From Aquipseudomonas alcaligenes MRY13-0052 (GTDB lineage: Bacteria > Pseudomonadota > Gammaproteobacteria > Pseudomonadales > Pseudomonadaceae), in NCBI GenBank assembly GCA_000474255.1, contig BATO01000004.1:1-64000 (forward strand): a stretch of 64,000 nucleotides of DNA, in the 5' to 3' direction. Made by a program: the position numbers and the translations under genes. The notes beneath the pieces were generated by a model. The model saw only the letters and a list, made by a program, of their open reading frames with translations, was not told where the DNA came from and made no database searches. Positions 1-64,000 of the stretch are shown here, piece by piece (the first letter of the stretch is position 1; each line of letters opens with the position of its first letter).

Positions 1-803
1 TGGGCAGCTTCTCCGGCCTGGCCGCCGGCATGCACATGGAGGCACCGGACCGCGACGCCTTCTTCGTGCCCCCGGCCACCGACCCGGGTGCCGGCTTCTA
101 CGGCTTCCCCCGGGGCGCCCGTGCCGGTACCTGCCTGCACGCCATCCTCGAGGACTGGGTGCGCGGCGAGGGCGAGCTGGAGGCCCTGGTGCCGCTGCAC
201 CTGCTGGGCCACGGCCTGCCCGAGGACTGGGCGGCGATTGCCATCGAGCAGCTGCGCAAGGTGCTGGATGCCGACCTCGACGGCCAGGGCCTGAGCCTGG
301 CCGCCCTCGAACCGAGCCGGCGCCTGCCGGAGCTGGGCTTCACCTTCCCCGTGGCGCAGCTGGATATCCAGGGCCTGCGCGCGGTGCTGGCCGACCCCGC
401 CCACGGCCTGCCGGAGCCCATGCGCCTGGCCGCCGAGCGCCTGGAATTCGATCAGTTGAACGGCTTCATGAAGGGCTTCATCGACCTGACCTTCGAGCAC
501 CAGGGGCGCTGGTACATCGCCGACTACAAGTCCAACTGGCTCGGTCCGGACGCCAGCTACTACGGCGGCGAGCGCCTGGAGCAGGCCATCGCCGCCGAGC
601 ACTATCACCTGCAGTACCTGATCTACCTGGTGGCGCTGCGGCGTTTCCTGCGCCTGCGCCTGGATGGCTTCGCCAGCGAGGGGCTGGGCGGCGCCTACTA
701 CCTGTTCCTGCGTGGCATGCCGGAGGCCGGCGTGTACTTCCACCGGCCCGACGACGCGCTGCTCAACGCCCTGGACCGCCTGTTCGAGGAGGGCCGCCCA
801 TGA
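1..803 (+). CDS. recB: RecB, C-terminal nuclease end (5' truncated by window edge)
   Basis: This is the 3' end of exodeoxyribonuclease V subunit beta, the helicase-nuclease subunit of RecBCD that resects double-strand breaks. The frame is open from base 3 through the window edge, so the start lies outside. About 266 residues are visible. They contain the RecB nuclease core: GARAGTCLHAILE early, then GFIDLTF and IADYKSNWLG near 474-540, which carry the Asp, Asp and Lys metal-binding residues, followed by a Q..IYLVAL helix near 613-640. The stop overlaps the recD start as ATGA, so the two are translationally coupled. The order recB-recD is the usual one, with recC presumably upstream outside the window. 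The fragment looks intact. Confidence 0.95.
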   Translation, partial: GSFSGLAAGMHMEAPDRDAFFVPPATDPGAGFYGFPRGARAGTCLHAILEDWVRGEGELEALVPLHLLGHGLPEDWAAIAIEQLRKVLDADLDGQGLSLAALEPSRRLPELGFTFPVAQLDIQGLRAVLADPAHGLPEPMRLAAERLEFDQLNGFMKGFIDLTFEHQGRWYIADYKSNWLGPDASYYGGERLEQAIAAEHYHLQYLIYLVALRRFLRLRLDGFASEGLGGAYYLFLRGMPEAGVYFHRPDDALLNALDRLFEEGRP

Positions 804-2650
804 CGCTCGCCGAATGGCCGCTGGGCCCGCTGGAGCGCTTCTTCGCCGAGAGCCTGCTGCGCCTCGACCCGGATGCCGGCGAGGCGGTCACCGCCGCCGC
901 CGCGCTGTGTTGCCAGGCCCTGGCCAATGGCGACGTGTGCCTGCCCCTGGCGCGCCTGGCCGGGCAGCGGGTGTTCGACGAGGGCGCTGCCGGGCTCGAC
1001 CTGCCGGCCCTGCCCACCTGGCTGGCCGCCCTGCGTGCTTCCCCTCTGGTGGCGGAGCCCGGCGGTTATGCGCCGCTGACCCTGGACGGCGAGCGCCTCT
1101 ATCTCAGCCGCTACCACGCCTACGAAACGCGCCTGGCCGCCAGCCTGCTGGCCATGGCCGGCGCCCGCCCGCCGGTGGACGAGGCGCGCCTGGCGGAATC
1201 CCTGGCGCGGCTGTTCGCCCGCAACACCCAGCAGCCGGACTGGCAGCGCCTGGCCGCCGCCCAGGCGGTGCGCCGCAACCTGGCGGTGATCTCCGGCGGC
1301 CCCGGCACCGGCAAGACCACCACCGTGGTACGCCTGCTCGCCGCGCTGCTGGAACAACCCGGTGGCGAGCGCCTGGCCATCGGCCTCGCCGCACCCACCG
1401 GCAAGGCCGCCGCGCGCATGGCCGAGGCCATCCGCAATGCCAAGGCCGAGCTGCCGGTGGACGATAGGATCAAGGCCCTGCTGCCCGAGGAGGCGCGTAC
1501 CCTGCACCGCCTGCTGGGCAGCCGCGGCGACAGCCCGCAGGTGCGCCACCACGCCGACAACCCGCTGCCGCTGGATGTGCTGGTGGTGGACGAAGCCTCG
1601 ATGGTGGACCTGGCGTTGATGGCCAAGCTGCTCGACGCCCTGCCCCCCGGCGCGCGCCTGGTGCTGCTGGGCGACAAGGACCAGCTCTCGGCGGTGGAGG
1701 CCGGCGCGGTGTTCGCCGAGCTCTGCGAAGGCCGTGGCCTGGACGCCACCGCCAGTGCCGACCTGGAGCGCATCACCGGCCAGCGCGTGCCGGTGGAGCA
1801 GCCGCGCTCGCGCCTCGGCGACGCCGTAGTGCTGCTGACCCACAGCCACCGCTTCGCGGGCGACAGCGGCATCGGCGAGCTGGCGCGGCGCATCAACGCG
1901 GGCGACGCGCGCGGCACCCTGGAGTTGCTGCGCGAGGCGCGGCCCGATCTGGGCTGGAACCCCGGCCCGTTGCAGGGCCCGCTGCTGGAGCGCCTGGACG
2001 CCGGCTACGCGCCCTTCATCGTCGCCGCGCGCACCGGTGATGCCGAGGCCGCCTTCGCCGCCTTCGCCGACTTCCGCGCCCTCACCGCCCAGCGCGAGGG
2101 GCCTTGGGGGGTGAACGGCATCAACGAGGCGCTGGAGGCGCGTATCAAGCGGCGCCTGGGCATCGCCAGCCGCGAGCGCTGGTACCCGGGCCGCGCGGTG
2201 ATGGTGCGGCAGAACGACTATGCCCTGGGCCTGTTCAACGGCGACATCGGCATCTGCCTGCCCACGCCCAACGGCCTGCGGGTGTTCTTCGAAGGCGAAG
2301 GTGGCCACCGGCCCTTCGCCCCGGCGCGGTTGCCCAGCCACGACAGCGCCTTCGCCATGACGGTGCACAAGAGCCAGGGCTCGGAGTTCAGCGAGGTGCT
2401 GCTGGCGCTGCCGGAGCAGCCGAGCCCGCTGCTCAGCCGCTCGCTGTTCTACACCGGCATCACCCGCGCCAAGCAGCGGGTGGAGATCTGGGGCCTGCCG
2501 CAGCGCCTGGGCGAGGCGGTGAATACCCGCGCCGAGCGCGCGGCCGGGTTGGCCGCGCGCCTGGCCAGTGCGGAGCCGGCACCCGTCATGGCGCCGCCAC
2601 CCGCCGCACCACCCGCGCCTCCGGCGGGTGGGCAGCTGGACCTGTTCTAA
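800..2650 (+). CDS. recD: RecD, exodeoxyribonuclease V subunit alpha
   Basis: This is the 5'-3' helicase subunit of RecBCD, 616 residues. Superfamily 1B helicase motifs are in order: Walker A GGPGTGKTT at about residues 166-174, an AAPTGKAAARMAEA segment, Walker B VVDEASMVD, LLGDKDQLSAVEAG (motif III), and near the C-terminus AMTVHKSQGSEF and YTGITRAKQRVEIWG (motifs V and VI). The start ATG overlaps the recB stop by 4 bases, which fixes it. The tail after about residue 580 is Ala/Pro-rich. It is likely co-transcribed with recB. The next gene, at 2661-3458, is convergent, leaving only 10 bases between the two stop codons. Confidence 0.96.
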   Translation: MTLAEWPLGPLERFFAESLLRLDPDAGEAVTAAAALCCQALANGDVCLPLARLAGQRVFDEGAAGLDLPALPTWLAALRASPLVAEPGGYAPLTLDGERLYLSRYHAYETRLAASLLAMAGARPPVDEARLAESLARLFARNTQQPDWQRLAAAQAVRRNLAVISGGPGTGKTTTVVRLLAALLEQPGGERLAIGLAAPTGKAAARMAEAIRNAKAELPVDDRIKALLPEEARTLHRLLGSRGDSPQVRHHADNPLPLDVLVVDEASMVDLALMAKLLDALPPGARLVLLGDKDQLSAVEAGAVFAELCEGRGLDATASADLERITGQRVPVEQPRSRLGDAVVLLTHSHRFAGDSGIGELARRINAGDARGTLELLREARPDLGWNPGPLQGPLLERLDAGYAPFIVAARTGDAEAAFAAFADFRALTAQREGPWGVNGINEALEARIKRRLGIASRERWYPGRAVMVRQNDYALGLFNGDIGICLPTPNGLRVFFEGEGGHRPFAPARLPSHDSAFAMTVHKSQGSEFSEVLLALPEQPSPLLSRSLFYTGITRAKQRVEIWGLPQRLGEAVNTRAERAAGLAARLASAEPAPVMAPPPAAPPAPPAGGQLDLF

Positions 2651-2660
2651 CGGGCCTCCC

Positions 2661-3458
2661 TCACAGGGTGACGAAGCGCTGCAGGCCACCGGCGAAGCTG
2701 GCCTGGATGTAGCTGTACACCGCCCCCGCGCGCTTGTAGCCGCCATGGTTGGAGACCACCTTCTTGCAGTTGGCGACGAACACCGTGCTGGTGGCCACTT
2801 CGATGTAGGTCTTGTCTTCGGGGCCGTAGAGGCCCAGGGCCAGGTCATGCTCGGAGGAGGCGTAGGCGAAGCGCAGCACCTCGTCCCGCGAGGAGTGGAA
2901 GATGTACACCCGCTCGCAGGAGGGGATGGCGTCGGCGAACTCCTCGTCGCTTTCGAAGCATTCGTTATCCACAGCCGGCGCCGTGCAGAAGTAGTTGCGC
3001 ACGATGCGCCCGGGCGAGCCCTTGAGGGCCTTGAGGGTGACCCGCGCGCCGAGGCTGTGGGACATCACGTCCACGGCGGCGGCATCCCCGTAGAGGTTGT
3101 CCAGCAGGAAGCGGAACATCCGCGCCACGGCATTGGCGCGTTTCTTCGCCTGCCACCAGTCGAGCTTCTGGTCGCCGCCGGGCCAGGAGTAGCCGAGCAC
3201 CATGTCGTAGGCGTCGGCGAGGTGGACCATGGCCTGTTGCTCGATCACCTGGTAGGAGTCGAACACCTCGAACTGCTCGTTGTTGTAGCCGTGCACCAGC
3301 AGGAGCAGGCGCTTGCCCTTTACCAGGTGCAGCAGGTCCTTGAAGTCCAGCACCGCCGTGACCGTGTCGTTGGCCAGGTCCACCTCGCGTATCAGGTGGC
3401 CGGTCTCGGAGAGCTGGTCCGGGTTGGAGAAGTCCTTGCGTGAACTGATGATGATCAT
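2661..3458 (-). CDS. alpha/beta hydrolase, DUF900-like
   Basis: A predicted serine hydrolase of 265 residues with unknown substrate. The fold is suggested by the oxyanion-hole type motif LLLVHGYNN at about residues 53-60 and a nucleophile elbow SHSLGAR at 133-139, with Ser135 as probable nucleophile. A late SNHGGY could supply the histidine. This HGYNN plus SHSLG pairing resembles the DUF900 family (inference from motif). No signal peptide or membrane segment is seen, so it is probably cytoplasmic. The start at 3458 is chosen because a GGAG lies about 9 bases upstream. The reading frame stays open further upstream, but the extra residues are Arg/Pro/Ser-rich and look non-coding. It is monocistronic and convergent with recD. 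Confidence 0.72.
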   Translation of the reverse strand: MIIISSRKDFSNPDQLSETGHLIREVDLANDTVTAVLDFKDLLHLVKGKRLLLLVHGYNNEQFEVFDSYQVIEQQAMVHLADAYDMVLGYSWPGGDQKLDWWQAKKRANAVARMFRFLLDNLYGDAAAVDVMSHSLGARVTLKALKGSPGRIVRNYFCTAPAVDNECFESDEEFADAIPSCERVYIFHSSRDEVLRFAYASSEHDLALGLYGPEDKTYIEVATSTVFVANCKKVVSNHGGYKRAGAVYSYIQASFAGGLQRFVTL

Positions 3459-3771
3459 GAGCGACTCCGCGTTCCTTGCGGCGAGGGGCCGGCCACGGCC
3501 CGGCGATGTGCGGCCGTGACCGGAACCCGTGAGACACCGCAGCGTTGATGAGGGGGATTCAGCACGGGAGGCCGACGGCATCGCACGCCAGCGCCGGGGT
3601 TCAGGGACCAGGCGCAAGCGAAACGGCGGGTGCAGGTGAACTCTAGATCAGGGAAGGGCGGTCGGGGGGCGGTTGAGGTGGGGGATCGATGGAGAGCGGT
3701 GGGCTGAAGCGGAGCGCCGCCCGGCCCACCCTACGCCGCACCTACGCCCATCCTGTGCCTAGGCGGGAACG

Positions 3772-3797
3772 AAAACGGGGCCCGTGGGCCCCGTTTT
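3772..3797 (-). terminator. strong intrinsic terminator, possibly bidirectional
   Basis: A 12-bp perfect inverted repeat (AAAACGGGGCCC and its complement, 2-base spacer) with T-runs on both strands. It lies 18 bases past the stop of the CNNM/CorC gene, so it mainly ends that minus-strand transcript. The gene to its left starts at 3458 and reads away from it. Confidence 0.85.
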
Positions 3798-3814
3798 TCG
3801 TAGCGAGTGGTGGA

Positions 3815-5155
3815 TCAGTCGATGCTGACCACCTTGGCGAGGACGATCTTCGGGCCCTTCATCTTCTTGACGATGATGCGCAGCCCTTCGGTCTCCAGCA
3901 CTTCCTCTTCCTCGGGGACGCGGTTGAGGGTTTCGTAGATCAGGCCGGCGAGGGTGTCCGCCTCGACGTGGTCGAGGTCGATGCCCAGCAGGCGCTCGAC
4001 CTTGAACAGCGGGGTGTCGCCGCGCACCAGCAGCTTGCCGGGCTGGTAGGCGAGGATGCCGCGTTCGGTCTTGCGGTGTTCGTCCTGGATGTCGCCGACC
4101 AGTACTTCGAGCACGTCTTCCATGGTCAGGAAGCCGACCACCTTGCCGTCGGCCTCCTCGACCAGGGCGAAGTGCGCGCCACCCTGGCGGAACTGCTCCA
4201 GCAGGCGCGACAGCGGCATGTGCTTGGTGACGCGCTCCACCGGGCGGGTCAGCTCGGCCAGGTCGAAGGACTCGGGCAGGCTGTCCAGGGCGGAGAGGGC
4301 CAGGAGCAGGTCCTTGATGTGCAGCACGCCGATGAACTCGCCGGTCTGGGCGTTGTGCACCGGGTAGCGGCTGTACTTGTGGCGGCGGATCACGCTGAGG
4401 ATGTCGGCCAGCGGGGCGTCGTGCTCCAGGTAGATCAGGTCTTCACGGGAGTTGGCCCAGTCGACCACTTCCAGTTCGCCCATCTCCACGGCGGAAGCGA
4501 GCACGCGCATGTCCTGGTCGCTGGGGTCGCGGGCACGGCTGGAGTGGAGGATCAGCTTGAGCTCGTCGCGGCTGTAGTGGTGCTCGTGGTGCGGGCCGGG
4601 CTCGCCCTGACCGGCGATGCGCAGGATGGCGTTGGCGCTGGCGTTGAGCAGCCAGATGGCCGGGTACATCAGCCAGTAGAAGAGGTACAGCGGCACCGCC
4701 GTCCACAGCGACAGCAGCTCGGGTTTGCGGATGGCCCAGGACTTGGGCGCCAGCTCGCCGACCACGATGTGCAGGTAGGAAATGATGAAGAAGGCGGTGA
4801 AGAAGGAGATGCCGTGGGCCAGCTTCTCCGACTCGATGCCGAAGGCGCTGAGCAGCGGGCCGAGCAGGTGGGCGAAGGCCGGTTCGCCGACCCAGCCGAG
4901 GCCGAGGGACGCGAGGGTGATGCCCAGCTGGCAGGCCGAGAGGTAGGCGTCCAGCTGGTTGTGCACGGTGCGCAGGATGCTGCCGCGCCAGCCGTGCTTG
5001 TCGGCGATGGCTTCGACGCGGGTGGCGCGCAGCTTGACCATGGCGAACTCGGCGGCCACGAAGAAACCGTTGAGCACGACGAGGAACAGGGCGAACAGAA
5101 CGAGGCCGAAGTCGGCGAAATAGGAAGAGAGTGAACTAGCGGGGGACGGGTCCAT
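3815..5155 (-). CDS. HlyC/CorC (CNNM) family membrane protein with CBS pair
   Basis: A 446-residue inner-membrane protein of the DUF21-CBS-CorC_HlyC class, related to CNNM/CorC transporters linked to Mg2+/Co2+ efflux. Residues about 1-200 form the DUF21 domain with hydrophobic segments near 14-37, 98-125 and 145-170, including the hallmark stretch LNGFFVAAEFAMVKLR. A CBS pair follows (about 215-340; SRYPVHNAQTGEFIGVLHIKDLL and KVVGFLTMEDVLEVLVGDIQDEH). The C-terminal CorC_HlyC domain (about 350-430) contains LAGLIYETLNRVPEEEE. Length and order are typical for the family. The start lies just downstream of phoR, in the same orientation, but with a 92-base gap. Ion specificity cannot be read from sequence. 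Confidence 0.88.
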   Translation of the reverse strand: MDPSPASSLSSYFADFGLVLFALFLVVLNGFFVAAEFAMVKLRATRVEAIADKHGWRGSILRTVHNQLDAYLSACQLGITLASLGLGWVGEPAFAHLLGPLLSAFGIESEKLAHGISFFTAFFIISYLHIVVGELAPKSWAIRKPELLSLWTAVPLYLFYWLMYPAIWLLNASANAILRIAGQGEPGPHHEHHYSRDELKLILHSSRARDPSDQDMRVLASAVEMGELEVVDWANSREDLIYLEHDAPLADILSVIRRHKYSRYPVHNAQTGEFIGVLHIKDLLLALSALDSLPESFDLAELTRPVERVTKHMPLSRLLEQFRQGGAHFALVEEADGKVVGFLTMEDVLEVLVGDIQDEHRKTERGILAYQPGKLLVRGDTPLFKVERLLGIDLDHVEADTLAGLIYETLNRVPEEEEVLETEGLRIIVKKMKGPKIVLAKVVSID

Positions 5156-5247
5156 TGGGGGCTTTGGTCAGCGAATGATCGGCTAAGGGTGAGGGCTGGG
5201 ACCGCAGTTTGCAAGACGCCGGGCCCTGTCCGGGCCCGGTGCCGCGT

Positions 5248-6552
5248 TCAAGCGCGCGGCGCGACCTGGCTGGGCGGGAAATGGCAGGTGAAGGTGCTGC
5301 CGTGGTTGAGCACCGAGCTGATGTCGAGGCGGCCGCGGTGGCGGATCAGCACGTGCTTGACGATGGCCAGGCCCAGGCCGGTGCCGCCGGTGTTGCTGGC
5401 GCGGCTGGAGTCGACCCGGTAGAAGCGCTCGGTCAGGCGCGGCAGGTGTTTGCTCTCGATGCCGATGCCGGAGTCCTGCACCGCCAGGTGCGCGCCCAGT
5501 TCGTCGCCCCACCAGCGGATGCGCACGTCGCCGCCATCGGGGGTGTACTTGACGGCGTTGAACACCAGGTTGGAGAAGGCGCTGCGCAACTCGGCCTCGC
5601 TGCCGCGCAGCTGATAGCTGGCGTCGGCTTCGAGGGTGATCCTGTGCTGGCGGCTGCCGGACAGGGCGACGGCATCGTTGCGGATGCTCTGCAGCAGGGT
5701 GTCGACGGCGATGGGCTGGTTGTCCGAGGGGTAGTCGGTGGCTTCCAGCTTGGCCAGCAGCAGCAGGTCGTTGAGCAGGTTCTGCATGCGCCCGGCCTGG
5801 GAGTTCATCTGCTGCAGGGCGCGGGTCCAGCGGGGGTTCACGTCCTCGACGTTGTCCAGCAGGGTTTCCAGGTAGCCGGCGATCACCGTCAGCGGGGTGC
5901 GCAGCTCGTGGGAGACGTTGGCGACGAAGTCCTTGCGCATCTGTTCCAGCTGGTGGATGCGGGTGACGTCGCGCACCAGCATCAGGTGTTCGCGGTTGCC
6001 GTACTGGGTGATGTGGAACTGCAGGCGCAGGCGGTCGTTGACCGGTGACGGCAGGTCGAGGGACTCGCGGTAGTTTTCCTGCTCGAAGTATTCCTTGAAG
6101 CGCGGGTGGCGGATCAGGTTGGTCACTGGCTGGCCGCTGTCCTGGGGCGTCTTCAGGCCCAGCAGGTTTTCCGCGGCGCGGTTCCACCAGTCGAGGTTGC
6201 CCTCGCTGTCGAGCATGACCACGGCGTCCTTGAGGGCGGCGGTGGATTCCTGCACGCGGTCGATCACCGCTTGCAGGCGGCCGCGCACGCGCTGATCACG
6301 GCGCTGCAGGTGATAGATGCTGTCGAACACTTCGCCCCAGAGGCCGTAGCCATCCGGCGGCGGCTCGTCGGGTTTGTGTTCCTTGAGCCACTTGTGCAGG
6401 CGCAGGAGCTGGCTGAGGGTCCAGCCGAGGTAGCCACCGAGGCCGACGGCCAGAGCCCAGCCGTATTCGCCGGAGAGGGCTCCGGCGATCAGGCAGACGG
6501 CTAGCAGGAGGAGCAAACGGCGGATTACGGCGCGACGCCAGTCCTGGTTCAA
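5248..6552 (-). CDS. phoR: phosphate regulon sensor histidine kinase PhoR
   Basis: Membrane-bound sensor kinase that autophosphorylates and transfers phosphate to PhoB under phosphate limitation. It has 434 residues. Two hydrophobic segments lie in residues 10-45 with a very short periplasmic loop, as in other PhoR proteins. A charged linker (50-100) is followed by a PAS domain (about 100-200), the HisKA box FVANVSHELRTPLTVI with His215, and the catalytic ATPase domain with N (NLVFNAVKYT), G1 (VQDSGIGI) and G2 (NTGGTGLGLAIVKH) boxes. It sits 21 bases downstream of phoB on the same strand. With phoB immediately adjacent the identity is secure. It is expected to be expressed from the Pho-box promoter upstream of phoB. 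Confidence 0.95.
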   Translation of the reverse strand: MNQDWRRAVIRRLLLLLAVCLIAGALSGEYGWALAVGLGGYLGWTLSQLLRLHKWLKEHKPDEPPPDGYGLWGEVFDSIYHLQRRDQRVRGRLQAVIDRVQESTAALKDAVVMLDSEGNLDWWNRAAENLLGLKTPQDSGQPVTNLIRHPRFKEYFEQENYRESLDLPSPVNDRLRLQFHITQYGNREHLMLVRDVTRIHQLEQMRKDFVANVSHELRTPLTVIAGYLETLLDNVEDVNPRWTRALQQMNSQAGRMQNLLNDLLLLAKLEATDYPSDNQPIAVDTLLQSIRNDAVALSGSRQHRITLEADASYQLRGSEAELRSAFSNLVFNAVKYTPDGGDVRIRWWGDELGAHLAVQDSGIGIESKHLPRLTERFYRVDSSRASNTGGTGLGLAIVKHVLIRHRGRLDISSVLNHGSTFTCHFPPSQVAPRA

Positions 6553-6573
6553 CGGGTGCGTCCTTGTGCGGGG

Positions 6574-7263
<690 letters not shown>

Positions 7264-7318
7264 GTATCCGCCTCGGGTCGCTTGTTCAGCTGGTTTGCGC
7301 GCATTAGATAACGGAATT

Positions 7319-7336
7319 ATTGCAGCTATATGACAT
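7319..7336 (-). promoter_or_regulatory. Pho box upstream of phoB
   Basis: Read on the minus strand this is ATGTCAT-ATAG-CTGCAAT, two direct repeats of the PhoB half-site CTGTCAT (6/7 and 5/7 matches) with the canonical 4-base spacer. It ends 55 bases before the phoB ATG. A -10-like TATCTA lies at 7305-7310 (minus strand), and no -35 element is evident, as expected when PhoB replaces it. It fits autoregulation of phoB-phoR. Confidence 0.75.
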
Positions 7337-7532
7337 CGGCATGTAGCGGGATGGCCTCGCCCGGGTAGCGACGGGCGGCGCGATGGCCTCGACTATGCTC
7401 AACGGGCCACCGGCGCACAGCCGGAGCCGGCCTGACGCGATGCCCTGCCAGGGCACCGGCTGCCTGCCCGCCGCACCCCGTCCCGGGCCGGTGGTTGCCG
7501 GGCCGAAGCGGACCCTTGCGAGGAGAAATGCG

Positions 7533-7904
7533 ATGAGCAGAACTTATCCACAGGCGCTGGCCCTGCTGGCCGGGGCATTGCTGTCCTGGCCGCTGCTGGC
7601 GGCGGAGCCGGCGATGGAGAAGGATGGCGTGCTGGTGGATCACCACGGCATGACGCTGTACACCTTCGACAAGGACGCCATGGGCATGTCCCACTGCAGC
7701 GGCGAATGCGCGAAGAACTGGCCGCCGCTGATGGCCGAGGCCGGTGCCAAGGCCGAGGGCAAGTGGAGCCTGGTCAAGCGCGATGACGGCACCAGCCAGT
7801 GGGCCTATGACGGCAAGCCGCTCTACACCTTCATCATGGACAAGCAGGCCGGCGACAAGACCGGCGACGGCAAGATGCAGGTCTGGCACCTGGCCAAGCC
7901 CTGA
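7533..7904 (+). CDS. small secreted COG4315-type repeat protein
   Basis: A 123-residue predicted exported protein of unknown function. Residues 1-24 form a signal peptide ending near LLAAEP. There is no lipobox Cys, so signal peptidase I processing is expected. The mature part has two copies of the repeat typical of the secreted COG4315 / lipoprotein_15 family, DHHGMTLYTFDKDAMGMSHC..C..NWPP and YDGKPLYTFIMDK.AGDKTGDG, the second ending in VWHLAKP. The two Cys in HCSGECAKNWPP may form a disulfide. The start is set by AGGAGAA 6 bases upstream. The frame is also open upstream, but without a ribosome site. It is divergent from phoB across 269 bases that include the Pho box. Whether it is phosphate-responsive is unknown. 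Confidence 0.82.
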   Translation: MSRTYPQALALLAGALLSWPLLAAEPAMEKDGVLVDHHGMTLYTFDKDAMGMSHCSGECAKNWPPLMAEAGAKAEGKWSLVKRDDGTSQWAYDGKPLYTFIMDKQAGDKTGDGKMQVWHLAKP

Positions 7905-7940
7905 GCCCGCCCCTGTCCCCGCGACCCGCGTTGCGCTGGC

Positions 7941-8831
7941 TCAGCGCAGCGCGTAGTCGGCCACCAGGCCGATGAAGATCGCCATCCCCGCCCAGTGGTT
8001 GTGCAGGAAAGCCTTGAAGCAGGCCTGCGGGTCCCGCGTGCGCGTGCTCCAGGATTCCCAGGCGAAGCAGGCGGCGGCGCCGAGCAGGCCGAGGTGGAAC
8101 CACAGGCCCAGCTCGAAGCGGCTGCCGGCCAGGAGCAGGCACAGCAGCGCCAGGCCCTGGAGGGTGGCGATGATGATGCGGTCGGCGTCGCCGAAGAGGA
8201 TGGCGGTGGACTTCACCCCGATCTTCAGGTCGTCCTCGCGGTCGGTCATCGCGTAGTAGGTGTCGTAGGCCACGGTCCACAGCAGGTTGGCGATGTACAG
8301 CAGCCAGGCCGCTGCCGGCAGCTCGCCGGTCTCGGCGGTGAAGGCCATGGGCATGCCCCAGGAGAAGGCCGCGCCGAGCACCACCTGGGGGTAGAAGGTG
8401 TAGCGCTTCATGAAGGGGTAGCAGGCGGCCAGGGCCAGGCCGCCGAAGGATAGCCAGATGGTGGTGGCGTTGGTCAGCAGCACCAGGCCGAAACTGAGGG
8501 CCACCAGCACGGCGAAGAACACCAGTGCCTCGCGCGGCTTGATCGCGCCGCTGGCCAGGGGCCGGGCCTTGGTGCGGTTGACGTGGCCGTCGAAGTTGCG
8601 GTCGGCGTAGTCGTTGATGACGCAGCCGGCGGCACGCATCAGCACCACGCCGACGACGAATACCAGCACGTTCTTCAGGCTCGGGCGGCCCTCACCGGCG
8701 ACCCACAGCGCCCAGAGGGTGGGCCAGAGCAGCAGGTAGATGCCGATGGGCTTGTCCATGCGCGTCAGTTGGATGAAGTCCCAGGCGCGGGGGTGCAGGC
8801 GGTTGAGCGATTGCAGGAGCTTGAGGTACAT
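7941..8831 (-). CDS. ubiA: 4-hydroxybenzoate polyprenyltransferase UbiA
   Basis: Integral membrane prenyltransferase that joins the polyprenyl tail to 4-hydroxybenzoate in ubiquinone synthesis; 296 residues. Both aspartate-rich Mg2+-pyrophosphate motifs are present: NDYADRNFD at 73-81 and [13 protein letters not shown] at about 189-201. Seven to nine hydrophobic helices fill the rest. The N-terminal [21 protein letters not shown] is typical for UbiA. It lies 27 bases downstream of ubiC in the same orientation, so chorismate lyase and its consumer are co-expressed. Confidence 0.96.
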
Positions 8832-8858
8832 CGGCGGTCTCCGCTGGGCGTGGGCGGA

Positions 8859-9413
8859 TTATAGGGTTTCGATGCCGGCGTGCTGCCACAGGGTTGGCAG
8901 GAATATCTCGGCCACCAGCACCGCCAGCTCGCCACGGCGGAAGCAGGAGCGACGCCCCCACAAGCGTTCGGCGCGCACCTCGGCGGGCAACCAGGCAGCG
9001 GGATAGCGGGTGACCTCGATGGTGCCGCGGGCGAAGGCGCGGTCGCTGAACAGCAGCTCGCCCAGGGAGCGGCTGCCCAGCTCGCCCAGGGCCAGGCCGG
9101 AGCCTTCCAGGGCGCTGCGGGCCGCGACGCTGCGGGCGAATACCCAGGCTTCGCCGTGCCCGCGCAGGTAGACCTCGCGGACCCAGCCCTGGCTGCCGTC
9201 GGGCACGCCGAGGGCGATGCATTCGTCATTGCGCAGCACCTGCCAGCCTTCCACCAGCGGGGTGACGCTGAAGGCGTCGGCCGAGAGGGCGGTGAGGCGG
9301 CGGGTCAGCGAGCCCTGGTCGAACAGCCAGTCACGCAGGCCGGCGGGGGGCGCGGGATGCAGTTGCGTGGCGCTGAGCCAGCGGGGCGGATGGGCGAGGG
9401 CGGCGTCTGGCAC
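8859..9413 (-). CDS. ubiC: chorismate lyase UbiC
   Basis: Cytoplasmic enzyme splitting chorismate into 4-hydroxybenzoate and pyruvate, the first committed step of ubiquinone synthesis; 184 residues, slightly longer than the E. coli enzyme at the N-terminus. Conserved elements include LTRRL, the active-site strand WVREVYLRG with its Arg, LGELLF, LWGRRSCFRRG, and the terminal VAEIFLP with the catalytic Glu. It is followed directly by ubiA. The weakly conserved first 15-20 residues leave the exact start uncertain. Confidence 0.93.
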   Translation of the reverse strand: MPDAALAHPPRWLSATQLHPAPPAGLRDWLFDQGSLTRRLTALSADAFSVTPLVEGWQVLRNDECIALGVPDGSQGWVREVYLRGHGEAWVFARSVAARSALEGSGLALGELGSRSLGELLFSDRAFARGTIEVTRYPAAWLPAEVRAERLWGRRSCFRRGELAVLVAEIFLPTLWQHAGIETL

Positions 9414-9582
9414 GATGGTCCTGGCGGTTCGGGGCGGCGCGGGAGTCTAACACGGCGCCAGGGGCGTTTCGTGGGGCGGCGGGTTGCCGCAGGCGGGCTT
9501 CATCCCGTCGCCCGGCGTCTTGGCGCTGTGCCGCGTTTGGTATAGGTTGCGCGCCAAACCGTGAGTTCCGCCGAGGACGATA

Positions 9583-9750
9583 ATGAAAAAGTGGCAATGC
9601 GTGGTCTGTGGTCTGATCTATGACGAATCCCAGGGCTGGCCGGATGACGGCATCGCGCCGGGCACCCGTTGGGAAGACGTGCCGGCCGACTGGCTGTGCC
9701 CCGACTGTGGCGTCGGCAAGCTGGACTTCGAGATGATCGAAATCGGCTGA
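9583..9750 (+). CDS. rubA1: rubredoxin (first copy)
   Basis: A 55-residue iron-only electron carrier. The two CxxCG knuckles are visible, [10 protein letters not shown] near the N-terminus and CPDCGVGK near the C-terminus, providing the four Cys ligands, with the aromatic core W4, Y13 and W37. The ATG at 9583 follows GAGGA. With the second copy at 10003 and the reductase at 10242 it forms a rubredoxin electron-transfer set, which in Pseudomonas delivers NADH electrons to alkane hydroxylase-type mono-oxygenases or to peroxide-reducing partners. No alkB lies in the window, so the acceptor is elsewhere. Confidence 0.96.
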
Positions 9751-10002
9751 TCCCTCCCGGGCCCCCACGTCCTGTGGTGGGCCCCGCATCCCCTGCTTTC
9801 GGCCCGCGCGGCCGAAGACGCACCCCAGGCCCTCGCCCTGCTTGCCCACCGCGAAGCCCTCGGGTTCATCGCCGTCCATGGTGTCTCCTTTCTCACCGCC
9901 ACCCGAGCCCAACCTCCGTCGGGCGGGCCGCGCCAAGCCTTGGCGAGGGGTTCGCAATTGGAGTAGGGTCTCAACGGTTTTTTCCGCCGGGCGGAGGTGC
10001 TT

Positions 10003-10170
10003 ATGCGCAAGTGGCAATGCGTGGTTTGCGGCTTCATCTACGACGAGGCCCAGGGCCTGCCGGAAGAGGGCATCGCCCCGGGCACGCGCTGGGAAGACAT
10101 CCCGCCGGACTGGGTCTGCCCCGATTGCGGCGTGGGCAAGGTCGACTTCGAGATGATCGAGATCGCCTGA
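10003..10170 (+). CDS. rubA2: rubredoxin (second copy)
   Basis: A 55-residue rubredoxin almost identical to the copy at 9583-9750. Differences include K2R, L11F, S15A, W18L, the DD/EE pair and V33I. CVVCG and CPDCG motifs are intact. RBS GCGGAGG precedes the ATG. The 252 bases between the copies hold an imperfect GC-rich hairpin near 9758-9785 but no further gene. The second copy lies 71 bases before rubB, in the same orientation. Tandem duplication with slight divergence is the simplest reading and matches the rubA1-rubA2-rubB arrangement in P. aeruginosa. Confidence 0.96.
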
Positions 10171-10241
10171 TCCGCGACAACCCCCGATATTCAGCGACGG
10201 CCCGTGGGCCGTCGCGTCGTTTTGCAGCTGAGGAGTGAGTG

Positions 10242-11390
10242 ATGAGTGCACCCGTGGTGATAGTCGGGACCGGCCTGGCCGGCTACAACCTGGCCAAGGA
10301 ATTCCGCAAGCTGGACGGCGAAACCCCGCTGTTGCTGATCAGCGCCGACGACGGCCGCTCCTACTCCAAGCCGATGCTGTCCACCGGCTTCGGCAAGAAC
10401 AAGGACGCCGACGGCTTGGCCATGGCCGAAGCCGGTGCCATGGCCGACCAACTGAAGGCCGAGATCCGTACCCACACCCGCATCACCGGCATCGACGCGG
10501 GCCACCGTCGCCTGTGGATAGGCGAGGAGGCGGTGGAGTACCGCGACCTGGTGCTGGCCTGGGGCGCCGAGGTGATCCGCGTGCCGGTGGAAGGCGACGC
10601 CGAAGACGCGGTGTTCCCGATCAACGACCTCGAAGACTACGCCCGCTTCCGCGTGGCGGCGGCGGGCAAGAAGCGCGTGCTGATCCTCGGTGCCGGCCTG
10701 ATCGGTTGCGAGTTCGCCAACGACCTGACCCTGGGTGGCTTCGAAGTGGAGCTCGTGGCCCCCTGCGAGCAGGTCATGCCCGGCCTGCTGCACCCGGCGG
10801 CCGCAGCGGCGGTACAGGCCGGCCTCGAAGGCCTGGGCACGCGCTTCCACCTGGGCCCGGTGCTGGCCAGCCTCAATCACGCCGGTGACGGCCTGGACGC
10901 GCACCTGTCCGATGGCACCCGCATCGCCTGTGATCTGGTGATCTCGGCGGTCGGCCTGCGCCCGCGCATCGCCCTGGCCGCCGCGGCCGGGCTGGATGTG
11001 AATCGCGGGGTGATGGTGGACCGCCACCTGAAGACTTCCCACGCCAACGTCTACGCCCTGGGCGATTGCGCCGAAGTGGATGGCATCAACCTGCTTTATG
11101 TGATGCCGCTGATGGCCTGTGCCCGTGCCCTGGCGCAGACCCTGGCGGGCAATGCCACGGCGGTGAGCTACGGGCCGATGCCGGTGACGGTGAAGACCCC
11201 GGCCTGCCCCCTGGTGGTATCGTTGCCGCCCCGTGGCACGGAGGGGGCCTGGAGCGTGGAGGGCTCTGGCGCCGACATCAAGGCGCTGTGCCGCGATGCC
11301 GGCGGCCGCCTGCTGGGCTACGCCCTGACCGGCGCGGCGGTGCAGGAGAAGCTGGCCCTGAACCGGGAACTGCCTCCACTGCTGGCGTGA
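10242..11390 (+). CDS. rubB: rubredoxin-NAD(+) reductase
   Basis: FAD-dependent NADH:rubredoxin reductase of 382 residues. The N-terminal FAD-binding [15 protein letters not shown], the NADH-binding [17 protein letters not shown] near residues 143-160, and the second FAD signature [12 protein letters not shown] near 268-279 are present. The AlkT/RubB-specific [11 protein letters not shown] segment is clear. AGGAG at 10231-10235 supports ATG 10242. A GTG one codon upstream is a less likely alternative. It is third in the rubA1-rubA2-rubB set and supplies electrons to both rubredoxins. Confidence 0.94.
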
Positions 11391-11552
11391 ATCGCCGTCC
11401 TTCTGTCGGATTAGCCCTCGGGTTCGCGCCCAAAACTGTCGGACAACACTGGCGCGGCCCTTTGCAGCATGCCATCCTCCCTCTGGTCTGCCGCAGCGCA
11501 GAGCTGTTGCGGCGCCTTGGGCGCTGTTCTGGATGAACAGCACGGACACAAA

Positions 11553-11560
11553 AACAACAA
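11553..11560 (+). promoter_or_regulatory. A-rich AAnAAnAA motif (candidate Hfq/Crc site) before the HU gene
   Basis: AACAACAA, a perfect AAnAAnAA match, lies 18 bases before the HU start codon within an A-rich run ACAAAAACAACAAA. In Pseudomonas such motifs near ribosome sites are recognised by Hfq with Crc to repress translation. Its function here is inferred. Confidence 0.4.
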
Positions 11561-11578
11561 ACCGTCAAAGAGGCATCT

Positions 11579-11851
11579 ATGCGTAAACCGGAACTCGCCG
11601 CCGCCATCGCCGAAAAGGCCGATCTCACCAAGGATCAGGCCAATCGTGTACTCAACGCCGTTCTCGAAGAAATCACCAGCGCGCTGAACCGCAAGGACAG
11701 TGTGACCCTGGTCGGTTTCGGCACCTTCCTGCAGCGCCATCGCGGTGCTCGCACTGGCAAGAACCCCCAGACCGGTCAACCGGTCAAGATCAAGGCCAGC
11801 AACACCGTTGCCTTCAAGCCGGGCAAGTCCCTGAAGGACGCGGTCAACTAA
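11579..11851 (+). CDS. hupA: HU-family DNA-binding protein
   Basis: A 90-residue nucleoid-associated histone-like protein. Two N-terminal helices (MRKPELAAAIAEKADLTKDQANRVLNAVLEEI) are followed by the beta-arm signature GFGTFLQRHRGARTGKNPQTG, whose RTGKNPQTG contains the Pro that intercalates into DNA, and the C-terminal FKPGKSLKDAV. The length is standard. It matches the HU gene next to rubB in P. aeruginosa by recall. The upstream 188 bases contain an A-rich leader. It is distinct from IHF subunits, which carry a different arm sequence. Confidence 0.95.
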   Translation: MRKPELAAAIAEKADLTKDQANRVLNAVLEEITSALNRKDSVTLVGFGTFLQRHRGARTGKNPQTGQPVKIKASNTVAFKPGKSLKDAVN

Positions 11852-11986
11852 GGCCATGGACGCCCGGGGCCGCCAGGCTCCGGGCGTGATCTGACAGCCC
11901 TTTCACCCATCCCAAGTCTGGCTGTAGTCCCGCTCGCAAACCGCTACAATGCGCCGCCGTTCCATTTTCAGCCGAGGCTCGTGCGC

Positions 11987-12379
11987 ATGAAATTCCGTCT
12001 TCTCCTCTGGATGCTGGGCCGCCTGATGGCCAAGGCCAGCCGTGACAACGCCGCTTTTCAGGAGCAGCTCGCCGGCAAGGACCTGGTGTTCCAGTTGCAT
12101 ACCCTGGACGGCAAGGTCGCGCGGCATTTCATCGTCAAGGACCAGCGCGTGACCAGCAAGCGCGGCACCGCCGAGGCTCCGGCCTTCGCCATCGGCTTCA
12201 AGGATGGTGCCTACGGTTTCGCCACCATGAACGCCAAGAACAAGCAGCTGGCCTTCATGCAGGGCATCCAGAACAAGGACATCCAGATCCAGGGCAACCC
12301 TGCGCTGGTGATCTGGTTCCAGGGCCTGACCAAGTACCTGGTGCCGAAGAAGAAGGCCGCCGCCAAAAAGGCTGCCTGA
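11987..12379 (+). CDS. SCP2-like small protein
   Basis: A 130-residue conserved protein of unknown role. The body resembles an SCP2 sterol/lipid-carrier fold: LVFQLHTLDGKVARHFIVKDQRV, then APAFAIGFKDGAYGFATM, then an end module FMQGIQNKDIQIQGNPALVIWFQGL that corresponds to the SCP2 'aF..GklkikGd' pattern. It ends in a Lys/Ala tail (KKKAAAKKAA), unusual for the family. There is no signal peptide, and the first 16 residues are hydrophobic and basic. The ATG at 11987 is preferred over GTG 11981 because of GAGG at 11974. It sits next to the HU gene but with its own 135-base upstream gap. The functional link is unknown. Confidence 0.65.
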   Translation: MKFRLLLWMLGRLMAKASRDNAAFQEQLAGKDLVFQLHTLDGKVARHFIVKDQRVTSKRGTAEAPAFAIGFKDGAYGFATMNAKNKQLAFMQGIQNKDIQIQGNPALVIWFQGLTKYLVPKKKAAAKKAA

Positions 12380-12440
12380 TCCGCATTCGGTCGCTGCGCT
12401 GCTGGTCGGCGCGCGGCCCTTTCGCTAGGCTGATCCGTGT

Positions 12441-12463
12441 GCGCCCTTCTCTGTCGAGGGCGC
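12441..12463 (+). repeat. 7-bp hairpin between the SCP2-like gene and the next ORF
   Basis: GCGCCCT and AGGGCGC separated by 9 bases. There is no T-run, so it is a weak terminator or a leader hairpin for the gene at 12486. Confidence 0.4.
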
Positions 12464-12485
12464 TCGTCCTGACGGAATCCAGTCC

Positions 12486-13208
12486 ATGCGCGCCCTTCTC
12501 GCTCTTCCGCTGCTGCTTGGCAGCCTCGCCGCCTTTGCGGCCCCGAAACCCGATGATCTGACCAAGGCCTTCGAACTGGCCGGTGTGCGCCTGCTCTGCG
12601 AGCAGAGCGGGCCGCTGTTGCAGCGCAGCGCGCCGGAGCGCTACCTGAAGCAGCTGAACAAGGCCTTCGAGGCCGATGCCCTGTGCCGTGACCTGGCCAG
12701 CGCCATTGCGCCGAAAGTGAGTGCCGAGCAGCTCGCCCAGGTGGAGGCGGCCCTCGACAGCCCCCTGGCGCAGCGCTTCACCGCCGCCGAGCGCGATGTG
12801 GGTGAAGGCCTGGCCGCCTACCGCACCCAACTGGCCGACAAGCCGCCCCGGGCCGATCGGTTGGGGCTGGTGCGCCGGCTTGACAAGGCCGCGCGGACCA
12901 CCGACCTGGCGTCCTTGCTGCGCTATGAGGTGGGCAAGACCCTGGCCATGCTGACCCTGCGCCAGCGCGGCGAGAAGATCAGCGAGAAGGCCCTGGCCGA
13001 GCAGACCGCCAAGCAGGCCGAAGGCATCCGCGCCAGCAGCGAGCAGGCGGTGGAGTCCTTCATGCTCTATGCCTACCGGCAGATGCCCAGCGACCAGGTA
13101 CAGGCTTACGCGGAGCTCTACGAGCGCCCGGCGGTCAAGCAGCTGCTGGCATTGAGCCTGGAGGCCTTTCCCGGTGTCTTCGCCAAGCGCCGGGCCTTGT
13201 TGAAGTAG
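12486..13208 (+). CDS. exported protein of unknown function
   Basis: A 240-residue predicted periplasmic protein. Residues 1-18 are a signal peptide (MRALLALPLLLGSLAAFA, cleavage after AFA). The mature chain is helical, with two Cys (CEQSG and LCRDL, about residues 38 and 67) that could pair. It has repeated amphipathic segments and an organisation reminiscent of DUF2059-like proteins (a C-terminal YAYRQM...YAELYERPAVKQLL resembling 'Y..F..SP..Q'). No membrane helix is seen after the signal. I do not recognise a specific family. It ends in front of a strong terminator and is convergent with the YbaK-HDOD gene. Confidence 0.75.
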   Translation: MRALLALPLLLGSLAAFAAPKPDDLTKAFELAGVRLLCEQSGPLLQRSAPERYLKQLNKAFEADALCRDLASAIAPKVSAEQLAQVEAALDSPLAQRFTAAERDVGEGLAAYRTQLADKPPRADRLGLVRRLDKAARTTDLASLLRYEVGKTLAMLTLRQRGEKISEKALAEQTAKQAEGIRASSEQAVESFMLYAYRQMPSDQVQAYAELYERPAVKQLLALSLEAFPGVFAKRRALLK

Positions 13209-13252
13209 TGCGGGACGGGCTGCGGGGTGCAGCCATGGAACTGAACCCATGA

Positions 13253-13276
13253 AAAAGGGGCCGCGAGGCCCCTTTT
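13253..13276. terminator. bidirectional intrinsic terminator
   Basis: AAAAGGGGCC and its exact complement flank a 4-base loop, with A- and T-runs on each side. It lies between two convergent genes (stops at 13208 and 13297) and can serve both. Confidence 0.88.
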
Positions 13277-13296
13277 CTACAACCGCTTCACGCCAC

Positions 13297-14709
13297 TCAG
13301 TGGGGCGTGAACTGGGAAGCCAGTTCGCGCAGTGCGGCTTCGGCTTCCAGCACCTTGCTCACCGATTCCTCGGCTTTGTCGCGGGAGAGGCCCAGGCGCT
13401 CGAACAGCTCGTCAGGGATTTCCTCCACCGGGCCGGTGCCGATGCCACGGGAGCGCAGCAGGCTGACCGCCAGGCACACCAGATTCGGGTAGGCGGCATG
13501 GTCGCCGTCGTAGTGCGGGTCGTGCTGGAAGCGCAGGCTGGTGGCCAGTTCTTCGGGCATGTCCCAGAAGCGCATCAGCCAGCTGCCGATCTGCTCGCGG
13601 GTGATGCCCAGCAGGTGCTGCTCGACATAGCCGTGGGCCAGGTGCGGATTGACCTCCAGGTGGCGGCAGATCAGCGAGAAGTGCGGCGGGAAGACGTGGG
13701 CCAGCACCAGGTAGCCGAAGTTGTGCAGCAGGCCGCCGAGGTAGGTCAGGCCGGCTTCGGGACGCTGGGCGCGGGGAATGGCGCGGGTCAGGCCTTCGAT
13801 CACTGCAGCGGTGTAGATCGCCTGGTGCCAATAGGGCGTGGCGTGCTGCGGCTGTTCGCGGGGTAGGCTGAGGGTCTTGCCCAGGGCCAGGCCGAGGGCC
13901 AGGTTGATCACCAGGTCGAAGCCCAGCACGCGGACGATGGCGTCTTCCACCGAGCGGATCTTGCCGGGGGCCGCGTAGTAGGGCGACGCGGCCCAGCTCA
14001 CCACCTGTGCGGCCAGGGCCGGGTCGGTTTCGACCACGCCGGTGATGTCGTCGACGGTGGCGTTGGGATCGACCCGCAGCTTGATGATCTTCTGCGCGGT
14101 TTCCGGCAGCGGCGGAATCTCGATGGTTTCCTCGAGGCGCTGCTGGATCCGGCGGGCGGTGAAGGCCTGGACCGCCTGGGTGATTTCGGCGCGGTCGTCG
14201 TCAGGGCGATCGAGGTTGAGGCGGATGCTGCTCAGCGGCACGCCGAAACGGGCGGCGCTGGCCTTGCTGAGCAGATGACGGAAGTCTTCGGCGGCCAGTT
14301 CCAGCAACACGCCGGCGTGCCCGGACTCGATCAGCAGCAGCGGCTCCTGCAGCAGGCGCTCGTCGTACAGGCAGGGCGAGCTGGTCAGCGGCGGCAGGGC
14401 CGGCAGGGTGTTGAGGTCGTGCTTGCCGAGCATGCGCTCGAAGCGCTCCGGCTTCACGGCCACCAGCTTGCGCCCGGTCAGTTCGGCGAGGCGGTTGAGG
14501 TCCAGCAACTGGTTGCGCGGGTAGAACACCAGCAGAGTGCCGACGGCGTCTTCCAGCAGAACTGCCTGTACGCGGCGGGCCGGCTCCAGGGAGGGCTCTT
14601 CGAGGCGTATCTGGTAGGGCAGGCCCAGCTTGTCCAGCAATTGCAGGATCACCGACGGGGCTTGGGGTTCTGTATCTGGAGCGAGAGCGACTTCGGTCAT
14701 GGGTAGCAT
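13297..14709 (-). CDS. YbaK/prolyl-tRNA deacylase-like domain fused to HDOD domain
   Basis: A 470-residue two-domain protein. Residues about 20-165 resemble the YbaK/aminoacyl-tRNA deacylase fold (VILQLLDKLGLPYQI, RRVQAVLLEDAVGTLLVFYP, LLDLNRLAELTGRKLVAVKPE). Residues about 195-410 are an HDOD domain (IEIPPLPETAQKIIKLRVDPNATVDDITGVVETDPALAAQVVSWA, then GGLLHNFGYLVLAHVFP), a signalling module related to HD phosphohydrolases but usually without the metal-binding residues. HDOD proteins act in c-di-GMP and other signalling outputs, but the target here is unknown. Two ATG codons three codons apart (14709, 14700) are possible starts. It is monocistronic, with recG next to it in the same orientation 82 bases away. 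Confidence 0.8.
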   Translation of the reverse strand: MLPMTEVALAPDTEPQAPSVILQLLDKLGLPYQIRLEEPSLEPARRVQAVLLEDAVGTLLVFYPRNQLLDLNRLAELTGRKLVAVKPERFERMLGKHDLNTLPALPPLTSSPCLYDERLLQEPLLLIESGHAGVLLELAAEDFRHLLSKASAARFGVPLSSIRLNLDRPDDDRAEITQAVQAFTARRIQQRLEETIEIPPLPETAQKIIKLRVDPNATVDDITGVVETDPALAAQVVSWAASPYYAAPGKIRSVEDAIVRVLGFDLVINLALGLALGKTLSLPREQPQHATPYWHQAIYTAAVIEGLTRAIPRAQRPEAGLTYLGGLLHNFGYLVLAHVFPPHFSLICRHLEVNPHLAHGYVEQHLLGITREQIGSWLMRFWDMPEELATSLRFQHDPHYDGDHAAYPNLVCLAVSLLRSRGIGTGPVEEIPDELFERLGLSRDKAEESVSKVLEAEAALRELASQFTPH

Positions 14710-14791
14710 CCAGCGAAAAAACGACTGCCCGGAGTATAACGAGCGGTCTGGGTGACTGATGGGTCAGGCGACCAGCGCAGTGTGCGCCGCG

Positions 14792-16867
14792 TCACACTTG
14801 ACCGTATTGCTGGCCGTGTCGCAACCAGCGCTCCAATAACGGACTCACATGCTGCGGCCAGCGTTCCATCAAGGCTTGCGCGGCGTCGCGCACCGCCGGC
14901 AGCAGGTCGGCGTCGCGCATCAGGTCGGCAACCTTGAACTGCAGCAGCCCGGTCTGCCGGGTGCCGAGCATTTCGCCGGGGCCGCGCAGTTCCAGGTCCT
15001 TCTCGGCGATGACGAAGCCATCGCTGGTTTCACGCATGATGCCCAGTCGCTCGCGTCCGAGCTGTGACAGCGGCGGGTGGTAGAGCAGCACGCAGTGGCT
15101 GGCGGCGCTGCCCCGCCCGACACGCCCGCGCAACTGGTGCAGCTGGGCGAGGCCGAGGCGCTCGGGGTTCTCGATGATCATCAGGCTGGAGTTGGGCACG
15201 TCGACGCCCACCTCGATGACGGTGGTGGCGACCAGCAGCTGCAGCTTGCCTTCCTTGAACTCGTTCATCACTGCCGCTTTTTCCGGTGCTTTCATGCGGC
15301 CGTGGATCAGCCCCACGCGCAGCTCGCCGAGGGCGGAAGACAGCTCTTCGAAGGTGGTTTCCGCCGCCTGGCAGGTGAGCTCTTCGGATTCTTCGATCAG
15401 GGTGCAGACCCAATAGGCCTGGCGGCCTTCCTGGCAGGCGGCGCGGACGCGCTCGATCACTTCGATGCGACGGTTGTCGGCTACCAGCACGGTGTTCACC
15501 GGCGTACGCCCGGGGGGCAGCTCGTCGAGGATCGAGGTGTCGAGGTCGGCGTAGGCGCTCATGGCCAGCGTTCGCGGGATGGGCGTGGCGGTCATGATCA
15601 GCTGGTGCGGGCTGAGGCGGCCGTCGATGCCCTTCTTGCGCAGGGCCAGGCGCTGCTGCACGCCGAAGCGGTGCTGTTCGTCGATGATCACCAGGGCCAG
15701 GCGCTTGAACTGCACCTCGTCCTGGAACAGCGCGTGGGTGCCGACCACCATGGGGGTGCCGGCGGCGATCTGTTCCAGCGCGGCGGCGCGGGCCTTGCCC
15801 TTGAGCTTGCCGGCGAGCCAGGCGACTTCGATGCCCAGCGGCTGCAGCCACTTGCTGAAGTTGAGGAAGTGCTGCTCGGCGAGGATCTCGGTAGGCGCCA
15901 TCAGGGCGACCTGGTAGCCGGCCTCCAGGGCCTGCAGGGCGGCCAGGGCCGCGACCACCGTCTTGCCGGCGCCGACGTCGCCTTGCACCAGGCGCAGCAT
16001 GGGTTCGGGCTGGGCGAGGTCGTAGGCGATTTCGGCGCCGACCCGTTGCTGGGCGCCGGTGGGCGTGAAGCCGAGGTTGGCCAGGTAGCGCTGCGGCAGC
16101 TTCTTCGCAGGCGGCAGTTGTGGTGCCTGCTGGGCGCGCTGGGTTTCCCGCAGGCGCTGCAGGGAGAGCTGGTGGGTGAGCAGCTCTTCGAAGGCGAGGC
16201 GGTGCTGGGCCCAGTGCTGGCCTTCGGCGAGTTCGTCGAGGTCGGCGTCCGGCGGCGGCCGGTGCAGGTAGCGGATGGCTTCGTCCAGCGGGCCCAGGCG
16301 GTAGTCGCGGGCCAGTTCCTCCGGCAGCCAGTCCGGTAGGCTCTCTGGCCCCAGGCGCGCCAGGGCCAGCTGGCTGAGCTGGCGCAGGCGCTGCTGGGTC
16401 AGGCCTTCGGTGGTCGGGTAGATGGGCGTCAGGGTCTGCTCCACCGGGGCCGGTTCCTCGCCATTCAGCGCGCGGTACTCGGGGTGGTAGATCTCCAGGC
16501 CCGAGGCGCCGGGGCGGGCTTCGCCGTAGCAGCGCAGCTGGGTGCCGCGCTTGAGGCCTTCCTTCTGCGCATTGCTGAAGTGGTAGAAGCGCAGGCTGAG
16601 CGCGCCGGTGCCGTCGTGCAGGCGTACCAGCAGGCTGCGGCGCTTGCCCATGACCACGTCGGCGCCGGTGACGGTGCCTTCGACCACCGCGTCCTGGCCC
16701 GGGCGCAGGGCGCCGATGGGCACCACGCGGGTGCGGTCCTGGTAGCGCAGCGGGAGGTGGAAGAGGATGTCCTGAAGGTTTTCCAGGCCGACCTTGGCGA
16801 GCTTTTCCGCCAGGGCGTCACCGACGCCCTTGAGCACGGTGACGGGGACTTGCGCGAGCTCGGTCAT
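14792..16867 (-). CDS. recG: ATP-dependent DNA helicase RecG
   Basis: Branch-migration helicase that regresses stalled forks and processes R-loops and Holliday junctions; 691 residues, the normal length. The N-terminal wedge/OB domain includes LKGVGDALAEKLAKVGL and the RYQDRT segment. Helicase motifs follow: Walker A QGDVGAGKT with Lys302, APTEILAEQH, VVGTHALF, DEQHRFGVQQR, TATPIPRT, HGRMKAPEK, VEVGVDVPN and QLRGRVGRG. The start overlaps the oxyR stop as ATGA, so oxyR-recG are translationally coupled, as in other pseudomonads, giving a link between peroxide sensing and DNA repair. Confidence 0.97.
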   Translation of the reverse strand: MTELAQVPVTVLKGVGDALAEKLAKVGLENLQDILFHLPLRYQDRTRVVPIGALRPGQDAVVEGTVTGADVVMGKRRSLLVRLHDGTGALSLRFYHFSNAQKEGLKRGTQLRCYGEARPGASGLEIYHPEYRALNGEEPAPVEQTLTPIYPTTEGLTQQRLRQLSQLALARLGPESLPDWLPEELARDYRLGPLDEAIRYLHRPPPDADLDELAEGQHWAQHRLAFEELLTHQLSLQRLRETQRAQQAPQLPPAKKLPQRYLANLGFTPTGAQQRVGAEIAYDLAQPEPMLRLVQGDVGAGKTVVAALAALQALEAGYQVALMAPTEILAEQHFLNFSKWLQPLGIEVAWLAGKLKGKARAAALEQIAAGTPMVVGTHALFQDEVQFKRLALVIIDEQHRFGVQQRLALRKKGIDGRLSPHQLIMTATPIPRTLAMSAYADLDTSILDELPPGRTPVNTVLVADNRRIEVIERVRAACQEGRQAYWVCTLIEESEELTCQAAETTFEELSSALGELRVGLIHGRMKAPEKAAVMNEFKEGKLQLLVATTVIEVGVDVPNSSLMIIENPERLGLAQLHQLRGRVGRGSAASHCVLLYHPPLSQLGRERLGIMRETSDGFVIAEKDLELRGPGEMLGTRQTGLLQFKVADLMRDADLLPAVRDAAQALMERWPQHVSPLLERWLRHGQQYGQV

Positions 16868-17805
16868 GCCGGTTGCGGTTCGGCCTGTGCCTGCTCCGGA
16901 CGTGCGACCGAGCAGAGGCGGATGGAGTCGGCCAGCACTTCGATGGCGCGCGGACGCGGGAAGCTGGCGCGCCAGGCGATGGCGACGGTGCGGAACGGCA
17001 CCGGCGGCGTCAGCGGGCGGATCTCGATCACGCCGGGGGCGTAGTGGTGGCTGTCGACGGCGGAGAACGGCAGGATCGATACGCCGAGGCCGGAGGCGAC
17101 CATGTGGCGGATGGTTTCCAGGGAGCTGGATTCGACCGTCGTGTGCTTGGCGCTGTCCTCGCCGCCCTTGCGCAGGGTGGGACAGGCTTCCAGCACCTGG
17201 TCGCGGAAGCAGTGGCCTTCGCCGAGCAGCAGCAGGCTCTTGTCGTTGAGCAGCTCGCTGTCGATGGTCTTCTTCGCCGTCCAGGGGTGGTTAGCCGGCA
17301 GCAGCACGTAGAAGGGTTCGTCGTAGAGCGGTTTGGTCAGTACATCGGCTTCGGCGAAAGGCAGCGCGATGATGATGGCATCCAGCTCGCCGGTGCGCAG
17401 CTTGTCGCGTAGCACGTGGGTGAAGTTTTCTTCGATGTACAGCGGCATCTGTGGGGCGACGCGGTGCAGCTGGGGAATCAGGTGCGGGAACAGGTAGGGG
17501 CCGACGGTGTAGATGGCGCCGACCTTGAGCGGTGCGGTGAGCTGGTTCTTGCCGGCCTGGGCCAGTTCGCGGATGCCCTGGGCCTGTTCGAGGACCTTTT
17601 GTGCCTGGGTGACGATGCCCTCGCCGACCGGGGTCAGGCGCACGGCACTCTTGCTGCGCTCGAAGATCAGCACGCCCAGCTCGTCCTCGAGCTTCTTCAC
17701 ACCCACCGACAGGGTCGGCTGGCTGACGTGGCAGCGTTCCGCTGCACGGCCGAAGTGCTGTTCTTGGGCGAGGGTGACGATGTAGCGCAGTTCGGTGAGG
17801 GTCAT
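16864..17805 (-). CDS. oxyR: hydrogen peroxide-responsive regulator OxyR
   Basis: LysR-type activator of catalase and peroxidase genes, 313 residues. The N-terminal winged helix is MTLTELRYIVTLAQEQHFGRAAERCHVSQPTLS. The redox pair is exactly where expected: Cys199 (GEGHCF) and Cys208 (LEACPT), which form a disulfide on peroxide exposure. The start at 17805 is taken at MTLTELRY, the conserved OxyR start. The frame continues 29 codons upstream, but that extension overlaps the tonB 3' hairpin and lacks a good ribosome site. It is first in an operon with recG. Confidence 0.96.
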   Translation of the reverse strand: MTLTELRYIVTLAQEQHFGRAAERCHVSQPTLSVGVKKLEDELGVLIFERSKSAVRLTPVGEGIVTQAQKVLEQAQGIRELAQAGKNQLTAPLKVGAIYTVGPYLFPHLIPQLHRVAPQMPLYIEENFTHVLRDKLRTGELDAIIIALPFAEADVLTKPLYDEPFYVLLPANHPWTAKKTIDSELLNDKSLLLLGEGHCFRDQVLEACPTLRKGGEDSAKHTTVESSSLETIRHMVASGLGVSILPFSAVDSHHYAPGVIEIRPLTPPVPFRTVAIAWRASFPRPRAIEVLADSIRLCSVARPEQAQAEPQPA

Positions 17806-17865
17806 AGTCTTATTCCATTGGAGTGGCCCAAGCATAGCGGCTGCTCTCAATGGAACCAACAGCAG

Positions 17866-17886
17866 CCGCCCCCTTTGCGGGGGCGG
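17866..17886 (-). terminator. hairpin after tonB
   Basis: An 8-bp GC-only stem (CCGCCCCC with GGGGGCGG) and a 5-base loop, 6 bases past the tonB stop. There is no long U-run, so it is a moderate-strength terminator or a 3'-end stabiliser for the exbB-exbD-tonB transcript. Confidence 0.6.
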
Positions 17887-17892
17887 ATTCAC

Positions 17893-18633
17893 TCAGCGGC
17901 GACGGTCCAGCGAGTAGACGAAGGGCGCCGTCACTTCCAGCACGCCGTTGGTCAGCAGCTCCGGCGGTGGCGGCGGCAGCGGCTGGGCGCGGCGGATCAT
18001 TTCCAGGGTGGCGCGATCCAGGGAGGCGCTGCCCGACTTGCCGGTGATGCTGTAGGCGGTGACCTTGCCTTCGCCATCCACGGTGAAGCGCAGGCGGTTG
18101 ACGCCTTCGAAGTTCCGGCGACGGGCGTCTTCCGGGTACTTCTTGAAGCGGGCCAGGTGAGCCATCAGCTTGCTCTGCCAGGTTTCCTTGGCCTGGGAGG
18201 GCGCGCTGGCCATGCTCTGCTGCGGTGCGGCCGGCTTGTCGTCACTGGGGGCGGCGGTGGTCGGCGCGGAGACCGTTTCCTTGACCGACTCCTGCTCCTG
18301 GGGCTTCTGCTCGGGCTTGGGCTCCGGGGGCTTGGGTTTCGGCGGCTTCGGCTTGGGCTTCGGCTTGGGTGCGATAGCGATGGTCGGCTTGGGCGCCTCG
18401 GCCAGCTTGGGCAGCGGGTCCGGCTCCGGCTCGACGCGCGGGGGCGGCGGCGGAGTGGGCATCGGGGCTGGTGCGGGCAGCGGCTCCAGCTCAATCATCA
18501 TGGCCGCCGGCGGCAGCTCGATGGGCTCCACGGAGGCATGCCAGAACAGCGCCCACCAGAACACCAAGGCATGGATGCCCAGTATCACGAGGAAGCTGGT
18601 GGACCACGAGAGGGTGCGTTTGACCTCGCTCAT
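17893..18633 (-). CDS. tonB: energy transducer TonB
   Basis: Inner-membrane-anchored protein spanning the periplasm that transmits ExbB-ExbD energy to TonB-dependent outer-membrane receptors for siderophores and other ligands; 246 residues. There is one N-terminal membrane anchor (about 12-32, SFLVILGIHALVFWWALFWH, with the conserved Ser and His). A long Pro-rich linker follows, with (E/K)P repeats at about 55-115 including KPKPKPKPPKPKPPEPKP. The C-terminal TonB domain (about 160-246) has KKYPEDARRRNFEGVNRLRFTVD and LPPPPPELLTNG. It abuts exbD without a gap. Pseudomonads have several tonB genes, and this one is the copy beside oxyR. Confidence 0.94.
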   Translation of the reverse strand: MSEVKRTLSWSTSFLVILGIHALVFWWALFWHASVEPIELPPAAMMIELEPLPAPAPMPTPPPPPRVEPEPDPLPKLAEAPKPTIAIAPKPKPKPKPPKPKPPEPKPEQKPQEQESVKETVSAPTTAAPSDDKPAAPQQSMASAPSQAKETWQSKLMAHLARFKKYPEDARRRNFEGVNRLRFTVDGEGKVTAYSITGKSGSASLDRATLEMIRRAQPLPPPPPELLTNGVLEVTAPFVYSLDRRR

Positions 18634-19056
<423 letters not shown>

Positions 19057-19060
19057 TGGA

Positions 19061-20215
19061 TCAGCTCACCTTGACCATGTGCGGGGCCTGGCTGCGATCG
19101 GCAGGCAGGTGGTCGAGGTCGCGGCTGACCAGCAGCAGGACCTGGGCGGACGCGTCGGCCACCTGGGCCTTGTAGCCGGCGATGGAGCGGGCGAAGACGT
19201 TGTAGATGACGACCGCGGGGATGGCCGCGACCAGGCCCATGGCGGTGGCCAGAAGGGCCTCGGCGATACCGGGGGCGACCACGGCGAGGTTAGTGGTCTG
19301 GGATTTGGCGATGCCGATGAAGCTGTTCATGATGCCCCACACGGTGCCGAACAGGCCGACGAAGGGTGCGGTGGAGCCGATGGTGGCAAGCACGCCGGTG
19401 CCTTGGCTCATCTGGCGGCCGCTGGCGGCGACCAGGCGCTCCAGGCGGAAGCTGACGCGTTCCTTGATGCCTTCCTTCTCGCGGGTATTGGCCGAAAGCT
19501 TCATTTCTTCCAGGGCGTCGTGCACCAGGACACGCGACAGGCTGCCTTCGCGGCTGGCGCTTTCGGCGGCTTCCGGCAGGTTGCGGGCGGCCTTCAGGTT
19601 GGCCAGCTCCTGGCGCAGGCGACGCTTGGCGCCCAGCAGTTCGATGCCCTTGGCGACCCAGACGGTCCAGGTGAGGATCGAGGCCAGTGCCAGGCCGATC
19701 ATCACGCTCTTAACCACCATGTCGGCGTTCTGGTACATGCCCCAGGGCGACAGGTCGTGGCCCAGGCCGTTGTCGGCTTCCTCGCCAGCCAGCGCGCCGT
19801 CCAGGGCACCGCCACTCAGCGCGGCGGCCAGGTCCTGGCCGAGCTTCTCGCCTTCGGTGAGGCGGTCCATGGTGGTGGTGATTTCCTCGGGGGAGGCGCC
19901 ACGTTCCTGCATCTTCTGGCGGGTCGCTTCGCGGATCTGTTCCGGGGTGGCCTGCGGGCCGAGGGTTTCGATCGACTCACGCAGGGCGGTCAGGCCGACG
20001 GACTCGGGGGCGGCAACCGGTTCGCCAGCCACCGGCGCGGCGACGGGTGTTGCAGCGGGGGCCTGGGCTTCGGCAGCGGCCGGTGCCGGGGTGGTCGGCT
20101 CCTCTGCGAACGCCGAGCCAGCCGGGAGCAGCATCAGGCTGATCATCAGTGCCGCAACGGGGCGGGAAAAGCGGGAGACGATGGTGGGCTGGGCGAGGGA
20201 TGCAATAGGTTTCAT
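19061..20215 (-). CDS. exbB: biopolymer transport protein ExbB (long N-terminal form)
   Basis: MotA/TolQ/ExbB-family proton channel of 384 residues. A signal-like hydrophobic segment (about 18-36) and an Ala/Pro-rich periplasmic stretch of roughly 120 residues ([41 protein letters not shown]) precede the three core helices (about 168-195, 290-315 and 335-360). The core contains [24 protein letters not shown] and [27 protein letters not shown]. The extended N-terminus is common in Pseudomonas ExbB. The start at 20215 (MKPIASLAQ) is preferred, because further upstream codons fall in the AT-rich promoter region. It is the first gene of the exbB-exbD-tonB operon. Confidence 0.93.
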
Positions 20216-20417
20216 GGCCGGACCTGACGAGAAAATTGCGGTTTCGTCCGTATTCGATGGAGAGGTCACGGACAAAAGGGCGAACATTATTGCAAGTAAT
20301 TCTTGTTTATAAAAGTGACAATGTAACTTTATTACCTTTGTTCGGCCGGGCGGCAGGGGTTTGGCGATTGGTCCGCTGGCCCCTATGCTCTGCACTTTTC
20401 CCTGGAGTACGCCCCCT
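20216..20417. promoter_or_regulatory. AT-rich divergent promoter region exbB / epimerase
   Basis: The 202 bases between two divergent starts include a conspicuously AT-rich core at about 20280-20340. I expect the exbB promoter there. -10-like AATAAT and TATAAA elements occur, but I could not pair them convincingly with a -35, and the best 19-base match to a Fur box is only about half. Iron control is therefore plausible from the gene content but not shown. Confidence 0.45.
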
Positions 20418-21275
20418 ATGTCCGCTTCTCCCTCCTTGCTGATCGCCGGTTGCGGCGATGTTGGCAGCCGTCTCGCCCTGCGGATGCTCGAGGCTGGCTG
20501 GCCGGTCCATGGGCTGCGACGAAATGCCTCGGCGCTGCCTGCAGGCGTGCTGCCGGTGGCCGGTGACCTGGAGGTGCCCGAGCGCCCGGCCGCCTGGCCC
20601 GAGGGCCAGTTGGATTACCTGGTGTACTGCGCCGCTGCCACCCAGCACGATGAGGCCGGCTACCGTTCCGCCTACGTCGAGGGCCTGCGCCATGTCCTGG
20701 CCTGGCTGGAGCAGTCCGGCCAGCGCCCGCGCCGCCTGTTCTTCGTTTCCAGCAGCGGCGTGTACGCGCAGAAGGATGGCGAGTGGGTCGACGAGACCTC
20801 GCCGGCCGAGGCCGAGGGCTATTCCGGGCGCATCATGCTGGATGCCGAGCGCCTGGCCCGCGAGAGCGGCATTCCGGCGACCGTGGTGCGCTTGACCGGC
20901 ATCTACGGCCCCGGCCGCGAGTGGCTGCTGAAGCAGGTGCGCATGGGCTACCGCGTGGTCAGCGAGCCACCGCTGTTCGCCAACCGCATTCATGCCGAGG
21001 ACGCCGCCGGCCTGCTGGCCTTCCTGCTCCAGGCCGATGCCCGTGGCGTCGAACTGGCCGAGGACTACCTGGGCGTCGACGACGCACCGGCACCGCTGCA
21101 CGAAGTGGTGGGCTGGCTGCGCGAGACCCTGGGCGTCACCGAGTGGGCGGAGGAATCCACCGTGCGCCGCTCCGGCAGCAAGCGTTGCAGCAACGCCCGC
21201 GCCCGCGCCATCGGCTGGGAACCGCTCTACCCCAGCTACCGCGAAGGCTATGCCGCCGTGCTGAAAGGCGCCTGA
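20418..21275 (+). CDS. NAD(P)-dependent epimerase/dehydratase family protein (YeeZ-like)
   Basis: Extended SDR-type protein of 285 residues. A Rossmann dinucleotide motif is present at the N-terminus ([18 protein letters not shown]), followed by the LVYCAAA strand, the active-site-like [16 protein letters not shown], and the structural [17 protein letters not shown] typical of NAD-dependent sugar epimerase relatives. The YxxxK catalytic pair is replaced around VYAQKDG, as in YeeZ-like proteins, so activity is uncertain. The start at 20418 is chosen from GGAG 11 bases upstream. It is followed after 17 bases by the AraC gene. Confidence 0.78.
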
Positions 21276-21292
21276 GGCTGGACGCCAACCGC

Positions 21293-22078
21293 ATGCTTGC
21301 CCGCCCTTGGCTGCCAGGGGTGGAGCTGTTCCATGCGGATTTTTCCGGCCAGCCCTTCGGCCGCCACAGCCATGATGCCTTCGCCATAGGCGCCATTCTC
21401 GAGGGTGTTGGAGGCTATCAGTGCCGGGGCGCCCGCCATGCATTGGCCGCTGGCACGCTGTCGCTGATGAACCCCGAGGAACCCCACACCGGACACGCCA
21501 TCAGCGAGCGCCTGGTCTACCGCATGCTCTACATCGAAGAGTCCCGGCTGCCGGCGTTGCTGGGGCGCAAGCGTCTGCCCACCGGTTTCACCACGCTCAA
21601 TCCAGGGGACGATGGTGCCGTGGCAGCAGGGTTGGCGCGCCTGGCCGAGGAGTTCGGGCGTAATGACCCGCTGGCCCTGGAGAGCGAGCTGCTGGCGCTG
21701 CTGGAGCGGGTCTTCGTGCGCCATGGCGGGCTGCGTGCGGCAGCGCCGGCAAGCCGGGATGGCGGCATGACCGCCTTCCTGCGGGACTATCTGGAGGCCC
21801 ACCATGCCGAGGCGGTGAGCCTGGAGCAGCTGGCGGCCCTGGTGCAGCGCCACCCGCGCCACCTGATCGAGGCCTTCCGCCGCGCCTATGGCGTGCCGCC
21901 CCATACCTACCTGCTGCAACGCCGGGTGCGCGAAGCCAAGCGCCTGCTGCTGGGTGACCAGTCACCGCTGGAGGTGGCGCTCGGCCTCGGTTTTTACGAC
22001 CAGGCGCATTTCTCCGGCACCTTCAAGCGTTTCACCGGCGTGACGCCGGGGCAGTTCCGTCGCGCCGCGCGCACCTGA
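21293..22078 (+). CDS. AraC-family transcriptional regulator
   Basis: A 261-residue regulator. The N-terminal cupin-like sensing domain (about 1-150) has HSHDAFAIGAILEGVGGYQCRG and SLMNPEEPHTGH. The C-terminal domain (about 165-261) has two helix-turn-helix units: SLEQLAALVQRHPRHLIEAFRRAYGVPPHTYLLQRRV and SPLEVALGLGFYDQAHFSGTFKRFTGVTPGQFRR. The pattern is that of the AraC subgroup commonly placed next to LysE-type exporters, and the LysE gene here begins 67 bases downstream in the same direction. It probably controls that exporter, with an amino acid or similar as inducer. The start is uncertain because the ribosome site is weak. Confidence 0.85.
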   Translation: MLARPWLPGVELFHADFSGQPFGRHSHDAFAIGAILEGVGGYQCRGARHALAAGTLSLMNPEEPHTGHAISERLVYRMLYIEESRLPALLGRKRLPTGFTTLNPGDDGAVAAGLARLAEEFGRNDPLALESELLALLERVFVRHGGLRAAAPASRDGGMTAFLRDYLEAHHAEAVSLEQLAALVQRHPRHLIEAFRRAYGVPPHTYLLQRRVREAKRLLLGDQSPLEVALGLGFYDQAHFSGTFKRFTGVTPGQFRRAART

Positions 22079-22145
22079 GTTTTCTCCAAGACCGGGCCGC
22101 CACCGGGCCACGACACTGGCGCCTCGTTCCCTGGAGGCCCCGTCG

Positions 22146-22766
22146 ATGTTCGCCCTGTCCCTGCTGGTTGCCGGCACCCATTTCGCCGCGTTGCTTTCCC
22201 CGGGCCCGGATTTCTTCCTGCTGCTGCGTGCGGCGCTGACCCGTGGCCGCCGCCATGCCGATGGCTGTGCGGCGGGCATCGCCCTGGCCAATCTGGCGAG
22301 CATGCTGCTGGTGCTGCTGGCGTTGAGCTTTCTACCGGCCGATGGCAGCTGGCTGTGGCGAGCCCTGCAGGTGCTGGGCGGCGCCTATTTTCTCTGGCTC
22401 GGCGGGCAGGCCCTGATGGCGCACCGGCGCCTGCAATTGCCGGAAGGCGGCGAGGCCGGGCACGAGGGTTGCTGGCGGCAGGGGCTGCTGGAGGGGCTGG
22501 CGGCGAGCAGCCTGAATCCCAAGCTTCCGATCTTCTATGCAGGGCTGTTCGGCGTGTTGCGTAATTCGGCCATGCCCGCGTGGGGGCTGGGGCTGTCCAT
22601 GTTGTGGATGACCCTGGTGGTGCTGGGTTGGGACATGGGGTTGGTGCGCCTGCTGGGGCACTCGCGCTGGCGGCTGTGGCTGCAACGCCGGGTGGCGCTG
22701 CTGGACAGGGGCTGCGGGGCCTTGCTGGCGGCGCTGGGCGCCTGGCTGGTGGCCAGCGCCTTCTGA
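22146..22766 (+). CDS. LysE/RhtB family amino-acid exporter
   Basis: A 206-residue inner-membrane exporter with about six hydrophobic helices. Family landmarks are SPGPDFFLLLRAALTRGRR near residues 18-37, a second helix rich in Leu, GGAYFLWLGGQAL, and ASSLNPKLPIFYAG. It is placed after an AraC regulator with which it likely forms a regulated efflux unit. The substrate (an amino acid or a derivative) cannot be inferred. It is convergent with the lipoprotein gene, leaving 9 bases between the stop codons. Confidence 0.85.
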   Translation: MFALSLLVAGTHFAALLSPGPDFFLLLRAALTRGRRHADGCAAGIALANLASMLLVLLALSFLPADGSWLWRALQVLGGAYFLWLGGQALMAHRRLQLPEGGEAGHEGCWRQGLLEGLAASSLNPKLPIFYAGLFGVLRNSAMPAWGLGLSMLWMTLVVLGWDMGLVRLLGHSRWRLWLQRRVALLDRGCGALLAALGAWLVASAF

Positions 22767-22775
22767 GTCGGCTGG

Positions 22776-23513
22776 TTACTGGCGTTCCAGCAACCAGGCG
22801 CGCTTGCCGGGGGCGTACTCGGGCATCTCGTCGATCTGTGCGCGGTTGCCGGCTTCGAGGATCTCCAGGCGATTGCCGTCGTGGACGAAGATCCACGGGC
22901 TGCCCTGGGTGCCCAGTTGCAGCCAGATGCTGTCGTTTTCGCCACTCATGGCCGCACAATCGCCGGCTAGGCACAGGGCGAAGCGGTCGGCGCCGGGCAG
23001 GCCTTCGAGGCTGCCGTCGGGGTGGAACAGCACCAGGCCACCCTGGCCCATGCCTTCGAGAATCTTCCAGGTTCCACCGAGGTAGGCCTCGTAGAGGGCG
23101 TACTCGAAGCTGCTGCCTTCGGGGGCATCGGCTGCGGCGGGCTTGGCCGGGTGGACGAAGCGCTGCTCGGGCAGGTTCTCGCTGGATTTCTGCACCAGCT
23201 CCTTGCCGTCGAGGCCGAGTTGTTCGTGGAATTCATCGCCATAGAAGTCGACGCGCCAGTTCGACTTGCCCTGGCTGACCAGGCGGCCTTCGCCCAGCTC
23301 GAAACCGTTGCTGTAGTTGGCGGTGCCGGCCTTGGCGTCGATCTGCCATTCCAGGTTGGGGCCGTAGGCGAGAAGGGATTCGCGCAGCTTGCCTTCCTTC
23401 GCCGCTTCATCGATGGCGGCCTGGTTGATCCAGATGCCGCTGGGATCGGTGGGGGCGCTGGAGCAGCCGGCGAGTACGGCTGCGGCGATCAGCAGGGCGA
23501 GGGTCGAGCGCAT
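22776..23513 (-). CDS. predicted outer-membrane lipoprotein, unknown function
   Basis: A 245-residue lipoprotein. The signal peptide ends in the lipobox VLAGC with lipidated Cys17, and Ser at +2 suggests outer-membrane sorting. The mature region shows GIWINQAAIDEAAKEGKLRESLLAYGPNLEWQID near its start and WKILEGMGQGGLVLFHPDG later, suggestive of a small beta-rich fold. I cannot name a family. The start at 23513 has AAGGAA 7 bases upstream; an ATG five codons earlier is less favoured. It is downstream of ridA with a 58-base gap and may be co-transcribed with it. Confidence 0.78.
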   Translation of the reverse strand: MRSTLALLIAAAVLAGCSSAPTDPSGIWINQAAIDEAAKEGKLRESLLAYGPNLEWQIDAKAGTANYSNGFELGEGRLVSQGKSNWRVDFYGDEFHEQLGLDGKELVQKSSENLPEQRFVHPAKPAAADAPEGSSFEYALYEAYLGGTWKILEGMGQGGLVLFHPDGSLEGLPGADRFALCLAGDCAAMSGENDSIWLQLGTQGSPWIFVHDGNRLEILEAGNRAQIDEMPEYAPGKRAWLLERQ

Positions 23514-23571
23514 GACGGGTTCCTTCATGAAACGGTGGAGCGGCGGGGCCGGAGCCCCGCACGGGTGATCG

Positions 23572-23952
23572 TTATTCGATCACCAGGATGGCGTCCATTT
23601 CCACCTGCGAGCCGCGCGGCAGGGCGGCGACGCCGATGGCGGCACGGGCGGGATAGGGCTGTTCGAAGTAGCGGCCCATCACTTCGTTGACCTTGGCGAA
23701 GTGCGACAGGTCGGTGAGGAAGATGTTGAGCTTGACGATGTCCTTGAGGGAGCCGCCTGCGGCTTCGGCCACGGCCTTCAGGTTCTCGAAGACCTGAACG
23801 GTCTGGGCTTCGAAGCCTTCCACCAGTTCCATGGTCTTGGGGTCGAGGGGGATCTGCCCGGACATGTAGACGGTGTTGCCGGCCTTGATCGCCTGGGAGT
23901 AGGTGCCGATGGCGGCAGGGGCCTTGTCGCTGTTGATCACGGTCTTGCTCAT
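23572..23952 (-). CDS. ridA: RidA family enamine/imine deaminase
   Basis: A 126-residue trimeric enzyme that hydrolyses reactive 2-aminoacrylate and other enamines from PLP enzymes, protecting the cell from damage. Characteristic strands are [11 protein letters not shown], the segment [23 protein letters not shown], and the C-terminal substrate region [23 protein letters not shown], with the Arg that binds the carboxylate and the terminal Glu. It lies 28 bases downstream of spoT in the same direction. A second, shorter RidA-like gene is at 49637. Confidence 0.93.
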
Positions 23953-23980
23953 GCGGAACTCCTTGGTCCTGAGGGTTCTG

Positions 23981-26089
23981 CTACGCGCGCACCCGGGTGA
24001 TGCGGATCACCCCCTTCAGCGCACGCAGCTTCTTGATCACACGGGCCAGGTGCACGCGGTCGTGCACGCTGACCACCAGCTGGACGACGCTGATGCGGCC
24101 GTCGCGCTCGTCCATGCTGATCTTCTCGATGTTGCCGTCGGCGGCGTTGACGCTGCTGGCCAGCAGGGCGATCAGGCCGCGCTGGTGTTCCAGCTCGACG
24201 CGCAGTTCGACGTTGAATTCGCCTGCGACGTCCTTGGCCCAGGAGAGCTGGATGCACTTCTCCGGGTTATGGCGTATGTCGCCAATGTTCTTGCAGCTTT
24301 CCAGGTGCACGACCATGCCCTTGCCGGCGGACAGGTGGCCGACGATGGGGTCGCCGGGGATCGGCGTGCAGCACTTGGCGTAGCTGAGCACCAGGCCCTC
24401 GGTGCCGCGGATGGCCAGCGGGCCTTCGGCGCTGGGCAACTGCTCGCCTTCGCTGGCCAGCATGCGCCGGGCGACCACATAGGCCATGCGGTTGCCCAGG
24501 CCGATGTCTTCCAGCAGGTCCTCGATGACGTCGAGGCGGTACTCGGCGAGCACCGCCTGTACCCGTTCCGGGGCGATGCGGTCGAGGCCGCTCTCGAAGC
24601 CGGCCAGCACCTTGTTCAGCAGGCGTTCGCCGAGGCTGATGGACTCGGAGCGACGCTGCAGCTTGAGGGCGTGGCGGATGTGGGTGCGGGCCTTGCCGGT
24701 GACCACGAAGTTGAGCCAGGCCGGGTTCGGGCGCGCGCCGGGGGCGGTGACGATCTCCACCGTCTCGCCGCTCTGCAGCGGTTCGGACAGCGGCGCCAGG
24801 CGACGGTTGATGCGGCAGGCGATGCAGGTGTTGCCGACGTCGGTGTGAACCGCGTAGGCGAAGTCGACGGCCGTGGAGCCTTTGGGCAGCTCCATGATGC
24901 GGCCCTTGGGGGTGAAGATGTAGACCTCGTCCGGGAACAGGTCGATCTTCACGCTCTCGATGAATTCCAGGGAGTTGCCAGCACGTTGCTGCAGCTCCAG
25001 CACGCCTTTCACCCACTGGCGGGCGCGGGCGTGGGTGCCCTTGGGCTGGTCGTCCTCGGCGGACTTGTACAGCCAGTGGGCGGCGATGCCGTTGTTGGCC
25101 ATCTCTTCCATCTCGCGGGTGCGGATCTGGATCTCGATGGGCACGCCGTGCATGCCGAACAGCGTGGTGTGCAACGACTGGTAGCCGTTGGCCTTGGGAA
25201 TCGCGATGTAGTCCTTGAAGCGGCCGGGCAGCGGCTTGTACAGGTTGTGCACGGCGCCGAGCACGCGGTAGCAGGTATCGACCTTGTCGACGATGATGCG
25301 GAACGCGTAGACGTCCATGATCTCGTTGAAGGCTCGACGCTTGCCGCGCATCTTCTTGTAGATGCTGTAGAGGTGCTTCTCGCGGCCGATCACTTCGCCT
25401 TCCATGCCTTCGCGGGCCAGGCAGTGGGTCAGCGACTCCTCGATCTTGTTGACGATTTCCTTGCGGTTGCCACGGGCGCGGCGGACCGCGGCGCGGATGC
25501 GCTCGGAGCGCATCGGGTGCATCGCCTTGAAACCCAGGTCCTCGAACTCGATGCGCATGCTGTGCATGCCCAGGCGGTTGGCGATGGGGGCGTAGATCTC
25601 GAGGGTTTCCTTGGCGATGCGCCGACGCTTCTCGCCGGACAGCACTTCCAGGGTGCGCATGTTGTGCAGGCGGTCGGCCAGCTTGACCAGGATCACGCGG
25701 ATGTCGCGCGCCATGGCCATGGCCATCTTCTGGAAGTTCTCGGCCTGGGCCTCGGCCTTGGTCTCGAAGTTCATCTGGGTCAGCTTGCTGACCCCGTCCA
25801 CCAGCTCGGCGACTGTGTCGCCGAATTGCGCGGTGAGCGCTTCCTTGGCGATGCCGGTGTCCTCGATCACGTCGTGCAGCATCGCGGCCATCAGGCTCTG
25901 ATGGTCCATGTGCATGTCGGCGAGGATGTTGGCGACGGCGAGCGGGTGGGTGACGTAGGCCTCGCCGCTGCGGCGGCGCTGCCCGTCATGGGCTTGCTCG
26001 GCGTAGAAATACGCTCGGCGGACCAGGTTGACCTGGTCGTTGCCGAGGTAGGTCGAAAGGCGTTCGGCGAAGGCCTCTATGCTCGGCAA
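23981..26089 (-). CDS. spoT: bifunctional (p)ppGpp synthetase/hydrolase SpoT
   Basis: Stringent-response enzyme of 702 residues. The N-terminal HD hydrolase domain carries [12 protein letters not shown] and HDVIEDT (metal-binding His/Asp). The synthetase domain (about 200-350) has [21 protein letters not shown] and [18 protein letters not shown]. The TGS domain (about 390-450) has [28 protein letters not shown], and a C-terminal ACT domain follows (about 625-702). An intact HD motif distinguishes SpoT from RelA. rpoZ is upstream with a 60-base gap and ridA downstream, as in other gammaproteobacteria. Confidence 0.97.
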
Positions 26090-26149
26090 GGCGTTACTCC
26101 TTCCCGGCTGCTGCGGCCCTGCGCCGTACGACGTCGACCCGGCATGGAC

Positions 26150-26413
26150 TTAGAGGGCCTCGTTGGCCTCGTCATCGAATGCAGCGAACAGCGGCTCGTC
26201 TTCGACGATGTCGTCCTGGGCGATCACGTCATAGTCCACCAGGCCGGCAGCGATTTCACGCAGGGCCACAACGGTGGGCTTGTCGTTTTCCCAGGCTACG
26301 CGGGGCTCTTTGCCGCCGGTAGCGAGCTGACGGGAACGCTTGGTCGCGAGCATGACCAGCTCGAAGCGGTTATCGACGTTGTCCAGGCAGTCTTCAACGG
26401 TAACGCGGGCCAT
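26150..26413 (-). CDS. rpoZ: RNA polymerase omega subunit
   Basis: An 87-residue subunit that stabilises beta' and contributes to ppGpp binding. The conserved core [29 protein letters not shown] is unmistakable, with an acidic C-terminus. It lies between gmk (upstream) and spoT (downstream), the classical gmk-rpoZ-spoT order. The close link of omega with the ppGpp enzyme is functional as well as positional. Confidence 0.97.
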
Positions 26414-26535
26414 GGTGTTCCTCGTAGCACTAGATTGGGATGCGGAAGCTTTTGCCCGAGTGGGCGAGCGGACTGGATAGTCTAAAAAATCACCAGCATT
26501 TATGGAAGCGCTGATTTAACAGCGCTTCCAGGCGG

Positions 26536-28031
<1,496 letters not shown>

Positions 28032-28170
28032 GGGGTTTCCTCTCGGTGATGGCAGGTTCGAAGAGGGCGATTGTAGCCCAGAGCGGCGGCCCTCCCAACG
28101 CGGCGATGTCCCAGTGGCCGGCAGCCCTCTATAATGCCCGGCAGTTTTCCCCCCTGACAGGTATACCCAG

Positions 28171-28890
28171 ATGAAACGTCCCAGTGGCCGAGTGGCTGAC
28201 CAGCTGCGTTCGATCCGCATCACCCGCAACTACACCAAGCATGCCGAAGGCTCGGTGCTGGTCGAATTCGGGGATACCAAGGTGATCTGCACCGCCAGCG
28301 TCGAATCCGGTGTCCCGCGTTTCCTCAAGGGCCAGGGCCAGGGTTGGTTGACCGCCGAGTACGGCATGCTGCCGCGCGCCACCGGCGAGCGTAACCAGCG
28401 CGAGGCCAGCCGTGGCAAGCAGGGTGGTCGCACCCTGGAGATCCAGCGCCTGATCGGCCGTTCGCTGCGCGCTGCGCTGGACATGAGCAAGCTGGGCGAG
28501 AACACCATCTACCTGGATTGCGATGTGATCCAGGCCGACGGTGGCACCCGCACTGCTTCCATCACGGGTGCCATGGTGGCCCTGATGGATGCGCTGAAGG
28601 TCCTGAAGAAGCGTGGCGCGCTGAAGGGCGAGCCGCTGAAGCAGATGGTTGCCGCCGTGTCCGTTGGCATCTACCAGGGCGAGCCGGTCCTGGACCTCGA
28701 CTACCTGGAAGACTCCGCGGCCGAGACCGACCTGAACGTGGTCATGACCGACGCCGGCGGTTTCATCGAGGTACAGGGCACCGCCGAAGGCGCGCCCTTC
28801 CAGCCGGAAGAGCTGAACGCCATGCTGGCCCTGGCCAAGAAAGGCGTCACCGAGCTGTTCGAGCTGCAGCGCGCGGCGCTGGTCGACTGA
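28171..28890 (+). CDS. rph: ribonuclease PH
   Basis: A 239-residue phosphorolytic 3'-5' exonuclease that trims tRNA 3' ends. Signatures are the N-terminal [27 protein letters not shown], the phosphate-binding [25 protein letters not shown], and [19 protein letters not shown]. The full length is intact, unlike the frameshifted E. coli K-12 version. It is divergent from yicC and 22 bases upstream of the DUF4870 gene. Confidence 0.97.
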
Positions 28891-28912
28891 TCACCCACCC
28901 GAGGAAACCCGC

Positions 28913-29278
28913 ATGAATGAGCCAACCCAAGTTCCACAGCCCAACCAGGAAGTTAGGCAATGGGCGATGTTCTGCCATTTCGCCGCTTTCCTCGGTGTGG
29001 TGCTGCCCTTCGGCAACCTGCTGGGCCCGCTGATCCTCTGGCAGGTGAAGAAGGACGTCGATCCCTTCATCGACCAGCAGGGCAAGGAAGCGCTGAACTT
29101 CCAGATCACCGTCACCCTCGCCGGCCTGGTGTGCATGCTGCTGATGCTGGTGCTGATCGGTTTCGTGCTGCTGCCCCTGGTGGGTCTGGTAGCGCTGGTG
29201 CTGACCATTATCGGTGGCATCAAGGCCAACGAAGGCCAGGCCTATCGCTATCCCTTCACCTGGCGTCCGGTGAAGTAG
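28913..29278 (+). CDS. DUF4870 small membrane protein
   Basis: A 121-residue inner-membrane protein. After a polar N-terminus it has the DUF4870 pattern AMFCHFAAFLGVVLPFGNLLGPLILWQVKKDVDPFIDQQGKEALNFQITV followed by two hydrophobic segments, then IGGIKANEGQAYRYPFTWRPV. The conserved Gly, His and Gln positions of the family are visible. It follows rph by 22 bases and precedes a strong terminator, so it is probably in an rph transcript. Function is unknown. Confidence 0.9.
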   Translation: MNEPTQVPQPNQEVRQWAMFCHFAAFLGVVLPFGNLLGPLILWQVKKDVDPFIDQQGKEALNFQITVTLAGLVCMLLMLVLIGFVLLPLVGLVALVLTIIGGIKANEGQAYRYPFTWRPVK

Positions 29279-29292
29279 GAGCGCGAGAAACG

Positions 29293-29318
29293 AAAAAGCC
29301 GGCATCAGCCGGCTTTTT
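29293..29318. terminator. bidirectional intrinsic terminator
   Basis: AAAAAGCCGG and its complement around a 6-base loop, followed by T-runs in both directions. It lies between the convergent DUF4870 gene (stop 29278) and crc (stop 29334). Confidence 0.92.
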
Positions 29319-29333
29319 TACGGGTGCGACTTC

Positions 29334-30113
29334 TCAGATGCTCAGCAGCCAGTCGTAGTCGACGATCAGCGGCGCGTGCTGGGAGAAGCGCGGCTGGCGC
29401 GGCAGGCGAGCGCTGCGCACGGAGCGACGCATGCCCGGCGTGAGAATGTGGTAGTCGAAACGCCAGCCGAGGTTGAGCATGTCGGCCTGTTCACTGTCGG
29501 GCCACCAGCTGTACTGGTCGCCTTCGCGGCTGACTTCGCGCAGCGCGTCCACGTAACCCATGGTGCCGAACACTTCGTCCATCCAGGCGCGCTCGGGCGC
29601 GAGGAAGCCGGGCAACTGCTGGCAGTCGCGCCAGTTCTTCACGTCCAGCTTCTGATGGGCGAGGTAAAGCGAACCACAATAGATGTACTCGCGGCGCTTG
29701 CGGCGCTGCTTGTTCAGATAATGGGTGAAGTCGTCCATGAACTTGAACTTGTGGTTCAGGTTCTCATCGCCGCCCTGGCCCGAAGGCAGCAGCAGGGTAG
29801 CGATACTCACTTTGTCGAAATCCGCCTGCAGGTAGCGCCCATAACGATCACAGGTCTCGAAACCGAGACCCCAGATCACTGCCTTGGGTTGCAAACGCGA
29901 ATAAAGCGCCACGCCGCCTTGGCTTGGCACTTCAGCATCGCTGGCATAGAGGAAATAGCCGTCCAGTTGGAAGGCTGGGTCGTCCAGATCAAAGGCAGAG
30001 GCACGGGTGTCTTGCAGGCAGATCACGTCGGCATTCTGTGCTTGCAACCAACTGAGGAGTCCTCGTTCGGCTGCGGCATGAATACCATTCACGTTCACAC
30101 TGATGATCCGCAT
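29334..30113 (-). CDS. crc: catabolite repression control protein Crc
   Basis: A 259-residue protein with the exonuclease III/endonuclease-phosphatase fold, which in Pseudomonas works with Hfq to repress translation of catabolic mRNAs bearing A-rich motifs. Its length and the N-terminus MRIISVNVNGIHAAAERGLLSWL match Crc by recall; later landmarks are ICLQDTRAS, DRYGRYLQADFD and the C-terminal QHAPLIVDYDWLLSI. The known P. aeruginosa protein lacks nuclease activity. Head-to-head with pyrE, as in P. aeruginosa, across 81 bases. Candidate targets in this window are the A-rich motifs at 11553, 48320 and 51280. Confidence 0.95.
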   Translation of the reverse strand: MRIISVNVNGIHAAAERGLLSWLQAQNADVICLQDTRASAFDLDDPAFQLDGYFLYASDAEVPSQGGVALYSRLQPKAVIWGLGFETCDRYGRYLQADFDKVSIATLLLPSGQGGDENLNHKFKFMDDFTHYLNKQRRKRREYIYCGSLYLAHQKLDVKNWRDCQQLPGFLAPERAWMDEVFGTMGYVDALREVSREGDQYSWWPDSEQADMLNLGWRFDYHILTPGMRRSVRSARLPRQPRFSQHAPLIVDYDWLLSI

Positions 30114-30194
30114 AAATGGCCCCCAAAAACTCGTGCGTGTATGATACCCGAGCTCTTTCTATTTAGCTAAATCCGTGCCGTCCGGGGCTTTTAC

Positions 30195-30836
30195 ATGCAG
30201 GCGTATCAACGCGATTTCATTCGCTTCGCCATCGAACGCGGTGTGCTGCGTTTCGGTGAGTTCACTCTCAAATCCGGGCGTACCAGCCCTTATTTCTTCA
30301 ATGCCGGCCTGTTCAACAGCGGGCTCGCGCTGTCCCAACTGGGCCGCTTCTATGCGGCGGCAGTGGTCGACAGCGGCATTCCCTTCGATGTGCTCTTCGG
30401 GCCCGCCTACAAGGGCATCCCGCTGGCTGCGGCCACGGCCGTGGCGCTGGCCGAACATCACGCGATCGATATCCCCTGGTGCTTCAACCGCAAGGAAGCC
30501 AAGGACCATGGCGAGGGCGGCACCCTGGTGGGCGCGCCGCTGGCCGGCCGTGTGCTGATCATTGACGACGTGATCACCGCCGGTACCGCCATCCGCGAAG
30601 TCATGCAGATCATCCAGGGCCAGCAGGCCCAGGCCGCCGGCGTGCTCATCGCGCTGAACCGCCAGGAGCGCGGCAAGGGCGAGCTGTCGGCGATCCAGGA
30701 AGTCGAGCGTGACTTCGGCATGCCGGTGGTGAGCATCGTTTCCCTGGAACAGGTGCTGGAATATCTCGCAGGTGATGCTGAACTGAAGAAGTATCTGCCG
30801 GCAGTGGAAAGCTACCGCGCGAACTACGGAATCTGA
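30195..30836 (+). CDS. pyrE: orotate phosphoribosyltransferase
   Basis: A 213-residue type I PRTase converting orotate and PRPP into OMP in pyrimidine synthesis. The PRPP-binding loop [18 protein letters not shown] is clear, as are [18 protein letters not shown] and the catalytic-loop [21 protein letters not shown]. Divergent from crc. The next gene begins 26 bases after its stop and may be co-transcribed. Confidence 0.97.
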
Positions 30837-30862
30837 TTCGCCAACAACGACAGGGTGTCTTC

Positions 30863-31447
30863 ATGCCGAAATCGGGTGCAGTCCGTTTTGCCTTGCTCAT
30901 GGGTGTGCTGATGCCTGCTCTGGCGCAAGCCGAGCTCTATCGCTACACCAATGACAAGGGCGTGATTGTGCTCGATCGCCTTGGCGTGCCCTCGCAGTAC
31001 ATCGACAAGGGCTACGAAGTCCTCAACGACCAGGGCCGGGTGACCAAGACGGTACCGCCGGCGCCCACCCTGGAAGAGCGCAAGCGCATGCAGGAGGAGA
31101 AGGCCCGTGCCGGCTCCGACGCCCAGTTGCTGCGCCTGTACACCAGCGTCGAAGACGTCGACCGTGCCCTGCAGCGCAAGCTGGCGGAGCTCGACGGGGT
31201 GATCAGCGTCGCCCGTGGCAACCAGCAGTCCCTGCGTACCCAGCAGGCCAACCTGCAGGCCCAGGCCGCCGACAACGAGCGTGCCGGCCGCCAGGTTCCC
31301 GAGCATCTGGTGGCGCAGATCAGCGACCTGCGCGCCGAGCAGCAGCGCCTGGAGCAGGACATCGCCCGCTACCAGCAGGATCGCAAGAACGCCCAGGCCG
31401 GCTTCGCCGCTGACCGCGCCCGCCTGGCCCAGTTGCTGCAGCGCTGA
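30863..31447 (+). CDS. exported DUF4124 protein with coiled coil
   Basis: A 194-residue predicted periplasmic protein. The signal peptide (about 1-23) ends in ALAQAE, then a DUF4124 motif LYRYTNDKGVIVLDRLGVPSQYIDKGYEVLN. From about residue 65 it becomes strongly helical, with RKRMQEEKARAGSDAQLLRLY and long Gln/Arg/Ala-rich coiled-coil stretches to the C-terminus (LRAEQQRLEQDIARYQQDR). The pattern suggests a peptidoglycan- or envelope-associated scaffold, but no function is established. It is downstream of pyrE and convergent with the thioesterase gene, with 3 bases between their stops. Confidence 0.83.
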   Translation: MPKSGAVRFALLMGVLMPALAQAELYRYTNDKGVIVLDRLGVPSQYIDKGYEVLNDQGRVTKTVPPAPTLEERKRMQEEKARAGSDAQLLRLYTSVEDVDRALQRKLAELDGVISVARGNQQSLRTQQANLQAQAADNERAGRQVPEHLVAQISDLRAEQQRLEQDIARYQQDRKNAQAGFAADRARLAQLLQR

Positions 31448-31450
31448 GCT

Positions 31451-31897
31451 TCATTCCTCGGCGGCGTGCCGCTCGAATGCCCTGACCTTCTCCCGCAGCC
31501 AGTCCGGCAGCCGCTTGCTGCTGCGGCTCGCGCCATCCGCGTGGACGTAAACGATCTCGCCTGCCGTCAGCGCCGCTTCGCCGTGCCAGATGCCGATATT
31601 GAAGGTGAGGCTCGAGCCACCCAGCCGCCCTACCCTTACGCCGATGGACAGCTCGTCGTCGAAGCGCGCCGGGGCCAGGTATTCCAGCAGCGTGCGCACG
31701 GCGAAGAAGTCGCCACCGTCCTGCGCCAGGTCCTCCGGGTAGCGCACGCCCAGGGCGCGGAAGTACTCGGTGATGCCGACGTCGGCGTAGGTCAGGTAGT
31801 GGCCGTTGAAGACGATGCCTTGCGGGTCCACTTCGGCCCAGCGCACGCGCAGCGGCATGAAGAAGGTGAAGTCGTTCAGGGAGGGGGTTGCTGCCAT
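31451..31897 (-). CDS. 4-hydroxybenzoyl-CoA-type hotdog thioesterase
   Basis: A 148-residue acyl-CoA thioesterase of the YbgC/4HBT class. The diagnostic N-terminal block is RVRWAEVDPQGIVFNGHYLTYADVGITEYF, with the Asp in VDPQGIVFN as the likely catalytic residue. LTFNIGIWHGEAALTAGEIVYVHAD forms the long hotdog strand. The start at 31897 is chosen because AAGGAG precedes it; a frame extends 18 codons further without a good site. It is a lone gene downstream of argB with a 134-base gap. The substrate is unknown. Confidence 0.86.
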   Translation of the reverse strand: MAATPSLNDFTFFMPLRVRWAEVDPQGIVFNGHYLTYADVGITEYFRALGVRYPEDLAQDGGDFFAVRTLLEYLAPARFDDELSIGVRVGRLGGSSLTFNIGIWHGEAALTAGEIVYVHADGASRSSKRLPDWLREKVRAFERHAAEE

Positions 31898-32031
31898 CTC
31901 GTGCTCCTTGCAGTGAGCGGTCAGCTTCTGCGCAAGGAGGCGGGCCGGCAAGAGCGGTATGGCTGGATCGCGGATGTGAATAAGCCGGATCGCTCCGGCT
32001 TATTCGGGTACCGCCTGGGCCTGCTGAAGGC

Positions 32032-35557
<3,526 letters not shown>

Positions 35558-35597
35558 TGAAGGTCTCCCCCGCGGATCATCCTGAAGTCGTTCCGGA

Positions 35598-36053
35598 TCA
35601 GTGGCTGCCGGAGTGCCCGAAGCCGCCCGCGCCGCGCTGGCTCTCGTCGAACTCGTCGACCAGCTCGAAGTGCGCCTGCACGACTGGCACCAAGACTAGC
35701 TGAGCGATGCGCTCGCCGATGGCGATGGTGAAGGCGCTCTGGCCACGGTTCCAGCAGGAGACCATCAGCTCGCCCTGGTAGTCGGAGTCGATCAGGCCGA
35801 CCAGGTTGCCCAGCACGATGCCGTGCTTGTGGCCCAGGCCCGAGCGCGGAAGGATCAGCGCGGCGAGGCCCGGGTCGGCGATGTAGATGGACAGGCCGGT
35901 GGGGATCAGCACGGTCTGGCCCGGTTCCAGGGTCAGGTCTTCCTTGAGCATGGCGCGCAGGTCGAGGCCGGCGGAGCCCGGCGTGGCGTACTGGGGCAGC
36001 GGGAAGTCGCGGCCGATGCGGGGGTCGAGGATCTTGGCTTGCAATGAGTGCAT
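35598..36053 (-). CDS. dut: deoxyuridine 5'-triphosphate nucleotidohydrolase
   Basis: A 151-residue trimeric dUTPase. Motif II is [11 protein letters not shown], motif III is [16 protein letters not shown] with the catalytic Asp, and the C-terminal glycine-rich arm is [10 protein letters not shown]. It removes dUTP and makes dUMP for thymidylate. Lies between coaBC (6 bases upstream) and algC in the same orientation. Confidence 0.97.
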
Positions 36054-36059
36054 GGGGTC

Positions 36060-37268
36060 TCAGGCCTGGTTGAGGCGATCGGCGATGAAGGCGATCAGCT
36101 GGCGGGCGATCTTGCCCTTGCTGGTCTGGGCGAAGCTGTTCTGGTGCAGCGCGCGATCGATGATGGTGATCGCGTTTTCCTCGCTGTTGAAGCCGATGCT
36201 GGGGTTGGCCACATCGTTGGCGACGATCAGGTCGAGGTTCTTGTCCTTGAGCTTGCGCGAGGCGTACTCGAGCAGGTTCTCGGTCTCGGCGGCGAAGCCG
36301 ACGCTGAAGGGGCGATCGGCGCGCCCGGCGAGGGTCGCGAGGATATCCGGGTTGCGCACCAGTTGCAGCAGCAGGCCTTCGCCGCTGGTGGGGTCCTTCT
36401 TCATTTTGTGCGCCGCCACCACTTCCGGGCGGTAGTCGGCCACGGCGGCCGCGGCGATCAGCAGGTCGCAGGGCATCGCCGCTTCGCAGGCCGCGAGCAT
36501 GTCGCGGGCACTGACCACATCGATGCGGTTGACCCGGTCCGGCGTCGGCAGGTGCACGGGGCCGGTGATCAGGGTGACCTTGGCGCCCGCCTCCACCGCG
36601 GCTTCGGCGAGGGCGAAGCCCATCTTCCCGGAGCTGTGGTTGGTGATGTAGCGCACCGGGTCGATGTTTTCCTGGGTCGGGCCGGCGGTGATCAGCACGT
36701 GGCGGCCGGTCAGGGCCTTGTGCTGGAACAGGTCGGCGGCCAGCTGGGCGAGCTGGTCGGCTTCGAGCATGCGGCCGAGGCCGATGTCGCCACAGGCCTG
36801 GCTGCCGGATGCCGGCCCGAACAGGTGCAGGCCACGCTTGGCGAGGGCTTCGGCGTTGGCCTGGGTCGCCGGGTCGCGCCACATGGCCTGGTTCATCGCC
36901 GGGGCCAGGGCAACCGGTGCGTCGGTGGCCAGCACCAGGGTGGTCAGCAGGTCGTCGGCCACGCCTTGGGTCAGGCGGGCCATGAGGTCGGCGGTGGCAG
37001 GGGCGATGAGCACCAGGTCGGCCCAGCGTGCCAGCTCGATATGACCCATGGCCGCTTCGGCAGCGGTGTCGAGCAGATCGAGGTGCACCGGGTGGCCGGA
37101 AAGGGCCTGTAGGGTCAGCGGGGTGATGAATTCGCGCCCGCCATGGGTCATCACGACCCGTACTTCCGCGCCCTGGTCGCGCAGGCGGCGAACCAGCTCC
37201 GCGCTCTTGTAGGCCGCAATGCCGCCGCCCACGCCCAGTACGATGCGTTTCCGATAGAGCCGCTGCAT
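36060..37268 (-). CDS. coaBC: bifunctional PPCDC / PPC synthetase CoaBC (Dfp)
   Basis: A 402-residue enzyme carrying two steps of coenzyme A synthesis. The N-terminal CoaC flavoprotein decarboxylase (about 1-185) has GGGIAAYKSAELVRRL, GHIELARWADLVLIAPATADL with its catalytic His, PAMNQAMW and SQACGDIGLGRM with the active-site Cys. The C-terminal CoaB synthetase (about 190-402) begins LITAGPTQENIDPVRYITNHSSGKMG and contains IVANDVANPSIGFNSEEN. First gene of the run leading to dut, algC and argB, and divergent from radC. Confidence 0.97.
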   Translation of the reverse strand: MQRLYRKRIVLGVGGGIAAYKSAELVRRLRDQGAEVRVVMTHGGREFITPLTLQALSGHPVHLDLLDTAAEAAMGHIELARWADLVLIAPATADLMARLTQGVADDLLTTLVLATDAPVALAPAMNQAMWRDPATQANAEALAKRGLHLFGPASGSQACGDIGLGRMLEADQLAQLAADLFQHKALTGRHVLITAGPTQENIDPVRYITNHSSGKMGFALAEAAVEAGAKVTLITGPVHLPTPDRVNRIDVVSARDMLAACEAAMPCDLLIAAAAVADYRPEVVAAHKMKKDPTSGEGLLLQLVRNPDILATLAGRADRPFSVGFAAETENLLEYASRKLKDKNLDLIVANDVANPSIGFNSEENAITIIDRALHQNSFAQTSKGKIARQLIAFIADRLNQA

Positions 37269-37402
37269 AGGCCTGCCTTATGGATGTTTAGATTGCGCAG
37301 CGGCGACGACGCCTCCCCAGGCCAATCGCCGCGCAAAAAAGGTGGATTAAGATAGCACAGCGACCGCATGGGAACAGCGGTGCGCTCAACCACGGAGGCG
37401 CC

Positions 37403-38077
37403 ATGAGCATTCGTCACTGGCCTGCGGCGGAGCGGCCGCGGGAGAAGCTTCTAGAGCAGGGCGCGGCGGCCCTCACCGACGCCGAACTCCTCGCCATATT
37501 CCTGCGTATCGGGGTGGCCGGGCAGAGCGCGGTGGACCTCGCCCGCCATCTGCTCAACGACTTCGGCGGCCTGCGCCTGCTGCTGGAAGCGGACATCGAT
37601 TCCTTCTGCAGCCGCCTCGGCCTCGGGCCGGCCAAATACGCCCAGTTGCAGGCGGTGCTGGAGATGTCGCGTCGGCACCTGGCCGAAGGGCTGCGCCGCA
37701 ATTCGGTGTTGGAAAGTCCGCAGACGGTGCGCGATTACCTGAAGGCGCAGCTGCGCCATGAACCCCATGAGCTGTTCGGTTGCCTGTTCCTCGACTCGAA
37801 GCACCGGGTGCTGGCCTTCGAGGTGCTGTTCCATGGCTCCATCGACGGAGCCAGCGTCTATCCGCGCCAGGTGGTCAAGCGGGCCCTGGCGCACAACGCG
37901 GCCGCGCTGATCCTCACCCACAACCACCCTTCCGGGGTTGCCGAACCCAGCCAGGCGGATCGCCTGCTGACCCAGCGCCTGCAGGAGGCCCTGGCACTGG
38001 TCGAGGTGCGGGTGCTCGACCACTTCGTGGTGGGGGACGGCGAGCCGTTGTCGATGGCCGAGTACGGCTGGCTCTAG
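37403..38077 (+). CDS. radC: RadC/JAB-domain protein
   Basis: A 224-residue member of the RadC family (UPF0758). A helix-hairpin-helix-type N-terminal domain (about 1-100: [25 protein letters not shown]) is followed by an MPN/JAB-like metalloprotein domain with [20 protein letters not shown] and [23 protein letters not shown], which supply the Zn-binding His/His/Asp set. The family name comes from a mutation later assigned elsewhere, so a DNA-repair role is not proven. Its 3' end overlaps the next, convergent gene by 4 bases. Confidence 0.93.
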
Positions 38078-38634
38078 CGCGTGTCGTCGACCCGGCGCTG
38101 GATGGCGGCCAGCAAACGCCGGCGGATCAGCCCGCTGGCCGGGCGTATGGCCAGCCAGTAGGGTGTGAACAGCAGGCGGCTGCGGCGGTCCGGGCAATAG
38201 ACCCGGGTTTCGGTGTGCAGGGTCGTGCGGCCATCCGCGCCGGGGCTGCAGTGAAAACTCAGAACCAGCTTGGCGACGCCGGGCTCGGCATAGGCGTCGA
38301 AGGCGGCGGCGTCGCTGACCGGCTGCAGCCCGAAGTCGCTGCGCCAGAAGCGCCCGATGAGCCCATAGGCCAGGGCGCGATCGGCGTCCCGTTCCAGCAG
38401 GGTGAATTCGTGCAGGCCAAAGGTGGCGCGGCCCTTGAGGTTGTTGGTGAGCCCGAGCGCGCCAGCCAGGCGTGCCGGTGCCTCGCGGATGTGCAGCAGG
38501 GTGCGCACCAGCGGGTCGTCATGCACGGCGAGTTCGCCGACCGCATCCAGTGCCTGGCGTGGCGTTGCCCGCAGTGGCAGCTGGTGCCGCTCGACGAACT
38601 GGAACTGCGGCAGGTAGCGCTGGCTCAGCTCCAT
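38074..38634 (-). CDS. small conserved protein, possible START/SRPBCC-like fold
   Basis: A 186-residue protein of unknown function. It starts [33 protein letters not shown] and contains [29 protein letters not shown] and [59 protein letters not shown]. The alternation of strands and the closing helix resemble polyketide-cyclase/START-like proteins (SRPBCC), but this is a shape inference only. It overlaps the end of the substrate-binding gene upstream by one base (TGATG), implying translational coupling with that gene. Confidence 0.72.
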
Positions 38635-40211
38635 CAGGGTTTCACGCTGACGTGGGAAAAGTCCTGGCGACCGAAGGGATTGGCCTGGTAGCCCTCGACG
38701 CCGGCGCGGGTCAGGGCGAAGGCGGTGGGATGGGCCAGCGGCAGCCACAGCGCCTGTTCCTGGATGATGCGCTGCGCCTTTATATAGAGGGCCGTGCGTT
38801 CGGCCTGGTCAGCGAGGCCCTTGCCGTCGCTGATCAGCTTGTCCAGTTCGGCGTCGCAATAGCGTGCGAAGTTGAGCCCCGATTGCACCGAGGCGCAGGA
38901 AAACTGCGGGGTGAGGAAGTTGTCCGGGTCGCCGTTGTCGCCGGCCCAGCCCATGAACAGCAGATCATGCTCGCCGGCCTTGGCGCGGCGGATCAGCTCG
39001 CCCCATTCGATCACGCGGATTTCGGCCTGGATGCCCACCTTGCCCAGGTCCGCCTGCAGCAACTGGGCGCCGAGGCTGGGGTTGGGGTTCAGCAGGCTGC
39101 CGGAAGGACGGGTCCAGATCGTGGTCTTGAAGCCATCCTTGAAACCGGCCTCGGCCAGCAGCGCGCGGGCCTTCTCCGGGTCATGGGCGTAGCCGGGCAG
39201 GTCCTTGGCATAGCTCCAGGTGTTGGGCGGATAGGGGCCGTTGGCGGCGCTCGCGCTGCCTTCGAACACGGCCTTGAGGTAGCTCGGCTTGTCGAAGGCC
39301 AGGTTGATGGCCTGGCGCACCTTGGCCTGGTCCAGCGGCGGGTGCTGGCTGTTGATGCCGATGAAGGCGGTCATGAAGGCCGGTGTCTGCACCACCTTGA
39401 GCGCGGCGTCCTTGCTTGCGGCCTGGACATCCAGCGGCTTGGGCGACAGGGCGATCTGGCATTCACCGCGGCGCAGCTTCTGCAGGCGCACATTGGCGTC
39501 CGGGGTGATGGCGAAGATCAGGCCGTCCACCGCCGGCTTGCCGGCGAAATAGTCCGGGTTGGCGCTATAGCGCACCACGGCGTCCTTCTGGAAGCGCTTG
39601 AAGACGAAGGGGCCGGTGCCGATCGGCTGGGCGTTGAGCTTCTCCGGCGTGCCGGCCTTCATCAGTTGCTCGGCGTATTCGGCCGAATAGATGGAGGCGA
39701 AGCCCATGCTCAGGGTGGCGAGGAAGGTGGCGTCGGGCTTGTTCAGGGTGAAGCGCACCTGCAGTGGCGCGACCTTGTCGATGGACTTGATCAGTTGCGG
39801 CAGCTGCATCGACTGGGCGTGGGGGAAGCCGCTCTGGGCGACCTTGTGCCAGGGGTTGGCCGCATCGAGCATGCGCTGGAAGCTGAACAGCACGTCATCG
39901 ACATCCAGCTCGCGGCCGGGCTTGAAGTACTCGGTGGTGTGGAAGCGTACACCGGGGCGCAGGGTGAAGGTGTAGGCCAGGCCGCCGGGGGAGACCTCCC
40001 AGCTCTGCGCCAGCCCGGGCACCAGCTCGCCACGCTGGGCATCGAACTCCACCAGGCGGTTCATCAGCACATCGGCGGATGCGTTGGTGGTGGTCAGCGA
40101 GTTGTACTGCACCACGTCGAAGCCTTCGGGGCTGGCCTCGGTGCAGACGCTCAGGCTGGCCGCCTGGGCGAACAGCGGGGCGAGCAGCAGGGGAAGGGCG
40201 GCGAATCGCAT
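38634..40211 (-). CDS. peptide ABC transporter substrate-binding protein (orphan, DppA-like)
   Basis: A 525-residue periplasmic binding protein of family 5. The signal peptide is about residues 1-18 (MRFAALPLLLAPLFAQA). Family features are ASADVLMNRLVEFDAQRGELVPGLAQSWE, YTFTLRPGVRFHTTEYF, NAQPIGTGPFVFKRFQ and LAFDKPSYLKAVFEG. No permease or ATPase lies beside it, and by recalled position next to rpmB-rpmG it corresponds to one of the DppA paralogues that share a single DppBCDF permease in P. aeruginosa. The ligand is probably a dipeptide. The start has GGAG 7 bases upstream. It is coupled to the unknown gene at 38074. Confidence 0.85.
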   Translation of the reverse strand: MRFAALPLLLAPLFAQAASLSVCTEASPEGFDVVQYNSLTTTNASADVLMNRLVEFDAQRGELVPGLAQSWEVSPGGLAYTFTLRPGVRFHTTEYFKPGRELDVDDVLFSFQRMLDAANPWHKVAQSGFPHAQSMQLPQLIKSIDKVAPLQVRFTLNKPDATFLATLSMGFASIYSAEYAEQLMKAGTPEKLNAQPIGTGPFVFKRFQKDAVVRYSANPDYFAGKPAVDGLIFAITPDANVRLQKLRRGECQIALSPKPLDVQAASKDAALKVVQTPAFMTAFIGINSQHPPLDQAKVRQAINLAFDKPSYLKAVFEGSASAANGPYPPNTWSYAKDLPGYAHDPEKARALLAEAGFKDGFKTTIWTRPSGSLLNPNPSLGAQLLQADLGKVGIQAEIRVIEWGELIRRAKAGEHDLLFMGWAGDNGDPDNFLTPQFSCASVQSGLNFARYCDAELDKLISDGKGLADQAERTALYIKAQRIIQEQALWLPLAHPTAFALTRAGVEGYQANPFGRQDFSHVSVKP

Positions 40212-40393
40212 GGGCAGGCTCCATTTGCGGTGGCCCTGGCCGGTGGCGGCGGGCGGAGGCCCTACGCTAGACCATGGCCAGGAGCGGGGCAATGCGCTTC
40301 TGGCGACGAGCGGTTATTTTCTGCGCAGCCCGCGTCGCTGCGGTTGCAGGCCCTCGCGGTTGGGCACCGCTTTCGGCAAAAGTGGTGCAGTCC

Positions 40394-40422
40394 TTGCTGC
40401 ACTAGGGGGTTTCTGATATAAA
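40394..40422 (+). promoter_or_regulatory. sigma-70 type promoter of rpmB-rpmG
   Basis: TTGCTG and TATAAA separated by 17 bases, giving an expected transcription start near 40429. This leaves a leader of about 140 bases before the rpmB ATG. Confidence 0.7.
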
Positions 40423-40429
40423 GCAGCGC

Positions 40430-40568
40430 TCTTTTCTAGGGGCCCGGTCTTTCGCAGTCTGTGTGTGGCCGGTAAGACCCTGACGAGACGGGCGCTAAAA
40501 CGCCCACAAGTGAGAGTTCAAGCGGCCAACCCATGCCGGGTTGGGCATGAGGTTTAGAGGGCTGAGGC
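40430..40568 (+). promoter_or_regulatory. structured 5' leader of rpmB-rpmG
   Basis: The predicted untranslated leader holds two clear hairpins: GGGCG-6-CGCCC at 40490-40505 and a 7-bp stem CCAACCC/GGGTTGG with a 5-base loop at 40526-40544. No small ORF or T-run is evident. Ribosomal-protein leaders of this size are often autoregulatory. Whether this one binds L28 or L33 is inference. Confidence 0.5.
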
Positions 40569-40805
40569 ATGTCTAGAGTCTGTCAAGTAACCGGTAAGGG
40601 TCCGGTTACCGGGAACAACGTTTCCCACGCTAACAACAAAACCCGTCGTCGTTTCCTGCCGAACCTGCAGCACCACCGCTTCTGGGTCGAGTCCGAGAAG
40701 CGCTTCGTGCGTCTGCGCGTTTCCGCCAAGGGCATGCGCATCATCGACAAGCGTGGTATCGACGTAGTCCTGTCCGAGCTGCGTGCTCGCGGCGAGAAGG
40801 TATAA
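40569..40805 (+). CDS. rpmB: 50S ribosomal protein L28
   Basis: A 78-residue ribosomal protein. It has the exact L28 signature [39 protein letters not shown], with a basic, Arg/Lys-rich C-terminus. It begins 140 bases after a good promoter and ends 10 bases before rpmG. Confidence 0.98.
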
Positions 40806-40815
40806 GGAGCTAATC

Positions 40816-40971
40816 ATGCGTGAACTGATCCGTTTGGTGTCCAGCGCCGGTACCGGCCACTTCTACACCACCGACAAGAACAAGCGCACTACTCCCGACA
40901 AGATCGAAATCAAGAAATTCGATCCGGTCGTGCGTAAGCACGTGATCTACAAGGAAGCCAAGATCAAGTAA
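40816..40971 (+). CDS. rpmG: 50S ribosomal protein L33
   Basis: A 51-residue ribosomal protein with [36 protein letters not shown] and the C-terminal VIYKEAKIK. It contains no Cys, so it is the zinc-free type. AAGGAG precedes its ATG. It is the second gene of the rpmB-rpmG operon, which ends in the terminator at 40993. Confidence 0.98.
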
Positions 40972-40992
40972 TTGATCCGGCCCTTGTCGAAG

Positions 40993-41018
40993 AAGCCCGC
41001 CTACATGGCGGGCTTTTT
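40993..41018 (+). terminator. terminator of rpmB-rpmG
   Basis: A 9-bp stem (AAGCCCGCC/GGCGGGCTT) with a 5-base loop followed by a T-run, 22 bases after rpmG. Confidence 0.92.
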
Positions 41019-41056
41019 CATGCCCGCGATTTGTCGTCCGGCCTTTCCCGCGCCCA

Positions 41057-41080
41057 TAAAAAAGCCCGCTTTCGCGGGCT
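41057..41080 (-). terminator. terminator of the cupin gene
   Basis: A 7-bp stem AGCCCGC/GCGGGCT with a 4-base loop at 41063-41080 and an A-run just left of it, read as a T-run on the minus strand. It lies 38 bases past the minus-strand cupin stop at 41118. Confidence 0.8.
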
Positions 41081-41117
41081 CAAGGGGATTACGAGCTTCT
41101 GGAGGTGAAGCGGTGGA

Positions 41118-41480
41118 TCATTTGCTCTGTTCGAAGATCACGTAGACCTTGCGGCAGGCCTCGAGCACTTCCCAGGTGCCGGAGAAGCCGGCGGGAATGA
41201 CGAAGCGATCGCCGGCGCGAACGGTCTTGGCGTTGCCGTCGGCGTCACGCAGGACGGAAACGCCCTGGAGGATCTCGCAGTATTCGTGTTCGGTGTAGCT
41301 GACGGTCCAGTGGCCGACTGCGCCTTCCCAGATGCCCACGTTGAACTGCCCGCAGGGGCTGCCGTAGTGGTTGCGCACGCTCTGCTCCGGGTCGCCCTTG
41401 AGGACTTTCTCGGGGGCTGGGCGGTAGCGCTCGGCGGCGGCTGGGCTGTTGGCGAAGTCGACGATGGATTCGATGTTCAT
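41118..41480 (-). CDS. cupin-fold protein (DUF861-like)
   Basis: A 120-residue single-domain cupin. MNIESIVDFANSPAAAERYRPAPEKVLKGDPEQSVRNHYG leads into the cupin core QFNVGIWEGAVGHWTVSYTEHEYCEILQGVSVLRD and VRAGDRFVIPAGFSGTWEVLEACRKVYVIFE, the pattern of cupin_3 proteins related to ureidoglycine aminohydrolase-type folds. A second His/Glu metal set is only partly visible (HEYCE). The start at 41480 has GGAA 6 bases away. It lies next to the polyamine genes across a 308-base gap. It might use a small molecule of nitrogen metabolism, but no substrate is known. Confidence 0.78.
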   Translation of the reverse strand: MNIESIVDFANSPAAAERYRPAPEKVLKGDPEQSVRNHYGSPCGQFNVGIWEGAVGHWTVSYTEHEYCEILQGVSVLRDADGNAKTVRAGDRFVIPAGFSGTWEVLEACRKVYVIFEQSK

Positions 41481-41650
41481 GGCGGTTCCGTTGCAGCTGG
41501 CGGGTGGTCCGCGCCCGGCGGACCTGTTTTTTATTCTGCCCGGTTGTCGGCGGCTTCCCCTATGCCCGTGGGAGGGAGGGAAAACGCCCGGGCGATCCGA
41601 TCCGCAGTCTATGTTTAATAAAACGAACATGACAAGGGCTTTTGCTGGAA

Positions 41651-41672
41651 TTTTGTCAAAAATATTGAAAAC
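41651..41672 (+). promoter_or_regulatory. AT-rich dyad upstream of kauB (candidate operator)
   Basis: TTTTGTCAA and TTGAAAAC around a 5-base spacer, an imperfect inverted repeat 117 bases before the kauB start codon, in the 308-base gap between the cupin and kauB. It could be the binding site of a local regulator such as PauR, but no PauR consensus was checked. Confidence 0.35.
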
Positions 41673-41739
41673 CCAGGGCCCTCTGGTTTAGGGTTGCGAT
41701 CAGGTTCGGCCGCATGCTGGCCTTGCAGAATTCTTGACA

Positions 41740-41766
41740 GTGCCGGAGCCAGGATCCGGCACTTTT
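41740..41766 (+). promoter_or_regulatory. hairpin with T-run in the kauB leader
   Basis: Perfect 8-bp inverted repeat GTGCCGGA/TCCGGCAC with a 7-base loop followed by TTTT, ending 22 bases before the kauB ATG. A TTGACA hexamer directly precedes it (41734-41739), without a matching -10 at 16-18 bases. It looks like a terminator, attenuator or operator in the leader. The rest of the gap from 41481 to 41650 shows no gene. Confidence 0.5.
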
Positions 41767-41788
41767 CTACTAATAAGAGGAATGCCCC

Positions 41789-43282
41789 ATGACCACCCTG
41801 ACTCGTGCCGACTGGGAACAGCGCGCCAAGTCCCTGCAGATCGAAACCCGTGCCTTCGTCCATGGCGAGTACACCCACGCCGTTTCCGGCGCGACCTTCG
41901 ACTGCATCAGCCCGGTGGATGGGCGCGTGCTGGGTCAGGTCGCCAGCTGTGACCTGGCCGATGCCGAGCTGGCGGTGAAGGATGCCCGCGCCGTCTTCGA
42001 GTCCGGTGTCTGGTCGCGCCTCGCGCCCACCGCGCGCAAGGAAGTGATGATCCGCTTCGCCGACCTGATCGACGCACATGGCGAAGAGCTGGCGCTACTG
42101 GAAACCCTGGACATGGGCAAGCCGATCAGCGACTCGCTGAACATCGACGTCTCCAGCGCTTCCCGCGCCATCCGCTGGAGCGGCGAGGCCATCGACAAGA
42201 TCTACGACGAAGTCGCGGCCACCCCGCACAACGAACTGGGCCTGGTGACCCGCGAGCCGGTGGGCGTGGTCGCCGCCATCGTGCCCTGGAACTTCCCTCT
42301 GTTGATGACCTGCTGGAAGCTCGGCCCGGCGCTGTCCACCGGCAACTCGGTGGTGCTCAAGCCGTCCGAGAAGTCGCCGCTGACCGCTATCCGCATCGCC
42401 CAGCTGGCCATCGAGGCCGGCATCCCCGCCGGCGTGTTCAACGTGCTGCCGGGTTTCGGCCACACCGTGGGCAAGGCCCTGGCCCTGCACATGGACGTCG
42501 ACACCCTGGTGTTCACCGGCTCCACCAAGATCGCCAAGCAACTGATGATCTATGCCGGCGAATCCAACATGAAGCGCGTCTGGCTGGAAGCCGGCGGCAA
42601 GAGCCCGAACATCGTCTTCGCCGACGCGCCTGATCTGCAGGCCGCCGCCGACGCCGCCGCGGGCGCCATCGCCTTCAACCAGGGCGAGGTCTGCACCGCT
42701 GGCTCGCGCCTGCTGGTGGAGCGTTCGATCAAGGACAAATTCGTGCCCATGGTGGTCGCGGCGATCAAGACCTGGAAGCCGGGCAACCCGCTTGACCCGG
42801 AAACCAACGTCGGTGCGCTGGTCGACACCACCCAGATGAACAACGTGCTGTCCTACATCCAGGCCGGCCATGACGACGGCGCCAAGCTGGTGGCCGGCGG
42901 CAAGCGCGTGATGGAAGAGACCGGCGGCACCTACGTCGAGCCGACCATCTTCGACGGCGTGGACAACGCCATGCGCATCGCCAAGGAAGAGATCTTCGGC
43001 CCGGTGCTTTCGGTCATCGCCTTCGACGACGTGACGGATGCCATCGCCATCGCCAACGACACCGTCTACGGCCTGGCCGCTGCGGTCTGGACCAGCAACC
43101 TGTCCAAGGCCCACCTGACCGCCAAGGCGCTGCGCGCCGGCAGCGTCTGGGTCAACCAGTACGACGGTGGCGACATGACCGCGCCCTTCGGCGGCTTCAA
43201 GCAGTCGGGCAACGGCCGCGACAAGTCGCTGCACGCGTTCGACAAGTACACCGAGCTGAAATCCACCTGGATCAAGCTCTGA
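41789..43282 (+). CDS. kauB: NAD(P)-dependent aldehyde dehydrogenase, KauB-like
   Basis: A 497-residue aldehyde dehydrogenase. Key residues are the catalytic Cys302 in FNQGEVCTAGSR, the general base Glu in LEAGGKSPN (near 268), NAD-binding VVLKPSEKSPLTA and FTGSTKIAK, and the closing segment PFGGFKQSGNGRDKSLHAFDKYTELKSTW. Length and position between rpmB-rpmG and the Lrp/dadA block match P. aeruginosa KauB, which oxidises 4-guanidinobutyraldehyde and aminoaldehydes of polyamine catabolism (recall, not searched). The gabT2-like transaminase that I recall beside it in P. aeruginosa is not present here. RBS AAGAGGAA is 7 bases upstream. Confidence 0.87.
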   Translation: MTTLTRADWEQRAKSLQIETRAFVHGEYTHAVSGATFDCISPVDGRVLGQVASCDLADAELAVKDARAVFESGVWSRLAPTARKEVMIRFADLIDAHGEELALLETLDMGKPISDSLNIDVSSASRAIRWSGEAIDKIYDEVAATPHNELGLVTREPVGVVAAIVPWNFPLLMTCWKLGPALSTGNSVVLKPSEKSPLTAIRIAQLAIEAGIPAGVFNVLPGFGHTVGKALALHMDVDTLVFTGSTKIAKQLMIYAGESNMKRVWLEAGGKSPNIVFADAPDLQAAADAAAGAIAFNQGEVCTAGSRLLVERSIKDKFVPMVVAAIKTWKPGNPLDPETNVGALVDTTQMNNVLSYIQAGHDDGAKLVAGGKRVMEETGGTYVEPTIFDGVDNAMRIAKEEIFGPVLSVIAFDDVTDAIAIANDTVYGLAAAVWTSNLSKAHLTAKALRAGSVWVNQYDGGDMTAPFGGFKQSGNGRDKSLHAFDKYTELKSTWIKL

Positions 43283-43352
43283 AAAAGGGCGGCATGACCG
43301 CCTGACAAGGTCCGCCTTCCTTCGGGAGGCCGGCTCCCCTGGAGCCACACCT

Positions 43353-43389
43353 GCGGCCGGGTTTCCTTCACAGGAGCCCGGCCGCTTTT
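43353..43389 (+). terminator. terminator between kauB and MFS gene
   Basis: A 9-bp stem GCGGCCGGG/CCCGGCCGC with a 15-base loop, then TTTT and further T-rich sequence. It lies 71 bases beyond kauB. Confidence 0.82.
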
Positions 43390-43447
43390 GCTTTTCTGCC
43401 TGCCAGAATCCCCCGGGATGCTGGCCCATGGAACGGAGGACACCGCC

Positions 43448-44611
43448 ATGCGTTGGGGGACCTACTTCGCCGTCTGCGGCGCGGTGATCAGCATCGGGCT
43501 CGCGCTGGGCGTGACCATGCCCCTGGTCTCGTTGCGCCTGGAAAGCTGGGGCTATGACGCCTTCGCCATCGGTGTGATGGCCGGCACCCCGGCGGTGGGC
43601 GTGCTGCTCGGCGCTTCCCTGGCAGGGCGCCTCGCCGCGCGCTTCGGCACCACTCCCCTGATGCAGCTGTGCCTGCTGGTCAGCGCCGTCTCGGTGGCGA
43701 TGCTGGCGCTGGTGCAGAGCTACCCCATCTGGCTGGCCCTGCGCCTGTTCATTGGCGTGGCGCTGACGGTGGTATTCATCCTCGGCGAGAGCTGGATCAA
43801 CCAGTTGGCCGTGGAAAAGTGGCGCGGGCGCCTGGTGGCGTTGTACGGCACCGGCTACGCCCTGAGCCAGCTGTCCGGGCCGCTGCTGCTCAGCGTGCTG
43901 GGTACCGGCAACGACCTCGGCTTCTGGACCGGTACCGGCCTGCTGGTAGGCGGCTCGTTGTTGCTGCTGGGGCGCACCGGCGCGCCCAGCGTGGACGCCC
44001 ACAGCGCCTCGGGGCGCGGCCTGCTGACCTTCTGTGCACGGTTGCCGACCATCGCCTGGGCGGTGGTGCTGTTCGCCGCCTTCGAGGCGATGATGCTGAC
44101 CCTGCTGCCCATCTACGGCCTGCGCCAGGGCTTCAACCAGGAAGTGGCGTTGCTGATGGCCAGCGTGGTGGTGGTCGGCGATGCCGCCTTGCAGCTGCCC
44201 ATCGGCCTGCTGGCGGACCACATGTCGCGACGTACGCTGTTCCGCGGCTGCGGGCTGGCCCTGCTGCTGTCCAGCCTGAGTATTCCCCTGTTCCTACACA
44301 CGCCGCTGATCTGGCCGATCTGGGTGATATTCGGTGCCAGCGCGGGCGGGCTCTTCACCCTGGCGCTTATTCTTATCGGCGAGCGCTACCGGGATGACGA
44401 ATTGGTGCGTGCCAACGCCCATGTCGCCCAGCTCTGGGGCATCGGCTGCCTGATCGGCCCGCTGGTCACCGGTGCCGCCAGCCAGTGGATCAGCGGCCAT
44501 GCACTGCCGTTGATGATGGCCATCGGCGCAGCCGGCTTCGTCTGGCTGGCCTGGACCCGCGAGCTGTTCGACGACGAGGGTGGCGAGCCGGCCGTGACCG
44601 GAAACCCCTGA
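43448..44611 (+). CDS. MFS transporter
   Basis: A 387-residue inner-membrane protein with about 12 hydrophobic helices. Typical features are the first-helix MRWGTYFAVCGAVISIGLALGVTMPLVSLRLESWGYDAFAIGVMAGTPAVGVLLGASLAGRLAARFG (helix 1 and 2 with a loop-2 GRLAARFG) and a late ERYRDDELVRANAHVAQLWGIGCLIGPLVTG. The GGAGG site 7 bases upstream supports ATG 43448; a longer ORF has no such site. Its placement beside polyamine genes suggests uptake or export of a related compound (inference). Convergent with the PLD gene, with a 1-base gap between stops. Confidence 0.86.
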   Translation: MRWGTYFAVCGAVISIGLALGVTMPLVSLRLESWGYDAFAIGVMAGTPAVGVLLGASLAGRLAARFGTTPLMQLCLLVSAVSVAMLALVQSYPIWLALRLFIGVALTVVFILGESWINQLAVEKWRGRLVALYGTGYALSQLSGPLLLSVLGTGNDLGFWTGTGLLVGGSLLLLGRTGAPSVDAHSASGRGLLTFCARLPTIAWAVVLFAAFEAMMLTLLPIYGLRQGFNQEVALLMASVVVVGDAALQLPIGLLADHMSRRTLFRGCGLALLLSSLSIPLFLHTPLIWPIWVIFGASAGGLFTLALILIGERYRDDELVRANAHVAQLWGIGCLIGPLVTGAASQWISGHALPLMMAIGAAGFVWLAWTRELFDDEGGEPAVTGNP

Positions 44612-44612
44612 G

Positions 44613-46160
44613 TCAGAGCATCCGCTCCAGGCCCACGCGCTCGGCGAACCAGGCATTGAAATGCCGCCACAGGCTACCCGGCTCCTGCCGCAGTACCTGC
44701 TGGCGGCCGCCCTCCTCCGTCATCCACTCCATGCCGCCGTCCGGCTGCAGGCGCACCTGGTAGCTGCGCCCGGGGCTCATGCCCTCCAGGGCCAGGCGGC
44801 GCAGGTGTGCGCTCAGTTCCGGGCTGTCGATCAGCACACCGACCTCGGTGTTCCACAGCACCGAGCGCGGGTCGAAGTTGAAGGAGCCGATGAAGGCGTG
44901 GCGCTGGTCGAGGATCATCGCCTTGCTGTGCAGGCTGGAGTTGGAAGAGCCGCTGAAACTGTACTCGCCGCTGCCGGCGCCATCCCCGGCCTGGCGACGC
45001 AGCTCGAACAAGCGGACGCCATGCTCCAGCAGCCGCTGGCGATAGGGCGCGTAGCCGCCATGCACGGCGGGCACGTCGGTGGCCTCCAGGGCGTTGGTCA
45101 GCAGGCGGATGTCGACGCCGGCGTCGGCCTTGCCGACGAGGTAGTCCATGCCCTCCCGGGCGGGCACGAAGTAGGCCGAGATCAGCACCAGGTCCTGCTT
45201 CACCCCGGCCAGCACCGGCTGCAACTGGTTGGCCAGGAGCAAGTGCGGGTCGGGTGTGCCACTGGCCAGGACCTTGCTCGGCGCGTCCCACAGGGCGCTG
45301 GCCGGTGCCCAGATCAGTTCGCGCAGCCAGAGGTCGAGTCGCGGGTCGTCGCGGTAGGTATGCAGCCGGTCGTACAGGGTCTTCTGCTGTACTCGCGCTT
45401 CGGCCAGGTAGCCCCGCAGGCGCTGGCGCGCCTCGTCCAGCTCCTGGCGTTGCGGCTGGCGCCAGAGGAACTGCTGGATGGGCTTGCTCAGCGCGCTGTT
45501 CCAGTACTGGTCGAAGCTCTGCCCCAGCTGTTCCGCCACCGGGCCGATGGCCAGCAGGTCGATGTCGGTGAAGTGGAGGCTGGGCTCGGCGTCGAAGTAT
45601 TCATCCCCCAGGTTGCGCCCGCCGACGATGGCCGCCGCGTTGTCGGCCAGCCACAGCTTGTTGTGCATGCGCCGGTGCTGCTGGCCCAGGTCCAGCGCCC
45701 TGCCGAGGGTCCGCGTGACGCCGGTGACGCGGCCGAGGTGCAGGGGGTTGAACAGCCGCACCTGGATATTCGGGTGTGCGGTCAGCAGCGCGATGCTGGC
45801 GTCGCGGCCGTCGCTGCTGGTGTCGTCGAGCAGCAGGCGCACACGCACGCCGCGGTCGGCGGCGCGTAGCAGTTCGTCGAACAGGGCACGGGTGGAGAGG
45901 CCGTCATGGACGATGTAGTACTGCAGGTCGAGGCTGCTGCGGGCCGAGCGGATCAGCTCGGCGCGGGCGCTGTACGCCTCGTTGCTGGCGGGCAGCAGGC
46001 GGAAGCCGGATTGCCCCGGGTGCGCGGCCGCCAGTGCCTGCAGGCGCTGGCCGAAGGGCGACGCTGCAACGGCGATCGCCTGGCTCGGGGGGGCCGGGGG
46101 CGGGCTGGCGCAGCCGCCGAGTGCGGCCAGCAGGCAGATGAATAGCAGGGGAATGCGCAC
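44613..46160 (-). CDS. phospholipase D-like lipoprotein (cardiolipin-synthase superfamily)
   Basis: A 515-residue exported protein of the PLDc superfamily. The N-terminus is a lipoprotein signal with lipobox LGGC (Cys17), followed by Ala, suggesting outer-membrane anchoring. Two HKD motifs are present: HNKLWLADNAAAIVGGRN (His166) and HSKAMILDQRHAFIGSFN (His411), with the surrounding LDLQYYIVHDGLSTR. Members include cardiolipin synthases and endonucleases. The lipid-modified, periplasm-facing version has unknown substrate. Downstream (87 bases) of the FAD oxidase on the same strand. Confidence 0.85.
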   Translation of the reverse strand: MRIPLLFICLLAALGGCASPPPAPPSQAIAVAASPFGQRLQALAAAHPGQSGFRLLPASNEAYSARAELIRSARSSLDLQYYIVHDGLSTRALFDELLRAADRGVRVRLLLDDTSSDGRDASIALLTAHPNIQVRLFNPLHLGRVTGVTRTLGRALDLGQQHRRMHNKLWLADNAAAIVGGRNLGDEYFDAEPSLHFTDIDLLAIGPVAEQLGQSFDQYWNSALSKPIQQFLWRQPQRQELDEARQRLRGYLAEARVQQKTLYDRLHTYRDDPRLDLWLRELIWAPASALWDAPSKVLASGTPDPHLLLANQLQPVLAGVKQDLVLISAYFVPAREGMDYLVGKADAGVDIRLLTNALEATDVPAVHGGYAPYRQRLLEHGVRLFELRRQAGDGAGSGEYSFSGSSNSSLHSKAMILDQRHAFIGSFNFDPRSVLWNTEVGVLIDSPELSAHLRRLALEGMSPGRSYQVRLQPDGGMEWMTEEGGRQQVLRQEPGSLWRHFNAWFAERVGLERML

Positions 46161-46247
46161 GTCGGCCTCCGACTCGCCGGGTCCTTGAGCTCAGACGCCA
46201 GCGCAGCCGGAAGATTCAGGCAGCCCGCGTGTGGCGCGGGGCGAGGG

Positions 46248-47579
46248 TCATTTCGCCAGGCTGTTGCCGACGTTTTCCTTGATCCGGTACCAGAGCATGC
46301 CGAGAGCCAGCAAGGGTGAGCGCAGCAGCTTGCCGCCGGGGAAGGTGATGTGCGGCACCTTGGCGAACACGTCGAAACCGTTGCTCTGCTCGCCGCTGAT
46401 GGCTTCGGCCAGCAGCTTGCCCGCCAGGTGGGTGGCGTTGACCCCGTGGCCCGAGTAGGCCTGGGCGAAGTAGACGTTGGGCTGGTCCGGCAGGCGGCCG
46501 ATCTGCGGCAGGCGGTTGGCACCGATACCGATCATCCCGCCCCACTGGTAGTCGATGCGCACATCGGCCAGCTGGGGGAAGACGTCCAGCATCTTCGGCC
46601 GCATATAGGCGGCGATGTCCGCGGGGTCGCGGCCGGAATAGTGGCAGGCGCCGCCGAACAGCAGGCGGTTGTCGGCGGAAAGACGGTAGTAGTCCAGGGC
46701 CACGCGCTGGTCGCACACCGCCATGTTCTGCGGCAGCAACTGCCGGGTGAGTGCCTCGGGCAGTTGCTCGGTGGCGATGACGTAGCTGCCCGCCGGCAGC
46801 ACCTTGCCGCCGAGTGTGGGGTTGAGGTCGTTGAGGTAGGCGTTGCAGCCGAGCACCAGGGTCTTCGCGCGGACCTGGCCCTGGGCGGTGTGCACCTTCA
46901 CTTCCGGGCCGTAATCGATGCGCAGTACCGCCGAGTGCTCGAAGATGCGCACGCCCAGCGAGCTGGCGGCGGCGGCTTCGCCCAGGGCCAGGTTGAGCGG
47001 GTGCAGGTGGCCGGAACCCATGTCGATCAGGCCGCCGGCGTAGCGATCGGAGCCCACCACGCTGCGCATCTCGCCCGGTTGCAGCAGGCGCATTTCATGG
47101 CGGTAGCCGAGGCTCTTCAGGTCTTCCAGGTCTTCGGCGAAGCCGGCGAGGTCACGGGCGGTGTTGGCCAGGTCGCAATAGCCCCAGGTCAGGTCGCAGT
47201 CGATGGCGAACTCTTCCACCCGCTGGCGCACCAGCTCCACCGCCTCCAGGCCCATCAGCTTGAGGGCGCGGACGCCGTCCTTGCCCACCACCGATTCGAA
47301 GTGCTCGACATCGTGGCCGACGCCGCGGATCAGCTGGCCGCCGTTGCGCCCGCTGGCACCCCAGCCCACCTTGTGCGCCTCCAGCAGCACCACCGAGAAG
47401 CCACGCTTGGCCAGTTCGATGGCCGTGTTCAGCCCGGAGAAGCCACCGCCGACGACGCAGACGTCGGCCACCTCCTCGCCCGCCAGCGGCGGATGTTCGA
47501 TACGACGGTTGGCGGTCGCGGCGTAGTAGGAGGGGGCGTGCTGGTCGCTGTGGACCGGATGGCGAACGCGGGCGTTCAT
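46248..47579 (-). CDS. FAD-dependent oxidoreductase, PauB-type
   Basis: A 443-residue flavoenzyme of the DAO family. The N-terminal Rossmann motif is DVCVVGGGFSGLNTAIELAKRG (about residues 39-60), with VVLLEAHKVGWGASGRNGGQL typical of the glycine oxidase/gamma-glutamylputrescine oxidase branch, and the C-terminal ADVRIDYQWGGMIGIGANRLPQIGRLP and FAQAYSGHGVNATHLAGKLLAEAI. By recalled synteny next to the lrp gene it corresponds to PauB4, an oxidase of gamma-glutamylated polyamines. The start at 47579 is chosen for the MNARVRHPVHSD beginning; longer frames lack a ribosome site. It supplies aldehyde substrates to a KauB-type dehydrogenase. Confidence 0.83.
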   Translation of the reverse strand: MNARVRHPVHSDQHAPSYYAATANRRIEHPPLAGEEVADVCVVGGGFSGLNTAIELAKRGFSVVLLEAHKVGWGASGRNGGQLIRGVGHDVEHFESVVGKDGVRALKLMGLEAVELVRQRVEEFAIDCDLTWGYCDLANTARDLAGFAEDLEDLKSLGYRHEMRLLQPGEMRSVVGSDRYAGGLIDMGSGHLHPLNLALGEAAAASSLGVRIFEHSAVLRIDYGPEVKVHTAQGQVRAKTLVLGCNAYLNDLNPTLGGKVLPAGSYVIATEQLPEALTRQLLPQNMAVCDQRVALDYYRLSADNRLLFGGACHYSGRDPADIAAYMRPKMLDVFPQLADVRIDYQWGGMIGIGANRLPQIGRLPDQPNVYFAQAYSGHGVNATHLAGKLLAEAISGEQSNGFDVFAKVPHITFPGGKLLRSPLLALGMLWYRIKENVGNSLAK

Positions 47580-47715
47580 GTGCGGAATCCTGATTATTAT
47601 GTTTGGAAAATTTGACGGAGGATAAGCACGAAGCACGCCAACCGCCAAGGGGCGTCCAGGAAAAATCCCTGTGCCTCGCAGGCAACTATCGGCAGGGGCG
47701 TCGGCGCCCCCGGCT

Positions 47716-48204
47716 TCACTCGGGAATGGGCAGGTTGAGGGATTCCTTGACCTCTTCCATCACGATGTAGGACTTCGACTCGCGCACGTGCGGCAGCTTC
47801 AACAGGATGTCGCCGAGCAGCTTGCGGTAGGAGGCCATTTCGTTGATCCGCGCCTTAACCAGGTAGTCGAAATCGCCGGAAACCAGGTGGCATTCGAGTA
47901 CATGGGGCAGCTTCAGCACGGCGCGGCGGAAGTCCTCGAAGGTATCGCCGGACTTGTAGTCCAGGCTGATCTCGACGAACACCAGCAGACTCGCCTTGAG
48001 GTGCTGCGGGTTCAGCCGGGCGTTGTAGCCCATGATGATCCCCTCGCGCTCCAGGCGACGTACGCGTTCGGTGCAGGGAGTGGTGGAGAGGCCGACCCGT
48101 TCGCCCAGCTCGGTGAAGGAGATACGTCCGTCCTCCTGGAGAATTCGTAAAATATTCCGGTCTATCTTGTCTAACTCACGACGCGATTGATGCTGGGTAC
48201 GCAT
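47716..48204 (-). CDS. dadR: Lrp/AsnC family regulator (DadR)
   Basis: A 162-residue leucine-responsive-type regulator, the size of DadR/Lrp in pseudomonads. The N-terminal helix-turn-helix has LDKIDRNILRILQEDGRISFTELGERVGLSTTPCTERVRRLEREGII, and the C-terminal RAM/AsnC effector domain has LVFVEISLDYKSGDTFEDFRRAVLKLPHVLECHLVSGDFDYLVKA. Divergent from dadA across 159 bases holding a strong dyad, so it almost certainly activates dadA in response to alanine, as reported for P. aeruginosa DadR. The start is MRTQHQSRRELD; the frame extends 16 codons upstream without a good site. Confidence 0.93.
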   Translation of the reverse strand: MRTQHQSRRELDKIDRNILRILQEDGRISFTELGERVGLSTTPCTERVRRLEREGIIMGYNARLNPQHLKASLLVFVEISLDYKSGDTFEDFRRAVLKLPHVLECHLVSGDFDYLVKARINEMASYRKLLGDILLKLPHVRESKSYIVMEEVKESLNLPIPE

Positions 48205-48252
48205 GGTGGATGCCCCTCCGCAAAAGCCGTATTGGCCAAGAATTATCGCCAA

Positions 48253-48268
48253 ATATAGCTGGCTATAT
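48253..48268 (+). promoter_or_regulatory. perfect dyad upstream of dadA, candidate DadR/Lrp site
   Basis: ATATAGC-TG-GCTATAT, a perfect 7-bp inverted repeat. Its centre is about 46 bases before the expected start of the dadA transcript, a usual place for an activator. It resembles an Lrp-type AT-rich palindrome. Confidence 0.6.
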
Positions 48269-48319
48269 AGTGAATATCACTGGGGCGCTCTTCATATACT
48301 GCGCGGCATCTACGCTCAA

Positions 48320-48327
48320 AATAACAA
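48320..48327 (+). promoter_or_regulatory. A-rich AAnAAnAA motif in the dadA leader
   Basis: AATAACAA, a perfect AAnAAnAA match within AAAATAACAAAC, 27 bases before the GGAGG site and 36 before the dadA ATG. It is of the type used by Hfq/Crc for catabolite control; in this location it would restrain dadA translation when a preferred carbon source is present (inference). Confidence 0.4.
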
Positions 48328-48363
48328 ACGCAGCGGTTACCCCCGTTTGCGCTGGAGGCAGAC

Positions 48364-49662
48364 ATGCGAGTGATGGTGCTGGGCAGCGGTGTGATCGGTA
48401 CGGCGAGTGCCTACTATCTGGCCCGGGAAGGCTTCGAAGTCGTGGTGGTCGATCGGCAGAGCGCCGTCGCCATGGAAACCTCCTTCGCCAACGCCGGCCA
48501 GGTCTCCCCCGGCTATGCCTCGCCCTGGGCCGCTCCCGGCGTGCCGCTGAAGGCCATCAAGTGGCTGCTGCAGAAGCACGCGCCCTTGGCCATCAAGGCC
48601 ACTGGCGACATCGGCCAGTACCTGTGGATGGCGCAGATGCTGCGCAACTGCACCGCTTCGCGCTATGCCGTGAACAAGGAGCGCATGGTGCGCCTGTCCG
48701 AGTACAGCCGCGACTGCCTCGACGAACTCCGTGCCGAAACCGGCATCGCCTATGAAGGCCGCCAGCTCGGCACCACCCAACTGTTCCGCACCCAGGCCCA
48801 GCTCGACGCCGCCGCCAAGGACATCGCCGTGCTGAAAAGCTCCGGCGTGCCCTATGAAGTGCTCGACCGTGCCGGCATCGCCCGTGCCGAGCCGGCCCTG
48901 GCCAAGGTCACCGAAAAGCTGGCCGGCGCCCTGCGCCTGCCCAACGACCAGACCGGCGACTGCCAGATGTTCACCACCCGCCTCGCCGAGATGGCCCGTG
49001 GCCTGGGCGTGGAATTCCGCTTCGGCCAGGACATCCAGCGCCTGGACTTCGCCGGTGATCGCATCAACGGCGTGTGGATCGACGGCAAGCTGGAGACCGC
49101 CGACCGCTACGTGCTGGCCCTCGGCAGCTACAGCCCGCAGCTGCTCAAACCGCTGGGCATCAAGGCGCCGGTGTACCCGCTCAAGGGTTACTCGTTGACC
49201 GTGCCCATCACCAACCCGGACATGGCGCCCGCCTCGACCATCCTCGACGAGACCTACAAGGTCGCCATCACCCGCTTCGACGACCGCATCCGCGTGGGCG
49301 GCATGGCCGAGATCGCCGGTTTCGACCTGTCGCTTAACCCGCGTCGCCGCGAAACCCTGGAAATGATCACCGCCGACCTCTACCCCCAGGGCGGCGACCT
49401 GACTCGCGCCGAGTTCTGGACCGGCCTGCGCCCGGCGACCCCGGACGGCACGCCGATCGTGGGCGCGACCCCGTTCCGCAACCTGTTCCTGAATACCGGA
49501 CACGGTACCCTTGGCTGGACCATGGCCTGCGGTTCCGGCCGCCTGCTCGCCGACCTGATGGCGCGCAAGCGTCCGCAGATCAGCGCCGAAGGCCTGGATA
49601 TCTTCCGTTATGGCAACACCAAGGAGAGCCAGAAACATGTCACTACAGCGCCTGCGCACTGA
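48364..49662 (+). CDS. dadA: D-amino acid dehydrogenase DadA
   Basis: A 432-residue FAD enzyme oxidising D-alanine and other D-amino acids to the keto acid and ammonia, with electrons passed to the respiratory chain. It has the N-terminal FAD site [60 protein letters not shown], and the C-terminal [47 protein letters not shown]. It is divergent from dadR, and its end overlaps the ridA-like gene by 26 bases. Confidence 0.97.
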
Positions 49663-49990
49663 AGCCCGCTACAGCGAGATCGTCATCCACAACGGCACTG
49701 TCTACCTGGCGGGCCAGCTGGATGAAGGGCTGAACCCGGGCATCGAGCGCCAGACCCGCGAAACCCTGGATGCCGTCGACCGCATGCTCGCCGAAGCCGG
49801 CACCGACAAGAGCCGCATCCTCTCGGTGACCATCTACCTGAATGACATCGACGCGGACTACGCCGGCATGAACGCCGTGTGGGACGCCTGGGTCGCCAAG
49901 GGCGCCGCCCCGGCCCGTGCCTGCGTTGAGGCGAAGATGTACTCGCCCGAGGTGCTGGTGGAAATGACCGTGGTTGCCGCCTTGCCCTGA
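49637..49990 (+). CDS. RidA-like protein linked to dadA
   Basis: A 117-residue protein of the RidA/YjgF/YER057c/UK114 family, shorter than the classical RidA at 23572. Family features are [46 protein letters not shown] and [25 protein letters not shown], including the Arg and terminal Glu positions. AAGGAG at 49621-49626 and ATG 49637 set the start inside the 3' end of dadA (26-base overlap). The overlap suggests it deaminates the imine intermediate formed when DadA oxidises D-amino acids (inference). A terminator separates it from alr. Confidence 0.9.
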
Positions 49991-50002
49991 ACCCTTGCTC
50001 TG

Positions 50003-50025
50003 CCCGGCGTCCGCGCCGGGTTTTT
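50003..50025 (+). terminator. intrinsic terminator between the RidA-like gene and dadX
   Basis: CCCGGCG/CGCCGGG stem with a 4-base loop then five T. It lies 12 bases past the ridA-like stop and 26 bases before the dadX ATG, so it may reduce read-through from dadA to dadX. The same spot could be an attenuating element for dadX. Confidence 0.85.
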
Positions 50026-50050
50026 CATATAACCAGAAGAAGCCTTTGCC

Positions 50051-51118
50051 ATGCGTCCCGCCCGTGCCCTGATCGACCTCGAAGCGCTGCGCCACAACTA
50101 CCGTCTCGCCCGCGAAACCACCGGTGCCAAGGCACTGGCCGTGGTCAAGGCGGATGCCTACGGGCATGGCGCGGTGCGGTGCGCCCAGGCGTTGCAGGCG
50201 GAAGCCGACGGTTTCGCCGTGGCCTGCATAGAGGAAGCACTGGAGCTGCGCGATGCCGGCATCGTCGGCCCCATCCTGCTGCTGGAGGGTTTCTTCGAAG
50301 CCGATGAGCTGTCGCTGATCGAGCGCTACGACCTCTGGTGCGTGGTGCATTCCACCTGGCAACTCGAGGCCATCGAGCGCGCCAGCCTAAGCCGCCCCCT
50401 GACGGTGTGGCTGAAGATGGACTCGGGCATGCACCGCGTGGGCCTGCACCCGGCGGAATACCGCGACGGTTACCAGCGCCTGATGGCCAGCGGCAAGGTC
50501 GGCAAGATCGTGCTCATGAGCCACTTCGCCCGTGCCGACGAACTGGACAGCGACAGCGCCGCCGAACAGGTGGCGGTCTTCGAGCAGGCCCGCGCCGGCC
50601 TTGCCGCCGAGATCAGCCTGCGCAACTCGCCCGCCGTGCTCGGCTGGCCGCAGGTGCCGAGTGACTGGGTGCGCCCCGGCATCATGCTCTACGGCGCAAC
50701 GCCCTTCGAGCAGGCCCATGAGCTGGCCTCGCGCCTGAAGCCGGTGATGACCCTGGAGTCCAAGGTCATCAGCGTGCGCGAACTGCCCGCCGGCCAGCCG
50801 GTCGGCTACGGCGCGCGCTTCATCACCGAGCGCCCGACCCGCGTCGGCGTGGTCGCCATGGGTTATGCCGACGGCTATCCCCGGCATGCACCCACCGGCA
50901 CCCCGGTGGCCATCGACGGGCAGATGTCGCGGCTGATCGGCCGGGTGTCCATGGACATGCTCACCGTCGACCTCACCGACCTGCCCCAGGCCGGGCTCGG
51001 CAGCCGGGTCGAGTTCTGGGGTGGTCAGGTCCTGGCCAGCGATGTCGCCATCCAGGCCGGAACCATTCCCTACCAGATCTTCTGCAACCTGCGCCGGGTG
51101 CCGTTGATCTACCGCTGA
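50051..51118 (+). CDS. dadX: catabolic alanine racemase DadX
   Basis: A 355-residue PLP enzyme interconverting L- and D-alanine. The PLP-binding [10 protein letters not shown] contains Lys33, the [10 protein letters not shown] segment follows the conserved LKMD, and [12 protein letters not shown] is the region of the second catalytic Tyr. The placement after dadA supports the catabolic DadX role over the biosynthetic Alr. It has no strong ribosome site other than AGAAGAAG just upstream. Confidence 0.94.
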
Positions 51119-51121
51119 AGC

Positions 51122-51136
51122 GGCTCTGAAAGAGCC
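51122..51136 (+). repeat. hairpin after dadX
   Basis: GGCTCT/AGAGCC with a 3-base loop, 4 bases past the stop. There is no T-run, so it is at best a weak terminator. Confidence 0.4.
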
Positions 51137-51156
51137 ATCTACGCAGCTGATGATGG

Positions 51157-51170
51157 TTCAAATAATTGAT
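51157..51170 (+). promoter_or_regulatory. TTCAA-ATAA-TTGAT dyad upstream of pauR
   Basis: A short inverted repeat in the 189-base gap before pauR, 138 bases before the start codon. The TCAA/TTGA core is shared with the dyad upstream of kauB. A candidate autoregulatory or common operator. Confidence 0.3.
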
Positions 51171-51279
51171 TTTCCTCGGGGTTTTCCGGGGTGGTGAAAG
51201 TTTGCGCAGGATTTACGGCCGAAGTGTTGTAAATACTGAACGCTGGCCGCATCATACGGCCACCGTGACCACCCCCCTC

Positions 51280-51287
51280 AACAAGAA
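51280..51287 (+). promoter_or_regulatory. A-rich AAnAAnAA motif overlapping the pauR translation-initiation region
   Basis: AACAAGAA, a perfect AAnAAnAA match just upstream of the AAGGAGGA ribosome site at 51292. A candidate Hfq/Crc site; the effect on pauR is inferred. Confidence 0.4.
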
Positions 51288-51307
51288 TCCCAAGGAGGAT
51301 CCCACCA

Positions 51308-51856
51308 TTGGACGTCGGTGTTCGACTGCAATCCATCCGCAAGCTCAAAGGCCTCTCCCAGCGTGAACTCGCCAAACGTGCAGGCGTAACAAACAGCACG
51401 ATTTCCATGATCGAAAAGAACAGCGTCAGCCCCTCCATCAGTTCGCTGAAGAAGGTGCTCGGGGGCATCCCCATGTCGCTGGTGGAATTCTTTTCCCTCG
51501 ATCTGGAACAGGACAACCAGACCCAGGTGGTCTACCGGGCTTCCGAACTTACCGATATCTGCAGTGGTGCGATCACCATGAAGCTGGTGGGCAAGGCCCA
51601 TCCGAGCCGCGCGATCGCCTTCCTCGACGAAACCTACCCGCCGGGCACCAACACCGGTGACGAGATGTACGCCCATGAGGGCGAAGAGGCCGGGATGCTG
51701 GTGGAGGGCCGTCTCGAGCTCACCGTCGGCAACGAGCTGTTCATCCTCGAACCGGGCGACAGCTACTACTTCGAAAGCAGCAAGCCGCACCGTTTCAGCA
51801 ATCCCTTCGACGTTCCGGCCCGCCTGATCAGCGCGACCACGCCGGCCAACTTCTAG
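51308..51856 (+). CDS. pauR: PauR, polyamine-responsive XRE-cupin repressor
   Basis: A 182-residue regulator with an N-terminal helix-turn-helix of the XRE type (VRLQSIRKLKGLSQRELAKRAGVTNSTISMIEKNSVSPSISSLKKVL) and a C-terminal cupin domain (TYPPGTNTGDEMYAHEGEEAGMLVEGRLELTVGNE and DSYYFESSKPHRF). This architecture and size match PauR of P. aeruginosa, which represses polyamine catabolic genes and is relieved by polyamines. A TTG start at 51308 is preferred because AAGGAGGA is 8 bases upstream; no in-frame ATG gives a comparable start. Located two genes before cytochrome c5 as in P. aeruginosa by recall. Confidence 0.88.
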   Translation: MDVGVRLQSIRKLKGLSQRELAKRAGVTNSTISMIEKNSVSPSISSLKKVLGGIPMSLVEFFSLDLEQDNQTQVVYRASELTDICSGAITMKLVGKAHPSRAIAFLDETYPPGTNTGDEMYAHEGEEAGMLVEGRLELTVGNELFILEPGDSYYFESSKPHRFSNPFDVPARLISATTPANF

Positions 51857-52027
51857 TCCGTTCCAGCCTCCGGCGCGTGGCTTCGTGAGCCACTGCGCGG
51901 TCTTCACCCGAGCCGGTCATCGGACCGGCGCCGGCATGCTAGGTTTGCGCACGCATCGCCGCAAAGGCGGCGTGCTCATCCACTCAAGGCCGTGCCCAGC
52001 GCAACGGCGCATGACAAGGAAGGTCCC

Positions 52028-52558
52028 GTGGCTGCCTCGAACAAATGGTTGATGTCCTCGCTCGCCTATTACCTGGACTTCTTCACCGCTCCGCTATTCA
52101 TCCTCATCGCCCTGTTCGTCGGCCCGATCCTGCCCTGGCAACTGCTGGCCGGCCTGCTGCTCTGGTCGCTCATCGAGTACGGGGTGCATCGCTTCCTGTT
52201 CCACTCGCTGTATCGCCGTGAACACTGGACCCACCATCTCGACGTGCTGGCGTTCATCGGCATCTCCAGCTGGAAGACCAGTGCGGTCTATGCGCTGCTG
52301 CTGCCGTTGTGTGCCTACCTGGGTCTGGCTTCGCTGTTCGCCGGGCTGGTTGCCGGCTACTTTCTCTATATCTCGCTGCACTACGTGATGCACCGCCCCG
52401 GGCATTGGTTCTACCGTTTCATCCCTGGGCTGGTGTTCAACCATGACCTGCACCACCAGAAGGGCGTGGAGAAGAACTTCGGGGTTTCCTCGCCGCTCTG
52501 GGACCACGTCTTCGGCACCTATGTGCGTGCGGTCGAGAGGGCGAAGGTATCGGGCTGA
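52028..52558 (+). CDS. fatty acid hydroxylase superfamily membrane protein
   Basis: A 176-residue integral membrane protein with about four hydrophobic helices. Clusters of His that would bind a di-iron centre are HRFLFH, HWTHH, HYVMHR and HDLHHQK, the pattern of fatty-acid hydroxylase/carotene hydroxylase/sterol desaturase relatives. The start is taken as GTG 52028 with AAGGAAGG just upstream; a GTG at 51992 would add 12 residues. Its oxidation substrate is unknown. It has its own position between pauR and the cytochrome gene, with a 171-base upstream gap. Confidence 0.8.
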   Translation: MAASNKWLMSSLAYYLDFFTAPLFILIALFVGPILPWQLLAGLLLWSLIEYGVHRFLFHSLYRREHWTHHLDVLAFIGISSWKTSAVYALLLPLCAYLGLASLFAGLVAGYFLYISLHYVMHRPGHWFYRFIPGLVFNHDLHHQKGVEKNFGVSSPLWDHVFGTYVRAVERAKVSG

Positions 52559-52634
52559 TCAGCCTCTGGTCGCAAGGCGCTCATGCTTTAGTCGTGCGAC
52601 AAGTAGGGTTGTTTCAGCATGGCGGGCTAACCGT

Positions 52635-52640
52635 TATACT
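52635..52640 (+). promoter_or_regulatory. -10 element of the cytochrome c5 gene
   Basis: TATACT with a weak TTTCAG at a 17-base spacing. A start near 52647 would give a leader of about 52 bases. Confidence 0.45.
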
Positions 52641-52698
52641 GGCGCCCGCCCGCGAAACCGTGGCCGCGGGCGTCACTAGCCAGGATGAGGGTGTAAGG

Positions 52699-53121
52699 GT
52701 GAACCTGATAAATAAGATGCTGGCAGCGCATGTTGCCGTATTGGCCCTTTGGGCTGTTAGCGCCCAGGCCGCGACCGATGACGCCATCGCCGAGCGTATC
52801 AAGCCGGTAGGCGAAGTCTGTGTCCAGGGCCAGGAGTGCAAGGGTGTGGAAGCTGTAGCAGCCTCCGCAGGCGGCGGCGCCAAGACGCCGGACGACATCA
52901 TCGCCAAGCACTGTGGCGCCTGCCACACCGCCGGCGTTCTCGGCGCTCCGAAGATCGGCGACACCGCCGCCTGGAAAGAGCGTGCCGACCACCAGGGCGG
53001 CCTCGACGGCATCCTGGCCAAGGCCATCACCGGTATCAACGCAATGCCGCCTAAAGGCACCTGCGCCGACTGCACCGATGATGAGCTGAAAGGCGCCATC
53101 AAGAAGATGTCCGGCCTGTAA
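52699..53121 (+). CDS. cycB: cytochrome c5
   Basis: A small periplasmic mono-haem cytochrome of 140 residues. The signal peptide is about residues 1-25 (VNLINKMLAAHVAVLALWAVSAQA). The haem-binding motif is CGACH in HCGACHTAGVLGAPKIGD, and the Met ligand is in INAMPPKGTCADCTDDEL, with the extra Cys pair CADC typical of c5. GTG 52699 with GAGGG upstream is preferred; ATG 52717 would shorten the leader peptide. It may donate electrons to a terminal oxidase. A strong terminator follows. Confidence 0.9.
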   Translation: MNLINKMLAAHVAVLALWAVSAQAATDDAIAERIKPVGEVCVQGQECKGVEAVAASAGGGAKTPDDIIAKHCGACHTAGVLGAPKIGDTAAWKERADHQGGLDGILAKAITGINAMPPKGTCADCTDDELKGAIKKMSGL

Positions 53122-53140
53122 CAGGGACCCGGCATCAACG

Positions 53141-53166
53141 AAAAAGCCGCCCTCGGGCGGCTTTTT
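53141..53166. terminator. bidirectional terminator between cycB and xpt
   Basis: An 11-bp stem (AAAAAGCCGCC and complement) around a 4-base loop, with T-runs both ways. It separates convergent cycB (stop 53121) and xpt (stop 53208). Confidence 0.92.
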
Positions 53167-53207
53167 CGTGTCTGGCTGCTGCGGCTTATTGTCGCAGCGC
53201 CGGGCAC

Positions 53208-55920
<2,713 letters not shown>

Positions 55921-56043
55921 GCGGGTCGATTTTTCGCGGGGGAATGGCCGCGCATTCTAACAGGCCGGCCCCGATCTGCCGATGCGCGCCGAACAGTGTG
56001 ACGTAGCGCCCTTTGGTGAAGCTTGGCGCTTGGCTATTTCGAA

Positions 56044-56081
56044 CCATCAAGTACGATTGTTCCGACACACACTGTTGATGG
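56044..56081 (+). repeat. long-spaced dyad upstream of the GGDEF/EAL gene
   Basis: CCATCAA at 56044-56050 and its complement TTGATGG at 56075-56081, 24 bases apart, in the 281-base rep/GGDEF-EAL gap. Possible operator or leader stem; weak signal alone. No other gene is seen in that gap. Confidence 0.3.
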
Positions 56082-56201
56082 CTGTTCACATTTGGCGCAA
56101 AGTTCGCCAAGTCGCCTCAAGAGCACACCTAAAAGAACGACGTCGATCACGACGCGAATTGGGCCAATTGCCCACTGTTTTTGTGACCCCGGGGAGGTCA
56201 T

Positions 56202-57878
56202 TTGTCCGCGCTTGCCGAGCCCATGCGCATGCTCCTGCTGGCGGAATCGCCTGGCTGGGCGGAATCCTTACGCGAGCTGCTCAGCTCGCTGGGCAGCCTT
56301 TCACCCCTGATCACCGCCCCCTCCTGGGAGGCCGCCAGCAGCCTGTTCGACGACAGCGAGGGCGGCTTGCTGCTCTGCACCCCGCAATTGCTGCCGGCCC
56401 CCGGCCGTTGCCACCTGCCCACCATCCTGCTGCTGGAACAGGAGCCCGATGAAGCGCCGGCCGGCGTCTGCGATTGGCTGGTGCGTGACCAGCTGGGCCC
56501 CGACGTGCTGCGCCGCAGCCTGCGCTACATGCGCGAGCGCAGCGCCCTGCAGAACACCCTGCAAAGCCTCGCCGAGCAGGACCCGCTCACCGGCATCGCC
56601 AACCGCCAGGGCTTCCAGACCCTGCTGGCGGGGCGCCTGGCCGAATTCGCCGGGCGCGGCCTGGCCCTCGGCCACCTGGACCTGGACAATTTCCGCCACG
56701 CCAACGACGCCCTCGGCTACCAGGCCGGCGACCGCCTGATCCTCCAGGTGGTGGCGCGGCTCAAGGGCGAACTGGCTGCCGGCGACCAGCTGGCCCGCCT
56801 GGGCAGCGACGAGTTCGCCCTGCTGTTGGATACCCGCCGCGACCCGTCCCGTGCCGAGAAGGTCGCCGAACGCATCGCCGAAGCCCTCGGCGAGCCTTAC
56901 TGGGTCGACGGCGAGAGCCTGCTCATCGGCTGCAGCCTGGGCATCGCCCATGCCCGCTCCGACGAAGGTGCCGACCCGCTGATGTGGCACGCGCACATCG
57001 CCATGCAGCAGGCCAAGGCCGTGCAGGGCTGCACCTTCCATGTGTTCGACGAACGTATCAACCGCAGCGCGCGCAGCCTGGCCGACCTGGAAAGCGAGTT
57101 GCGCCGTGCCCTGCGCCGCGACGAGCTGGAGCTGCACTACCAGCCGCGCCTGTGCCTGGAGACCGGCCGCATCGTCGGCCTCGAGGCTCTGGTGCGCTGG
57201 CGCCATGCCGAGCGTGGCCTGCTGTCGCCCAATGAATTCGTGCCCCTGGCCGAGGAAAGCGGGCTGATCGTTCCCCTCGGCTACTGGGTCATCTCCCGAG
57301 CCCTGCGCGACATGCAATGGCTGCGCGGGCGCGGCCTGCCGGCCCTGCACATGGCGGTGAACCTGTCGTTCCGCCAGTTCCAGGACAGCCAGCTGCTGCC
57401 GACCCTGAACCGCCTCATCAGCGAGCGCGGGGTCGACGCCCAGTGGCTGGAGTTCGAGCTGACCGAGACGGCGGTGATGCGCCGCAGCGAACAGGTGCAG
57501 CAGACCATGCAGGCCCTGGGCAAGGTCGGCGTGCGCTTCTCCCTGGACGATTTCGGCACCGGCTTCTCGTCCTTCGTCCACCTCAACAGCCTGCCCATCA
57601 CCCTGCTGAAGATCGACAAGAGCTTCGTCGGCGGCATGCAGGATCGCCCCGAGAACCGCCAGTTGGTACGCGCGATGATCAACCTCGCGCACAACCTCAA
57701 CCTGGAGGTAGTGGCCGAAGGGGTGGAAACCGCCGAGCAACTGGCCCTGCTGCGCCAGTTCGGCTGTGACCAGGTGCAGGGCTACTGGATCAGCAAGCCG
57801 CTGCCCCTGGCCGACCTGGCGCGCTTCCTGGTATTCGGCGTGCGCCAACCGCTGTTCAGCAGCCAGCCCAACCTCTAG
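56202..57878 (+). CDS. proE: GGDEF-EAL protein, ProE-like c-di-GMP phosphodiesterase
   Basis: A 558-residue c-di-GMP enzyme. The N-terminal ~110 residues look like a degenerate receiver (MRMLLLAESPGWAESLRELLSSLGSLSPLITAP). The GGDEF domain (about 120-290) has the motif RLGSDEF, residues 201-205, with the first Gly-Gly changed to Gly-Ser, so cyclase activity is doubtful. The EAL domain (about 300-550) looks complete: EALVRW (328), MAVNLSFRQF, FELTETAVM, DDFGTGFSS (449), KIDKSFVG, EGVET and QGYWISKPL. This matches by recall P. aeruginosa PA5295 ProE, a strong phosphodiesterase. TTG start with GGGGAGG 4-5 bases upstream; an in-frame ATG at 56223 lacks such a site. Confidence 0.86.
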   Translation: MSALAEPMRMLLLAESPGWAESLRELLSSLGSLSPLITAPSWEAASSLFDDSEGGLLLCTPQLLPAPGRCHLPTILLLEQEPDEAPAGVCDWLVRDQLGPDVLRRSLRYMRERSALQNTLQSLAEQDPLTGIANRQGFQTLLAGRLAEFAGRGLALGHLDLDNFRHANDALGYQAGDRLILQVVARLKGELAAGDQLARLGSDEFALLLDTRRDPSRAEKVAERIAEALGEPYWVDGESLLIGCSLGIAHARSDEGADPLMWHAHIAMQQAKAVQGCTFHVFDERINRSARSLADLESELRRALRRDELELHYQPRLCLETGRIVGLEALVRWRHAERGLLSPNEFVPLAEESGLIVPLGYWVISRALRDMQWLRGRGLPALHMAVNLSFRQFQDSQLLPTLNRLISERGVDAQWLEFELTETAVMRRSEQVQQTMQALGKVGVRFSLDDFGTGFSSFVHLNSLPITLLKIDKSFVGGMQDRPENRQLVRAMINLAHNLNLEVVAEGVETAEQLALLRQFGCDQVQGYWISKPLPLADLARFLVFGVRQPLFSSQPNL

Positions 57879-57888
57879 CGCACCCCGC

Positions 57889-59277
57889 TCAGCCCGCCTT
57901 GCAGGCGTCGCCGAGCGGTGCCTGCGGGCGCAACATGCGCAAGGTCTTCCACTCGAACCCCAGGGTCAGCCCTACTGCGGCGAAGGCCAGGCCCGATGCC
58001 AGGCCCCACCACACGCCCTGGGCGCCCATTCCCAGGGGGAAGGCCAGCAGCCAGGCCGCGGGCGCGCCCACCAGCCAATAGCAGCCGAGGCCGACGAGGA
58101 AGGTGGTCTTGGCGTCCTTGAGGCCGCGGATGGCGCCCATGGCGATGGTCTGGATGCCGTCGAACAGCTCGAACAGTGCGGCGATAGCCAGCAGGCTCAC
58201 CGCCAGGGCGACCACATCCTGGTACTCGCCGGCAGTGCGGTCGAGGAACAGGCCCACCACCCATTCCGGCGCCAGCCAGAACAGCGCGGCGAAGCTGAGC
58301 ATGCAGCCGGCGCCCACGGCGATGCCCAGGCGCCCGGCGCGGCGTGCGTCTTCCAGGCGACCGGCGCCAAAGTGCTGGCCGATGCGGAAGGTCACCGCGT
58401 AGGAGATGCCCACCGGCACCATGAAGGCCACGTACACCGACATGATCGCGATCTGGTGCGCCGCCAGCGACAGGCTGCCCAGGGCGCCCATGCACAGCGC
58501 GGCGAAGGCGAAGAGGCCGGACTCCACCGCATAGGTGCCGCCGATGGGCAGGCCCAGGCGCAGCAGCTCGCGCAGGTCGTCCAGGCGCGGCTGGAACAGG
58601 CCCTGGCGCAGGGAATAGGCGGCGTAGGCCGGGTGGCGGGTGACGTGCCAGGCCAGCAGCAGCGCCATGACGTTCATCACCAGGGCGGTGACCAGGCCGA
58701 TGCCGGCCAGGCCCAGCGACGGCAGGCCGAACCAGCCATGGATCAGCATGTAGTTGAGGGCGAAGTTGGCCAGCGCGCCGCCGATGCTGATGGCCATCAC
58801 CGGGCCGGGCCGGCCGATGGCGCTGGTGAAGCCGCGCAGGGCCATGAAGCTCATGTAGCCGGGCAGGGCGAACACCAGGGTGGAGAGGAAGCGCATGCCG
58901 CCTTCGATGTTGTGTGCCTCCTGGCCGAACAGCGTCAGCAGCGGGCCGAGGTTCCACAACAGCAGCCCCGCGCCCAGGGCCAGGCCCCAGCCCAGCCACA
59001 GGCCGGCCTGGGTGAGGCGCGCGGCGCCGGCGATGTCCCCGGCGCCGTGGCGGATGGCGACCAGGTTGCCCACGGCGGCGATCACCCCGACGCAGAAGAT
59101 AGACACGAATGAATAGCTCGCCGCGCCCAGGCCGCCGGCCGCCAGCTCCGCCGGGCCGAGCAGGCCCATCATCACCGTGTCGGTGAACACCATCAGCACG
59201 TTGGCCAGCTGCGCCGCGATCAGCGGGCCGGCGAGGCGGAGGATGGCCAGGAGTTCGGAGCGGATCTGCTGTGGCAT
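57889..59277 (-). CDS. MATE family multidrug efflux transporter (NorM-like)
   Basis: A 462-residue inner-membrane antiporter with about 12 helices. MATE landmarks include the N-terminal LRLAGPLIAAQLANVLMVFTDTVMMGLLGPAELAAGGLGAASYSF and mid-protein LGLPIGGTYAVESGLFAFAALCMGALGSLSLAAHQIAIMSVYVAFMVPVGISYAVTFRIGQ. The conserved Asp in FTDTVM of helix 1 is present, as in NorM/PmpM Na+- or H+-coupled pumps. Convergent with the GGDEF/EAL gene; divergent from the LysR gene 124 bases away. Confidence 0.92.
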   Translation of the reverse strand: MPQQIRSELLAILRLAGPLIAAQLANVLMVFTDTVMMGLLGPAELAAGGLGAASYSFVSIFCVGVIAAVGNLVAIRHGAGDIAGAARLTQAGLWLGWGLALGAGLLLWNLGPLLTLFGQEAHNIEGGMRFLSTLVFALPGYMSFMALRGFTSAIGRPGPVMAISIGGALANFALNYMLIHGWFGLPSLGLAGIGLVTALVMNVMALLLAWHVTRHPAYAAYSLRQGLFQPRLDDLRELLRLGLPIGGTYAVESGLFAFAALCMGALGSLSLAAHQIAIMSVYVAFMVPVGISYAVTFRIGQHFGAGRLEDARRAGRLGIAVGAGCMLSFAALFWLAPEWVVGLFLDRTAGEYQDVVALAVSLLAIAALFELFDGIQTIAMGAIRGLKDAKTTFLVGLGCYWLVGAPAAWLLAFPLGMGAQGVWWGLASGLAFAAVGLTLGFEWKTLRMLRPQAPLGDACKAG

Positions 59278-59401
59278 GAGTCTGGATCACTTGTCATGGC
59301 GGGCCCGAAAACGCATCGGGCCAGAGACGGTGGATTCTCCAGCGCTTGAATCCGCGCCACAAAGGGAAAAAAATGATGCCTTCCATGACTCTGACTCATG
59401 A

Positions 59402-60334
59402 ATGGGCTCAACCATGACGCGTCGCCTGCCACCGCTTTACGCCCTGCGTGCCTTCGAAGCCGCGGCGCGCCATGCCTCCTTCACCCGTGCCGCCGAGGAG
59501 CTGGCCATCACGCAGAGCGCGGTGAGCCGGCATATCCGCACCCTGGAGGAGCATTTCGCCTGCCGCCTGTTCGAGCGCAAGGGGCGCAGCCTCCAGCTCA
59601 CTGAGCCGGCGCGGATGATCCTGCCCGGCCTGCGCGAGGGCTTCGATTCCCTGGAGCGTGCCTGCGCCACGCTGCGGGTGGACGACAGCATCCTCTGCCT
59701 CAAGGCGCCCTCGACCTTGACCATGCGCTGGTTGCTGGCGCGGCTGTCGCGCTTCCGCCTGCAGAACCCGGACGTGGAGGTGCAGCTGACCAGCGCCTGG
59801 ATGGATGTGGACAAGGTCGACTTCAACCACGAGCCCTTCGACTGCGCGGTGCTGCTGAGCAGCGGCGGCTTCAGCGATGAATGGGAGAGCGTCGAGCTGT
59901 TCGCCGAATGGCTGATCCCGGTCAGCGCGCCCTCGGCCGCCGCCGAGGGGCCTTGGGACCTGGCGCGCCTGCGTGGCGCCGAGCTGCTGCACCCCACGCC
60001 GGATCGCCGCGACTGGCGGCGCTGGTTGCACGCCATGGGCCTGGAGCAGGACGTGCCGCTCAAGGGCGGCCAGGTGTTCGACACCCTGGAGCTGGGCATA
60101 GTCGCGGCGACGCGGGGCTACGGCATCTCCATCGGCGACCTGGTGATGGTCGCCGAGGATGTGGAGGAAGGGCGCATCGGCCTGCCCTGGCCCAGCGCCG
60201 TACCCAGCGGCCAGAGTTACTACCTGGTGTGGCCGAAGGCACGCAGCGGCCAGGATCGCCTGCGTCGCCTGCGGGATTACCTGCTGGCCGAAGTAGCGGC
60301 GATGCGTTTGCCGCCGGTGAGCTTCAAGCGCTAG
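59402..60334 (+). CDS. LysR-family regulator (GcvA-like)
   Basis: A 310-residue regulator. The [58 protein letters not shown] is of the GcvA subgroup, whose partner domain is here [34 protein letters not shown] followed by the LysR substrate domain. The alternative start ATG 59414 would give [11 protein letters not shown], which is the more familiar GcvA-type beginning; neither has a good ribosome site. Divergent from the MATE gene, which it might control (inference). Confidence 0.88.
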
Positions 60335-60483
60335 AGCGGCGTGGTTTCCGCTTACAGATTTTTCCGGTGCTTTCGGCAGATGCGTCCTATACCTCAGTAA
60401 GGCGGTCAAGTATTCTCGCCGCCCGCCGAAGGAGCCCCAGAAGCTCCTCGTCAGCCCTGCCTGCAAAAAACTGGAGAAACCCC

Positions 60484-62460
60484 ATGAACCCGCCCAGGTC
60501 TCGTATCGCCTGGCAGCTCGCCGCCGCCCTCGCCCTGATCCTCGTGTTGCTGATCAGTGGCAGCACGCTCTTCGCCCTGCGCTCCCTGGACCAGGCCAAC
60601 CTGGCCACCCGCGAAGAGCACCTGGCCAGCGAGGCCCGCCTGCTCGCCGACCAGCTCAGCACCTTCCACGGCAGCCTGCGCGAAAGCACCCAGCGCCTCG
60701 CCAGCCTGTTCGAGCAGCGCTTCGCCAGCGGCCTCGCGCTGCACGCCGACGAGCGCGTGCCGGTCGCCGCACTGAGCCCGCCGGCCCTGTACCTCAACGG
60801 CCAGGTGCTGAACAACGATTTCACCCTGGTGGACGAGTTCCGCCACCTCACCGCCGGCGTGGCCACGGTGTTCGTCCGCGATGGCGCCGACTTCGTCCGC
60901 GTCACCACTTCGCTGAACAAGCAGGACGGCACCCGCGCCATCGGCACCGTGCTCGACCACGCCCACCCTGCCTACCAGCGCCTGCTGTCCGGGCAGAACT
61001 ACGTGGGCCGCGCCCTGCTCTTCGACCGCTACTACATGACCCAGTACACGCCGGTGCGCGACAGCGGCGGCCAGGTCATCGCGGTGCTCTTCGTCGGCTT
61101 CGACTACACCGATGCGCAGAATGCCCAGTTCGCCAACCTGCAGCGCTTCCGCATCGGCAAGACCGGCTCCCTGGCGCTGATGGACGAAACCGGCAAGTGG
61201 CTGGTGACCCCGGCCGGCGTGCGCCGCCCGGAAGCCATCGGCGACACCCTCGCCGCGCTGGCCCGCGAGCCCGGCCATGGCCGTTTCTGGAGCGACGGCG
61301 AAGAGGACTTCTTCAGCGTTGCCGTGTCCTTCGCCGATGGCCCCTGGCAGGTGGTGGCGAGCATGCCCAAGGCGGAGATCCACGAGGTGACTTGGAGCGT
61401 CGGCGGCCAGCTGGCCTTCGGCAGCCTGCTGGCCATGGTGCTGGCGGTAACCTCGGTGATCTGGCTGCTGCGCAAGCGCCTGCGTCCGCTGGGCGAACTG
61501 GTGGAGCAGGCCCGGGCGCTGGGCGCCGGCGACCTCAGCGTGCGCCTGGATGTATCCAGCAACGACGAGATCGGCGAGCTGGCGCGCAGCTTCAACCAGA
61601 TGGGCGAGGCGCTGTCGACCATGGTGGCGCACATCCGCAGCTCGGCGCAGCAGGTCGGCAGTCGCTCCCAGGTGCTGTCGGGTCTATCCAGCGGCGCCTA
61701 TGAAGGCATGGAGCAGCAGTCCGGTGAGATCAGCAGCATGGCCGGCGCGGTGGAGGAGTTCAGCGCCACCTCGCTGAACATCGCCGACAACATGCGTGCC
61801 ACCGAGCGCATGGCCAGCGACAACGCCCAGCAGACCCGCATCGGCCAGAGCTCCATGGGCGAGGCCTCTGCGGCGCTGGAGCAGATATCCACAGCCCTCA
61901 ACGGCACCGCCGAAGTGATCAACACCCTGGGCCAGCGCTCCCAGGAAATCGGCGGCATCGTCGGGGTCATCACCGCCATCGCCGACCAGACCAACCTCTT
62001 GGCACTCAACGCTGCCATCGAGGCGGCGCGTGCCGGCGAGCAGGGCCGGGGCTTCGCTGTGGTGGCCGATGAGGTGCGCAACCTGGCGGCCCGTACCCGC
62101 GAGGCGACCACCGAGATCTCCAGCATGATCGGCAGCATCCAGGATGAGACCGCCAGTGCCATCAGCACCATGGAGCACGGCAAGGCGTTGATGCAGGACG
62201 GCCTGGAGCGCAACGCCAAGGTCGCCGCCGCCCTGGCGCAGATCGCCCAGCAGAGCACCGCTGCTGGTGAGCAATTCGCCGCCATCACCACCGCCACCCA
62301 GGAGCAGAGCAGCACCGCGACCCTGCTCAGCAGCAACCTGCAGAGCATCGCCCTGGCCAACAGCGAGCAGCGCGAAGTGGTCGCCAACCTGGCGCAGACC
62401 GCCCAGGAGCTGGACCGCCTGGCCGAGGAACTGCGCCAGGAAGTGGGGCGCTTCCGCTGA
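60484..62460 (+). CDS. methyl-accepting chemotaxis protein with Cache_3/Cache_2-type sensor
   Basis: A 658-residue transducer. TM1 is about residues 9-31. A large periplasmic domain (about 35-305) has [47 protein letters not shown] and [26 protein letters not shown], the signature of a double Cache-type ligand domain. TM2 is about 307-330, a HAMP follows (331-383), and a cytoplasmic signalling domain has the hairpin tip near 494-535 ([41 protein letters not shown]). GGAGA is 7 bases from ATG 60484. No CheB/CheR tail pentapeptide is obvious at the C-terminus. The ligand is unknown. Upstream LysR gene ends 149 bases away. Confidence 0.92.
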
Positions 62461-62483
62461 GTCCGGCCGTTCCGCCGCAATGA

Positions 62484-62509
62484 AAAAGGCGCCCCGATGG
62501 GCGCCTTTT
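62484..62509. terminator. bidirectional terminator after the chemoreceptor gene
   Basis: An 11-bp stem (AAAAGGCGCCC with its complement) around a 4-base loop. It lies between convergent genes with stops at 62460 and 62536. Confidence 0.92.
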
Positions 62510-62535
62510 CTTTGGGTCGCGTTCTGCCCGGGCGC

Positions 62536-63342
62536 TCACTCGGTGGCCAGGCTCTCCAGCTCACGGCTGAGGCTGGCGCGGGACAGTTCGCCCATGTGGC
62601 TCTTCAGCATCCGCCCCTGGCCGTCGTAGAACAGTGTGGTCGGCAGGCCGTAGGAGCCGGTCAGCGCGCCGAAGCGGTTGCCGCCGTCGATCAGCACGTC
62701 CTGCACCTCCAGGCCCTGCTCCTGCAGGAAGCGCTTCACGTGCTCGGCGTTCTCGCCCTGGTTGATCAGCACGAAGCGCAGGTCGGGCCGGGCTTGCTGG
62801 GCCGCTTGCAGGGCCGGCATCTCGCGGCGGCACGGCGGGCACCAGGTGGCCCAGAGGTTGATCACCAGCGGCCGACCGTCCAGTTCACGGATATCCACAG
62901 GCTTGCCGTCGAGGTCGCTCAGCGCCACGTTCGGCAGTTGGCGGCCGCTCTCCAGGGCTGCCAGCAGCGCGCTGCCTCCGCCCCAGAGCGTGGCGCCCAC
63001 CAGCAGGGCGATACCCAAGGGCCGGCGCACGGCTGGGTGACGGCGAGCCTGCAGCAAACCGACCAGCGCCGCGGCTGCCAGGCCGGGCAGCAGGAGGAAG
63101 CCGCCGTCGCGGATATCCAGCATGCGCCAGGGTTCGGCACGGTAGTCGGCGAGGTAGAGCGCCACGAAGCCGACGCGTGCGGCGAGCACACCGGCTACAA
63201 GCATGCTGAACAGCACCGATTCGGGATTGCCCCCGCGCCGGCGGCCCTGCCACCAGCCACAGACCAGCGCAGAGAAGAACCCCAGGTAGAACAGCGCCTG
63301 GGAGGCGGAAAGGGCGACAGGGCCGATTTGCAGGCTGTTCAT
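62536..63342 (-). CDS. TlpA-like thioredoxin with Lgt-like membrane domain
   Basis: A 268-residue membrane-tethered redox protein. The N-terminal ~135 residues have four hydrophobic segments and a layout like prolipoprotein diacylglyceryl transferase (LFSMLVAGVLAARVGFVALYLADY and the strand DIRDGGFLLLPG). However, the Lgt active-site histidine of the GG.SFHG motif is replaced (GGFLLLPG), so transferase activity is unlikely. The C-terminal ~130 residues are a TlpA/ResA thioredoxin (DLDGKPVDIRELDGRPLVINLWATWCPPCRREMPAL, with CPPC, and GSYGLPTTLFYDGQGR), facing the periplasm. The start at 63342 (MNSLQIGPVALSA) is chosen over longer frames. It would act in periplasmic disulfide reduction, for example cytochrome c maturation. 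Confidence 0.86.
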   Translation of the reverse strand: MNSLQIGPVALSASQALFYLGFFSALVCGWWQGRRRGGNPESVLFSMLVAGVLAARVGFVALYLADYRAEPWRMLDIRDGGFLLLPGLAAAALVGLLQARRHPAVRRPLGIALLVGATLWGGGSALLAALESGRQLPNVALSDLDGKPVDIRELDGRPLVINLWATWCPPCRREMPALQAAQQARPDLRFVLINQGENAEHVKRFLQEQGLEVQDVLIDGGNRFGALTGSYGLPTTLFYDGQGRMLKSHMGELSRASLSRELESLATE

Positions 63343-63436
63343 CGAGGTGGACCAGGTGGCTTGGCGGGTGGGGCCGCAGTATGCCATCGGCCCCGGCGTG
63401 GCCCGGCGGCGCAAGTGTTTCCCTGCTTTACGGGGC

Positions 63437-64000
63437 TCAGGGCTCGGTGGCCGGTCGGTACTGCAGCGCCTCGGCCAGGTGCTGGCGGGCAATGGCCGGG
63501 GTGCCATCGAGATCGGCGAGGGTGCGGGCGACCTTGATGATGCGGTGTGCGGCGCGCAACGACAGGCCGAGGCGTTCGCAGGCGTTTTCCAGCCAGCGGC
63601 GGTCCTCCACCACCAGCGAGCAGTGGCGACGCAGGCCCTGGAGGTCGAGAAACGCGTTGGCGCAGCCCTGGCGATCGAGCTGGCGCTGGCGGGCCTGGGC
63701 CACGGTTTTCGCGGCGCTTGCACTGTCCTGGCCGCCGGGCTTGGGGTCGTCCAGCGAGGTGGCTTCGCGGGCGACGGTGAGGTGCAGGTCGATGCGGTCG
63801 AGCAGCGGGCCGGAGAGCTTGGCGCGGTAGCGCTGGATCTGCTCCGGGGTGCAACGGCATGGGTTGGTGATGTCGCCCAGGTAGCCGCAGGGGCAGGGGT
63901 TCATGGCGGCGACCAGCTGGAAACGCGCCGGGAAGCGCACCCGGTCGTTGGCCCGGGCGATGACGATCTCGCCGCTTTCCAGGGGCTCGCGCAGGACCTC
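63437..64000 (-). CDS. comM: ComM (YifB), Mg-chelatase-like AAA+ ATPase, 3' part
   Basis: The C-terminal ~187 residues of a helicase-type AAA+ protein, open through the right window edge (5' part outside). The visible region runs from GEIVIARANDRVRFPARFQLVAAMNPCPCGYLGD through CTPEQIQRYRAKLSGPLLDRIDLHLTV to the C-terminal Mg_chelatase_C domain, GLSLRAAHRIIKVARTLADLDGTPAIARQHLAEALQYRP. The CPCGY zinc-like motif and LSGPLLDRIDLH are typical of ComM. ComM promotes branch migration in natural transformation and DNA exchange. It reads toward the TlpA-like gene, with a 94-base gap. Confidence 0.95.
   Translation of the reverse strand, partial: EVLREPLESGEIVIARANDRVRFPARFQLVAAMNPCPCGYLGDITNPCRCTPEQIQRYRAKLSGPLLDRIDLHLTVAREATSLDDPKPGGQDSASAAKTVAQARQRQLDRQGCANAFLDLQGLRRHCSLVVEDRRWLENACERLGLSLRAAHRIIKVARTLADLDGTPAIARQHLAEALQYRPATEP

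Follow-up and report, generated by a model that had tools for sequence, protein, structure and literature searches.

The fusion gene and its surroundings

The window, a stretch of 64,000 nucleotides at the start of contig BATO01000004.1 of Aquipseudomonas alcaligenes MRY13-0052, contains a minus-strand gene for a protein of 268 aa (62536..63342, from its open reading frame; ATG at 63342, TGA stop at 62536-62538), the start codon of which is shared with a 91% identical copy from the same species. The protein joins two parts. Residues 1-131 (62950..63342, minus strand) form a membrane half derived from prolipoprotein diacylglyceryl transferase (Lgt), as delimited by the Pfam LGT match, hhalign, the structural match to 5azb and secondary structure. 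Residues 132-268 (62539..62949, minus strand) form a TlpA/ResA-type thioredoxin domain with ResA and TlpA as PDB relatives, for which the Redoxin (62.2 bits), AhpC-TSA (51.8 bits) and Thioredoxin profiles were all above their Pfam cut-offs. A fusion of this kind had been proposed at 62536-63342 in an initial annotation made from the sequence alone; the gene was found there, and the motifs that had been quoted for it, ARVGFVALYLADY and DIRDGGFLLLPG, are each present in the translation of the fusion protein, as is WCPPC.

The window protein was aligned with 52 relatives, giving an alignment of 53 proteins; of the 69 relatives located, the 17 excluded were mainly near-duplicates, plus L029 and L039, which have partial starts. 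The WCPPC active site (residues 167-171; 62830..62844, minus strand) is identical in all 53 proteins, so the CPPC thioredoxin was rightly described as intact, and Pro234 (62641..62643, minus strand) is an invariant column, which we take to be the cis-proline position of the thioredoxin fold.

The 3' end of a comM-like (YifB) gene lies 94 bp upstream of the fusion gene on the same strand (63437..64000, minus strand) and is truncated by the end of the window. On the other side, a chemoreceptor gene, named by eye from its translation, ends at 62460 and is convergent with the fusion gene. Between the two convergent genes is the hairpin GGCGCCC-CGAT-GGGCGCC (62488..62505), flanked by A and T runs, which was found by eye, is absent from the output of the consensus scan and is probably a shared terminator of both transcripts. 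Further away, the translations of 57889-59277 (minus strand) and 59402-60334 (plus strand) resemble, by eye, a MATE-type efflux protein and a LysR-type regulator, respectively.

A membrane half made from the front of Lgt

The Pfam LGT profile (PF01790) matched residues 4-102 with 31.8 bits, above its cut-off of 24.9, and the match covered profile positions 4-104 of 240. Across the alignment, LGT was matched in 49 of the 53 proteins and Redoxin, AhpC-TSA and Thioredoxin in all 53 (E≤0.01 throughout), counts that are far beyond chance. Comparison of the N-terminal halves of the 53 proteins with ten genuine Lgt proteins by hhalign gave a probability of 98% (E 2.1e-13, 103 columns), and a profile of the N-terminal half of the family retrieved the genuine Lgt of the window genome at E 1.8e-12. 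When 200 genomes sampled from the phylum were searched with this profile, 184 contained a match. Among the matches listed, fusions scored at least 87.8 bits and those at or below 62.5 bits were mostly open frames of Lgt-like length; rare other partners of the half-Lgt are possible. On the NCBIfam lgt equivalog the fusion scored 25.1 bits, below the cut-off of 118.9, and the genuine Lgt of the window genome (G000:C161) scored 284.3 bits.

The full-length protein was predicted by AlphaFold with a mean pLDDT of 93.3 and a pTM of 0.87, and the N-terminal half modelled alone had a mean pLDDT of 88.6 and a pTM of 0.75. In a Foldseek search of the PDB with the latter model, the first row was E. coli Lgt (5azb; E 1.2e-3, probability 1.00, TM 0.61 by query length), and the rows after it were at E 0.24 and worse. 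VIA-align also placed 5azb first, with Z 9.4 over 132 residues (rmsd 3.3 Å, Lgt residues 12-152) and the next row at Z 5.9; because helical bundles may reach middling Z values by chance, the sequence evidence for Lgt homology matters. For the full-length model, the top rows from both the PDB and the viral library were all thioredoxin-fold proteins, and the C-terminal half was structurally closest to ResA and TlpA. In the predicted structure, the membrane half consists of a beta-hairpin, arm 1 (3-6 and 9-12), four long helices (13-36, 41-62, 84-101 and 103-131) and the short helices of arm 2 (64-67 and 71-75), elements that fit the arms and TM1-4 of Lgt as given in excerpts of PMC13251419.

A full-length Lgt has seven transmembrane helices, a head domain and about 240 profile positions, and in the fusion four long helices are followed directly by the thioredoxin. 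The N-terminal half is therefore only the front half of Lgt, its first approximately 130 residues (arms and TM1-4). The initial annotation had proposed a search with PF01790 and a comparison of the predicted structure with Lgt as checks on its claim of Lgt homology, with a structural mismatch counting against it; both comparisons upheld the claim. Its description of a dead transferase domain holds for the lost catalytic motif and has to be narrowed for the domain, which is half an Lgt and not a whole transferase. The role that it suggested for this domain, a membrane scaffold or a binding site for a partner, is a putative one.

Excerpts of PMC13251419 state that E. coli Lgt absolutely requires Y26, H103, R143, N146, G154 and R239. 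In the window fusion the first four positions are occupied by S14, L85, T118 and G121, and the regions that bear G154 and R239 are absent. The H103 column (HGG motif) contains Trp in 30 of the 53 proteins and His in none in the alignment as made, in agreement with the earlier claim that the active-site histidine is lost; in five Halomonas-type rows an HG or HP (QPG[YF]H) stands two columns before it, and a two-residue gap would set their His against H103. Tyr was found in 0/53 at the Y26 column. Arg was found in 0/53 at the R143 column and Asn in 1/53 at the N146 column; these two columns were placed by a simple anchor at a common Pro-Leu and are less sure than the loss, since Arg is never among the six commonest residues at any of positions 109-130. 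The counterparts of three other Lgt residues are retained. Arg56 (63175..63177, minus strand), aligned with E. coli R73, is invariant (53/53), and in DIRDGGFLLLPG (residues 76-87; 63082..63117, minus strand), the counterpart of GGMSFHGG in Lgt, the His is lost and G81 (G99; 52/53) and G87 (G105; 53/53) are kept. As some species have Y, W or F in place of H103 in their Lgt (excerpts of PMC13251419), loss of the HGG histidine alone is not proof of inactivity, and the case is made by loss of the other essential residues. Judged by these losses, Lgt activity of a known type is not expected of the fusion. The combination of lost catalytic residues with retained R56, G81 and G87 indicates that the Lgt fold is under selection and its chemistry is gone.

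The loops between the helices of the window protein differ in charge (loop 1, 3 K/R and 1 D/E; loop 2, 3 K/R and 4 D/E; loop 3, 4 K/R and 0 D/E), and the family means agree with these values. These charges place both short basic loops on the inside and leave the linker and the loop of arm 2 outside, so that the thioredoxin domain should be periplasmic and the protein should end outside. There is no conserved Cys in the membrane half, the commonest Cys column of the alignment reaching 6/53. A CcdA-like cysteine relay in this half was considered and dropped on that count: with Cys scattered there, the membrane half is unlikely to be an electron relay of the CcdA/DsbD type, and a partner must therefore supply the electrons. 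Distances between N-terminal halves correlated with those between C-terminal halves (r 0.84; 0 of 999 permutations as high), which indicates that the two halves have travelled together.

Distribution and relationship to the dsbDEG locus

The full fusion was found in all 18 genus genomes searched and a full-length match in 26 of 299 sampled phylum genomes (28 rows). In the phylum search there was a gap from E 7.6e-79 to E 1.1e-32, and matches on its weaker side covered the thioredoxin part only. One fusion (L033) was found in a MAG labelled Deinococcota. The fusion is not a local accident or a one-off and is conserved across Pseudomonadota. In a tree of 69 proteins, the window gene fell in a comM-linked clade with strong support (100/99), inside the Pseudomonas part and beside L004, which is dsbD-adjacent; context labels on the tree were assigned by hand from the neighbourhoods and rows with short flanks were labelled 'other'. 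Halomonas-type fusions (L040, L041, L046, L050 and L051), in which QPG[YF]H replaces DGGF, form a deep separate clade and lie beside rapA, a gene found near the fusion in nine of 52 loci (L003-L054); eight Halomonas-type rows near rapA have no Dsb genes in view. Two genomes have two fusion copies each (L141 and L142 in G037; L143 and L144 in G425), with one copy in a dsb operon and the other elsewhere, and the second copy L142 adjoins Blh. Selenocysteine was considered for four full-length relatives (G119, G090, G402 and G244) on account of an internal TGA or TAG and was rejected, as these were ordinary stops at the gene end or outside it.

Among the loci of 52 relatives (L003-L054), dsbD lies at most 42 bp upstream of the fusion in 20 (any DsbD match, 22), with DsbG nearby in 19, a sensor-kinase match in 18 and a regulator match in 18. 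An L,D-transpeptidase was found in five of these loci, immediately downstream of the fusion in four, all Alphaproteobacteria, and Blh-like matches in six (three strong). A further 16 loci from the phylum gave DsbD in six, DsbG in five and Blh-like matches in three (two strong). The 28 control loci of non-fusion TlpA relatives (L055-L082), many of them from other phyla, contained DsbD in three, DsbG and transpeptidase in none and one weak Blh match (29%). In L005 the dsbD stop overlaps the fusion start as TGATG, and NCBIfam identified DsbD (598 bits, cut-off 330) and DsbG (359 bits, cut-off 124) in the L113 locus.

This arrangement corresponds to a known operon. Excerpts of PMC13101516 give the P. 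fluorescens locus as dsbS-dsbR/dsbD-dsbE-dsbG (PFLU4380-4384), in which small colony variants arise when dsbS is mutated, through a mutation upstream, or when a deletion fuses dsbE to dsbG. In P. aeruginosa, DsbRS is activated by copper and the copper sensitivity of a dsbRS mutant is rescued by dsbDEG, according to excerpts of a review (PMC10141476). These copper phenotypes belong to the whole operon and not to the fusion subunit. Fifteen of the 20 relatives that adjoin dsbD were aligned from end to end with the window protein, which shares both family and domain architecture with the protein encoded between dsbD and dsbG. Its relatives are thus the 'DsbE' of the known dsbDEG locus, a point that the initial annotation had missed. 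Names differ between sources, with annotators using 'TlpA family' and the operon papers 'DsbE'.

Several relatives' loci have additional genes. In the Pollutimonas locus L028 (3878-5259), a second, single TlpA-type protein of 183 aa is encoded directly after the fusion and before dsbG, and looks like an extra copy of the reductase part that lacks the half-Lgt. The four loci with an immediately downstream L,D-transpeptidase (L031, L044, L049 and L052; Paracoccus-like Alphaproteobacteria) have it 0-123 bp from the fusion, followed in three of them by a DsbA-like gene. In the P. fluorescens/putida group (L005-L008, L010-L012 and L021; eight of 52 loci), an NRPS-like gene, named by eye, lies past dsbG on the other strand.

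Within the genus, the fusion is near comM in seven of 11 loci, in a dsb locus in two and near neither in two. DsbD was present in all ten genus genomes tested, with an operon-type copy (>90% identity) in only two, and a DsbG match was present in four of the ten, one of them marginal. The window genome has one DsbD (658 bits, cut-off 330) and no DsbG match. Its fusion gene is outside any DsbRS-controlled dsbDEG operon, standing alone beside comM, and looks like a dsbE that has moved away from its operon or survived the operon's loss. If DsbD does reduce the window copy, the housekeeping DsbD would have to do so. The role of this copy may have shifted because it lies outside the operon in a genome without a DsbG match.

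Function and comparison with known systems

The preferred reading, to which we assign a probability of roughly 0.6, is that the protein is a DsbD-fed periplasmic thiol:disulfide reductase anchored by an inactive half-Lgt at the outer face of the inner membrane. The four helices and basic inner loops would place both ends of the membrane half outside, and the half-Lgt would keep the CPPC domain near the outer leaflet. As the membrane half is without conserved cysteines, DsbD is the candidate electron source; reducing power would pass from the cytoplasm through DsbD to the CPPC domain, with a dedicated DsbD as putative donor in operon-bearing relatives and the housekeeping DsbD in the window genome. 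The CPPC domain may then hold selected cysteines in the periplasm or near the membrane in the reduced state, chiefly during copper or oxidative stress. DsbG and L,D-transpeptidases depend on or protect single periplasmic cysteines, and their presence as neighbours is consistent with a reductase that maintains such cysteines in the thiol form. CPPC thioredoxins can work in either direction, redox potential being unreadable from sequence, and the reductive direction is predicted here. The literature search found no experiment on a half-Lgt thioredoxin protein.

Other roles were weighed against this one. A role as a reductase in copper-site assembly, of the Bradyrhizobium TlpA type, is rather unlikely for the protein; such a reductase maintains Sco and the CuA subunit of cytochrome oxidase in the reduced state. 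Rhizobial TlpA is among the best NCBIfam and PDB relatives (83.6 bits; 1jfu, 4txo and 4txv) and the operon is copper-responsive in P. aeruginosa (excerpts of review PMC10141476), but the 83.6 bits are far under the TlpA equivalog cut-off of 230, and neither sco nor cox was among those of the recurring neighbour clusters to which a name was given. The ResA profile was also below its cut-off (76.6 bits against 170). A role in cytochrome c maturation, as CcmG (DsbE in the E. coli sense), is suggested by the name dsbE given to the operon gene (excerpts of PMC13101516) and by a weak TIGR00385 match; that match, at 60.7 bits, is below the cut-off of 123.15, and the window genome has its own genuine CcmG (192.9 bits), between ORFs resembling by eye ccmF and ccmH, which makes this role highly improbable for the fusion.

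Defence against sulfide or persulfide, by reduction of persulfidated periplasmic cysteines, would account for Blh-type persulfide dioxygenase genes near the fusion in five scattered loci (L014, used as query, and L024, L025, L142 and L149, with 48-59% identity to it; controls, 1/28 and weak at 29%) and for BigR together with a YeeE/YedE pair near it in L013 and L019; the names Blh and BigR come from NCBIfam, in both cases under the equivalog cut-offs. This context is confined to a minority (seven of 68 loci scanned, plus L036 and L044 with only a BigR or YeeE/YedE match), is not that of the window gene, and carries a Blh label that is scattered on the tree and no more clustered than shuffled labels. 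A persulfide role is possible in some lineages, and as the general explanation it is decidedly unlikely. Least credible is that the protein transfers lipid itself or regulates Lgt by pairing with it directly: R56 and G87, which are invariant, and G81, which nearly is, show that the Lgt fold is under selection, but essential residues are lost, half of the enzyme is absent and the window genome has a full Lgt. There is also a small chance, little above that of the CcmG role, that the half-Lgt, which has kept both arms and TM1-4, can still accept prolipoproteins, or the lipobox region of these, at the outer leaflet, with the fused reductase keeping the lipobox Cys reduced so that it can be lipidated by the real Lgt. 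The fusion would then be a thiol guard of lipoprotein maturation, made from a piece of the enzyme that it serves, and if the half-Lgt does still meet lipoprotein precursors, thiol protection of the lipobox Cys is directly testable.

On the reading of an anchored, DsbD-fed reductase, Pseudomonadota have widely put the first half of an essential enzyme of lipid transfer to new use, as the membrane portion of a disulfide reductase. DsbE, a poorly understood protein of the dsbDEG loci that respond to copper, gains a defined anatomy. Two labels are misleading: 'Lgt' on such proteins, and 'DsbE', which is CcmG in E. coli. The gene is a relative of a known operon gene, and its half-Lgt domain was not found described in the literature searched: a Lgt-thioredoxin fusion did not appear in the titles and abstract openings from the search, with the primary DsbRS study (Sci Bull 2022) lying outside it. 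The half-Lgt thioredoxin is an old, widespread and little-noticed member of a known disulfide-reduction pathway.

Salmonella ScsD is a predicted membrane protein of the thioredoxin superfamily from the ScsABCD cluster, which has DsbD-like and isomerase-like partners and in which scsB, scsC and scsD single mutants are copper sensitive; its likeness to the fusion is drawn from this description and not from sequence, and the Lgt half goes unmentioned for ScsD in the excerpted text (PMC3672137). Closer is the Pseudomonas DsbE of SBW25 (PFLU4383), as its gene order is the same in L005, L113 and other loci and the relatives there share the fusion architecture. The likeness to DsbE of SBW25 and PAO1, whose homologue of PFLU4383 is presumably PA2477, comes from gene order and the relatives' proteins, not from those two proteins themselves. 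Compared with the dsbRS/dsbDEG locus, the window copy is solo by comM in a genome without a DsbG match or operon-type DsbD. The fusion resembles E. coli Lgt (PF01790, 5azb) in its N-terminal fold, arms and counterparts of R73, G99 and G105, and differs from it in having no TM5-7, no head domain and no counterparts of Y26, H103, R143 and N146. With TlpA and ResA it shares the thioredoxin fold, WCxxC, the cis-Pro position and a domain placed behind a membrane anchor. However, the anchors of TlpA and ResA are a single helix or a lipid, and that of the fusion is a four-helix half-enzyme.
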